From contig OZ005692.1 of NCBI GenBank assembly GCA_963930775.1, forward strand, positions 3,396,135-3,460,134: a stretch of DNA of 64,000 nt. Direction: 5' to 3'. Both the position numbers and the translations under genes were made by a program. The first letter of the stretch is position 1; every line of letters starts with the position of its first letter. Below, one piece after another: positions 1-64,000 of this stretch. The notes below the pieces were generated by a model. That model worked only from the letters and a program-made list of their open reading frames with translations. It was not told where the DNA came from and did not search any database. The stretch is from Cliona cf. orientalis. Lineage: Eukaryota > Porifera > Demospongiae > Clionaida > Clionaidae.

Positions 1-270
1 GGTTGCTAGCTTCAAATTCATGAAGCAATACTGCTCCTAGCTGGCTACAACCATAAATAATGGACATAATGGTCAAATGAAGCGGTAGCATCAGAGAGAG
101 GCGGGCGGTGGACGGGAAACTACGTTCTCATTTGGAGTGGCCTAATAATATAGTTCAGCACTGTGTCACTTTTCTTCTAGCAAGAAGTAATACCCAACCA
201 CAGTGGCACTGCAGTGAGCAGTCATATCTTGAGTAAAGACAGGGTTCATTCTACAGTTCAAAAGAGGACT

Positions 271-3200
271 ATGATGGATATCATTTCAAGGTTTATCGCG
301 ACTTCTGCAATTCTGCTTCACGTTCTTGTCATCTTGAGAGGACAAAATGACTTGGTCACTGCACAAGGTAAGCTTAGTAACTCTCTGAATCAACACTATT
401 ATTATATAAAATTTATCCTCCACTACCAACCCCCAATCTAATTAAAGAGCAATTAACAATATCAATTCTCTTTCTCTCCCCTTCACCCGACAGCCGATTC
501 TCCATACATAATTTTTGGCAATCGAGTAGCCATTCATCAGATATCACTGAATGGCAGTAACAGAATAGAGCTTCATCAGGAGCCTGATCCAAACTCAGAG
601 GAAGTGGTTGATATCAGAGGATTGGATTTTGACTTCCAGTATGACAAAGAGTTTATCGTTGATTAGACTACTATAACAGCTAATGCTACAAGCAGGCCTG
701 TTAGTGAGGGATTTATTAGCCACAAAAATTGGATTTTGCTACATGGCTGTCATGCATGCATGCCATGGTTGTAAATTAAATCAATATCCCTGAAATGTGG
801 ACACCTCCTATGGTTAGGATACCATGCACAGTACTAGTTCCAGACACATAGAGAAGTACGTGTGCAAAACTATAATATTATACTGTAGCAATATTCAATC
901 TTTTATAAATTCATAGTACCTAAGTTAATAACTAGTTATTACTTTTTCTCTCTATCCTTCCTACAGTCGAGGAATGATGTATTGGAGTGACGTCGCCAAA
1001 GATGTCATTATGCAGTCTCGATTGGATGGCAGTGATGTCAGAACAATCATCAATACTGGACATTTTGAACCAGGTAATGCAGGGTAGACCACACACTACA
1101 TAATTATAGATAACTGACAATAACTGCAAATTTTTTTCACTGGATTAGCCATAGATGTATACATGATTGTAATTAGTGGGTTAATTCTACACAGTCGTCT
1201 AATTTAAGTAAAAGGAAAGATTGCAAGTGTTAGGGTAAATACTATGTCATGCAAGAAATTATTAATTTTTCTCTAAAATGTGTTGTATTGTCAATAATAT
1301 TATTCTCATAATGTTAATTGCCCCTCCTCCCTTACAAATAGGAAATTGTACTGGAATCCCCTAATGATGTTGCTAAAACATTAATCCTATTTCTTCTCCT
1401 CCATGCAGAGGACATAGCTTGGGACTGGGTCAACCAGAAGCTTTACTGGACCGACAGAGAGAATAACATCATTAAGGTCTATGATCCCATCAGAAACATC
1501 CAGAAGATACTAATCAACACTGGGGCTGGATCTCTACCAATAGCTATCATTGTTGACCCAAGCACACAGTATGTATGCAGTCAGCTTAATACTAATAAAG
1601 CATGCAAATTTGAAGATGTGTATGTAGAAAACAGTAGGGCATGTGTGTGTCTGCATAATTTATTATGTGTGCATATTGACCTAACAAAAAGTCCAAATGT
1701 GTGTAAGTGTATGTGTCTGTTTATCTTCATAGAGGTGTCATGTGGTACTGTTTGTTAGTGTAATAATTTGTGGTGCTCTAGTATAGTTAGGCTGCTATAA
1801 TATATCAACACAGACATGCATGAATGAATGTAATTAAAGACTCCATCCATACTAGTTGATGAACATAATATATTATAAATAATAATAGACTAGCTGTAGT
1901 CCAGAGATCCCACTTCACATCAATTCTTAATAATGAATTAATGATAATAATAAGATGTGTAGTTCTTTGTATTATACTTGTTTTTGTTGATGCTAGCAAG
2001 TTATCGTGTGTAGACTTGTTAATCTACTAACTAACAGTGCTAAGTGCAGTCGCTAGGCTACCACATGCACTTTGCAGTGTTCGTCTGGTGCATGTTTATT
2101 ACATGGAAGATATATGGGGCAAGTACCTGTGCAGTACTACGTAGTGTGAGGATTTTGAACTGTTTTGCTATTCCAAACCACTGACATGAGAATGAGATCT
2201 AGAAAGTACTTTCTCTAGGTAGTCTCCCATCTCTCCCTCGATCCCTCTCCCTCTCTCCCCTTTCCTCTCCCTCCCTCCCTGGCCTTCCTCCCTCTAGCTC
2301 TCTCTTACTTTCTCTCTCTCTTTCTCCTGTTTTCTTGTTAGCTACAACCTTAAAAATTAATTATCCCACCAGAAATCACAGGAATGCTCTAGCTTATTTA
2401 TTCTAAATGAGAGAGAATCCTCTGATATTATGTCTGCATGCTAATTGGTATAATATTATATATTCCATACATAGATAGTGTACAAAAATTAATATCATAT
2501 AGAAGCTGAGAGGGGCAATCCGCAGCAATCCTATACCACTGCCTGGCTGTACGTGTTTCAGAGGCTTTGGCTCACCTTATAAACCTGCTACTTCACTGTC
2601 ACTGTCACTGTCGGTGCCTCTCTCTAAACTTTTCACTGCTATGCTGTGGCATGGCTATGCCCTGAGTACCTCAGAGACTGTGTTCTATTGCATGATTCAG
2701 ACAGCTATAGGCCCATTGCCTTGAAGTTGGCTCCTACTTTAAGTAAGATCTTCGAATGGTGTATAGCGATTGACCATGGCTCAGCATTTACCACGTCTTC
2801 TCTTCAATTTGGCTTTAAGCGTGGCCTGTCAATTCATCTGTGTAGCTACAGGTCTTATAAAGAATTTAGTTGCTCACTACAGCATCAATGGCTCCCCTAT
2901 TTACAGATGCTTCTTAGATGCTAGCAAATTAAAGCCTTAATTTGACGGGGTCAATTCTTTTTGATAAACTCTTTCAATGAATTTTGTCTTCCTATTGTTA
3001 CCAGACCTCTTTTAATTTAAAAGTGGTATTCTGATCAGAGGATGTGTGTCTATTGGAACTCCAAGAAATCTGATGAATTTCCTGTCTCTAATGGCGTCCG
3101 CCAAGGTGGTGTGTTCTCACTGATTTGTTCACATGTAGTTTATACTGACAACCTTTTGCTTGACCTTGAGAGACAGGGTATTGGTTGCTACTGTAACAAG

Positions 3201-6200
3201 CACTTTGTTGGTGCCATTTGCTACGCAGATGACATCACTCTACTGGCACCCTCACCCTCTGATCTTCATTTAATGCTTATAATACTTGCTCATCCTTCGC
3301 CACTTTTCACAATCTGATATTCAATGCGGACAAAACTCAACTTATTTGGTTCTCCCGTACTCCTGAAGCCCTTTCAACCAGCTTTTTCTTCAATAGTCGC
3401 CATCTTCAGCTTATAATCTCACTGGTTAGGATAGTACGAATAAGTCAATATCAATAGATGCATGATAAATGAGAAAAGCAAGTCTTGAGATGTATAGTGA
3501 ATGTGATTATCCCTACAAATATTGTTTGCGTATACACTTTTGACCCATCCCTACTTCATATCCTTTTTTATACTTGTAAAATTAATGTGGCCTCTTAATC
3601 ATAATAGATCTGTACACACAATAATAGTACATGTATGTACACACATGTACATGTATGAACGTACATCTATCGGTCACATTCCCACAAATTCATAGGGTCA
3701 TGATCGACAGATTAACAGGGCCTAGCTGCCTGGCTGACCATGCATAAATCTATAGCCCCATTTATACGTACCAAACCAGTTTAAACTGAACTAAATAGGG
3801 CTTATGGTATATCTATTAGTGTATTTTGCATACACAAAAATTCAAGATTATTATACAAAATTGTAATTATTCACACAGTGTCACACCAATTTCATAGTAT
3901 GTGCATACCTATACACAGCTACCTGTACTGGACCGACTGGTCTGATTCCTCACCAAGAATCTTGAAAACATCCATGGATGGCGCAAATTCTACAATCTTA
4001 GCCAATGGTACCTGGGTGACTTGGCCCATTGCATTGGCCATTGATTATGCAAATCAGGTACTCTACTGGGGAGACGCACAGAGGGATATGATTGGTCGGA
4101 TGAACACGAATGGATCGGGTATTGAAATCATCACTGATCTGAGGCAGACTCTGGGAAGGAACAGTCATCCCTGGGCTATGTCTTACTACGATGGGCATAT
4201 TTATTGGAGCGATTGGTTGAATGGTAGAACTGTGCTTAAGATGGATGTTAGTGCTGGTAGTACTGGAAGTATACTTCCAGTTATTAGTGGAGTTGGCAGA
4301 AGTAATGCTCATCCTACTGGGATACAGGTGGTCGATGCAAGTAGACAGTCGAGTAAGTTGACTCCAAGTGCTATCTGTTCTTAAGATTTGGTTTCCTTCT
4401 CTTACCCTCTCTCTCTCATATTTACATCGCATATTCATATACCCAATCTCACATACACATACTCTCAATGAGTCACTCCACTCACACGCACACATGCACA
4501 TCCTCCCTCAGTTGTTCCTAACCCTTGTGGTGATAACAATGGAGGTTGCAGCCACCTTTGTCTTCTCAGTTCTACCTCTAACTCAGGATTTGTGTGTGTC
4601 TGTCCTGATGACCTTCCACTTATAAACAAAGATGGGAGACATTGTGGTAAACTATTATTGAAGTCCTCTATGGAGGCTAAATATAAACTGTACATGTATT
4701 ATTATTATTGGTCGTGCACTGTGTAAGGCAGCCATCTCTTAATTTGTTTATAGCCACTTAATACATCCACTTTGAACTCCAAGTGGCAGAACTCCATACT
4801 TAAATAAGCAGTTACACTGTAAAGCAGCCACCTCTCTGTTACTGTAATGACCACTATAATCATTGGCAGCAATAAATGACTTACACTGTACAGGGGCGGA
4901 TCTAGGACTTTTTAGTATGGTGGGGTTGTAGATTTTTGCGACCACGCCCACTTTTAATCATCTTCGCGCGCCCCAGAGAGTGACTCTAGGTACGTACTAT
5001 AATACTGTGAGCTGTGCCACGCCTAGCACCACAGCTGACTCTTGTCGTCTACAGTAGATTATTCATAGCTGAAGCCATGTTCAGGGTGTACCACTATAAC
5101 CACCGTGCATCACCTGTTGGTTTGAGGCCAATTATGTACTACACAGCTTGTCTACTGCTAACCATACAGTGGCAGCTACTGTGCCAAGCTATAGTAAGCC
5201 TTGTATATAAGTGGGAGGGGCTGGTCAAAATCGTTTGGGGGGGGGGGGGGGGGGGGGGGGAGGGGGGGTTGCAACCCCCTGAACCCCCCCCCCCCCCCCC
5301 CCCTAGATCCGCCCATGACTGTAGTCAGCCAGTGTGTGACAAATCATTTCCACCTACCTGGAAACATGTAGCTAACGGGTAACTTTGGCGAATAGTAAAT
5401 TTGGTAAAATGGTTCTCTATTGGCATATTTACCACCATAGGTGCTCTTGCATTAAGCTATTAATTGGTGAATTTTTAACTTTACTCTCTGTAGAATTTGC
5501 CAACTTGCCAAATTAAAAACCTCGCTACCAAACTTAAAGTTTCCTGCTATAATTATATAATTATTATATGAAAAGTTCTAAGTTATAGACCTAACCCTTT
5601 TTTCTTTTCTTTCGATCTGTGCTGAAAGATGAACCACATATACCAGCCACCACCACTTCAGCTGCAGCACCCACAGCTCTCGATCTCATGACTACTTCAT
5701 CTCAATCAAGTAATGATAATTATGATGATATTATGATAAACTCATTATAGTATACATGTGTACATATAATAATCTCTGTGGATGGATGAATTGAAATTTA
5801 GCATCATGATCAAAGGAGGTGTCCTCATTTCATGCATGACATTGTATCACACTCTATGAAGAGTGGAAATTAACAATAATTACTCTTGTGGAGATTTTTT
5901 AAATGTTCAGTATTAGCTATAATATGTCAATCATTATTGCCCATGCTCTCTATGCATCCAAATAATAATTATTATAGTATCTGCAGACAATCCATAGATA
6001 GTTGGCTGTGGATGGCTGATTAGTGATTGATATAATTATGCTGCAATCATAATAATAATATTATTATTATGACATTATACAGATACTATCATTGACAGTG
6101 CGTCTCCTACGTCCGTATCCACTGTTACAATAATAGTCTTGGCAGTGTTATTATTTGCTTTATTGGTCATTTCAAAAATCTCTTGCTTGTTATGCAGGTA

Positions 6201-6791
6201 CTTCAAAAAGGTAAACTTGAATAATTAATGCATAATAGCTACTTGATCAATCTTTTTATTATCGTCATCATTATCTATATCATTAGCTATCTTGATCCGT
6301 CTAGTCGTTATCATAATTATTATAATTATTGTGATGACAACTATACTATTATGCAGAAAAGGACCCAATCAGATTCAGAACCTCAACATACTTATTCAGT
6401 ACACATGAAGCAGCTTAGAGACAGTCCCATTGAGGATGCAAAGAATTGCACACGAATGGAGAAACAATGGAAAGAGGAATTGAAAGAAACAAGTTGTGAC
6501 CATACTCAACCCACTGAACTGCTTGTCAATGGCAGCTCGGAAAATAATGCCCCACCCTCAACCCCAATGCAAGTTGTTGACCAGGCAGAAAGGATGGAGG
6601 AATTATGTGATCCTCCAATTGCAAACTTATCTAATTCTCCTGTATTCAGTGTGCTCTCCTCTGGACAAACTAGTGGCTATGAGCAAATTCATGGATATGA
6701 GAAAATTCAACATTATGAGCAAATTCAAGGCTATGAAAAGATTCAACCGTATGAGCAAATTCAAGGCTATGAGAAGATTCAACCGTATTGA
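271..6791 (+). CDS. LDL-receptor-like single-pass protein: YWTD propeller, EGF, TM, YExI-repeat tail (9 exons)
   Basis: Exons by GT-AG sites and phase: 271-367, 494-638, 967-1073, 1409-1568, 3919-4352, 4512-4646, 5629-5709, 6083-6210, 6357-6791; total 1722 nt, 573 aa, all in frame. ATG 271 is chosen over the upstream ATG 214 because it starts a hydrophobic signal peptide (residues 1 to about 32). YWSD, YWTD, YWTD, YWGD and YWSD motifs mark an LDLR class B beta-propeller. Exon 6 is one Cys-rich EGF-like module ([14 protein letters not shown] start), exon 7 a Thr/Ser/Pro stalk, exon 8 a TM helix followed by a basic, Cys-containing stop-transfer. The tail of about 150 residues ends in six tandem YExI motifs at six-residue spacing. 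In the LRP/LDLR family the propeller-EGF pair binds or releases ligand at the cell surface; the ligand here is unknown. No LDLR class A repeats are visible, so it is smaller than classical LRPs. The 3' half is duplicated at 27329-28465. Confidence 0.85.
2640..3410 (+). pseudogene. Degenerate non-LTR retrotransposon reverse transcriptase in receptor intron 4
   Basis: Two broken frames keep reverse transcriptase landmarks: [18 protein letters not shown] and FGFKRGLS in the first, then VSNGVRQGG and the catalytic YADD box ([15 protein letters not shown]) in the second. [13 protein letters not shown]-like sequence follows in another frame near 3325-3360. This order matches the RT palm of LINE-type (Jockey/CR1/L2-like) elements. 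Frameshifts and stops separate the pieces, and no endonuclease domain or poly(A) tail is visible, so this is a dead 5'-truncated fragment in the sense orientation of the host gene. Confidence 0.8.
4891..5317. mobile_element. MITE with CAGGGGCGGATCTAGG termini, in receptor intron 6
   Basis: Starts CAGGGGCGGATCTAGGA and ends with the inverted form CCTAGATCCGCCC(A)TG. ACTGTA flanks both sides, suggesting a 5-6 bp target duplication. A G run (about 5236-5262) facing a C run (about 5286-5303) would make a strong hairpin. A second copy is at 44240-44647 and a fragment at 61743-61850. No coding capacity. Confidence 0.7.
6669..6789 (+). repeat. In-frame 18/36-nt coding minisatellite encoding tandem YEQI/YEKI motifs
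   Basis: The last coding exon of the receptor ends in repeats alternating GYEKIQ- and -YEQIQ-type hexapeptides, six YExI motifs in all. YxxI fits both the YxxPhi adaptor-sorting consensus and, when phosphorylated, the pYEEI-like consensus for Src-family SH2 domains. An extra T (…CCGTATTGAGC at about 6786, against CCGTATGAGC in the previous unit) makes the TGA stop; the repeat continues out of frame for about 30 bp beyond it. Confidence 0.8.
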
Positions 6792-8480
6792 GCAAATTCA
6801 AGGCTATGAGAAAATTTGGCAAACCCTTAGATCAGTTTGGATCTCAGTACAGCATACAAATTAGCTAGTGATCAGACTTATGAGCTGTCGGATTTATATG
6901 CACTTCACCAATTAAGGGATAGCTAAAATATTATAATTATATCACTAAATTTTGCCAAACACTATCGATTCTGACAACTAATGACGTATTCAAGTTCAAT
7001 TTTTGTCTCTAATTCCTTTAATTAATGATATCATGTAGCTAAGGAGTTTCCTGCCATGCATGGCAACTGTACTGATAGGCATTGCTAAAAAATCTTCCTG
7101 TTGCCATGGCAACATTCTCCTTTAGATTTTGACTCTTTGAACCCACATTTCATGATGATATTAACAATTGCTTGTATACCGAAACAATGTCATACCCAGA
7201 AATATGTTTCCAATGACCATTGTGCCGCAGCTAAGAATATAGGCCAAACCTTGTGGACTCTATAATAATATTATTATTCTCAAGCTAGAGACAAATAAAA
7301 TTTAATACATTATCTGGGGAGTTGTGTTTGAAGGGGTCGTGCTTGGTGCGCTGGTTCTGTTCTTATGCTGCATTTATTGCCTTTACTAAAATTACATGGT
7401 TGGTGCTCTATAATTCTGGAAAACATACAGGGAATAAATAAATCAAACTCCGTAAATTATTGTACAAAACTAATAAATACGGCTAACGAATTGGCTGAAT
7501 TGAAGATATTACCCGCTACCAAATAAATAAAAACAGAGTAGCTACATTACTTTTGGTGCAATAAAGAATGAATGCACTTGAGTGCAGAATTAACCCTCAC
7601 TGCTACATGCATGCATGACGGACTCGTGCGCGTGCATAGGATGGCTCACTGTGTATGTTTGTTCAATATTAGGAGCACTGACTAGCTACGTACATACCTT
7701 GCGCCTGAATATTGTTATCATGGTAGGGTGGTGCTGTTCTCTTCAGAGACAGTGCATGATCTACAACTAGGGGAAAGGCACCTGACTATATCACTATACT
7801 AAATGGAAAGCTTCTGTAATAATATCCCCAAACTGAATTATGCACTTGAGAGCCATGCATTGCCTGTTTACACTGTAACTATCCCACCATGATTAATCTA
7901 CCTCTCCTAATCAAAAGACTTGAGAAATTAGAGGTCTGTAGAGCGCATACCCCGTGCGCTCTGTAGCTATATAGCTATTATAGTATTGCAACACTCTACT
8001 GTAGAACTGTTTTATGACTTGACAACCTTTACCCTTGTACGCTTTCGCTCTCTTCTGAGATCCATGACACTAGTAGCATGCATGCCAGACCCAGAACAGG
8101 CTTTTACCATAGATAAAAGAGGGTGAAAGAGGGATTGGAAACGGTACTTTAGGCGTGTTTCTATTTATTCATGCACTGGTGTACCTCTAATAAACTTGTT
8201 ATGCAAAATTATCACTTGGCTGATGTTTCTGGATATACCTACGTGGTTCGAGAATGCAACTGCATGGTTCAGAGCACCCAAAATGGTTCTGAGTAAGCAT
8301 GCATACCATATATCTTCTACCGAAGTAAAAATTAACATTATAACAATAGTTAACTTTGGTGTACCTCTAATTAGTATCCAATTTTAAGTTTAGCATTAAT
8401 TAAATAGTTCATGGTGATCATCAGAACACAAGCTATGCAACCATATCAATAATGACATGAGATGAATAACTACCAGAAAA
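6792..8480. other. Receptor 3' flank, conserved in the duplicate at 28466-29560
   Basis: No gene seen. The sequence aligns by eye with the flank of the duplicated TM/tail exons (for example around 7020-7120 against 28620-28750, and 7310-7400 against 28930-29060). A short open stretch at 7318-7389 reads as a TM-like peptide ending CCIYCLY-stop, with a similar counterpart near 28975-29042, but no acceptor site supports it as an exon. Confidence 0.5.
7294..7299 (+). promoter_or_regulatory. Candidate poly(A) signal for the receptor gene
   Basis: AATAAA about 500 bp after the receptor stop codon; another AATAAA cluster lies near 7434-7441. Which is used cannot be decided from sequence. Confidence 0.3.
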
Positions 8481-8539
8481 AGTGGTATAACTTGTGCTAG
8501 CGAAACGCGCCTATCACTAGCTACAAGTTTACATTTATT

Positions 8540-8922
8540 ATAATATATGCATAGTGCGTTTCCAGCCATCTCCCCCCGTTGTTAGTCTATGCTTTTACGA
8601 AAGCATGTGGTCAGCGGAGCTTTTGACGACCTTTTCCTATGCCGAGCTTGAGCATGCGCAATCGCGTCAGCACATGCCAGTGGAGTGGGTGTGGTCGATA
8701 AACCACAGATATGCTGAACAGAAAATGCACGATTTTTAGCGCTAGTGAGCTATTTTCAGCAATTCGAAACGCATATAAACAAATTTTTCAAGATATCTAC
8801 CAATTGATTATGCTTACAGCACGCACAGACGCCTAGAACTCGAGATTTGGCGATTTTCGTGCCAACGACGACAATTACAGACGGACACTTTACCCTTAAC
8901 TTTGCGCATGCGCGCGGGGTAA
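8540..8922 (-). mobile_element. Copy of repeat family Y (GCGCATGCGC...GGGGTAA end)
   Basis: Read on the minus strand this begins TTACCCCGCGCGCATGCGCA and continues through a GTTGT-rich stretch and a GCACGAAAATCGCCA-type block, as do the copies at 45374-46027, 61130-61496 and 62640-62815. The far boundary is unclear; a GAGCGCATACCCCGTGCGCTC sequence near 7934 may be its other end. Non-coding. Confidence 0.55.
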
Positions 8923-10640
8923 CAAACTCTCATATCCCTACACCCTAACCCTATACACTAACGAATGGACCTGAGGCCCTTGCGGGCACAGACTAAAGAC
9001 ATAATTTAATCTGCAGATATACAGCTCACATAGTGATAAATTCAACAGATACTAAACCTAAGCAATAACATAACAATCATACATAATGTCATATAAAGAA
9101 CCACACAAGTGATCACAAGAATGCCGAAATATAACCACTATATATGGCATACAACACATATCACTTTGTACTCAAACCATACTGAAATGACACCCTCATG
9201 CACCAACCAACAAAGCAACAGCAACCAAATAACCACATCCAAATACACCTCTGATTATCACCCCATTCAAACAACACACAATTAGCTACTATATGCATCC
9301 AAAATTCACTTATGATCATTTGATCACAGGTGCTAGTGATCCCCACACATCCCTGATTATTAATATGATATAATAAAAGTGAATGTTGATCTTAAAAATC
9401 AGCCAAGGAATTCCACCAATTATTATCGTATGACTTTGACCATGAAATTCAACATATTTTGCACGTAGAAATGTGAGAAGTTGGTGATCGCACTAAGCCA
9501 TCACAACTTACAGACTGTTTCAAGAATGTATATCATTTAATTACAAAACATGATTGTCAAAATATTTGAGCCAAAGTAATTATAAAAGACCCACTAACAA
9601 GAGCTCTTGGAGCTCGTACCCCTTGCGCGTGCATGCACTCTGTACGCACAATAATCTAATGGTCGTCTCAGTTAAGTGCACAAATAACCAGTGGTCGTCA
9701 CAGTTAAAAACTATATTTACGTTGCTCCTCTAGCAGCAAAATTGGCTTTATCACGCTGTCATAGTATCACATACCCCCCCCCCCCCTAAAGTTGTCCACC
9801 CGGATACTGCACCCTAGGGTAATATGTCCCCTGGGACGTACTTCACTAGAGTAGGGTATCTCCTTAGGAAATTTGACACTAGAGCCACGTGTCCTTTCTA
9901 GGGCAATGTGTCCCCATAGTCTGGCGTAATTGACCCTTGGTTAATGTCCACATACAGTATCAGTAAACTTCAGCCTTCATGGCATAAATGACTAGGTAGC
10001 TAGCTAAGTCAAAATGGCAAGAATCGCAAAAAGTTAACTGTCAATATTCATTAAATCGGTAAATTGATAAATTGTGCATGAATGGCATTTGACCATGCAG
10101 GCCAGGGGACTCCTTTAGTTCGTCATACTTACTCCATGGTAGTACACACAATAATATTAGTACTCTTGGTCTGTCTTCCTATCTTTTTTCTTGCTATGAT
10201 CATCTTTGACAAGGGCGGAGGATACTGTACGTGCAAGGGCTCCGGTTTATTTTAGTCTGAGGGCATGCTCCTACAGGAAAATTTGAAAGTTTTGACCCTC
10301 ATGCAGTGAGTGCTCATGGAGTAGTTTGATAGTGTAATGATATACAAACATATACACCTATTCCGAGCTTAGTCCCATTCTTTGCACTGAGCCTAGTGGG
10401 GCGGCTCTATAGCAAGCTACTTTTTTTCACAAAGTCTATCCGTCAGGAGCTAAACGAGTCCTTGAAGGTTCAATGCGCAAACAGCCCAAAAGGTGTGGAC
10501 AAACAAACAGATAACTTATCAAACACTCTACCCTGCTGCGCATGCATGCACAGGGTGATAATAGTGACCCAATACCACGCAAGATTAAACGAAAAGAAAT
10601 ATGAATGCATGCACACAAGTAGAAACAATGATCTGGTGAC
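8923..10640. other. Gene-free interspersed sequence
   Basis: No supported gene. It contains a C run (about 9775-9786), two related TAGGG(T/C)AAT(A/G)TGTCCCC words (about 9813-9832 and 9899-9916), and at 10206-10330 a degraded relative of the GGGGCGGAG element at 35150-35517. Confidence 0.5.
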
Positions 10641-10656
10641 ATTATTATGTATTAGG

Positions 10657-11653
10657 TACGGTGGCCCAGAAGGGCCATCCATCTTTGCAATTTTTCGAAG
10701 CTAGCTACATTTTGTAAACTTGCAGCTTTTCAATTTTGCACTTTTGCAAACATGCAGTTTGTCAATCAGGCACTTTTGCAAACTTGCTATTTATCAATTT
10801 GCATTCAGTACCCCAACAGTATAGGGACGTGCAGTAACTTGGATCTAGATAAACCATACCCAACATCGCAGCCTTGATTACGATCATCCAGAAGAGCCAT
10901 TTCCATACCATAACATAGGTGGCAGAACTGGGAGGGGGTGAGGGGGCCATGATCATGACCCCCCCCCCCCCCCCACACACACACACATGGCACACACTTT
11001 TAAGGCTGACACACCTACTTTTGCCTTGTAGCTACTAAGCAAAATACAATAAATTTGTCAATTCTACCAGTCTGCAATAGCCTTTTATCATTTCTGAGTC
11101 AAAAATATGCTAGTTTCATTGTTGTCCATCGTTGTTTCTTCATTTTCATGGACGCGTTATCGCTAACTAGTGGGCGTGGCTTAAAATTTTGTGCGCGCGC
11201 GCAAAGCGCGTGGATCTCATTCAATATGCTTTCGCCGCCTATGCATAATAAAATTAATTTTGCTACTTTTCAATCTTGTACTTTTAAAAATTTGTATTTT
11301 TTTCAATTTTGCATTTTTGCAAACATGCAGTCTGCCAACATTGCACTCTTACGAACCTTTATTTTTGACAACCCAACCCGATCAGCTAAGATTCAGTAAA
11401 ATAATGTATAGGAGATGCACATGCATTGTACAAACCTACGGTGGTCCAGAAGCCAGAGGGGCCATCCATCTTGTAATTTTTCAAAGTTGTATTTTGCAAA
11501 ATTGGATTTTTTTACTTTTGTAAAGTTGTATTTTTTCAATCTTGTACTTTTGAAAACATGCAGTTTGCCAAACTAAAAGCAGGTGAAAATTGTGTAGTGT
11601 ATGTCATGAGTACGGTGCACGTGGCCGAGAAGATACATGAGATTCCCCACACA

Positions 11654-11746
<93 letters not shown>

Positions 11747-12189
11747 GTTGGCTATATAGTATTGATAACATTATTGTGATGACAAAAGTTCACACCCCCT
11801 GTCATCAAGGCTGTATCAACATCGAGGCCAACTTGCACTATTAGTCTAGTATCAATAATTATTATGGCATCATTCCCATTTCAAATTGATAACCGATTAT
11901 GGATTTCTTTGCTTCTATGCGAACTGATAGCAACAGTAGATGGTGGTGCTGCTATATATGACATTGTAGTGTGCACCACGGTTACTATAATGTGCATCTC
12001 TTGTGCATACACATAGATCTTACTGCACGTCCCCACTGTTGGGGTACTGAATGCAAATTAACTAAGTTTGCAAAAGTGTCTGATTGACAAACTGCATGTT
12101 TGCAAATGTGCAAAAATTGAAAAACTGCAAGTTTACAAAATATAACTTTGAAAAATTACAAAGATGGATGGCTCTTCTGGGCCACCGTA
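10657..12189. mobile_element. 1.5 kb non-coding element with about 180-bp imperfect inverted ends
   Basis: The left arm 10657-10840 (starting TACGGTGGCCCAGAAG) and right arm 12010-12189 (ending CTTCTGGGCCACCGTA) are inverted copies. Both include the CCCAACAGTATAGGGACG-type block and GCAAACATGCAGTTTG words. Degenerate internal copies of the arm lie at about 11260-11350 and 11440-11575. No open frame resembles a transposase, so it is probably a non-autonomous DNA transposon carrying several arm duplications. Confidence 0.65.
11656..11745. repeat. (CA)n microsatellite
   Basis: About 90 bp of uninterrupted CA dinucleotides inside the inverted-arm element. Confidence 0.98.
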
Positions 12190-12800
12190 ATACAGGGTAC
12201 ACGCAGCAGAATTGATCAACCCTGCTCCCTTATGTCAAGTCTTGGCTACACCTCTGCAGCAATTAAGCAAAAGGGTATAGACGTTACACCAGTGATATCA
12301 AAACCATACATACATGCATACCAATTAACTAGGAAATACACATGGTGCAAAGTAGTGCCTCACACCAGTACTGACGTCAGTACTATAATATATCAGCAAG
12401 AACATAATTATTAGAGGCGCGACCTTTACCAGTGCAGCAGATCAGAATCATAGGTACGTACACTGAACCCACGCCGCTCAGAAGCTCCTACTTAAATTAA
12501 TTCTTCGGAATCTTCAGCTTCTACTCCTTTCTGTCTTTGCTTCCACTTATGAGCTGCAGCTTTGGAACATCTCGTCGCTATTATCTGCCATTGCGAATTG
12601 TATCGCCGATTTGACGTGCCATGTGCCGCTCTCGCTCAGGCATATGTATGCATGCATAAGTGACTATGTGACATCATGCACAATTATTACATTCCAAACT
12701 TGACACATACATACAACACTTGTTGGCAACTCTGAGTCATACTGTATGATTGCATAGATGCCTCGCGCTATAGCGCTCGGCAACTATCTAATATAGCCAG
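12190..12800. other. Gene-free stretch between two elements
   Basis: No supported gene. On the minus strand, 12500-12600 has an open frame reading AAHKWKQRQKGVEAEDSEE before a stop. It might be an old coding fragment but has no recognisable start, splice sites or family. Confidence 0.35.
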
Positions 12801-12805
12801 CATAA

Positions 12806-13706
12806 TGTTATTACCGTACCCTCGCGAAAGAGGGCCCACTACGGAATGTCCGCCCACCCCCCACTTTGGGCTCAATTTCCTGTTAAGATCTAGTGTTTAC
12901 TCGAATATGTGCCCATGTGTAGCTGCCCTTGAAAACGTAGCTCAAATGGCTGATTTATGAGGACTGAACTTCGTATGATCGATAAGTAACGTGCTCAACA
13001 GCTGTAAAACTAAGCCTAGCTAGCTTCATTCTACGATTCAACTAACGCACACGGCTAGCAATCGTAGCCACGCCCACATAATAGAACTGCACTCAACAAC
13101 ACACGGCCGGTGAAGAATCACGGCTGCCCTTGCTCTGAATTGGTAACCGTGCTTGAATAAGGCTGAAATCAATAGCGAAATCGTTATGTACAGACATCCT
13201 AATTAGATTATTGGCGCGTGGTTATGACGCAATCACGCGCGTGTATAATGTATAATAATATTATACGCGGTATGGATGGGAGGGGCTGGGGGGTTGGGGA
13301 TGGGTTGCCAATGGTTAGCAGGGTTAGTCTCTAGGGTTTATCTATGAAAGGGGGGAAATAATGATTGGCAGCAGCGACAACAGCGGTGGTGTAGTGGTTG
13401 GGGCTCTTGTGTGTGGAACAGAATGTAGCGGGTTCGAATCTCGCTTTATGCATATTGTTTTTTTTCTTTTCACTTGTTGAAATTTTTCTAAGTTCTCGTA
13501 GGATCTCTGTACATAACGGGATCCAATCAATAGTAGCTAGCCGCTGCTACTGTTCATATTATGAAGCTAGCGTGGGTAACTTACCTGGGCGCTCTTCGCG
13601 TATAACTGCGATACTGATACCTCGAATATCGGCCCACCCTCCAATCTTGTCCCGATGTAAGGTGCACCGCCCATGGGCCCTCTTTCGCGAGGGTACGGTA
13701 TAATAA
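12806..13706. mobile_element. About 0.9 kb element with TACCGTACCCTCGCGAAAGA inverted ends
   Basis: The left end (TTACCGTACCCTCGCGAAAG, then AGGGCCCA) and the right end (GGGCCCTCTTTCGCGAGGGT, then ACGGTA) are inverted repeats of about 30 bp, near perfect, flanked by AT-rich GTTATTA/TAATAAC sequence. The interior has no transposase; it contains a tRNA-like segment at 13383-13447. Located immediately 3' of the monooxygenase gene. Confidence 0.75.
13383..13447 (+). other. tRNA-like (SINE head or tRNA pseudogene) segment
   Basis: A box A match (TGGTGTAGTGGTTGG) is followed about 40 nt later by a box B match (GGTTCGAATC) inside a T-arm that pairs (GCGGG with CTCGC). The acceptor arms do not pair and no clear anticodon arm is seen, so a functional tRNA is unlikely. 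Confidence 0.5.
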
Positions 13707-13797
13707 CATATAAACTGAGCCATTGTTCTTTCCCTACAAAGTAATTTACCGATTATAATAATCCATACTCAGTTTTAATGAAAACTTCTATAATTTA

Positions 13798-18547
<4,750 letters not shown>

Positions 18548-18670
18548 TCAATGTCAGGTAATGGGGCGCGGCCCGCTTATTATTATAGCCTGTACCATTA
18601 TCTAACCACTTAATCACCCCTCGAGTCAGTTTCTCAAGAAGAGACCAAACCAAGGAAGTGCTGTGGGGTG

Positions 18671-18679
18671 TAGACTATA
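18671..18679. repeat. Target-site duplication of the MULE, left copy (TAGACTATA)
   Basis: Identical to the 9 bp at 26776-26784. The uninterrupted target would read GGGGTG-TAGACTATA-GATGTT. Confidence 0.9.
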
Positions 18680-18756
18680 GGGAGTATAGATTCAATGGAA
18701 CGGTGGAATGGAATAGTGGAACGGTGGAATGGTGGAATGGTGGAATCGGCCAACGA
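18680..18756. repeat. MULE left terminal inverted repeat
   Basis: Begins GGGAGTATAGATTCAATGG and continues with GGAACGGTGGAATGG and GTGGAATG subrepeats; pairs with 26676-26775. The subrepeats are plausible transposase-binding sites. Confidence 0.88.
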
Positions 18757-19132
18757 CCCTTTACCTCTGTTAGCTCTACGTGCACCAGCCCCTAGCTAGC
18801 TCTTTTTCCGTGGGAGGGGCTGGCACGCGAGACCAGTGTGCATACTAATAATACAATCGCGCGTGCAGTTAATATTGAACAAATTTGATTTGCTACACTT
18901 CTTGGATATAATAAGTTGGACGTATACAGTCCACTGTACATAGCAAACCGCTGCTGTAGTAAGTGCACTTTCATCATACTCGTGGATGCATCGAGATCTC
19001 TCTGTAATATACTTAATCCGCTGCAGTACTAGAATCCAATATCCATGAACATCAGAAACTTAACATAATATTATGCATCAAAAAGTTTAATAATAATATG
19101 CAAACAAGATATCAGAACTGAATACTACCAAC

Positions 19133-19138
19133 TTTATT
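19133..19138 (-). promoter_or_regulatory. Candidate poly(A) signal of the MULE transposase gene
   Basis: AATAAA on the minus strand about 250 bp after the transposase stop codon and inside the element. Confidence 0.3.
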
Positions 19139-19386
19139 CAGTATTATAATGTAAGAGCACAACTTCTAAAATAATCACATTAGTAACTGGAACAAAAATA
19201 CACAATGTCACTGTAGCCACAAAGGTGTAGCTAAACTATAGCAAACTATAATTGTATCAAAAGTTTACGATAGTAAAATTACTACTATAACAAAAAAATG
19301 AGATACTCGGAAGGTTAGGGTTAGGTTTGGGATAACCCACCAAAACTTAATTATTTACTAGAAGAAAATGAGCATTCCTTGCAATG

Positions 19387-22300
19387 TCACAGCCTTCCTG
19401 GCATGTGTTCAGATAAATACTGCGTGTGTGATGGAAGCAGTTGCACAAGCATTGTGGGCGGAATAAGAAGCATTGAACTGTTAAACTGTGGCCACCGTGC
19501 TCGAATACAGGGAATATTACAATGGTAATATACATTCCCATATCGAGTTTGAGGATCTCCTGAGGGTGCTGTAAACTGTTGCCATTCCTGATGTCTCACA
19601 CACAAGTTAAGTGGAGCAAGAGTTGGCTTAGGATACCTTTGTCGACAACCGCGACAAACTCTAATATTCCCAGTGATGAATGCCAGAGTAAAAGGGCTCG
19701 AGTCAGGTGATGTAGATGTACAGCGTATAAGAGGAGGAGGAGGAGGAGGAGGAGGAGGAGGAACAACAGGCATGTTATGATAGGTGACTTCTGTTGGTGA
19801 GTGAATGTTTACCTGTCCAGTAGTCATTACTAAGTTTCCAGGTGTATCCACTGCACTTCCTATTGACAGTGTTACTGCTGCAGTACCACTAGATGTAGTT
19901 GAACTGCTCTCTGTATGCAAACTACTGGATACACCATCAATTGAAGATAATGCCTCTTGGGTCTGAGGTAAGGCACCTGATGCATACTTGCCTTGTGCTC
20001 CTGATACCACCGAGAAAGGAACTCTTGACTCAGGCTGCACTTTTGGTCGTTTCTTGGGAGGAGCTCTTGATCCTTTACGACCACGGCCAGCAGGCATTTC
20101 TGTGGTCGCCAGTTTGGTGATATTGGGGACTTTCTGAGCTTTTGTAAACCATCTGACAAAGAGTAGTAATTCATGATTGTCTTCAGCTGCAGCAACAGAA
20201 TGAGCACAAATGCCGAGTGATCTCCAATTGGGACATTTGTCATCACAGGCATACTGCCCATTTCTTTTACGTATGACTAAATGAGGACGGGATCCCGAGT
20301 AACTTCTGACCATACGAGCATTGTCACCTTGTCCAGGAGCAAGTGAAAGAGAATTGGGTTCCTGCAAGAGGTCAGATGCTTTTTTCCAAATGGCCTTTAA
20401 CACTTCTATCGGTGTAATGACTGATCCACTGAAGTCACTAATAGCTACGGAGAGGTTACTATCAAAACTAGATGAAAATGTAGCACTCTGAGTCCGGTTC
20501 GTTAACCTGACTGCTGATGAAGCATACTGATGACTTGCCAAACTAGTACAAGTTTGAATAGGTGACTGACTAACAGTAGGGCATATGTCACTAGTAATTG
20601 TAGTGCACACAGCAGTGCCAGGCAGAGAATAATCATCACCAAATGGCTGATGTTGCGACCCAAACAAGCGACGGCTACAGGTAGGTCTGTTGTATTCATT
20701 TGGTATCTCAAACTCATCTTGCTGAAATGATACAGATTTCTCCAGGTGCTCACCGCAATGAGTAACTTGTCCATCTGTTAATTGACATTGTGAACCATGG
20801 CTACAGGTAGGCTTACTGCATTGACTTGCTTTGCTACATGCCTCATGTTGAGATGATCCAGAATAGTTATCCAGATATTTGCTAGAAAGGGTTGTTTCTC
20901 TATAGTTAAGTGGATCTGTTGAAATCCGATTCTGTGGTGCTGTTAACCAGTTGTAGTCGTCGCATCGCTTCATTTGAGTTTGATGAGTCTCTTCTGAACT
21001 CTCAGTCAAGTGGATAGAAGATAAATTGGAACAATGAGAAGTTACTGTAACCTTTCTTAGGTTAGCTTTAGCAACTTTTTTTAGATGAGCTTCCCTCTGG
21101 ACACCAGACATTTTCAAGAACCAATCACTCTCTTTCTTCACTAAATACTGAAAATCTGTGCAAAACTCGTACTTTCCACGACCAATAATAGCCCGCTCAA
21201 GTTCTCTCTCTTGCTCATCGATAACTTCCTTCAACTTGTCAAGAAATACACTGAGTTCATGCTTCTTGTAGTCCATTTTGTTCTTTAGCAAGGCATTTAC
21301 ACTCTCACTCGCATTGGTGGTGAATTGTGAGGGAGGATCACCAAGCCCAGCTCTTTGTCTATTACATCGCAGTAGACCCTCCTTTATTGCTGCATTCTTA
21401 TACTGCAAAAGCCACTTAGTGAAGGAACATACTGGACCATCTTCACTTATGTCTAGCGTTTTCCACTTTCCAATTAAGGATTGGAGTCCATTCTCGTACT
21501 GTTGGTCGTTTTCGGCATCAATCAAACCTTCAATATACTGCGATCCCACCTGCTTTCCAAAAATATCACCAAGTATGATTAGCTGCACACTTTCGCTAAT
21601 TCCCATCTCTCGAATTTTTGATTTGATGTTTCGACGAGCATGGATAGTACAGAGCAAATGAACAGCTGAGGGGAAGGAGTGCTTGAATGCCTGGTGCAAT
21701 GCCAGCTCACCATCTGTACCAAATGACTTCAAGTGTGAGAGCTGCGGACGAAGACCGACAAGAGTTGAACTAAAGAAAAGATATGTTGAAAAGGACTTCT
21801 TAAAATGTATCAACACTGGTCCGATGAAGGCAGGATAATTCCTAGTGCGTCTACATTTGAGCATCAGGTGGCGGTACGTAGTTACCGTCACATCAAAAGC
21901 ACCCAAGCTAAAGGTAGGATCAACAGTTAAGATCCCAAACTCAGCATCATCCGTACAGAACCGTACCAAGTCATCTAACTGACGATCAACAGCCACAACT
22001 ATTCCAGGTTCACGGAGAGTCTTCACCTCGCGGATGAAATGTTGGTTGCATTCTTCTAAGTAGGCCTTTTGCATCACTACGGCTAGCTCATCACAAGAAT
22101 TTGCACCAGGAATCACATTTTTCTTTTGCCTTTGTTTCAGATCTGATACTTGCTGCTCATTTCGAGGCAATTCACAAGCGTCTGACGCACATAGCACACC
22201 TCCAACCATGGAGGATACTTCAGATACTACTCGTTTTGGGCCATCTTTGCCAGATTGAAACTTCTCCTTAATCGCAGACATAGTGCTGGGCAAAGTCGGA

Positions 22301-24974
22301 TAGTACGGTTTGTTCTGCTTGCTGTTGCCATGAGGTAAAACTGTTGGTTGAAAATTCTCCGGTAAATAATATGTGACAAGGCAGAGGCGATGGGGATGGT
22401 TATTTCCATCTAATAAAAAAAATTCATTATGGTTAATTACATGCATCATGGCTGAGTTGGTAACCATGTATGCAATATATCAAACAGCCAATCTCAACCT
22501 TTTCAGCTTTGTTTATGCAAACAGGGAATCCAACAAACTGAGGAGTCACCAAAATTAACATCAACCATGTATGCAGTAGTTAGCCAGAATTTTGGGGGGG
22601 GGGGGGGGGGGGGGGGGGGGTGGGTGTGGGAATTACTACTCCATATACTAGAAGAGAGTTCGTAATGGGGGAGAAGCACCCCACCAAATAAACCCCACAT
22701 ACTACAGTATACATGTTTGAATAATCTCATAGAAATCTACACTTCATTATGTGCATATAATATTCAGGAATAAGTTAATCCAACTTGGTCTACCGTAGGA
22801 CTCTGGTCATTCAGAGCTTGCACTTTAATTTCAAACAGTAAGGAAATGTAATACGCTTACATAGTATGAAGAGCTATTTTAGCACCACCCATTAGTCACA
22901 CCCACTTTTCACAACTCGATCTATGCTAGCTAGCACAAATGCTATCAGAAAATGAGCACCATTCACTGAACTACAGTAGTGGGCCATACTCCGAGAAAAT
23001 ATTGTGGGACAACAGTACTATGGGAATCTTCCAGTAATTTATGCATAATTATAATTGCTGAGTCGAAGAGTGTGGTCTCAATCAAATAGTCATGCTATTA
23101 AGCATTGGTACTTAACATCAAGCATCAAAACCATGAAAAGGTATGTTAGTAAATAATCCAAGTATGCAATAATAATATTATACAGCATACTCACCAAAAA
23201 TTATGGCCACAATTCTTCTGAAAGCTTTATTCGAGGGGTGCACACTATGTAGTCGTCTCAGGTAGTAAACATTGGAACCAGAAGCTGCTGAGCTTGCCTT
23301 TTCCACTATCACCTTGTTATTGTCATCAAATGAGCATCGAAATACATCTGTATGGGATCCCTTGTACAACCATTTGCCATACATATCTTTCTTGATATCG
23401 TCTGGGTGGGAGAGCTGAGTAATGTCCACAACAAACGTAGAGGAACAGTGAGTTTGTAGTGGTCTCTGCTTCGCAATCCTGTCTTCATCAATCTTTGGGT
23501 TGAGCAAAATCTGCATAATCTTGAATGCGTAATACTTGGCTGGCGGCTCCTCAAAAATTGGAACTCCATTTAGGGTTCTATAAGGAAACATAATGGAAAC
23601 ATAAGCTTGTTAACAATTCTGATGATCAGCATGCTACTCCGTATTTAATGTTCAACACACTATTTGTTTCGTGCTTCTTACTTTTTAATCTCTTCTTGCT
23701 TGTATTCTATATCCATATCACCTATGGTTGTCAAGTCACTATTACCTGCAAAACAATAATATAATAATATTAATTAACACAATAGTACTAACGAAGCAGT
23801 ATGCCTCTGCACATTGATCAGCCATGCAGTTACTCCTGGACAACCCTCCAATCAGTCAATTGGGGGAAGGGGAGCTACATTTACTATACTTCCTGATAAT
23901 AGGGAGTATCACAGCAAGTATAGTAGCAATGACACTTCAAAACAATTAAATGATACTTTAAACACACACTGACTCTCATTATATTGAAGCCAAAGATTGA
24001 CAATTCTGAGGCCTGAATGAATACCATATAGCCGGAAATATTGGAGAAAATTAAATTTGGTGGTTGAGCCCCAAATCGCTATCACAAGAATATCGGTGGA
24101 TTTAAATTTGGCCGTTCGGTATGGGATTGCCATACGTATATACGCGAGTAGGAAATTTTGGCGGATTTTATTTTGGCGATTGTAAAACCAGACCGCCAAA
24201 TTTAATTCCTCGCCAAATTTCTGGCTATACGGTATATGGCTTGATTGTTATCGAATACTGAGTGTGCTGGCCTAGTATATACTATAAATTGCTGAACAGT
24301 TTATATATTATAGTGGTTTACTTTTATGAACATGGTTTTGACTACGGACCCTCTACTGGAGAGTGGTCATCGTGGCATTAGATGCTCGTTACCATAGAAA
24401 TAATATCAAGCTACAGCTAACTGGTGTCTCCTTTGTCATCTAAGGGGAATTACATCTGCCATTTATTAACCACAAACCACAATGGGACCTCACACTACAA
24501 AGAGCAAAGCTAACCAACTTGCTCACAATAATCCAATAGCAACAATACATACCAGATGAAAGTTTACACGTGTGGGAATACTGGTACTACTGTAACAGAG
24601 GTTTTGCAGTAAATCAATAGTCTAAGACTAGACTTTGAGTTAGTAAAAGCTTTACTAATTGGATTTCTAGACTACAGTACTCATTTTGTGGCCAATAAGG
24701 AGTAGTAGTCCTTTAACCTACCACCTGCAAATCTCTGCAAGGTCTGCACTACTGCAGCTTGCTGGACCTCAATGATAATTGATTTATCTGTACAAACTCC
24801 CACTTGTACTTCTACAAGAAAATTATTTATCTCCACACCACTAAATTACTAGAATCCCACCTCCTTGACAATCATGGTGTACTACCAAACTACCACATCT
24901 GCAACCTCTATAGCACAGCCACAAATAGAGTATGTCTACAATTATGATGACGGTATTGCCAGTGAGCTTCTGTC

Positions 24975-25045
<71 letters not shown>

Positions 25046-25434
25046 ATAACGACATGTCCGAGGCTCTTGCTTCCAGGTTTAATGATAGCCTTGCAATACA
25101 TGACATGTAAGACCTATTGTAGCCAAGTATCAGAAAGCAATAACAAGCTGTATATAGCTATTCAGCTTGATAAGCACTGTCATTCACAGCATACACACAC
25201 TTTGCAGTGCTATCATGACCAACAAGCCTCTGTCAGAATGTGAAAAACAGCTGCAATGTCATAGCAACACATGCACCCTAATTACTGGCAGATAACTATT
25301 TTGTTGGTAGTTGACCTCTGTTCATCATTGGCCTGCTTTAACCCTTCCCATAGCCAGCAAATTGCCTATAAAAACTTTGGTTGCTAAGCAACTACCAACA
25401 AATATGTGTGTGTGCGGGCGCGCGCGCGCGCGCG

Positions 25435-25498
<64 letters not shown>

Positions 25499-26589
25499 AG
25501 GAAAATTTCTGCCAATTAACCTATCTCATAGGAATCAATTAAAAGGGATCAGCCAGGGCACAGATAATACATATTTATGGTCCTGAATCTAGGGTAGCAA
25601 GCCATGCAGCTTTAAGGTCAAGTGATGTAATAATTCTGAATGTGCTATTTAGGAAGCCTATTAATTTCCACTTTTTGGGTCAAGGTGGTGGAGTTCCCAT
25701 AATTATTCTGTTAACCCATATCATTCCCAGTTCTAAAAGCCAGTATCATGATAGTGGCCCAAGAGAGTATTAGCTATGTGTAACTAGCTTTTAGTTACAT
25801 AAAAGATGCACAGTAAACTGAGATACAGTAGCTGGGAGCGTGATCATACAAACTCACAATCATGTACACAAAGCATGTTACACCAGCAGGGTTAGGTATT
25901 AAGAACTACTAATGCACGAGCGGCAGACAAGTTCCTCCCTTACTTTCTATCTTCAAGTTCGAATACATGCACACACAGTACACACGTGAGACCTAATCAG
26001 ATCATTAAACATGCACTTCTGACAATGAGCATTCCTGATCAAACAGTACATGTAAATAGACCAGCTTATATATAAGTCCACTGAATATTAAATAATTACT
26101 AGCAATCTAATAGCCTTAGAAGTAATATCATGCATGCGCACTCCATGACACCTTCCTAGATTTACCCCAGCTGTAGTATTTTATAGATGTACTCACCTTC
26201 GGCAACACTCGAGCTCGTATCCCACTGCATCGCTTCTCTCTCATCTCTCTCCGCTTCGTCATCTGAGAGCTTGTACGCTGTTTCAGAATCGGAATCGCTG
26301 GATTCACAGTCGGATATTGCACCGAGAGTGCGCACAATTCTCCTGTAATTGGGGTAAAGTTTGGTAGCTAATAGTGGAACATGACATTGTACAATATCAA
26401 ATCAAAAGTGCTAGCATAACAAAGATTGTCGTACCTATATCTTTCACCGAGAACCACTTTGACGGGAGAGTCTGGCTGCGGTGGTGTATTAATATCCACT
26501 AAGATGGGATCATTTGCAGTCCCCTGGCCGCCAGTTGCAGTGCGCGTATGAATAGGCGAATCAAGTATCGTATAAATCGTATCCTCCAT
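19387..26589 (-). CDS. MULE transposase with SWIM zinc finger (5 exons, 1256 aa)
   Basis: Exons on the minus strand: 26589-26435, 26342-26197, 23745-23682, 23577-23195, 22409-19387. All introns are GT-AG and phases agree; total 3771 nt. Exons 1-2 are acidic and Ser-rich. Exon 4 carries a block with KKDMYGKWLYKGSHTDVF and YYLRRLHSVHPSN, which I recall from related uncharacterised invertebrate proteins. Exon 5 holds the MULE core: DPTFSLG (Asp about 413), TDGE (Asp about 482), a CTIH (CxxH) motif at 503-506 and NASESVN (Glu about 618), a plausible DDE triad. A SWIM finger follows at 971-986, an NLS-like PPKKRPKV at 1033-1040, a polyproline run at about 1133, and a C-terminal Cys module with GNVYYHCNIPCIRARW. 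The role is cut-and-paste transposition in the nucleus, binding the subrepeat-rich ends. The start ATG lies 186 bp inside the right end. Confidence 0.9.
19732..19762. repeat. (GGA)n tract encoding polyproline in the transposase
   Basis: Ten consecutive GGA units on the plus strand are read as CCT/CCN codons on minus, giving a run of about ten prolines between the SWIM finger and the C-terminal Cys module. Confidence 0.9.
22594..22620. repeat. Poly(G) tract in transposase intron 4
   Basis: 27 consecutive G residues in the intron just upstream of the large last exon. Confidence 0.95.
24021..24235. mobile_element. MITE with ATACC(A/G)TATAGCC ends and AAATTTGGCGG words, in MULE intron 2
   Basis: Left end ATACCATATAGCCGGAAATA; right end, inverted, ATACCGTATAGCCAGAAATT. 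AAATTTGG(C/T)GG recurs in each arm. A transposon nested within the larger transposon. It resembles, at its TACCGTAT start, the MITEs at 29733, 30849 and 47400. Confidence 0.7.
24973..25045. repeat. (CT)n microsatellite
   Basis: About 70 bp of CT dinucleotide with two C-rich interruptions, in MULE intron 2. Confidence 0.97.
25415..25494. repeat. (CG)n-(CA)n compound microsatellite
   Basis: A stretch of CG/GC dinucleotides (about 25417-25436) runs directly into about 55 bp of CA. Alternating purine-pyrimidine sequence of this kind can adopt Z-DNA. Confidence 0.95.
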
Positions 26590-26675
26590 TTTTCTGTCCT
26601 AGTGAAAGAATGGCTGTGGCTGTGTACGGACGTTGATTAAGAGCGCTAGTATGCGCATGCGCAAACGTACGAAGG

Positions 26676-26775
26676 GGGTTCCACCATTCCACTATTCCAT
26701 TCCACCATTCCACCGTTCCACTATTCCATTCCACCGTTCCATTCCATTCCACCGTTCCATTAAATCTATACTCCC
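26676..26775. repeat. MULE right terminal inverted repeat
   Basis: The inverted counterpart of 18680-18756, with an additional GGAATGGAACGGT-type subrepeat. It ends CTATACTCCC, followed by the second TAGACTATA (26776-26784). The transposase promoter must lie between this repeat and the ATG at 26589. Confidence 0.88.
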
Positions 26776-26886
26776 TAGACTATAGATGTTTAGAGTTTCG
26801 TCATACGATTTGAGGGAAAGAATGCCTGTTTAAATTCCATTGGCAATAACATTTTAAAGCATGCAACCCGATTGTTAGATTGCTTT

Positions 26887-26993
26887 ATAGTCTAGCGAGC
26901 TAAGCCCGCTTAGTGGGTGTGGTTTTGAAAGCGCTTTCAAAACCACACCCACTAAGCGGCGAGCGAGAGAGGGTTTAGCTCGCTAGACTATAG
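26887..26993. mobile_element. Near-perfect palindromic fold-back element
   Basis: Arms TATAGTCTAGCGAGCTAA... and ...TTAGCTCGCTAGACTATA meet at GAAAGC/GCTTTC (26932/26933). Each arm holds an AGTGGGTGTGGTTTTGAAAG block. Total about 107 bp; as RNA or single strand it would form one long hairpin. Confidence 0.85.
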
Positions 26994-27328
26994 ATTGCTA
27001 GACCCAGGCTACTGGCACAGGTTAATCACCTCGTTTCATGCATGACATTGTATTACACTCCCTCTAGGAGCAATGAATGCTTGGAAACTACAAGTGAACA
27101 AGGAGTGTAAACGCCTGTGCACTGCAGCAGTCATTCATGCAGTGAACTTAATTTTGATAATTATTATGTCAATCATGCTCTATATTCATCCATGTAATAA
27201 TTATTATAGTATCTGCAGACAATCCACAGATAGTTGGCTGTGGATGGCTGATTGGTGATTGATATTATATTATGTTGCAATCATAATAATAATAATATTA
27301 TTATTATTAGCTATTATTTGTGCGGCAG

Positions 27329-28465
27329 ATATTATCACTGACAGTGCGACCGAGTCAGGGAACTTCAAGTCTTCTACGTCCATATCCACTGTTATAATAA
27401 TAATCTTGGCAGTGTTATTATTTGCTTTATTGGTCATTTCGAAAATCTCTTGCTTGCAATTTATGTACTTCAAAAAGGTAAAAATAATTAATACATGCAT
27501 GATAGCTACATGATCAATCTTTTTATAATCGTCATCATTATCATTATCTTGATCAGTCTTGTCGTTATTGCATCATAAAATTCAACAGGAGTATAGGAGC
27601 GTCCGACTACCGTAGGGCTGGCTGTACTGAGCATGTGTTACGCGAAGTACTTAAGATTACACTTCCTTATTTGGAACGTGCAGCTGGTGTAGTGCACAGC
27701 TGATTATTTTGTACAAGCCACACTGTACTAGCTAATTTACTTAGTCTGTAGTGTGATTGTAGACCGTGCACGGGCGGTGCTATCACTATGGAGATCGGTC
27801 AGAGCTTAAATTTAAATTAATACCCTGCAGCTGGCCACTCCATGGATATAAGGTAAAGCATTACTAATGAACTTTGCCTAACACATCTGACACGCAGTCC
27901 GACGCTCCTTTGCTGCCCTATGCTCCTGAATTCAATAATGACAATTACATGTATAATAATAATTATTGTTATTATGCAGAAAAGGACCCAATCAGATTCA
28001 GAACTTCAACATACTTATTCAGTAGATACGAAGCAGCTTAGAGACAGTCCCATTGAGGATGCACAGAATTGCACACGAATGGAGAAACAATGGGAAGAAG
28101 AATTGAAAGAAACAAGTTGTGACAACACTCAACCCACTGAACTGCTTGTCAATGACAGCTCAGAAGATAATGCCCCACCCTCAACCCCAATGCAACTTGT
28201 TGACCAGGCAGAAAGGATGGAGGAATTGTGTGATCCTCCAATTGCAAACTTATCTAATTTTCCTGCATTCAGTGTGCTCTCCTCAGGACAAACTAGTGGC
28301 TATGAGCAAATTCAACGCTATATGAGAAAATTCAACATTAATATGAGAAAATTCAACATTATGAGCAAATTCAACGTTATGAGAAGATTAAACCGTATGA
28401 GCAAATTCAAGGCTATGAGAAAATTTGGCGTTAATAGTAGACCCTTAGATAAGTTTGGATCGTAG
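27329..28465 (+). pseudogene. Duplicated TM and cytoplasmic-tail exons of the receptor, frameshifted
   Basis: Exons 27329-27477 and 27980-28465 match receptor exons 8 and 9 in sequence, phase and splice sites; the first has a 21-nt in-frame insertion near its start. After SGYEQIQRY an extra base shifts the repeat into the next frame, so the end reads as basic M(R/S)KF repeats ([12 protein letters not shown]) instead of YExI, then KFGVNSRPLDKFGS-stop. No signal peptide, propeller or EGF exons lie upstream; the preceding sequence is a fold-back and then the MULE. It is most simply a truncated duplicate, though use as a terminal exon of another transcript cannot be excluded. Confidence 0.75.
27586..27928. 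mobile_element. MITE (CAGGAG ends), copy 2, inserted in the duplicated receptor intron
   Basis: A reverse-orientation homologue of 15983-16346 flanked by AATTCAA on both sides (27579-27585, 27929-27935). The matching intron of the original gene (about 6310-6350) lacks it, so the insertion came after the duplication. Confidence 0.8.
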
Positions 28466-29630
28466 TATATATACAGCATGCAAGATAACTAGTGATCGGA
28501 ATTATGAGCAGTCAGACTTGTATTTGATAATAACAGTGCTATATGCATTTCATCAAGGGATAGCTATTATAAACTTGGCCAAGCACTATCGATTCTGACA
28601 ACTAATGACATGTTTCAAGTTCAATTTTTGTCTCTAATTCCTTTAATGATGCTATGTAATAATTAGCCAGTTTCATAGTATATAAGGAGTTTTCTGCCAT
28701 GGCAACCGTACTTCGACCATGATTGGCATTGCTAAAAAATTTTCCCGTTGTCATGGTAACATTCTTCTTTAGAATTTGACTCTAAGACAGTCTTTATAAG
28801 CCTGCTTTTTAATTAATAACAATAATATTGGTTGTACAATGTCATACCCAGAAATAAGTTTCTATTGTGCCACAGCTAAGAATAGGCCAACCCTTATGGA
28901 CTCTATAATGTTCTCAAGCTAGAGATAAAATTAATACACTATCTGGGGAGCTGCATGTGTTTGGAGGCCTAGGGGTTGTGCTCGGTGCGCTGGTTCTTCT
29001 GCTCTTATGCTGCATTAATTTTATTACTTTTACTACAAGATGAAAATTACATGGTTGGTGCTCGATAATTCTGGAAAATATACTCCGTAAAATTTATAAT
29101 TATTGTACAGAACTAACAAATACGGCTAACGAACTGGCTGAAGACATTATCTGCTACCAAAATTAATGAATGAAAACAGAATACATTACTTCTGGTGCTA
29201 TAAAAATGAATGCACTTGAGTGCAGATCCCTCACTGCAGCATGCATGCATGCATGACTCTTGCGCGTGCATAGCATAGCATAGCATGCATGGCTCACTGT
29301 GATGTTTGTTCAGTATCGAACTAGCTATAATACCCTGCGCCTGAACATTGTTATGGTAGGATGGTGCTGTTCTCTTCGGAGTCGGTGCATGATCTATGAC
29401 TAGGGGGAAGGCACCTGACTATGTCACTATATTATAAACTAAAAGCTTCTGTGACATACCCAAACTGAATTATGCACTTGAGAGCCACTGCCTGTTTACA
29501 CTGTAACTAACTGTATAATTTGACAACTGACCAGAATGGTAATCTGTCGTATAGCTTTGTGAAATTGTAGTGATTTTCATGCACTTGCAATAAACTAGCT
29601 ACCTGCATATAATTATATATTGTTGTTGTG
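28466..29630. other. Duplicated 3' flank of the receptor
   Basis: Parallels 6792-8000, including the GGTGCGCTGGTTCT segment and CACTGTAACTAACTG-type stretches. No gene. Confidence 0.55.
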
Positions 29631-29639
29631 ATCTAAGCA

Positions 29640-30640
29640 CACGGTATGCCAGTTACTAAAGCATGCAAATTTGAAGATGTGTATGTAGGAATAGTACAGC
29701 ATGTGTGTGACTGATTGTCTTGTGTGTATATACCGTATTTCTTCTAAAAATTCGGCCCTTCTAATTATTCGGCACCCTTTACCGAATGATTGAATATAGC
29801 CTCTAATTTTTCGGCAAAGGTCGTCATGCGTATATGCTATAAACGGGAATGGAATACGCACGCAGATAGAATGTTGAATATTAACCTCTAAAAATTCGGC
29901 GAAGCTAAAGCAACATTATTATTTTCATGCCGAATTTTTAAAAGAAATACGGAGGTGTTGTGTGGTAGTGATTATTGTAATGATTTGTGGTATTCTAGTA
30001 CAGTTAGGCTGTTATCAACACAGATATGAATGAATATGAAGGCTCCATCCATATTAGTTGAACTATGATGAGCGTTCACATAATAATAGACCTTAAAGAC
30101 CCTAATTCACGTCAATTCTTAATAATGAATTAGTGCATGATAATAATTATTTAATTTGTATTACTTACCTTTTGTGGATGTTAGTACTTAAGTTAGCGTG
30201 TGCAGAGTTGTTTATCTACTAACAGTGCTAATTCACTAGGCTACCACACTTTGCATACCATGACATTATGTTATTCGTCTGGTGTTTAGGAAGCTGTAGC
30301 TAGCTACATGTGCATGGGGCAAGTTAGTGCCTGTGCAATGTGAGGACTCTTCCAAACCATTGAGTCAGACATGACAATGAGGCCTAGAGAGTGAGATTTC
30401 AAACTTCTGTAGTCTATCACCCCCTCCCTCTTTCCCTCCCTCCCTCTCTCTCTCCCCAACTTCCCTCTCCCTTCCTCCCAATATTTTCTCTTTCTCTGTA
30501 TTTCTCCCCTCTCTCCTGTTTTCTTATTACTAACTTAGCTAAATTAATTATCCCACAAGAAATCACAGGCAATGCTTGGGCTTATTCTCATTCTAAAATT
30601 CCTTAGGTGTGGACAGGGGTACATGGCTGCATGCTGATTG
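29640..30640. repeat. Duplicate of receptor intron 4 sequence (about 1590-2460), out of order
   Basis: Blocks such as AGCATGCAAATTTGAAGATG (near 1595 and 29660), TAGGCTACCACA and the CT-rich tract followed by CAAGAAATCACAGG (near 2365 and 30555) occur in the same order as in intron 4. Here they lie downstream of the copy of exons 8-9 instead of upstream. No YWTD exons are included. Confidence 0.7.
29733..29952. mobile_element. MITE with ACCGTATTTCTTCT ends and AAAAATTCGGC words
   Basis: Inverted ends CCGTATTTCTTCTAAAAATT and, from the other side, CCGTATTTCTTTTAAAAATT, with (A/T)AATTCGGC repeated in each arm. The corresponding point of receptor intron 4 (near 1725) has no insert. Confidence 0.75.
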
Positions 30641-30848
30641 GTAGACTAACTTAAGTACCTTACATAAAAAGTAGCTATAAAATTATACAAATTACCCCTG
30701 AAATGAGGATGGCTTCTCCTTCAAATTGCATCCTTACATGTGCATGTAAATTAAATATTATATCAGTGAGTTTGTATGGACATAGCTAATTAGCGCGAGG
30801 CATTGGATCATGGATAGTGGGCCAGAGATTAGCAACTAGCGTTGTAGC

Positions 30849-31166
30849 TACCGTATTTCCTCGAAATCTCGCCGCACCTCGAAATCCCGCCGCCCTCGAA
30901 ATGTCGCCGCATCTATCTGCCATCTCGTCCCAATAAACGCCGCCCTCGAAATCTCGCCGCATGGTAAGGGGTCGACAGAAATTTCCGTATGCGCAGGGAC
31001 ATTTTACGTGCATACAACTAGGCTTATTATTGAAGCTATGTACGTGCGTGCGTATCGATCTCTGTAGACGCCGCCCTCGAAATCTAGCCGCCCTCGAATT
31101 GTCGCCGCACCAAACGGAGCCTTGAAATAAAATCTCGCCGCGGCGAGATTTCGAGGAAATACGGTA
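30849..31166. mobile_element. MITE with TACCGTATTTCCTCG ends and TCGAAATCTCGCCGC words
   Basis: The left end TACCGTATTTCCTCGAAATC is matched inverted at 31147-31166. TCGAAAT(C/G)(T/C)CGCCGC recurs at least seven times, pointing inward from both ends. Non-coding. Confidence 0.8.
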
Positions 31167-31169
31167 TGT

Positions 31170-31826
31170 ATGTCCGTCACGCTTTTGGAATGCAATCAAT
31201 TTTTGGTAAAGATTGGTAAAGATCACTCGGGGTTTAGAAATACGTGCAACATTGCACTCAAAATGTGGCACAGAAAGCCTGGAGGACTTGGAGGATGTAC
31301 TTTCATGCTAGAGCGGCAGCCAGAAAGCTAAGTACACAGAGAAACTCTGAAGCAGTTTTGGAAAAATTGTTTGGGGATGTCCAGTCATAGACGGAAGAGT
31401 AACTCATGCATGCTTACGCATCCATTTGTTCATGCAAGGCACTCTTTGTACTCCTAGTATTATAAGTGGTTGGGTGGCAATTACCCCCGGTAAGCCTGTA
31501 TTTCCTTTGGGTGAGGTGTGGTTATGGAGCACCAATGATGTGGCTCACGCGGTGAAACTGTAAACATATGGCCAACCCTGTAGCTATAGACCTATATAGG
31601 CGTCGGAAGCAATTGAAAGGTGAGGGGGCAAGGGTCAGGTAACAGTGCGGGAGCAAAATTAATAGCCACGCCCACTAATTAACGGGAAATGAGTTCGTGA
31701 ATACATGGAATAGCACTAGCGGGGACGACTGTAGGGCAGATAGAAGCTACTGGCAACTAGAGTACCGATGTCATGAAAGCAGTCTAGTTTCCAGGCAAAA
31801 CGTTCATATAGACAGGTAAGGTCAGC
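31170..31826. other. Gene-free stretch before the first E element
   Basis: No supported gene. Contains KLF-type AGCCACGCCCAC near 31663; otherwise unremarkable. Confidence 0.4.
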
Positions 31827-34720
31827 TTAAGGTACCATTAAATTGCGTGGGCGTGAGGTGGGGGATGTGACACCTAAACCACATCAAAGTCATTAGTGAG
31901 GTGCATGTTGTGTAACCACGCCCTTTTAATTGCTCAGGTCTCAGGGGTGTGGCTGCTAGAGCCGGAAGTGTTCATTTAATATCCTCCATGGACCGGAAGC
32001 CGAGCCGGAAGGGAGGGGCCAGGCCACGCCCAAAACAGCCCCACCCTGTTCGTCAAGGACCACCATTCTCAATCAAGTGCCTACTAACCACCGGATGTCC
32101 ACCGGAAGCACATAATCAATCCCAATTAAAACACACAGCTTCCTCAAGGCCAAAACACACACAAACACTTCAAGGCCGTTCTGCCACACTGCCCACACAA
32201 GAGCTCACCTCATTTCCTGTGTGGGCGGAGTAATAACACGTCATCGCAACCACATCCGCTTCAAACCATCGTCAGCTTCCGTCCAGCCGTACAGGCCCCT
32301 CGATCACACTGCCGTACAGTGCCTCATTAACTGACATAGCCTCACCTTTGACCTCCTGCCACGCCCCAAAGCCTCCTGGCCGGGTTCAAAGGTCACCACC
32401 GCATCCGGGACACGCCCACCTATCGCCGCGGCCAAGTCCCAGGCCCCGATATCCAAGCACTGGCCTGTGAAGCCACGCCCAATCGGAAGCAATAAAGCCT
32501 GCATTAACGCACACGCACACACTCCACACAGTGCCAGGAACACGCCCACATGCTTAATTAGGCCTAATTAGCTTTTTTTTTTTTTTTTTTTTCAAGGAGA
32601 CCTGAACACTAAGCAGAAAAAAAAATTGTCCAGAAAACCACATAATACACCTAGGATGCACAGTAGAGCCAATGCAAGCCGCAGGCAGCCTAAACTTCAA
32701 TTTTGTCAAAAAGTTGGTAAAAGTCGTCAGAAATCCACAAAATACACCTAGGATGCACAGTAGAGCCTTACAAAGCAAGCAAACAACCTATACTCCAATT
32801 TTGAGAATTTTTCTAAATAACGCACACCACGGGAATTTCCCGTTTTTCACGTAGCGCGTGGGCGGAAAACATTGCAAACGTATGGCTTCCCTATACAAAC
32901 ATATGGGAAACTTTAAAGGACCGTAACTTTAATTCTAAGGTGTGAATCAAAATTCCGCTTCCAAGAAATTTCCAAGTACGATCCATTCTGCGTGCTCATA
33001 TGAATAGTTTGTCATGAATAGCTTCCCAGAGTCTCAAACATTATTTACATTAAATCTTTTTTTTTTTTCAAGCTACCATGCACACTAAGCAGAAAAAAAA
33101 ACTGCGGCACATAAGTATACGTACCTGCATTGTATAGGTTCGCACAAATTAATATGCACTTAGGCTTACTTTACATTGATTGTTTACCATGCACATACAT
33201 ACACTGCAATACTTTATGTACATTTGGTATATATTACTATGGTAACAACATCTAATGTCACTAAAACCATTCTTCAGTAGAGTAGAGCATCCCGGAGATA
33301 GTCAAGTCATGTTCAAAACAGCTACCCTAGCCCACAATAATTTAATCAATGTACAGTGCCTGTACGATTTAGCATTGGTATACCATAGTAACAATACCAA
33401 GTACCTCAGGTGATTTCCACCCGCTCTAACTGCGCTGCAGGCGCAGTTAGAGCTTGCTGGAAATCATCTAAGGAAATCATCTAAGGAGCTACCATGCACA
33501 CTAAGCACAAAAAGTTCCACATAATTAGAAACATGCATGTATATAATATTCACACGCTACAGTATAGTAATATTATTATAGTCATCCCGAGTATTACTGT
33601 AATCCAGAAACCACCACATAGTTGAGCTGGATGCCCATACAATCGGAAACAAGGCCATCTATGCTTCTAATAGAGCCTAGAAAACACAGAGTATATGATC
33701 AGTGTTGAGAGGTTCAGTACCAGTGGCCGCTGCAATACGTTACTTCCTACTAGTACTCAAGATCACCACAGCACACACACAAGGCTAGGGGAAGAGGTTC
33801 AGTACCTGTGGCCACTGTAACACGTTACTTTGTACTAGTACTCAAGATCACCACAGCACACACACAAGGCTAGGGGAGAAGCACAAAACAATTTTAGTTA
33901 GTTATGTTTCTAGAGCTCAATTAGATGTATTTTCCCACACACTGATCCACACATACAAAATGTAAAACTATAGCTGTATCACCCCACCTACCTCTCAGCA
34001 AAAACGGGAGAGTTACTGTTGTGACTGCTTCCTCATCCATTCAGCAAGTCTCTGGATACAATACCAGCTCCATGGTAGCCTATGCATGTACTGGACTAGC
34101 GATTTTCTAAATAACGCACACCGGGACTCAAAACATTGCAAACACATGGCTTCGCTGTACAAACATATGGGTAAACTTTAAAGGGCCGTAACTTTAATTC
34201 TAAGGCGTGAATCAAAATTTTCTCATGTCAAATCTCGTTTTTCGACCCATTCTGCGTGCCCATGAAAAAATTACGTTCCCAAGTGCTCCCAATCCCTCCA
34301 TGAATTATTTTTGTGTCTTTTTTTCTACTTAGTGTGTAACTACTTAGTGTTTAACAAGGAGACCAGAACACTAAGCAGAAAAAAATTGTCCGAAAACCAC
34401 CACATAGTCGAGCTGGATGCATAGTAGAGCCATACAATGCAAGCAGGCAGCGTATACATCAATTTTGACCAAAGTGGGTAATGGTCGTCACATTGATGTG
34501 CGCGCGTGGTCTGAAAACATTGCAACTGCATGGCTTCCTATACAAACATATGGGGAAACTTCAAAGGACCATAACTTTAATTGTAAGGTGTGAATCAAAA
34601 TTTCCCGCCATCAAAATTCTAATTTTGACCCATTCTGCGTGCCCATGTAAAAATTATCCCCCCAAGTGCTCCCAAACCCCCCATGAATTAGATTATTTAA
34701 TTATTTAATTATTTCAAGCT
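31827..34720. mobile_element. E-family element, long form, lacking its right end
   Basis: Begins at TTAA with GGTACCATTAAATTGCGTGG and follows the left half of the 1-kb E units to a poly(T) at about 32573. It then continues into modules carrying CACTAAGCAGAAAAAA and TACAAACATATGGG words (about 32590-33065, 34120-34300, 34345-34690). These modules match, inverted, 54290-56310 in the complete long element. The right-hand 250 bp and its terminus are absent, so it is truncated or rearranged. A CTCTAACTGCGC/GCGCAGTTAGAG hairpin lies at about 33425-33455. Confidence 0.7.
33705..33878. repeat. Two-copy tandem duplication, unit about 85 bp
   Basis: AGAGGTTCAGTACC...CACAAGGCTAGGGGA occurs twice in tandem with about ten differences. 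Inverted single copies occur at 54712-54790 and 55739-55822 in the long E element. Confidence 0.8.
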
Positions 34721-35149
34721 AAACCACACCATAAGATAAAAGAATTACAACAACCTGTAATTAAGAAATACATGCATTTGTATGCGGGACCATAGAATGT
34801 AACCATACAAGTTTTATGAAGCATTATTATTCAAAAGCCTCGGCAAATCTTACTATTGTGTGGCACACACAGGAAATGATTCATGTGGGCCATGTACCAC
34901 TTGTCAGCTACCGTACGTACAAAGTCTATTTGCCAAGTCCAACAACAATGTGCACACAAGTTGCAATTACATTTTATACGGACCTGTACTATTATATGCA
35001 AAGCCTTGACGAATCATTGTTGCATACCATTTCCCGCTGATGAGTATGTATGACATTGTGTGTACATACATAATAATATTATGCCAAATCTCAAGTTGCT
35101 CGCACATAATTTTAATCATAAGGCAGAGTATTACAAACATTAACTGATA

Positions 35150-35517
35150 CAAGGGCGGAGAACAGGCAGCAAAAGTGGGGGGGCTCAAACCTTTGACTGT
35201 GTACTGTGAGAACAGTTAGGCTGTGTGTATATTATGCCCATAGCCCACCTAGGGGGGTCTGGGGGCATGCTCCCCCAGAAAATTTTGGTAATTTTGGCTC
35301 TCTGAGAGTGTTTCTGATGCATTCCGGCAGCAGTTTTTGGACTGATTTAGTATCTATTTTTACCCGAGCACTCTTTTGCAAACACCCAGAACTATGTTGC
35401 TGTAATTTTATAGCATGGGCATATGATAAAATGGGGGGGCTCAGCCCCCCTTGTTTCGAAAGTGGGGGGGGGAGGGGCTGAAGCCCCCCTGCCCCCCCCC
35501 CTATTTCTCCGCCCCTG
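35150..35517. mobile_element. MITE with CA(A/G)GGGCGGAGAA ends
   Basis: Ends CAAGGGCGGAGAA and, inverted, CAGGGGCGGAGAAATAG, flanked by TGATA on both sides (5 bp). It contains GGGGGGGCTCAGCCCCCC-type hairpins. A degraded relative is near 10206-10330. Related in its first nine bases to the GGGGCGGATCTAGG MITEs. Confidence 0.7.
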
Positions 35518-36640
35518 TGATATGCTACATACTGCAGCTGTTGATGGCTACCTGAAATTCCAACAGCATAATAATTATACTATCCAGCTGAAGCTACTGT
35601 AGCACCTTGTGAATGACCACCTGACACTCTTTATCACTTGCAGTCGTCACAGTTGTCATACCACCCCCAATGAGTCCACCATATCCACAGTTGCAGTGGC
35701 ACCTGACCCACCTATAATATTATAATATTATTGAGCAATGGTTAAGTTAATATCCAGGACCCACCGTATCATCCACTGTGGAAACTAGATTGATATCCTT
35801 GATCCCTGTCAGCTGATGAAGTTGGAAGTTGTCTCTACTTTTCTAATATCAAATATTATTATCATTATAATATTATTATAGTAACAACTCAAGTTGGTAT
35901 AATATAGCTATATATACCTATCAGAATTAATAACTCTTATAGACTTCCCAATGAAATGTTGGCTTCGTAATAATCTGATGTCAAATGCTGATGCTGAAGA
36001 TACATTTTAGGTATAGCTAACTTGCAGCTGCTGAGTATAAATTGTTTATAGTACTAGCTAGCTATACCTATAATACAAAGTACATGAACCTTAGTGGTTT
36101 GAACTTACCACAATTCGGAGTTTAATTAGCTATTACACCAAATCCAGTTTTATGTTGATATGACTGGTTGAGACTACACTCCTTGCTGATAATATTGTGT
36201 TAGTGAAAAAAGGTAAAATTAATCCAAGTTTATAATATCAGATTCTGCTAATTTTATAATAATGTGAGACAGAGCCCCTTTGCACAATCATTAACATAAT
36301 TTTATTAATAATTATGCTACAATATTATAAATATATTAGCTAGCTATATAATATTATCAGAAACGTACCAGTGCAAATAAATGAACTGCTATAAAACAAG
36401 CTTTAGCTACCTAGCTAGATGGGACACCTCAATATACAGCTTCGGAGTCGTCACGTTCTCTCAATCTCTGTAGAGTGTTACCGTGTGTGCGTGCGGATTA
36501 GGTGAGTATAGTATAGTATAGTCTAAGAACAGTTTAAATAATAGACGGGTATACAAAATTTAATACATTATAGCATGGCAGAGACTGTGGACCTAGGCTC
36601 AGCTATATAGCTAGCACGCACTGTAAAAAACGATGAGTAT
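35518..36640. other. Gene-free AT-rich stretch
   Basis: Many TAATATTATTA-type palindromes; no coding frame or family repeat recognised. Confidence 0.4.
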
Positions 36641-37443
36641 ACGCACTCAGGTGCATTAAGGACTGGGACCGTGCGCGCCATGCGCAATGCGCTTAATTAG
36701 CTATTCATATTCAAATTAATCACGTGGACCTGATAACACTGTTGTGCTACCCTCGCTAACTGAGTTATCTGTTGATAGAAAATGTCTAATAAAGGTTCGA
36801 TCAACTTACAAAAACACTGTAGAGCCGTTCGCCTTCCTGAGTAAAGGCTTACCAGGTGTACTATAGCACGATGCACAAGTTGATCTGTCATGTGACCTAT
36901 GGACACGCCCACAATCATAGCCATACAGCTATGCAGTAGAGTCTAGGCAGCTCGAGGCGGTAGAGAAAGCTTGCCAGAGACAGTGGCAAACGAAGGTTAA
37001 TAGTTAATTTGGATGACAAAGATGAGATGTTGAAATGGCAAAGCGAATTGGTTACTTATCCTTCGAGTTATTTCAAGAAGATTGTTGTCTCAGCAATCGT
37101 GAGTGGACTTTTTTATCGATTATTTCTTACTTGTTAGTTCAGGCAGCCTGGCCGTTTCAGAATTAGTTAATACAATTGTAATAATCGTGTTAAGAGTAAA
37201 AAAGTCAATATCCAAGTAGTTTTTCTCTACCGCCTTTCTCGATTTCTGCTCAATTAGTGGGTGTGTTGCTGAAGCCATAACTGTACGGTTAATTGGTGGG
37301 CGTGGCTTGAGGTTGGTTTGCGGTTAGCGGAGTCCCTGATCTAACTTATGGTGAAGGTTTGATGTCAGCCACACATACTTTTGGGGAGATATGACAGCTC
37401 AAACATAACACAAAAATGTCCTGCAAAGTGGCTGTCCCAGTCC

Positions 37444-38467
37444 TTAAGGTACCATTAAATTGCGTGGGCGTGAGGTGGGGGATGTGACACATAAACCACA
37501 TCAAAGTCATTAGTGAGGTGCATGTTGTGTAACCACGCCCTTTTAATTGCACAGGTCTCAGGGGTGTGGCTGCTAGAGCCGGAAGTGTTCATTTAATATC
37601 CTCCATGGACCGGAAGCCGAGCCGGAAGGGAGGGGCCAGGCCACGCCCAAAACAGCCCCACCCTGTTCCCCAAGGACCACCATTCTCAATCAAGTGCCTA
37701 CTAACCACCGGATGTCCACCGGAAGCCCACAATCAATCCCAATTAAAACACACAGCTTCCTCAAGGCCAAAACACACACAAACACTTGGAGGCCGTTCTG
37801 CCACACCGCCCACGCAAGAGCTCACCTCATTTCCTGTGTGGGCGGAGTAACAACACGTCATCGCAACCACATCCGCTTCAAACCATCGTCAGCTTCCGTC
37901 CAGCCGTACAGGCCCCTCGATCGCACCGCCGTACAGTGCCTCATTAACAGACATGGCCTCACCTTTGACCTCCTGCCACGCCCCCAAAGCCTCCTCGCGG
38001 GGTTCAAAGGTCACCACCGCTTCCGGGACACGCCCACCTATCGCCGAGGCCAAGTCCCAGGCGCCGATGTCCAAGCACTGGCCCGTGAAGCCACGCCCAA
38101 TCGGAAGCAATAAAACCTGCATTAACGCACACGCACACACTCCACACAGTGCCAGGAACACGCCCACATGCTTAATTAGGCCTAATAAGCTTTTTTTTTT
38201 TTTTTTTTTTTTTTTTTAAGTCGTTGCGGTTAATAGTTAAGAAAGAATGCTTTGATCTTGCTTTGATGTGGGCAATTACCGGCCTTTTCTTCAGGGGCCA
38301 TTTCCGGTCGCTAATTACACGCGCATAATCATCCCTGGCCGATTCTGGACACGCCCACCTTCGACCAAAAGCACTCGTATGGCCTCTTCGGCCACGCCCC
38401 TTCACGATTCGCTAATTGAATTAGCCATTCCTGACGCTCACGCCCACGCAATTAAATGGTACCTTAA
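37444..38467. mobile_element. E element, short form, unit E1
   Basis: TTAA-bounded 1,024-bp unit with inverted ends GGTACCATTAAATTGCGTGG / CCACGCAATTAAATGGTACC. The left about 750 bp and right about 250 bp are separated by a T run of about 25 nt (from 38192). It is packed with CCACGCCC/ACACGCCC motifs. Open frames of 94 and 139 codons recur in all units but resemble no transposase. TTAA target use suggests a piggyBac- or Kolobok-type element mobilised in trans. Confidence 0.85.
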
Positions 38468-38507
38468 GCTTTTTACTATGCCATATACTGTGTACAGTAG
38501 ATAAGTT
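38468..38507. other. 40-bp spacer s1 between E1 and E2
   Basis: Identical, base for base, to 40603-40642 between E3 and E4; starts GCTTTTTACTATGCC and ends AGTAGATAAGTT. Confidence 0.9.
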
Positions 38508-39530
38508 TTAAGGTACCATTAAATTGCGTGGGCGTGAGGTGGGGGATGTGACACCTAAACCACATCAAAGTCATTAGTGAGGTGCATGTTGTGTAACCAC
38601 GCCCTTTTAATTGCACAGGTCTCAGGGGTGTGGCTGCTAGAGCCGGAAGTGTTCATTTAATATCCTCCATGGACCGGAAGCCGAGCCGGAAGGGAGGGGC
38701 CAGGCCACGCCCAAAACAGCCCCACCCTGTTCCCCAAGGACCACCATTCTCAATCAAGTGCCTACTAACCACCGGATGTCCACCGGAAGCCCACAATCAA
38801 TCCCAATTAAAACACACAGCTTCCTCAAGGCCAAAACACACACAAACACTTGGAGGCCGTTCTGCCACACCGCCCACGCAAGAGCTCACCTCATTTCCTG
38901 TGTGGGCGGAGTAACAACACGTCATCGCAACCACATCCGCTTCAAACCATCGTCAGCTTCCGTCCAGCCGTACAGGCCCCTCGATCGCACCGCCGTACAG
39001 TGCCTCATTAACAGACATGGCCTCACCTTTGACCTCCTGCCACGCCCCCAAAGCCTCCTCGCGGGGTTCAAAGGTCACCACCGCTTCCGGGACACGCCCA
39101 CCTATCGCCGAGGCCAAGTCCCAGGCGCCGATGTCCAAGCACTGGCCCGTGAAGCCACGCCCAATCGGAAGCAATAAAACCTGCATTAACGCACACGCAC
39201 ACACTCCACACAGTGCCAGGAACACGCCCACATGCTTAATTAGGCCTAATAAGCTTTTTTTTTTTTTTTTTTTTTTTTTTAAGTCGTTGCGGTTAATAGT
39301 TAAGAAAGAATGCTTTGATCTTGCTTTGATGTGGGCAATTACCGGCCTTTTCTTCAGGGGCCATTTCCGGTCGCTAATTACACGCGCATAATCATCCCTG
39401 GCCGATTCTGGACACGCCCACCTTCGACCAAAAGCACTCGTATGGCCTCTTCGGCCACGCCCCTTCACGATTCGCTAATTGAATTAGCCATTCCTGACGC
39501 TCACGCCCACGCAATTAAATGGTACCTTAA
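38508..39530. mobile_element. E element, short form, unit E2
   Basis: Nearly identical to E1, in the same orientation and TTAA-bounded. It shares the E1-type variants (ATTTAATATCC, GTCAGCTTCC, GGCCATTTCC). The flank after its right TTAA is the remainder of the X2 inverted end. Confidence 0.85.
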
Positions 39531-39580
39531 TGCACCTGAGCAGCCTTATTACTGGCTTAAAACTGTATTATATCATTAGA
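39531..39580. other. 50-bp spacer s2 (X2 terminus plus original host sequence)
   Basis: Begins TGCACCTGAG, the outer part of the X2 right end, then about 40 bp of unique sequence up to the next TTAA. Confidence 0.8.
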
Positions 39581-40602
39581 TTAAGGTACCATTAAATTGC
39601 GTGGGCGTGAGGTGGGGGATATGACACCTAAACCACATCAAAGTCATTAGTGAGGTGCATGTTGTGTAACCACGCCCTTTTAATTGCACAGGTCTCAGGG
39701 GTGTGGCTGCTAGAGCCGGAAGTGTTCATTTGATATCCTCCATGGACCGGAAGCCGAGCCGGAAGGGAGGGGCCAGGCCACGCCCAAAACAGCCCCACCC
39801 TGTTCCCCAAGGACCACCATTCTCAATCAAGTGCCTACTAACCACCGGATGTCCACCGGAAGCCCACAATCAATCCCAATTAAAACACACAGCTTCCTCA
39901 AGGCCAAAACACACACAAACACTTGGAGGCCGTTCTGCCACACCGCCCACGCAAGAGCTCACCTCATTTCCTGTGTGGGCGGAGTAACAACACGTCATCG
40001 CAACCACATCCGCTTCAAACCATCGTCGGCTTCCGTCCAGCCGTACAGGCCCCTCGATCGCACCGCCGTACAGTGCCTCATTAACAGACATGGCCTCACC
40101 TTTGACCTCCTGCCACGCCCCCAAAGCCTCCTCGCGGGGTTCAAAGGTCACCACCGCTTCCGGGACACGCCCACCTATCGCCGAGGCCAAGTCCCAGGCG
40201 CCGATGTCCAAGCACTGGCCCGTGAAGCCACGCCCAATCGGAAGCAATAAAACCTGCATTAACGCACACGCACACACTCCACACAGTGCCAGGAACACGC
40301 CCACATGCTTAATTAGGCCTAATAAGCTTTTTTTTTTTTTTTTTTTTTTTTTAAGTCGTTGCGGTTAATAGTTAAGAAAGAATGCTTTGATCTTGCTTTG
40401 ATGTGGGCAATTACCGGCCTTTTCTTCAGGGGCCACTTCCGGTCGCTAATTACACGCGCATAATCATCCCTGGCCGATTCTGGACACGCCCACCTTCGAC
40501 CAAAAGCACTCGTATGGCCTCTTCGGCCACGCCCCTTCACGATTCGCTAATTGAATTAGCCATTCCTGACGCTCACGCCCACGCAATTAAATGGTACCTT
40601 AA
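39581..40602. mobile_element. E element, short form, unit E3
   Basis: TTAA-bounded, same orientation. It carries a second set of variants (TTTGATATCC, GTCGGCTTCC, GGCCACTTCC, GGATATGACAC) shared with E4 and not with E1/E2. Confidence 0.85.
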
Positions 40603-40642
40603 GCTTTTTACTATGCCATATACTGTGTACAGTAGATAAGTT
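40603..40642. other. 40-bp spacer s1, second copy, between E3 and E4
   Basis: Identical to 38468-38507, which shows that E-s1-E exists as a duplicated block. Confidence 0.9.
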
Positions 40643-41664
40643 TTAAGGTACCATTAAATTGCGTGGGCGTGAGGTGGGGGATATGACACCTAAACCACAT
40701 CAAAGTCATTAGTGAGGTGCATGTTGTGTAACCACGCCCTTTTAATTGCACAGGTCTCAGGGGTGTGGCTGCTAGAGCCGGAAGTGTTCATTTGATATCC
40801 TCCATGGACCGGAAGCCGAGCCGGAAGGGAGGGGCCAGGCCACGCCCAAAACAGCCCCACCCTGTTCCCCAAGGACCACCATTCTCAATCAAGTGCCTAC
40901 TAACCACCGGATGTCCACCGGAAGCCCACAATCAATCCCAATTAAAACACACAGCTTCCTCAAGGCCAAAACACACACAAAAACTTGGAGGCCGTTCTGC
41001 CACACCGCCCACGCAAGAGCTCACCTCATTTCCTGTGTGGGCGGAGTAACAACACGTCATCGCAACCACATCCGCTTCAAACCATCGTCGGCTTCCGTCC
41101 AGCCGTACAGGCCCCTCGATCGCACCGCCGTACAGTGCCTCATTAACAGACATGGCCTCACCTTTGACCTCCTGCCACGCCCCCAAAGCCTCCTCGCGGG
41201 GTTCAAAGGTCACCACCGCTTCCGGGACACGCCCACCTATCGCCGAGGCCAAGTCCCAGGCGCCGATGTCCAAGCACTGGCCCGTGAAGCCACGCCCAAT
41301 CGGAAGCAATAAAACCTGCATTAACGCACACGCACACACTCCACACAGTGCCAGGAACACGCCCACATGCTTAATTAGGCCTAATAAGCTTTTTTTTTTT
41401 TTTTTTTTTTTTTTTTGTCGTTGCGGTTAATAGTTAAGAAAGAATGCTTTGATCTTGCTTTGATGTGGGCAATTACCGGCCTTTTCTTCAGGGGCCACTT
41501 CCGGTCGCTAATTACACGCGCATAATCATCCCTGGCCGATTCTGGACACGCCCACCTTCGACCAAAAGCACTCGTATGGCCTCTTCGGCCACGCCCCTTC
41601 ACGATTCGCTAATTGAATTAGCCATTCCTGACGCTCACGCCCACGCAATTAAATGGTACCTTAA
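40643..41664. mobile_element. E element, short form, unit E4
   Basis: TTAA-bounded, E3-type variants. Its right flank (GACTGGTTTCCGCTGGG) is unique host sequence upstream of the death-domain gene. Confidence 0.85.
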
Positions 41665-41982
41665 GACTGGTTTCCGCTGGGCTTATACCTCTGTAGGTCG
41701 GTTGCTTATATGTGCGTATTCGGGCTTAAGGATATCGTTTAAACCGACAGACAATTACATTTACTTGATTTGGCTTGAGCTATGGCAGGTAAAACGACGC
41801 CCATAGAAGACTACAGCGATTGAATCGCCACTCAGATCAGCTTCAAGGCTAATGCCACATTACCGATCGACGTTATGAGCTCATTTAATCAAAAGCGCAT
41901 GCGCACGGCGCTGACATGCGTTAGCCCCTCCCCTCATAGGTGTGGCTTCTTGATGGGTGTGGCTCGTAAAAACTAAACCACA

Positions 41983-44900
41983 ATGGCGGAGCAGGCAGTA
42001 TCAACCAAACCCAGCGGCCGAGAGGGTGAGCGAATGAGTATTGAATCAACGGAAAATAAATACCAGTAGTAACTATATAAGGATAAATTAATTCGTTGGG
42101 CAGAGTGGCGTGGGATAGCTACCACTCCGATGATAGTATTTCAGTCGGTAGAATAATCAGCTCGAGGCAGAATCGGTGTCCATAATTAATTTTGTATGTA
42201 ATTTAATATTAAATAGTTAGCTATATGCTCTGCTCCATAGCACCTCAGCTATACAAGTAGTAGGAACCCCAATTCACAGGAATTGAACTGGGAGGTGGGT
42301 GGCTGTGTGCAAGGGGGGGGGGTCACTCCCATAGGCGCCGTGTCCTGGGCTGCCACCGGGGTCACAAACGGTCAAGACACTTTTTGGGGATTGGTCAAAC
42401 GGTCAAGTGGTGTTCTGGGCCCTATCTCCAACATAGATAGGCGGCCAAGAGGCGTGGCCAAGATTTTGCACATGCAGTTAGTCGATGGTCAACGGGTCAA
42501 GGGCAAAAATTCACCGTGGTCAAGCGGTCAAGCCGGGCCACTTTTAGACGGTCAAAAATCTTGACACCGGTCGCAGCTCTGGACACAGCGCCTATGGGAG
42601 TGACCCCCCCCCTTGTACATGTATGTGTTATAGAAATTATGATACTTTTGTATTTGTGAATGTTATCTATCCTGTACAGCCCTGCCCCTCACCTTCAATA
42701 ACATATTCGAGGCAGTGAAGACAATGAGAAGCTGGAGAGAGCTGGCCCATAGGCTGATGGGCTGGGGTGACTATCAGGGTACTGAAGGTAGAGAGAAGCT
42801 AGATGCCATCCAAAGACAGCACATCTCCCATGATGCTTGTTTAAAAGCTGTGGTGGAAGCATTCCTCCTGGGGGAAGGTCACTACCAACCCTCATGGAGG
42901 AGGCTGATTCATGCTCTACACGAGGCAGAGCAAAGCCACCTAGCTGAAAAGATCAAGACCAATGCTGAACCACACCAAGGTGAGTACGTCTAGGTGTGGA
43001 GGGGGAGATGATTATGAGTATGCACCATGGCTTACTGGGGTCAGATTGTTATATATTTGTGAGAATGTATACATGTAGTCTCACGTTGTCACCGCCTTCA
43101 CAAGAGAGGAAGGGTCTGGTCAGCATTGTGTTGTTATTTCATAAACATTATGCCTGGCACGAAGTCAGGCACATGTGAGAAAAATAAATAATATGCACAT
43201 GTATGACTGGTGCATACATGTATATGCATGTGCTGTGTGTATACAGTAGATATAGTGACCGAGTTCCATTGTAAAACTAATCAAATTATTTTTGCTTGCA
43301 TCCATATACATATTACATGTACCTATAAAACTTATGACACAATTATCAAACCTCAAGGGGTTCTCCTCACAAGCTTATTTCTTTCATAGCGCTGGTCATT
43401 ATAATGAGTATCTTACTGCACGTACATATAACTCTGTTCCCCCAGACCCCACTATGACGGTGGATAATGTGTCTCAAATACTGAACAATATACCAAAAGA
43501 CAAGTGGGAGAGGGTGATGAGTATAGATGGACTTAATATTCCCGGGCCACTGCTGGAAGAGATCCAGAGGAGATACTCCACTAACATAGAGAAGAATCAT
43601 GCTTGTGCAGACTACTATGTGAACTACCATCCTGATGCTGAATGGGAACATCTTACCTGGAAACTGTATGACTTGGATGAATTTGCCTTAGCAAGGGAAT
43701 CCAAGTCATTCATGTCAACAGGTAAAAATACATAGCTACCGATATGTTATGCTACAGACATACTCGTATGATAATGCTATTGGTACCACTGTTATGCTCA
43801 TTATTAGTACTGTCTAGCTAGTTTGCCATGCACCCAACATACATGTACTGGCATGAGGTTGTGTGATTTAGTGTACAGGTCTAGTAGTGATATTGTCCAC
43901 CCTCTTTTCCCCAGACCCTACTCTAACAGTGGACAATGTCTGTCATGTCATGGAGAAGGTCGAGCCAAAAGTGAAGAGGAAAGTGTGGAAGGATGCTTAT
44001 TGGGCTCCATTGGATACAGGAAAGGTTAATAGGATGTCAATTACAGAGCAAGGGAAGGATAATGAATATGCTGACTTGTATGTCAACTGTAACCCATATT
44101 CTTCATGGGAAGATATCGCCGGGTCACTATACCATCATCACCAGGTGGCTGCAGTTGAGAAAGTGAGGTCATATCTCCCTCCTAGAGGTGAGCCTGGCTC
44201 TACTCATGTTGCGTAATTAGATTGTAATAATGGTGTATCCAGGGGCGGATCTAGGATTTTTAGTATGGTGGGGTTGAAGGTATAATTGCGCGCCAAATTT
44301 TTTGCAACCACGCCCACTTTCAATCATCTTCTCGCACCCCAGAGAGTGACTGTGACCTAGAAAGGTACTATAACACTGTAGGTATAGAGCTCTACCATAC
44401 CCAGCACCACAGCTGACTCTTGTGGTCTATAGTAGATTATTCAGCTGAAGCCATGTTCAGGGTGTACCATGCACTAACCACCGTGCACCACCTGTTGGTT
44501 TGAGGCCAATTATGTACTACACAGCTTCTCTGCTGCTAACCATACAGTGACAGCTACTGTGTCAAGCTATAGTAAGCAAGTGGGAGGGGCTGCTCAAAAT
44601 CATTTGGGGGAGTTGCAACCCCAGAAACCCCCCTAGATCCGCCCCTGGTATCTCTGGATAGATAATTACCTAAATAGAATGGGGGATGGGATAAGTAAAT
44701 CAAGGATACCTCAATTATTACTAGTAGTGATGAAAATCATCTGTGCGGGGCGAGCCTTCGCAAAAGTCACAAGATTTCTTTGATAGCACACAGACATGCA
44801 TGCATACGCGCACATGGGGTTGGTACCCCAATAGCTAGGCCTGAGAAGCTACCACAAAAGTGAAAGTATCACAGATTGCTAGTATAATAGCTATAGTCCA

Positions 44901-47900
44901 ATAATGTTGACCACCTATACTATAATATTAGTCCAATATGTCCAATAATGTTTTAGTAGTCTACATGCCATGACCATGAGTCCAGGTACCTGTAGCCAGG
45001 CCCTATCAGGGGATATTAAAGCCTCCATGCAGTCATCTTCATGCTCAGGAAAGTGGAGTCTACCAGTGATGTTAATTGTGGACCTGAGCCTTGCCAGAGT
45101 GGTACAGCACTCACCTTTCCCAGCTTTATGCCTTGCCTACACTCGAGTTGTCCTTCAGATCGATGGTGCAGTGTGGGCATATGCGCATGCGCATGACGAC
45201 CATTACCTTGCGCATTCAAAATTTAACTCTCTCCTCACTGAAATGATCACCCCACAAACATACAAATATATATATATATATACATATAAAACCGCTTTCT
45301 GTCTCTTGCGTATTCGGGGCTCGCTCAGGCTCGCCCCGAATTATGGGTTTTATGGAATGTTTATATGCCATAATTACCCCGTGCACATGCGCAAGGGGTA
45401 AAGTAATTGGTCGTGTCGTTGTTGTTGTCGTCGTGAGCACAAAAATTGCCATATCTCAAGATATAGGCATCTAAGCGACTCGTAGGCACAATGAATCAAT
45501 CAAATTCAGCGAAAAACTGGCTTCAGTGTGCATCAAAATCAATGGACACAGACAGGCATCACAAATAGTGCCTTTTAGTTGGCTAATGTAGCCACGCCTA
45601 TCGACAGTGCCTAATCAATGCATAATGCATGCCCATTGTGTTTTCTGCTCATGTGCATAACTAAGTAGCCAAGAGTGTGATAAAGATTCTCAAAATTACA
45701 ATGTAATGATGCTCTTCACGGAAAATTTATAGTCTATCCGCATCCGCTGACGGAGCTGAAATCTGCAGCCCTATGGAACCAAATCATAATGTAGACGGCT
45801 ATACTATTACAACATAATAATATTGGAAGTATCAGTTCATATCTCCTAGTAGTCAAGATCTGGTGCAGAGAAAGTGCTTTTGTCACCGGGACCTCCGGTA
45901 GCTACATACAATTAAGCAGTATTTCCACTAATAATTTTCTGAAGTTCAAAATCATAGCCATGCACACAAAAGCAACTCTATAGATTGTGCAATGTGTGCG
46001 CGGGGTATATGCTCTACAGAGCTCTAGTTGTTCTGGTATCATTGCAAACATTTTATCCTTGCATAGACCTCACCATAACAACTGAGAAACTAATGGAGCT
46101 GTTTGCACCACTGGACCCTAAGAAGGTAGATAAGCTTGGAGGTGAAGGCTACCTAAGTCTACCACAGTCTGACATAGCCAGAATACAGAAGGTCTACCAG
46201 AGCCCCACCCAGAGGAAAGAGGCCTACCTAGACCTCTACGTCCATCAACACCCTTGCCCCACTTGGAGGCAGGTTGCTATCATACTCCGCTATAAGGTCG
46301 ATCTTCACCAACAGGCTGACTTCGTGGAGAATACTTATGTCAAAGGTATGCAAGACCACTGTAGCGAGACTATAGTCTGTATATCAATAGTCAATACTGC
46401 ATGTGATACAATAGGAAGCCCTGTATACTGCTCGACATACCCACCCTGTCAATGCTCTGTGTTCTATACTATAGTTGTTGTGACCATTAAATTTTAAATA
46501 CCTCAGTCCTTGTATTTGGTCACGTGCATGTTATGTACCAGATCTCGAGTGGTATTATATTTTTGTGTGGAGTATCAATGCATGTGAACATACATGTAGT
46601 ACTATGTTTATGCTATGTGTGTACTGTGCTACATGCATGTACATGTATGTATTGTCATGTGCTTCTTATGTACCGGAGTATGTAATTATTGACATTGTAT
46701 GGTCGTACACATAGGAGCTTTATAGGTGCAGCTTGTTAGCCACACATGATTTAGCCACCAACTTTTGGGGAGTGATGTTATTCATGTGGAGGATGCGTGC
46801 GTGTACATGTACACAGAGTTTAAAATAATGGTCGGACATCAGACCTTATCTGTGCATATTGCCCAGATGTCTCAGCATAGCATCATTTATGTGGATGTAA
46901 TAGCCTGTGGTTGCCTATAGCCACAACTAATTATTGCTAACAGTTTATATTAGTACTATTATGAAAACTTGACCATGTCCTCGGTGGCTGCATAGTGGAA
47001 ATGGTCCGTGTGGTAAAGGTCGTCAATATAGTGGGTTCACGGTACAGTATGACTCAGTCGCAGACTAGACTCTGATCATCTGGAGTCTGAGAGTTGCTCT
47101 CGACCTCAACAGTGAAAAGTTTCAAAGCTGAGAAGAACTCAACAGCGCAGTACAGCTTCCGAACTTCAGATCGGTCCGGCGGCACGCTGTGCGTGCTTAG
47201 CCTGGCAGGCCAGCCCCTTCAAGAGCGGGGCTGGCCCGCCAGACTAGTGCGTGTTATATATAGTGCAGGGCTATCTATATATATCCACGGGATTACGTCA
47301 GCCAAGAGAATGTGTGAAGTTCGGCCATCGCTGCTCGTCAGAGAAGGCAACATGCTGCTTGTAAGGTATTCGCTGGATACACGTGCAAGATACTCTACAT
47401 ACCGTATTTATTCGAATAGAAGCCGCACCCCGAATAGTAGCCGCCCTCGAATAGTAGCCGCACCTGGAGCTTCACCAAAGAAATAGTAGCCACACGCATG
47501 CGTGAACACAGTTAAGTGGGTGTGGCCACGTTCACACGCCATGAAGGATCGTTAGTTCGAGGCAAAAGCATGATAGAAGATGTCCCTGGCTTGGTTCTAC
47601 TGCTGTTTTCCGATCATAATATCTCGAATATTCGAAAAGGAGTCCGAAAAACTAGTCTATCACAACAAGATACCACCGGATGGGCGCAAAGGTATCCCTC
47701 CAAATAAATAAAAGCCGCCCTCGAATAAGAGCTGCCCTCGATTAGTAGCCGCACTCCAGCAAGGCTGAAATTAATAGTAGCCGCGGCTACTATTCGAATA
47801 AATACGGTATTCACTGAATTTCGAGTCGCAGAAAGGCTCCATCAAGGCTCTGAATTTTCTCATAATTACCTCATAGATTACACCATAGGTTTCATCATAA

Positions 47901-50900
47901 TTAACGCATAATTACCTAATAACCGCAAAAAAGTAAATTGTTACTGAGGACATAATGAAATGATTATCCTAGTAGCTTCATTACATATGGTAAAGGGTCA
48001 CTATGTCTGTATGCAATGTTACATAATCTTTAAAGTGGCACAATTTGAAAATGAAAACAGATAAAAAATTTACAGAACCATTTCCCATATTCACCTGTGT
48101 CTGTGCCCAATGTCACGATTAATTTTGATACCCTTACTCGGCAAATATTGCTTGTTCAAAAAGAGTAAAGTGCTACTAGTGATGTAATGTATCAAACCAT
48201 GGTCACGTTTGGTGGTACAGAACAGAATCAGCTTTCTGACCTTTACTTCTGTGTATAGAAGTCTAGTTGAATGACAGTAGCTACATGCAGTATCTGAAAA
48301 TATCTGAACAAAATTTGTAAAAATTAATATCTGTGCAAAACTGCAGTGAGTATAGAAACACTATATCTGTACACTTGTCAATCCTTATTTCAAGCACTGA
48401 TATTCAATATGTATAAGCTACTACATGTATGTACTGTGATTAGCCGCCCCTCCCCCTTTCCCCTTGAAATTGACCCTGAATGTGGTGTGATTGTATCCAC
48501 AAAATTAATCTAACAGTGATTTTGCTTTAGCCAACATCACAGTGTGAGGATTGTGAAAGTATAATAACTGTTGTACTATATACGGTATTCTACACTGATT
48601 ATGGTATAATGGCATATATTATTCCGAGGACAAAGATTAGTCTCACTAATCTTTTCTGCCTGGCTTCCAGCAGTTATTCATGCCTTCTTCTTTTAGTGTT
48701 ACATTTTTTCAAGCTCCTTTCTTTCTTTCATGTTCTAACCTATTCATCAGCCTCCCTCATGTGTTGAGGAGACTCTGATAGCCGGCCAGCATACGGTGCG
48801 CATTAAGTAGCCTTTATTCTGAACTGTGACAGTGTACATAGTTGAATACAACCAAAATGGCTGTGATTCTTGCTTCACTGTGCTCCATTCAAATAATAAT
48901 GTATATTAGATAGTATCAGACTTTTGACCATTGGTGTTCTTCACTTTATGTATAAATGTTATAATTTCAAAGACAATTCCTATAATTCTAGATCACAGAT
49001 ATTATGTGCACTAGCTCTGCTGTAGACTCACTCAAGGTTCTATTCCTTCAGTTAGTGAGAAAACCCAGCAGTGTTTTGATGCAGCGGTGAAGTATCACTA
49101 CGAAATGGCAGTGCCTTACTCTTAGGAGTAGGAGGATCAGGAAAAACGCACGTCCTTGCAGCTTTCCTCAAGGAAAAACCTCCATCAATACGAGAAAGCA
49201 CTCCATGTGCAAAGAAGCCAGTGAGAGCTATATCTCACTGTAAGGCAGGAGTGAGCGACGACCACTTTGTACGAATCACCGACGAGCACTATTCTGATAT
49301 GCTTGTAGCATCAGCTGAGAATTTTCCACAGTCAACCGATAGTGTAGCTATTGCTCAGCGGTCCGCCCAAACTGAGGCTAAAGATGACTTGAACAGTTCA
49401 GCTAGTTCTTCAACTCCTAGTCAGAAGGAAACCATGAGGCAGCCATCGTCAGTTATTAAAATAGATGCTTCACAAAAAGAAGAAACATGGTGTGTTCGTC
49501 GTGCTATGAAGAGACAGTACCTGAGTCGAATGCAGGAAGGAGCAAAGAAAGGTGATCTCAGTGATAAAGATTTGCTTGATGTCGATGATACAGGAGGCCA
49601 GCCCATGTTTCATGAGGTCCTCCCTGTGTTCATCCAAAACACCATGCTTGGCATTGTGACAGTGAAGCTCAATGAGACCTTAGACAGCTTTCCGCTAGTG
49701 GAGTTCTACGCCAGGGGAGAACGCGTTGGAGAGCCATTCAATTCACCCTTTACACACTTGGATACACTTCGCCACTGCATGAGGGTGATACGATCGACCT
49801 GTGACCGCAACACATGTCCAAAGATTGCATTTGTGGGCACTCACAAAGACCTCCAGCATGAGTGCCCACAGGAGAGCATTGAAATGAAGGAGAAAAAGCT
49901 TCGAAGCATAATACCTCAGGAGATGGAAGATAACATCATTGTCCACGGGGAGTCACTGCTGCTTGTTGTCAATGTAAAAACACCAGAAAAGGAAGATGAG
50001 GGAGTCATATCCATTTTGAGAGAAAGAGCGGTCATCGAGTTGCATAAATTGAAGCCGAAAAGGATGCCACTTCAATACATTCCCTTGGAAATGGCCTTTC
50101 AGCGAATGGCCAAGGAGCAACGAAAGTCAGTGATGAGCAAAGAAGAGTGCTTTGAAGTAGCAGCTACCTACAATTTCACACGAGAATCATTCGAAGCAGC
50201 ACTGAAGTATCTTCATGGGCTGAAGCTGGTTTTCTACTATAAAGAAGTTCTTCCAAATGTCGTGTTCATTGATTCCCAGGCCATCCTCGACAAAATCACT
50301 GAGCTTGTGGTACACAGTTTATCATTGCAAGCGAAATCAGGCGATAAGCTTCTTGGAACTCTCAAGAAATTCGTGAAACGTGGAATTGTGACAGCGGAGA
50401 TACTTGAACAGTTCTCATCTCATTACGTTCCTGAGCTTTTCATGAAGGAGCAGCTGATCTTGGTCCTCGAGCATCTGAGGATCATGGCGGAGGTTGGGAA
50501 AGGTGAGTATCTCATGCCTTGCCTCCTGAGGAAACAAGACATACCACGTCTTGTGGCAGGTGCTTCATTCCTAGTTATCCCAGCTCTTCTCTTCTACTTT
50601 GGTCGAGACGGCCCCAAGCTTGGAGTTTACTGCTTTCTTCTCGCTTCTCTCATCACTGAAGCCAAGTGGGAGCTTCTTGAAGAGGATGGCTACCCTATGC
50701 AAGTGTCTCGCAACAGTGCTCAATTTACTGTTCCAGGAAACAACCCAGGATGCATCACAATCACCGATTCCTTCTCTTCATACCTTCACGTCAGCATCGA
50801 TTTCCCTGCTACTGTCAGTCGAGAAAGAGCTCAAGAGGTGTGTGAAGAGGTTTGTCCAACGATTCGCGAAATAGTTCTCACTGGAATTCGTAAAGCATCT

Positions 50901-51478
50901 CAGAGACTGAACTACAACAATTCGATTCCCTCCGTCGCATTCCCATGCTCAGGACACAAAGACACTCCACTCCATCCTGCAACCGTTTCCGAGAATGGAA
51001 AGCTTTTGACCTGCACCACTCACCCTGCTACAGTGAGCAGTGAGGTAACTGATCAGCACCAACTGTGGCTCGGAACTCCTGCCGCTGCTTCTGCAACCTC
51101 AAGTACTTCAGGTATGTGCTGATCAACATACTCTCTGTTTCACATGTTGTACAGTCTTACATGCATCAGTGATTTTAAGATTGTCAATGCTTTTTCTTTG
51201 CAGGAAAGCTCACCACGGACGATCTTGGTGATGTTTTGGAGGCGATGTGGGAGGCCAGGGTGAAGTGGTTCAACATTGGCCTCAAACTGGGCGTCTCAGC
51301 CGGCACTCTCAGTGCTATCAAGAGGAACAATAATCAGGACCCAGACGACTGCCTCACTGCCATGCTGGAATACTGGCTGAACAATGGGAAGCCCAAGCCC
51401 TCGTGGGCGGCTGTGGCCAAAGCTCTCAAGTCACCTATGGTTGGATATGCACAGCTAGCTGAGGAACTTCCTGCTTAG
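41983..51478 (+). CDS. Multi-death-domain Roc-COR GTPase (7 exons), one apparent frameshift
   Basis: Exons 41983-42025, 42680-42979, 43446-43721, 43915-44187, 46067-46345, 49052-51111, 51204-51478; every intron is phase 1. The product is about 1168 aa if one base is missing near 49084. Exon 2 is a death-fold domain (WRELAHRLM ... WRRLIHALHEAEQSHLAEKI). Exons 3-5 are three related divergent death-like repeats, two starting DPT.TVDNV, each with (D/Y)YVN..P...W. Exon 6 is Roc-COR: P-loop GVGGSGKT, switch II DDTGGQP, THKD (G4), then a COR region. Exon 7 is a canonical death domain ending GYAQLAEELPA. ROCO proteins are GTP-regulated scaffolds; with death domains (as in MASL/DAPK-like proteins) they link GTP state to apoptosis or innate signalling. 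Site of action is probably cytoplasmic; no TM or signal peptide. Function is inferred from domains. Confidence 0.83.
42309..42614. mobile_element. MITE with GGGTCACTCCCATAGGCGC ends, in intron 1 of the Roc-COR gene
   Basis: Inverted ends GGGGGTCACTCCCATAGGCG and, from the right, GGGGGTCACTCCCATAGGCG, preceded by G/C runs. The interior repeats (A/G)CGGTCAA at least seven times. Non-coding. Confidence 0.8.
44240..44647. mobile_element. MITE with CAGGGGCGGATCTAGG ends, copy 2, in intron 4 of the Roc-COR gene
   Basis: Homologous throughout to 4891-5317 (shared AGTATGGTGGGGTTG, GCACCACAGCTGACTCTTGT) but without the expanded G/C runs. Flanked by GTATC on both sides. Confidence 0.82.
45374..46027 (+). 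mobile_element. Repeat family Y, copy in intron 4 of the Roc-COR gene
   Basis: Starts TTACCCCGTGCACATGCGCAAGGGG and ends GCGCGGGGTATATGCTCTAC-type sequence. Parallel blocks in the copy at 61130-61496 include GAGCACAAAAATTGCC and GCGACTC. It ends about 40 bp before exon 5. Confidence 0.65.
46346..49051. other. Intron 5 of the Roc-COR gene
   Basis: 2.7 kb. Contains a CTGGCAGGCCAGCCCC/GGGGCTGGCCCGCCAG hairpin (about 47208-47245), the MITE at 47400-47809, a GGTAAAGGTCGTCA word at 47022, and no coding exon that I can recognise. Confidence 0.6.
47400..47809. mobile_element. MITE with TACCGTATTTATTCG ends and CGAATAGTAGCCGC words
   Basis: The left end TACCGTATTTATTCGAATAG is matched inverted at the right end. 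CGAATA(G)(T/A)AGCCGC occurs at least four times on the left and again, inverted or direct, on the right. Confidence 0.8.
49080..49090 (+). other. Putative 1-base deletion in the Roc-COR exon
   Basis: Phase from exon 5 enters at 49052 and reads VSEKTQQCFDAA, then meets a stop near 49122. From 49086 another frame reads GEVSLRNGSALLLGVGGSGKT and stays open to the end of the exon. The exon is 2060 nt; one added base gives 2061, a multiple of 3, like its symmetric neighbours. Confidence 0.75.
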
Positions 51479-51569
51479 AATTGTAATTTCACCTTTTATC
51501 TCACTCTCTTGTGATGCATTTTTATTTTCTTCGTTCTTCTAGACAATTACATAAGCACTTTCCATTCAG

Positions 51570-51575
51570 AATAAA
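51570..51575 (+). promoter_or_regulatory. Poly(A) signal of the Roc-COR gene
   Basis: AATAAA 92 bp after the stop codon, followed by a T-rich stretch. Confidence 0.55.
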
Positions 51576-51724
51576 TATTAATTTTTCCTTTTTTCACCAT
51601 GCTAGCTACTCATAATAATAACAACATAACAATATTATTTGTGGACCACATTTGTACATTCATTCACAACAATAACTGTTGCAATTCTTTCATTACATGA
51701 ATGCACTGAAGTATGGAAATTATT

Positions 51725-51728
<4 letters not shown>

Positions 51729-51814
<86 letters not shown>

Positions 51815-51831
51815 TCACTCTCTCTCTCTCT
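51729..51831. repeat. (CT)n microsatellite
   Basis: About 100 bp of CT dinucleotide with G and A interruptions near the right end. Confidence 0.97.
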
Positions 51832-51849
51832 CTACACAATCACACTGAT

Positions 51850-53180
51850 CATACAAATTAATCTATAATAATATATAATTCTATTTCTTCTCCATTATAC
51901 TGTCAATTGAGAACAATAAATTATTATTATAGTGACACTGGCCTGATGGTGAATCATTAGTGGCTTTCACAGGAAAAGTAGTCCACGTAAGCGGACTAAC
52001 GCGGTCCACCGTAGTGACAAAAAAAAACGGGCGCCACACTACAAGTGGAAGGCTTTCCTTTAACGCGGACTCAGTCAGTGCCCCGTATATGCACAGCACG
52101 GTAGCCACGGTCTCCGTTGCTTGCACGGACACCGTACCGTCCCCGTACGTGGCGAATGACGGACTCCGTTGCTACACCTAGAATGACTCCACCCTAATGC
52201 CACGCCTACATATTATAAGGATACGCTGGGCCTCCGCGCGCGCCGGCACATCAAGCATTTCTGCGCATGCGCATATGCATTGCCTGCCAGGCGCGCTATA
52301 CGACAACCAAAGAGGTGTGGTTTTGAAGTTAACGATCGATCGAGCAGACAGTACTGCTACAACAGCAAGCATGGACATTTGTGGGTTCTCAGAGCAAGTC
52401 CTCATATCGCCACAAAAATAGCCGAGAATGGCCGAAGGAACAACCAATGAATAAGAGTCTAGAGTCGGAATCTGGACATACTTCAGTTTGCTGAGATAGT
52501 CTCGACGACCCATCGCCGCACAGCCAAGTAAACGGTCCATAACTTGGATGGGATGTGTAAATACAGGTATGGCAATACTGTTTAAGTTGCTACTGGCATA
52601 GATACTTCTGCTTGATAGAGCTGGTTCAGTTTTGTTTGAAGATAGAGCCGACGCGCCAAATAATATTATATTTAAAAGCTAGCTAGCAACCAACATTTAA
52701 GCAATATATTGTAAGCTAACAAAATCTAGCTAGTTTATAGCTAGCTAGTCTTAAGCAGATTGAGTAAACCAACACTTAATTGTATGTGATCACTAGCTAT
52801 AGTTCCCCAACCTATAAGAGTCTTGCAAGTTAAACCCCATGGCATTGCATCAATCCTTAATCATGAGAATTAAGGTGGGTCTGGTAAACACACGAGTCGT
52901 TCTGTGACAGATTGTAATCGCACTCAGTATTCTATGCTGTGTATGTAGTGCAGTTGAGAATGTCATTTACAATATACTATAATTATTATTAGCATGATCA
53001 TTAGCCTGTCATATAGCTAGCTGCCAATGATGCTTGACGAAATAATTAAATTTTAAATACGTAAATTAATTATTAGCCACCCCCACTCATGCTTTCTTCT
53101 ATTAATATTATTATAATTATTATAGTGAAGATGATTTGAACTCCTAAAGTATTATATACTTTTCTGAACAATAGTCTACT
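51850..53180. other. Intergenic stretch, no confident gene
   Basis: GC-richer at 51970-52540. A minus-strand frame from 52540 (MDRLLGCAAMGRRDYLSKLK, then GTATGT) could be a first exon, but no second exon was found. Otherwise AT-rich with GCTAGCTAG words. Confidence 0.4.
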
Positions 53181-53187
53181 TAAAGAC

Positions 53188-53300
53188 TGTGAATCTGCAC
53201 AAACATGCAGATTTGCCATAGTATGGTTTCTGTACCGAAATGAATGCATGCTGTTCATCTGTACAGAAACCATGGCAAACTTGTTTGTGCAGATTCACTG
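53188..53300. mobile_element. Fold-back element
   Basis: Arms TGAATCTGCACAAACATGCA and, inverted, TGAATCTGCACAAACAAGTT, continuing through GATTTGCCATAGTATGGTTTCTGTAC / GTACAGAAACCATGGCAAAC-type pairing around a loop of about 20 nt. Confidence 0.8.
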
Positions 53301-54015
53301 TGTATTGTTTAATAAGTGTTATTATGTATTGGCTGATTGCTGTTTACATATCTCAGGTGACTTAAGGCCTGGGTCCAGTGGTGTTTTCTCATTAAATATG
53401 CAAAACTAACATAGAACGGAAAATAATTCATCTATGAAGACCTAATTTGAAACACATATACACACCATTGACCTTAACATGTGCACCAAGTTTGGAAGTC
53501 ACATGATCTGTACCTTTCCCATAGTAAGCCGCTAAAGTTGATACTCACGGATATGCATTTACAGCGGTCAAAATTTGTTAAAAATTACCTTAATTGGATC
53601 CATTGAATAGAATTTCTTTTAAACTTTAACAGTTCACCCCGTTTTTGAAGAAAAAACAGTAAGCAGCTGGGAAATAACAGGCTTCTAATTAAAGCGCACC
53701 TTTTTTAGGTGTGTATTATTTAGAAAACCAGTCAGCTGTTTAATGTTTTTTCATCAAAAACGGGGTGGACTGCTAAAGTTCAAAAGAAATTCTATTGAAT
53801 TGATCCATTTAAGGTGATTTTTAACTAATTTTGACCGTTGTAACTGCATACTAGTGATGATGTCCACCGGCTCAATATACAAAAAGTACAAGTCACATGA
53901 CCTCCAAAGTTGGCATGCATGCTTAATTCATTGATATCTTGTTATATCTGCAAATTTATAGTCTGCAGCAGTATAGTATTTTCATTACAAAATTTGCGTA
54001 TTTGGGACCCAGGCC

Positions 54016-57000
54016 TTAAGGTACCATTTAATTGCGTGGGCGTGAGCGTCAGGAATGGCTAATTCAATTAGCGAATCGTGAAGGGGCGTGGCCGAAGAGG
54101 CCATACGAGTGCTTTTGGTCGAAGGTGGGCGTGTCCAGAATCGGCCAGGGATGATTATGCGCGTGTAATTAGCGACCGGAAGTGGCCCCTGAAGAAAAGG
54201 CCAGTACTTGCCCACATCAAAGCAAGATCAAAGCATTCTTGCTTAACTATTAACCGCAACGACAAAAATTAAACACTAAGTAGTTATACACTAAGTATAT
54301 AGAAAAATAATTCACAGGGGAGTTGAGAGCACTTGGGGAGATAATTTTTATATTGGCACGCAGAATGGGTTGAAATTAGAAATTTGACCTTGGGAAATTT
54401 TGATTCACGCCTTAGAATTAAAGTTATGGCCCTTTGAAGTTATCCCATATGTTTGTATAGGAAGCCATGCGTTTGCAATGTTTTGAGTCCCGGTGTGCGT
54501 TATTTAGAAAATCGCTAGGCCAGTACATGTATAGCACCTGGTAGCATATGCAGAGGCTTGCTGAATGGATGAAGAATCAACCACAATAGTAGATCTCTCT
54601 TTTTTGCTGAGAGGTAGGTGGTATAATACAGCTATACTGAGTTTTACATTGTGCATGCATGAATGTGTGGGAAAGCTGAGAAATATAACTAAAATTATTT
54701 TGTGCTTTTCCCCTAGCCTTGTGTGTGTGCTGTGGTGATCTTAAGTACTAGTAGGAAGTAATGTGTTGCTGGAGCCACTGCTACTGAACCTCAATTATGA
54801 ATAATGCTGATCATATACTCTGGGCTCTACTTGTCTCATGCCCAGCCCCCTTTCACGCATGCGGAGAGAAGGGGTCTGGCCAAACGTGTATAGGGCCCGT
54901 GTCGCCTGTGCAACATACAGTGCGCGCCAATCAGACGCACGGATCAAGTCACATGATTGCACGGGCATGAACAGAATGCACATTAATGAATGATTGTGCG
55001 CTTGCGCATTCGTACGAAATATAGCCATCGGTATCCAAACGAATGTTAATTTATTCGCGTTTCGTATTCACGCACACCATGAATACGTGACGGCATACAT
55101 TCCTCGGCAATACGGGCCCTATACACGTTTGGCCAGATCCCTTCTCTCGTGAATGGGGGCTGGGTGCGAGACTAGGGCTCTACTAGGAGTTTAATTCTTC
55201 TATTTTTATGGCTCTCCTATATGCATTCCACCAGTACTTTGTGGTGCTTTCTGGACAATTATTTTTTTTCTGCTTAGTGTATCGGCTTGCTTGTTATACA
55301 CTAAGTAGAAAAAAATATAGAAAAATAATTCACAGGAGGATTGGGAGCATCTGGGGCTGTAATTTTTATACGGGCACGCAGAATGGGTCGAAACTAGAGA
55401 TTTGACCTTGGGGAATTTTGATTCACGCCTTAGAATTAAAGTTACGGCCCTTTTAAGTATCCCCATATGTTTGTATAAGAAGCCACGCAGTTGCAATGTT
55501 TTGAGTCCCGGTGTGCGTTAATTAGAAAATCGCTAGGCTAGTACATGCATAGGCTACCATGCAGCTGGTATTGTATCCAGAGGCTTGTTGAATGGATGAA
55601 GAATCAGCCACAGCAGTAGCTCTCCCATTATGCTGAGAGGTAAGTGGCGTAATACAGCTATAGTTTTACATTATGCATGCGTAGATGTGTGGGAAAGTAC
55701 ATGGAGTTGAGAAACAACTAAAATTGTTTTGTGCTTTTCCCCTAGCCTTGTGTGTGTGCTATGGTGATTTTGAGTACTAGTAGGATGTAACGTGTTGCAG
55801 GGGCCACTGGTACTGAACCTCAATTATGGCATTCCACCAGTACTTTGTGGTGTTTTATTTTTTTCTGCTTAGTGTATCGGCTTGCTTGAAAAAAAAAAAA
55901 GATTTTTAATTAATTATTAATTCAGGGGGGAACTGAGAGCACTTGGGGACATAATTTTTGCACCGGCGCGCAGAATGGATCGAATGCAGAGATTTGACCT
56001 TCAGGAATTTTGATTCACGTCTTAGAATCAAAGTTACGGCCCTTTGAAGTTTCCCCATATGTTTGTACAGGGAAGCCATGCGTTTGCAATGTTTCCGCCC
56101 ACGCGCTACGTGAGGGGCGGGGCCACGCGCGCACATAAACGTGACGACCTTTACCAAATTAAAAAAAAAAACAAAAAAAAACTGAAATTTAGGCTGCCTG
56201 CTTGCATTGTATGGTTCCACTATGCACCCAGCTCGATTATATGGTGGTTTTTGGACAATTTTTTTTCTGCTTAGTGTTCAGGTCGCCTTGAAAAAAAAAA
56301 AAAAAAAAAGCTAATTAGGCCTAATTAAGCATGTGGGCGTGTTCCTGGCACTGTGTGGAGTGTGTGCGTGTGCGTTAATGCAGGTTTTATTGCTTCCAAT
56401 TGGGCGTGGCTTCACAGGCCAGTGCTTGGACATCGGGGCCGGGGACGTGGCTGCGGCGATAGGTGGGCGTGTCCCGGATGCGGTGGTGACCTTTGAACCC
56501 GTCCAGGAGGCTTTGGGGGCGTGGCAGGAGGTCAAAGGTGAGGCCATGTCTGTTAATGAGGCACTGTACGGCGGTGTGATCGAGGGGCCTGTACGGCTGG
56601 ACGGAAGCTGACGATGGTTTGAAGCGGATGTGGTTGCGATGACGTGTTGTTACTCCGCCCACACAGGAAATGAGGTGAGCTCTTGTGTGGGCGGTGTGGC
56701 AGAACGGCCTCCAAGTGTTTGTGTGTGTTTTGGCCTTGAGGAAGCTGTGTGTTTTAATTGGGATTGATTGTGGGCTTCCGGTGGACATCCGGTGGTTAGT
56801 AGGCACTTGATTGAGAATGGTGGTCCTTGGGGAACAGGGTGGGGCTGTTTTGGGCGTGGCCTGGCCCCTCCCTTCCGGCTCGGCTTCCGGTCCATGGAGG
56901 ATATTAAATGAACACTTCCGGCTCTAGCAGCCACACCCCTGAGACCTGTGCAATTAAAAGGGCGTGGTTACACAACATGCACCTTACTAATGACTTTGAT

Positions 57001-57056
57001 GTGGTTTAGGTGTCATATCCCCCACCTCACGCCCACGCAATTTAATGGTACCTTAA
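54016..57056 (-). mobile_element. E element, complete long form (3.04 kb)
   Basis: TTAA-bounded, with both GGTACCAT(T)TAATTGCGTGG ends. Read on the minus strand: left half (57056-56311), poly(T), about 2 kb of repeated CTAAGCAGAAAAAA / CATATGTTTGTA modules (55870-56290, 55262-55540, 54290-54540), then the right tail (54270-54016). The 1-kb units equal left half plus tail, so they look like internal-deletion derivatives. A second insertion at 54832-55174 interrupts it. No transposase frame. Confidence 0.82.
54832..55174. mobile_element. Fold-back MITE nested in the long E element
   Basis: Arms TGTCTCATGCCCAGCCCCC and, inverted, TAGTCTCGCACCCAGCCCCC, extending to CAAACGTGTATAGGGCCC in both arms. 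Flanked by the 10-bp direct repeat GGGCTCTACT (54822-54831, 55175-55184). A tiny relative is at 59009-59071. Confidence 0.8.
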
Positions 57057-57066
57057 GTTACCTGAG

Positions 57067-57911
57067 ATGTCACTAAATTAGCTACTAGTAGCTACTAGCT
57101 GCTATAATAGATGTACATAACAAGCTAGCTATAGCTAATCAAAACTTAATTATTTTATTTTCAGCGATCGATATCTCCTGCTCAAGCTACTTTCCAGTTC
57201 TGTATGCAGTATAATTAACCACTATTAATACAACTTATTAAAAATTATGTTAACATTCGTCACAAGCCGTAGGCAGAGGTTACTGCAATCATTTGGCGAT
57301 TTTTGACATAGGCTTATCAGCCAATTACATGATCGTGAATCACTGACCCTGAACGACCCCCTCCATTACGCTAGAAGCTGCCGTGTGTAATTGAGGTCGG
57401 GAGCTACAAGCGACTTTCCAGGCCAACGCACTTCAATCTGTGTAGCGTTTCCAGGTGATTTGGAATTCTTATATTGCTAGGACCTTGCTGATGTCCATTA
57501 AATTTCAATGGTGTCCTCGAGCATTTTCATACCCGGAAAATACAAGAACGTAAAATTAATTATGGCAGCCAACATTGACCCCCACCAATCTAGTTAATTA
57601 AATGATGTAACCATGGCAACTGATGTTTTTAATGAACTTCATTCCTTGTAGACGTGTACTTGTGGTGCCGCTGCATTTTGTTGTTTTCCTTTAATGCTTA
57701 GTACATTTGTATCAGCATATTTGCCCATTAGTAGTGATCGTACCTTAATAAGAGGCCTGAGCAACCCTCCTGTGCTAAATGGTAGCTAATTAAGGGTCTC
57801 TAAGAGAAAATATGCATTCAAGAAAGTATGTCCTGCCCAGTGGTGTAGCTAGTAGCTAGTGTGCAGCTATATAGCCATGGCAGTCTGTATTTACATGGCA
57901 CCTACCTCATC
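57067..57911. other. Intergenic stretch
   Basis: No coding frame or family repeat that I can support; it may hold 5' exons of the GTPase gene that I could not recognise. Confidence 0.35.
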
Positions 57912-57920
57912 TGATTGATT

Positions 57921-58261
57921 CAGTGGCGTAGCCAGGGGGGGGCTCAGGGGGCTCGAGCACCCCCTTCTGTTCTTGGACTAGTTGACATGGTACATAGAAC
58001 AGCCTCATCCAGCACCCTCTTAGCTACTCCAAACAGTCATCTACTACAAAAATATAGCTTAGAGGAGTTACACACTTACCTTATTCCAAGATTTGGCCGA
58101 AAATCTTGAACTAGCTCGCTATAGCTACGTCCAGAAAGCATTTTCTGTGACAATTTGAACTTTGACCTTACCGTTAATAAGTGGGCGTGGCTTAAATTTT
58201 TGCGCGCGCTTCGCACGCGTAATCAAGCACCCCCTTACTTAAATTCCTGGCTACGCCCCTG
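57921..58261. mobile_element. hAT-like MITE (CAGTGGCGTAGCCAGG ends)
   Basis: Ends CAGTGGCGTAGCCAGG and, inverted, CAGGGGCGTAGCCAGG. TGATTGATT flanks both sides (57912-57920, 58262-58270), consistent with an 8-bp duplication plus one chance base. CAG...CTG termini and 8-bp duplications are typical of hAT elements. Contains GTGGGCGTGGC. Confidence 0.82.
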
Positions 58262-58529
58262 TGATTGATTGCCATTCTGTGCTTTGCTGATCAGTTGTCA
58301 ATGCAGTTCATTTCGTTGCATTATTATTCATTTATTTGGCTCTATTTTATTAATTCATCTGACCGCTCTGCCATTGCTAGTTTAATCAGAGATATATACT
58401 TGATCTCCTCATACAGTTATTCCAAATTTCAGTCACTATAATTGCAACCATGATCTCTAGGGATTTCTCAACCTCAGCTTATATAATTAGGGCAATGATC
58501 TATACGTATTATGAATGATTTCTTGATAG

Positions 58530-61500
58530 GTCCAAGTCAAGATACTGACCTTAATTTTGTTGAAAGTTGCAAGGTAGGTTATCATAAGTGAAGGAATTAA
58601 TAATAATCATTATAGGCTGTCCTTTTCAATAATCACAATCTTTTCTTTAGAAAGCAAGCAAGATACTTACAAAGCTTCACTCAAAGCATGGAGAAGTAGT
58701 GTTTCCTGATAAAGAGTTACAAGCAATGATGAAGACAAATGAAGTGTTGGAATTAAAGGACATCTGCATCAGCGTATTTGGTCAACACAACTGTGGAAAG
58801 AGCACCCTGCTAAATGCATTAATTGGAGAAGAGTAAGTGAGCAACGTGAAAATATTGAAAAAAATTTTTCCGGAATTTTTTTCCGGAATATATTGGCTAA
58901 GACTTCCTATGAAAGTATCAAGTAAGGCTATAAGCTTAATTAGAAACAAGTATGTTTGATGTCACAATCATGGGCCATGGGATAATGTGACTGAACACTA
59001 CTAACAGCCAGTCTCATGCCCAGCTCTCCTTAAGCCTTGCGTAGAAGCTCGAGGGGCTGGGCGCGAGACTAACTAACAGCATGCTATTGTACAATCGAGT
59101 GCCAGTTAGTACAATGCGCATGCGCAGATGAAGACCACACCCCTCACTGCAGGCCAAGAGTAGCTCAGTGCTCAACTCACTATGTAATGGCGACGTTCTC
59201 ACTCCGTTCGAACGTCGAATCTACCACCAGACCATGATAAAGAGCAGACATCGCCTCTCGCTTCGCTCGAGGCTCGGTGGCCTGCCGAGCAGGCCTGTCA
59301 AAACGCGCGGCGCTTGCGCCGCTCGCTCGAGAATGCATCTCTATGGCCCCTAGGCCCTGGCAACCTCGTTTGTGCACACGGCACAACAATTCTGACCAAT
59401 CGTGAGTCTTCTAAACTTGTAGGAGAGCGCATCTTTTATGCCCTCCAGGTTAGGACACGGACTATATAAGAAAATTGTCGCTCTGAAAAATATTTTTCGT
59501 TGTATATAGTATAATGATTCATTACTACTGTAACAACAGTTAGTATGCATATGGAGAGTAGGGTAGGGTATTATCGGACGGAGGCAGTTACTGGACGCCT
59601 CGCACATAATTGCATTTATACAGCCAATGGTATTACGTAATCTTTCACCATTTGCCATTAGGTAGAGGCCATGTAAGTACTGCCTATATCTCATTTCTTG
59701 TGGTGTGCATCCACACAGAAGCTGCACAACACTGCTCTAAACAGTCTCAATTTTTTCGTATTTTTTTCAAGAAGCTGTTTTTTCATGGTAGCTAAGATTT
59801 ATAGATATTGTTACCATGGCACAGCGGCATCAATTTTTGATGAATTATTTTTTCATTTGGTATGTGCATACTAGAATGTATGGAGAATTTTTAGAAAATT
59901 TTTTCCGGAATTTTTTGATCTTATTATAGGCATAAACCAGATTTTTGTAAAAAACTTTCAGAGGTAGTTTCTGGACAATGGGCTTTTCCATTTAATAGCC
60001 ATACACCCCCATGGAAGAGCCATAATTACATCTGAGGGGTCTAAATTAATGCCATTTTAATGACAGGTAAAAATAGATTTTTAATGAAATCTTAATGGGT
60101 AAATACCCAATTTTAATGAAATCTAGATGGTTACCATGAAGACAATAATGAATCCTGGGGGGTTATCATGTAAATGACACTGCATCTTGTTGCATTTTAA
60201 TGAGTCTTGGAGGGGTCAAGCCCTCTTTTTAATTGGTTCTTGATGGTTAAAGTCAGTAATTAGGCTTCCTAAAGGGGTAAATCAAAATTTAGTCTTCCGT
60301 GGGGATTTATTTTTATATTATATTGGAATAGCCCAATTCATATATTGCATTACTTTATGTATTCATGACATTGTATTATTTTGACAATTTTTGGATGAAT
60401 GTTCAAATTTAAAGGCAGAATGTAAGAAGGATGTTATTCATGATGCATTTGATGCCATTTATGTATCATATTATATTGATAACCGCAGCCGCGATTTTTT
60501 ATGTATTTTCTTTCATCTTCGTCCGGTAATGGTTGACACTGTCCGCTCTCTACCTCCGGAACCAGCAGTACTTTGTGCACACGCCCTGCACGAACGGAAG
60601 TAGGTGGAGCCACGGCTAAGGACTCGTCTAGTAGGTGGTGTTTGGGCCAATCTGTGGTTGCATACTCGCGATCTAGTGCTGCTCGTTTATCCGTGATATA
60701 ACGCTGTCTTTTCTTATATGCCAACCCTACTCTATTAGTTTTCTGTATAGGTTATTGCCCTAAGCCGAGGCTCTACGGCGTTTTTGAAACCCGAGGAATG
60801 TTGCATAATCGCGGAGGGCGGAGCCCGAGGCGATTATGCAACATCCCGAGTGGTTTCTAATAGCCGTAGAGCCGAGGTGTGGGCGATAACCGGCTTAGAC
60901 TATGGGGCGCGTGGCACTGTGCATTTGTGGTCTGCTATAGTGTATCCTGTTGCTAGGTTACCAATCAGCTGTGTGAGCGTGGTTTTGTGGGTAGTTGTTT
61001 AGTAACCGTACTGCATTGAAAAAATTAATGACCAATCAGATTCATGTTGCATAGCAGGAAGTAATCAGCAATGATCTCATACTTCCTTCACCGTGAATCA
61101 CGAAGCTAACAAGCCAACCACGTGCGTTATTACCCCGCGCGCATGCGCAAGGGGTAAAGTGATCGGTTCCGCGTGCATGCGCAAGGGGTAAAGTGATCGG
61201 TTGTGTCTGTTGTTGTTGTTGTTAGCACAAAAATTGCCGGATCTGGAGATCTAGGCATCTGAGCGACTCATAAGTACAGTATATTCGTCAATATCGTCGA
61301 AAATTTGGCTTCATTATGCTTCGTATCGTTTGGCAAGGTCCACAAGCATCGCAAATACTGCATTTTGTTGGCCACGCCTATGGACGCTACCCACCATGTG
61401 CTTTCTGCTCATGCGCACAACCTGGCTTGGCACAATGTGTAGGTAAAGGTCGTCAACACTGCAGCGCGCGGGTATGTGCTCTATAGAGCTCTAGTTCAGC

Positions 61501-63612
61501 ATGCAATGCCTGTGTAACGTAGTGCTAGTGCTGGTGGCTCTGTAGATCTATTGACCGCCACGTATGGTCTCCTATTTGCTACTAAAGCTGTTTGTGACAC
61601 CCAAGGCTTGGCTATAAATCCAGAGGAAATTTTTTTCTAGGCCCTTTCGACCATGAGATCTGGACTACGCTGGGAATGAAGGTGATTCTATGCTTCAAGC
61701 AGCTGAGGAGCAACTGTCTCAGCCAGGTCTCATGCGACACCCCGGCGGATCTAGGATTTCTGGAAGGGAGGCTCTGAAATTTTTAGAAGCCACGCCCACT
61801 TTCGGGAAAACCACGCCCAATTTTGATCGTTTTTGACTCTGAGATCCAGATACAATCACACATTTGCGTTTTCTGATTCTGGGTGGAGTATGCAAGTAAT
61901 GCCAGAAGTAGAGAAATATTAAATTTCGTATTTAGAGTTGAGATGCCACTGCAACAAAATAGCTCCATCATTAAAGTTTTCTCTAAGATTACTTATATAG
62001 CTATACTGAGCCAGTTGTAACATGCAAGAGCGATAATCATCCATTACTAGTATAAAATATTTATGAGTGCATAATAATATGTTCAGAACCTATTCACAGG
62101 AAAACATCCTTACACTTCATAATAATTATTATTGTATATTATATGATTGTGCCCTCCAAAAATTTTATATGTATCCCTTCAAAAATCTTATATGCACAAG
62201 AGAAAGTCCTTAGCTACACAATGTAGTATTGAGATGGCTAGAAGTGCCCATGTGCCCTTAAAAAATCTTACACAAGAGAAAAATCCTTACACATTATTTC
62301 CATGCTCAGTGGGTGGGGCTGTGCAGGCCGGGACAGATAGGAGTGCCCATGTGCCCTTAAAAAGTCTTACACAAGAGAAAATTCCTTACACATTATTTCC
62401 TTGCTCAGTGGGGCTGTGCAGGCCGGGACAGCTAGCTAGATAGGAGTGCCCATGTACCCTTAAAAAGTCTTACACGAGAGAAGAATCCTTGCATATTAGC
62501 TATTTCCATGTTCAGTGGGACTGTGCATGCAGGGACAGATAGGAGTGCCCATGTGCCCTTAAAAAAATCTTACACAAGAGAAAAATCTTTACACATTATT
62601 TCCATGTTCAGTGGGACTGTGCAAGGACAGATAGGACAGGAGAAGCGCATAGAAACCACTTTTTCAACAATATCTACCGATTGATCGTGCTTATAGTACG
62701 CACAGACGCCTAGAACTCGAGATCTGGCGATTTTCGTGCCGACGACGACAACTACAACAACAACAGACGTACAAACCGATTGCTTTACCCCTTGCGCATG
62801 CGCGCGGGGTAAAAATTGTGGATGTGGGTACATTGGTAGGAAGCCAAAAGTAGGCCAATTAGTGCACTGAGACTGCTAGTACACTTGTTGAACTTTGCAA
62901 GCTCATTGCTCAAAACAGGAGAGTGTGGCAAAGGTTGCCTTCACTCATTAAATTCAAAAGATCAAAGCATATTATGCATACCACAGTGTAATTATAGGTA
63001 CTTAAGTTAGGAAATTAGTGACTATAAAGCACATATTTAGTACGTATGGAAAAAAAAAATTTCGAATTTGAAAAACGCGCACTTTTCTGGTAAAGGTCGT
63101 CAATCGCTCCATATATACACGTTATGAAAATTTGTAAAAATTTAATGCTAATTTCTTACGTTGGATTGGATCATACGTTATATTTGATTAACTATGGTAA
63201 TAATTATTATATAATGCATGCTGTATTACTGTATGGGTCCCGAATGTATATAGCTACGTATAACTATAGCTAATGGCCTATATAGCTAATAATGCATAAT
63301 AATATTATTATTATGGTTTGATATTCAATCACTTGCCACCAAGATAGTACAGCATCACACCAGACATGATAATAATAATAATAATTATTATTGTTGTAAG
63401 GTCATGCAGATCAGACTGAGTGTGTTCAACTATAGCTATAGACTATGTAATTTCCTGAATCATCATCAATATAAATTTATTATAGGCTACTCCCAGTTTA
63501 TGAAATGAGTGAAACAAGTGTCAAGATAAAAGTGCAACACGATAGCAATATACATCAAGGAGTTTGTGTACAAAATTGCCCAAATCAACATGGATCTCAT
63601 CAGCAATCAAAG
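58530..63612 (+). CDS. P-loop GTPase, probably dynamin-like (partial, 3 exons seen, runs off the window)
   Basis: Exons 58530-58573, 58651-58832 and 63486-63612 join in consistent phase (0 after the first, 2 after the second, 0 after the third). Exon 2 encodes a helix-rich lead (VVFPDKELQAMMKTNEVLELKD), then a Walker A/G1 motif, FGQHNCGKSTLLNALIGE. Exon 3 starts LLPVYEMSETSVKIKV, where a switch I region would fall. The GxxxxGKST motif followed by LLNALIGE is typical of dynamin-superfamily and related large GTPases that remodel membranes or act in cell-autonomous defence; which one cannot be told from about 117 residues. The start codon and 5' exons were not found and the 3' part is outside the window. 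The second intron is 4.65 kb, unusually long here because of inserted repeats. Confidence 0.7.
59009..59071. mobile_element. 63-bp fold-back relative of 54832-55174
   Basis: Arms CAGTCTCATGCCCAGC and, inverted, TAGTCTCGCGCCCAGC; flanked by ACTAACAGC on both sides (59000-59008, 59072-59080), a perfect 9-bp duplication. Confidence 0.7.
59081..60430. other. GTPase intron 2, first part
   Basis: Contains a GC-rich cluster of short hairpins at 59190-59350 (for example GGCGCTTGCGCC, TCGCTTCGCTCGAGGC) and TTTTTTCCGGAATTTTTT palindromes near 58865 and 59905. No coding exon recognised. Confidence 0.45.
60434..60724 (-). CDS. Uncharacterised open frame, possible first exon (low confidence)
   Basis: The minus-strand frame opens MAYKKRQRYITDKRAALD and is charged and plausible to LLVPE, where GAG/GTAGAG could be a donor. 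It lies antisense inside the GTPase intron, next to the palindrome at 60750-60905. I recognise no family and found no second exon. Confidence 0.2.
   Translation of the reverse strand: MAYKKRQRYITDKRAALDREYATTDWPKHHLLDESLAVAPPTSVRAGRVHKVLLVPEVESGQCQPLPDEDERKYIKNRGCGYQYNMIHKWHQMHHE
60750..60905. mobile_element. Palindromic fold-back element
   Basis: Arms TAGGTTATTGCCC...AAGCCGAGGCTCTACGGC and GCCGTAGAGCCGAGG...GGGCGATAACC. The inner arms GGAATGTTGCATAATCGC / GCGATTATGCAACATCCC surround a GGAGGGCGGAGCCCGAG loop. Confidence 0.8.
61130..61496 (+). mobile_element. Repeat family Y, copy in the GTPase intron
   Basis: Begins TTACCCCGCGCGCATGCGCA. The segment GCGCAAGGGGTAAAGTGATCGGTT is duplicated in tandem. 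It runs through GTTGTTGTTGTTAGCACAAA to GCGCGGGTATGTGCTCTATAG. Homologous to 45374-46027. Confidence 0.65.
61743..61850. mobile_element. Fragment of a GGCGGATCTAGG MITE
   Basis: CGGCGGATCTAGGATTTCTGGA followed by AGCCACGCCCAC, matching the left ends of 4891 and 44240; no right end is present. Confidence 0.6.
62145..62640. repeat. Minisatellite, unit about 100 bp, four full copies plus a partial
   Basis: GAGTGCCCATGTGCCCTTAA starts units at about 62242, 62342, 62443 and 62543. Each contains TCTTACACAAGAGAAAA and a TTCCATGCTCAGTGGG-type block. A more diverged partial copy precedes them. Confidence 0.88.
62640..62815 (-). mobile_element. Repeat family Y, partial copy
   Basis: On minus: TTTACCCCGCGCGCATGCGC, then a GTTGTTGTTG stretch and GGCACGAAAATCGCC-type block; directly abuts the minisatellite. 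Confidence 0.6.
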
Positions 63613-64000
63613 GTAGCTATAATTACAGCTATTTAGAATAATAATAAATTTGGCAGCTACAGGTCTGATATTAAACTTAATGATTTAATGTGGGCACGAT
63701 GATGATGTAATTAATGCTAGAGGTGGTGTATTTAATGAGTGCATTACTCCACCAAGATCGTTATTGCATCATCCGAGTGCATCACACTAGTTAAATCACA
63801 CCGTGCTATATAAGTGTGCTCTGACCAAAGTGACTTTCAACCAAGCTGATGCGTTGAAACTTGCACGATTGATGGTTCACGTGTTGTAGCGTGTTACAAT
63901 GGCTCCGTGCCACAATGGCTTCGTGCAGCCTGCTGGAATGGCCATAGGGAGGCGCGCGCAACAATGGTTCGTTCATGTATACTCTATATAATGTACATAT
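63613..64000. other. Third visible intron of the GTPase gene (incomplete)
   Basis: No further exon recognised before the end of the window. Confidence 0.4.

Follow-up and report, generated by a model that had tools for sequence, protein, structure and literature searches.

The locus considered here raises the question of whether some 8.1 kb of chromosome 4 of Cliona cf. orientalis, situated within a window of 64,000 nucleotides (the whole stretch of DNA that was analysed), constitutes a transposon that has moved in the recent past or a gene of the host that has long been fixed in its place. The results lead us to conclude, with near certainty, that it is a complete and probably autonomous Mutator-like (MULE) DNA transposon, and one that has recently moved. 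The kind of element is a known one; what is new is a long, intron-bearing member from a sponge, with recent mobility. MULEs are strong mutagens. According to a 2019 study of their diversity (PMC6446971), knowledge of them in animal genomes is very limited.

The element proper extends from 18680 to 26775 (8,096 bp), and both of its flanks carry a perfect 9-bp target site duplication, TAGACTATA (18671..18679 on the left and 26776..26784 on the right, neither having a strand). The initial annotation had placed an intact 8.1-kb Mutator-like transposon at 18671..26784, which limits proved to be exact with the duplications included, and the ends and the perfect TAGACTATA pair that it described were confirmed. 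At both termini GGGAGTATAGATT stands in inverted orientation, and the terminal inverted repeats (TIRs) are built of TGGAAYGG-like units: the left one (18680..18746, plus strand, about 67 bp) starts with GGGAGTATAGATTCAATGGAACGG and contains short TGGAAYGG-type repeats, while the right one (26686..26775, minus strand) measures about 90 bp with its repeat units included, the difference in length residing in those units. When the two ends are compared in inverted orientation, their first 13 bases are identical; beyond that point the right end has an 18-bp repeat unit that is absent from the left, after which a single mismatch precedes about 47 bases of perfect inverted match. The left end is shorter by one 18-bp unit than the element's own right end, and likewise than the left end of the closest copy, on chromosome 1. 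MULEs are recognized by a target site duplication of 8-11 bp together with TIRs, and the element has both.

On its minus strand the element carries a putative transposase gene, whose frame, under the predicted splicing, runs through five exons with GT-AG joins and comprises 1,256 codons with zero internal stops, so that the uninterrupted five-exon, 1256-aa transposase first described was recovered. Exon 1 (26435..26589, minus strand, with the start codon at 26589), exon 2 (26197..26342, minus strand), and exon 3 (23682..23745, minus strand) all have matches in the other three full-length copies of the family, those of exon 1 being at 93-100%; these three exons are thus supported by splice signals and by close copies, there being beyond the family only two weak N-terminal matches (E 0.04 and 0.10). 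Exon 4 (23195..23577, minus strand) is supported by the splice-joined frame and by a match at C1:12.03M, in a relative that is 60% identical. There the exon 4 match (66% identity) begins at residue 122, which position is the predicted start of that exon, and precedes the exon 5 match by about 2.6 kb, a gap that supports the existence of an intron between the two; the exon 4 query stopped at residue 250, where both queries met, so that the comparison bears on the start of exon 4 and on the presence of the intron. The ends of the relative were not found in the 3.7 kb before its core or in the 3.5 kb after its finger. Exon 5 (19387..22409, minus strand, stop included) encodes the D-D-CxxH-E core and the CX3CX8CXH finger, as well as a run of prolines and, toward the C terminus, a stretch rich in cysteine. 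Within intron 2 lies an imperfect inverted repeat (24021..24235; arms 24021-24064 and 24192-24235, 77% complementary) that is perhaps an older, nested MITE-like insertion. Elsewhere in the genome, at C2:4697694-4698050, we observed a related end followed by a weak match to transposase exon 1 (E 0.04), which locus is perhaps a deleted or an undescribed sister element.

The hallmark of the MULEs is a DDE core with a CxxH between the second D and the E, and the initial annotation had read a DDE-like core with such a motif in this protein. A genome search with a 454-residue core gave at least 96 matches—many of these being fragments of one element—and we aligned the window core with 14 relatives picked for length and the absence of stops. 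In all 15 of these sequences D163, D232, H256, and E368 (window numbering) are invariant, with C253, in the CTIH motif, being nearly so, and the reading of the core is accordingly upheld. At E <= 0.1 the Pfam MULE profile (PF10551) matched 13 of the 15 family members, the best at 6.4e-8; the window protein itself stayed below the curated cut-off, with 18.4 bits for the core and 15.7 for the whole protein vs. the 27.6 of that cut-off. The bacterial Transposase_mut profile (PF00872) gave a match in 7 of the 15. Six comparisons with the window core yielded pN values of 0.27-0.41 and saturated pS values of 0.81-0.88, and two pairs of relatives gave 0.17-0.19 and 0.82-0.83, respectively: the low pN indicates past constraint on the protein, but with pS saturated the two values provide no usable ratio.

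The C-terminal finger has the form CX3CX8CXH in all 21 sequences compared (the window plus 20 relatives fetched from 95 matches). The canonical SWIM zinc finger is CXCXnCXH; since its CXC spacing does not occur here, "SWIM-like" is the better name. Of the SWIM finger first claimed, then, the cysteine finger itself stands, whereas the canonical spacing does not, and no match of exon 5 to the Pfam SWIM profile was listed at E <= 10, in a search whose filters drop most weak matches. Likewise, a search with the 1,256-aa protein at E <= 1 listed no match to FLYWCH. A single-sequence AlphaFold2 model of a 460-residue core had a mean pLDDT of 35 and says nothing on an RNase H-like fold, while a comparison by sequence with solved structures found none for the core (E <= 1) or for the profile (E <= 10). 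One scan of viral contigs, sensitive to close relatives only, found no relative.

The initial annotation had named the lack of any further copy with the same ends as an outcome that would refute the transposon reading. The search did not bear this out: copies that share the ends of the element, each with a 9-bp duplication of its own, were found genome-wide. In the 216.8 Mb searched (149 contigs) the 13-base end motif had 13 exact matches against the 1 of a reversed-pattern control, a difference indicating that the motif is not a product of chance. Eight of those 13 matches pair, in the correct orientation, into four elements of 8,096, 8,094, 8,668, and 15,305 bp; and all four are bordered by duplications that are perfect and mutually different (TAGACTATA, GTGATAAGC, AACATAATA, and CTCAACTCA). 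Among the five unpaired matches, one (L046) has a related end, and the other four continue into unrelated sequence. The intron piece 25500-26196 (697 bp), which was the piece searched for captured host sequence of the Pack-MULE type, has genome matches in those four family copies only, and this confinement indicates, within the limits of the search, that the family proper comprises few copies.

Over 8,059 aligned bases the chromosome 1 copy (8,094 bp) and that of the window show 6 substitutions, of which the BLAST alignment counts 5 as mismatches, along with eight length changes, several of which are in simple repeats. One of the substitutions is coding, and one 6-base change shortens the polyproline run, the frame of this copy being open over 1,254 aa. 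The two copies stand in unrelated surroundings: between about 1 kb per side of the window copy and about 0.7 kb per side of that on chromosome 1 the comparison gave only two 14-base matches, at chance level. The presence of a near-identical copy at an unrelated locus supports a recent movement. The other two end-paired copies are decayed, with stops in their transposase matches, and the 15.3-kb one is in addition broken by extra DNA; as the near-identical copies found are two only, any burst of transposition must have been small.

A further line of evidence comes from a site without the element. With the two flanks joined over a single TAGACTATA as the query, we recovered C4:3646452-3646661, a locus 91% identical and continuous across the junction, which is a paralogue of the start of the neighbouring monooxygenase locus and lies about 0.23 Mb from the window site. 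When the comparison was lengthened, it gave two pieces, each at about 90% identity (564 and 475 columns), which together span the left flank, the junction, and about 350 bp of the right flank; between those pieces, in the left flank, stand about 155 bp peculiar to the empty locus, and further to the right the collinearity is lost. Within the target the empty locus reads GTAGACTA--GATG vs. GTAGACTATAGATG in the joined flanks, a difference of 2 bp. Judged by its sequence, C4:3646452-3646661 looks as an unoccupied site should, within the limits that this 2-bp difference sets and that it is a paralogue, not an allele. To the right of the element lies a palindromic repeat whose ends are of the TATAGTCTAGCGAGC type (26886..26992, no strand); it is multi-copy, with 84 genome matches, many of them counted in both orientations; the same repeat is found beside the empty site, and is therefore probably older than the duplication of the locus.

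The copies with shared ends, the empty paralogous site, and the near-identical second copy all support the transposon interpretation with which we began, and the alternative that best survives them is a narrower version of that same explanation, compatible with it: that the MULE moved recently and is now silent. The near-identical pair would then be the final insertions to have come from an earlier source, and the window copy would either lack a working transposase or be repressed by the host. To this possibility we assign a little less than an even chance. It finds support in the detection of two near-identical copies and no more, in the one 18-bp repeat that the window copy lacks at its left end relative to the chromosome 1 copy, and in the example of Muta5, which has three identical copies and of which a derivative was nevertheless immobile in yeast (PMC5225508)—a precedent implying that near-identity alone is no proof of activity. 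The open frame, the wholeness of both ends and both duplications, and the mostly non-coding nature of the differences between the two near-identical copies all weigh on the other side. Present-day activity of the window element is plausible, if unproven.

By contrast, we consider it very improbable that the locus is a host gene domesticated from a MULE transposase. A long intact frame with introns and the protein constraint in the family would be as expected of such a gene, but the ends and the 9-bp duplications are still present, a near-identical second copy resides elsewhere amid unrelated flanks, and the same genome contains a paralogous locus without the element, which circumstance speaks against an old host gene; on account of that empty site and that second copy the host-gene reading was rejected. 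Still less credible is a spread of the copy by segmental duplication or through an assembly artefact in place of transposition, which the near identity of the two copies could suggest and which we rejected because their tested flanks are unrelated and their 9-bp duplications differ.

If the element is the recently moved transposon that we propose, its minus-strand gene would give rise to a spliced transposase whose cysteine-finger regions, by analogy with other MULEs, may bind the TGGAAYGG-type end motifs. By the same analogy, the protein would bring the two ends together and carry out the cutting and rejoining of the DNA by means of an Asp-Asp-Glu site, and insertion into 9-bp staggered cuts would produce the 9-bp duplications. 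For the window element itself, we infer the splicing, the function of the protein, the cut-and-join chemistry, and the autonomy. With a whole and recently moved copy, a paralogous locus that lacks it, and RNA (ERR13669944) and long-read data on record under the specimen label odCliOrie1 (PMC12639293), present activity can be tested directly in this demosponge, an early-branching animal.

Among the described MULEs, the Muta families (PMC5225508), of which Muta1 of Aedes aegypti is reported to be active in a yeast assay, resemble the window family in having near-identical copies and in the size of their duplications (8-9 bp in Muta and 9 bp here). With Muta5 the element shares, as that report describes it, short tandem motifs in the ends—in Muta5 a 15-bp subterminal repeat occurs nine times—along with predicted introns (3 exons in Muta5, five in the window element); nevertheless, Muta5 measures 3.5 kb with a transposase of 554 aa vs. 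the 8.1 kb and 1,256 aa found here (PMC5225508). A further difference is that an N-terminal FLYWCH is reported for 13 of the 14 Muta families and a C-terminal SWIM for Muta6 (PMC5225508), whereas the present transposase has the C-terminal CX3CX8CXH.

Dupeyron et al. (2019) distinguished 50 MULE lineages, for example Phantom, Ghost, Curupira, and MULE-Co (PMC6446971), and the window element lies within the ranges given there for the TIRs (14-500 bp) and for the target site duplications (8-11 bp), in addition to having a DDE transposase, as do those lineages, some groups of which have a SWIM finger. In the Phantom MULEs (group 20) the finger is stated to be none, FLYWCH, or SWIM (PMC6446971), so that the missing FLYWCH match does not exclude Phantom. 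The words sponge, Porifera, and Amphimedon are absent from the main text of that study (PMC6446971). In the arthropod MULEs, as reported in PMC13359780, elements of 1.4-10.0 kb similarly combine a DDE transposase with a zinc finger, and recent activity was inferred from low divergence; most of those elements measure 2.5-5.0 kb, so that the window element is longer than most while inside the full range, and its 1,256-aa transposase exceeds the 313-1,136 aa of their complete elements. MULE-derived FHY3 factors were reported in the sponge Amphimedon in 2023 (PMC10027918), and MULE-derived proteins in sponges are therefore not new. Of the papers that the literature searches listed, none concerned the window element, as judged by title; an entry for it in Repbase is possible.

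Recent movement in this genome is probably not confined to the window family. In another MULE family the cores at C1:25056298, C5:5511689, and C10:2189527 are 100% identical over 1,260 bases, with that at C7:1330242 being 99.9% identical, and in a further transposase family three cores are 99.5-99.9% identical, the near-identity in each of those families pertaining to the cores compared. Elements of 1.1-1.3 kb, for their part, have end repeats in common with the window element, starting with GGGTGTCTAGATT or a close variant. We cut out 30 loci with related ends; the four full-length copies account for 8 of these, and the other 22 were inspected. Both ends were present in 6 of the 22; two of those six elements have a perfect 9-bp duplication, one more has it after a one-base shift of the border, another has it with a single mismatch, and the remaining two have none.

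The site of insertion may itself be of consequence. A putative first coding exon of a flavin-monooxygenase-like gene (18378..18541, minus strand) has its start codon at 18541, and the left end of the element thus lies 138 bp upstream of that codon, with the transposase and the putative monooxygenase being on the same strand. The downstream piece 13801-15018 matched the flavin-monooxygenase profile PF00743 with an E value of 3.8e-33, and we infer that this piece and the exon belong to one gene. With the site at so short a distance from the putative monooxygenase start, and with an uninterrupted paralogue in the same genome, an effect of the insertion on expression is testable. We would put forward tentatively, as a proposal that we judge somewhat more apt to fail than to hold, that the window element represents a large undescribed lineage of sponge MULEs, distinguished by the CX3CX8CXH finger and by a transposase that is very long and rich in introns, and that several families of this lineage are at present mobile in Cliona, with promoters at times among their targets, so that genes like the monooxygenase next to the element may be altered in their expression.

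With respect to the distribution of the transposase-core matches, chromosome 1, which makes up 17.3% of the genome, contains at least 61 of the 96, some elements being counted several times, as well as at least 28 of the 33 that bear stops; this chromosome, by far the longest, gives the impression of a place where old MULE copies accumulate. The window also contains other repeats. At 37577-41427 four units spaced at about 1.06 kb each have an open frame of 178 aa (SRKCSFNILHGPEAEPEGRGQ...) and are each followed by a T run, with a further copy of the unit at 56314-56923 on the opposite strand; and two similar open frames, at 27857-28462 and 6225-6788, constitute a repeat whose members lie about 21 kb apart, the former frame having MRKFN/MSKF-type repeats at its end.
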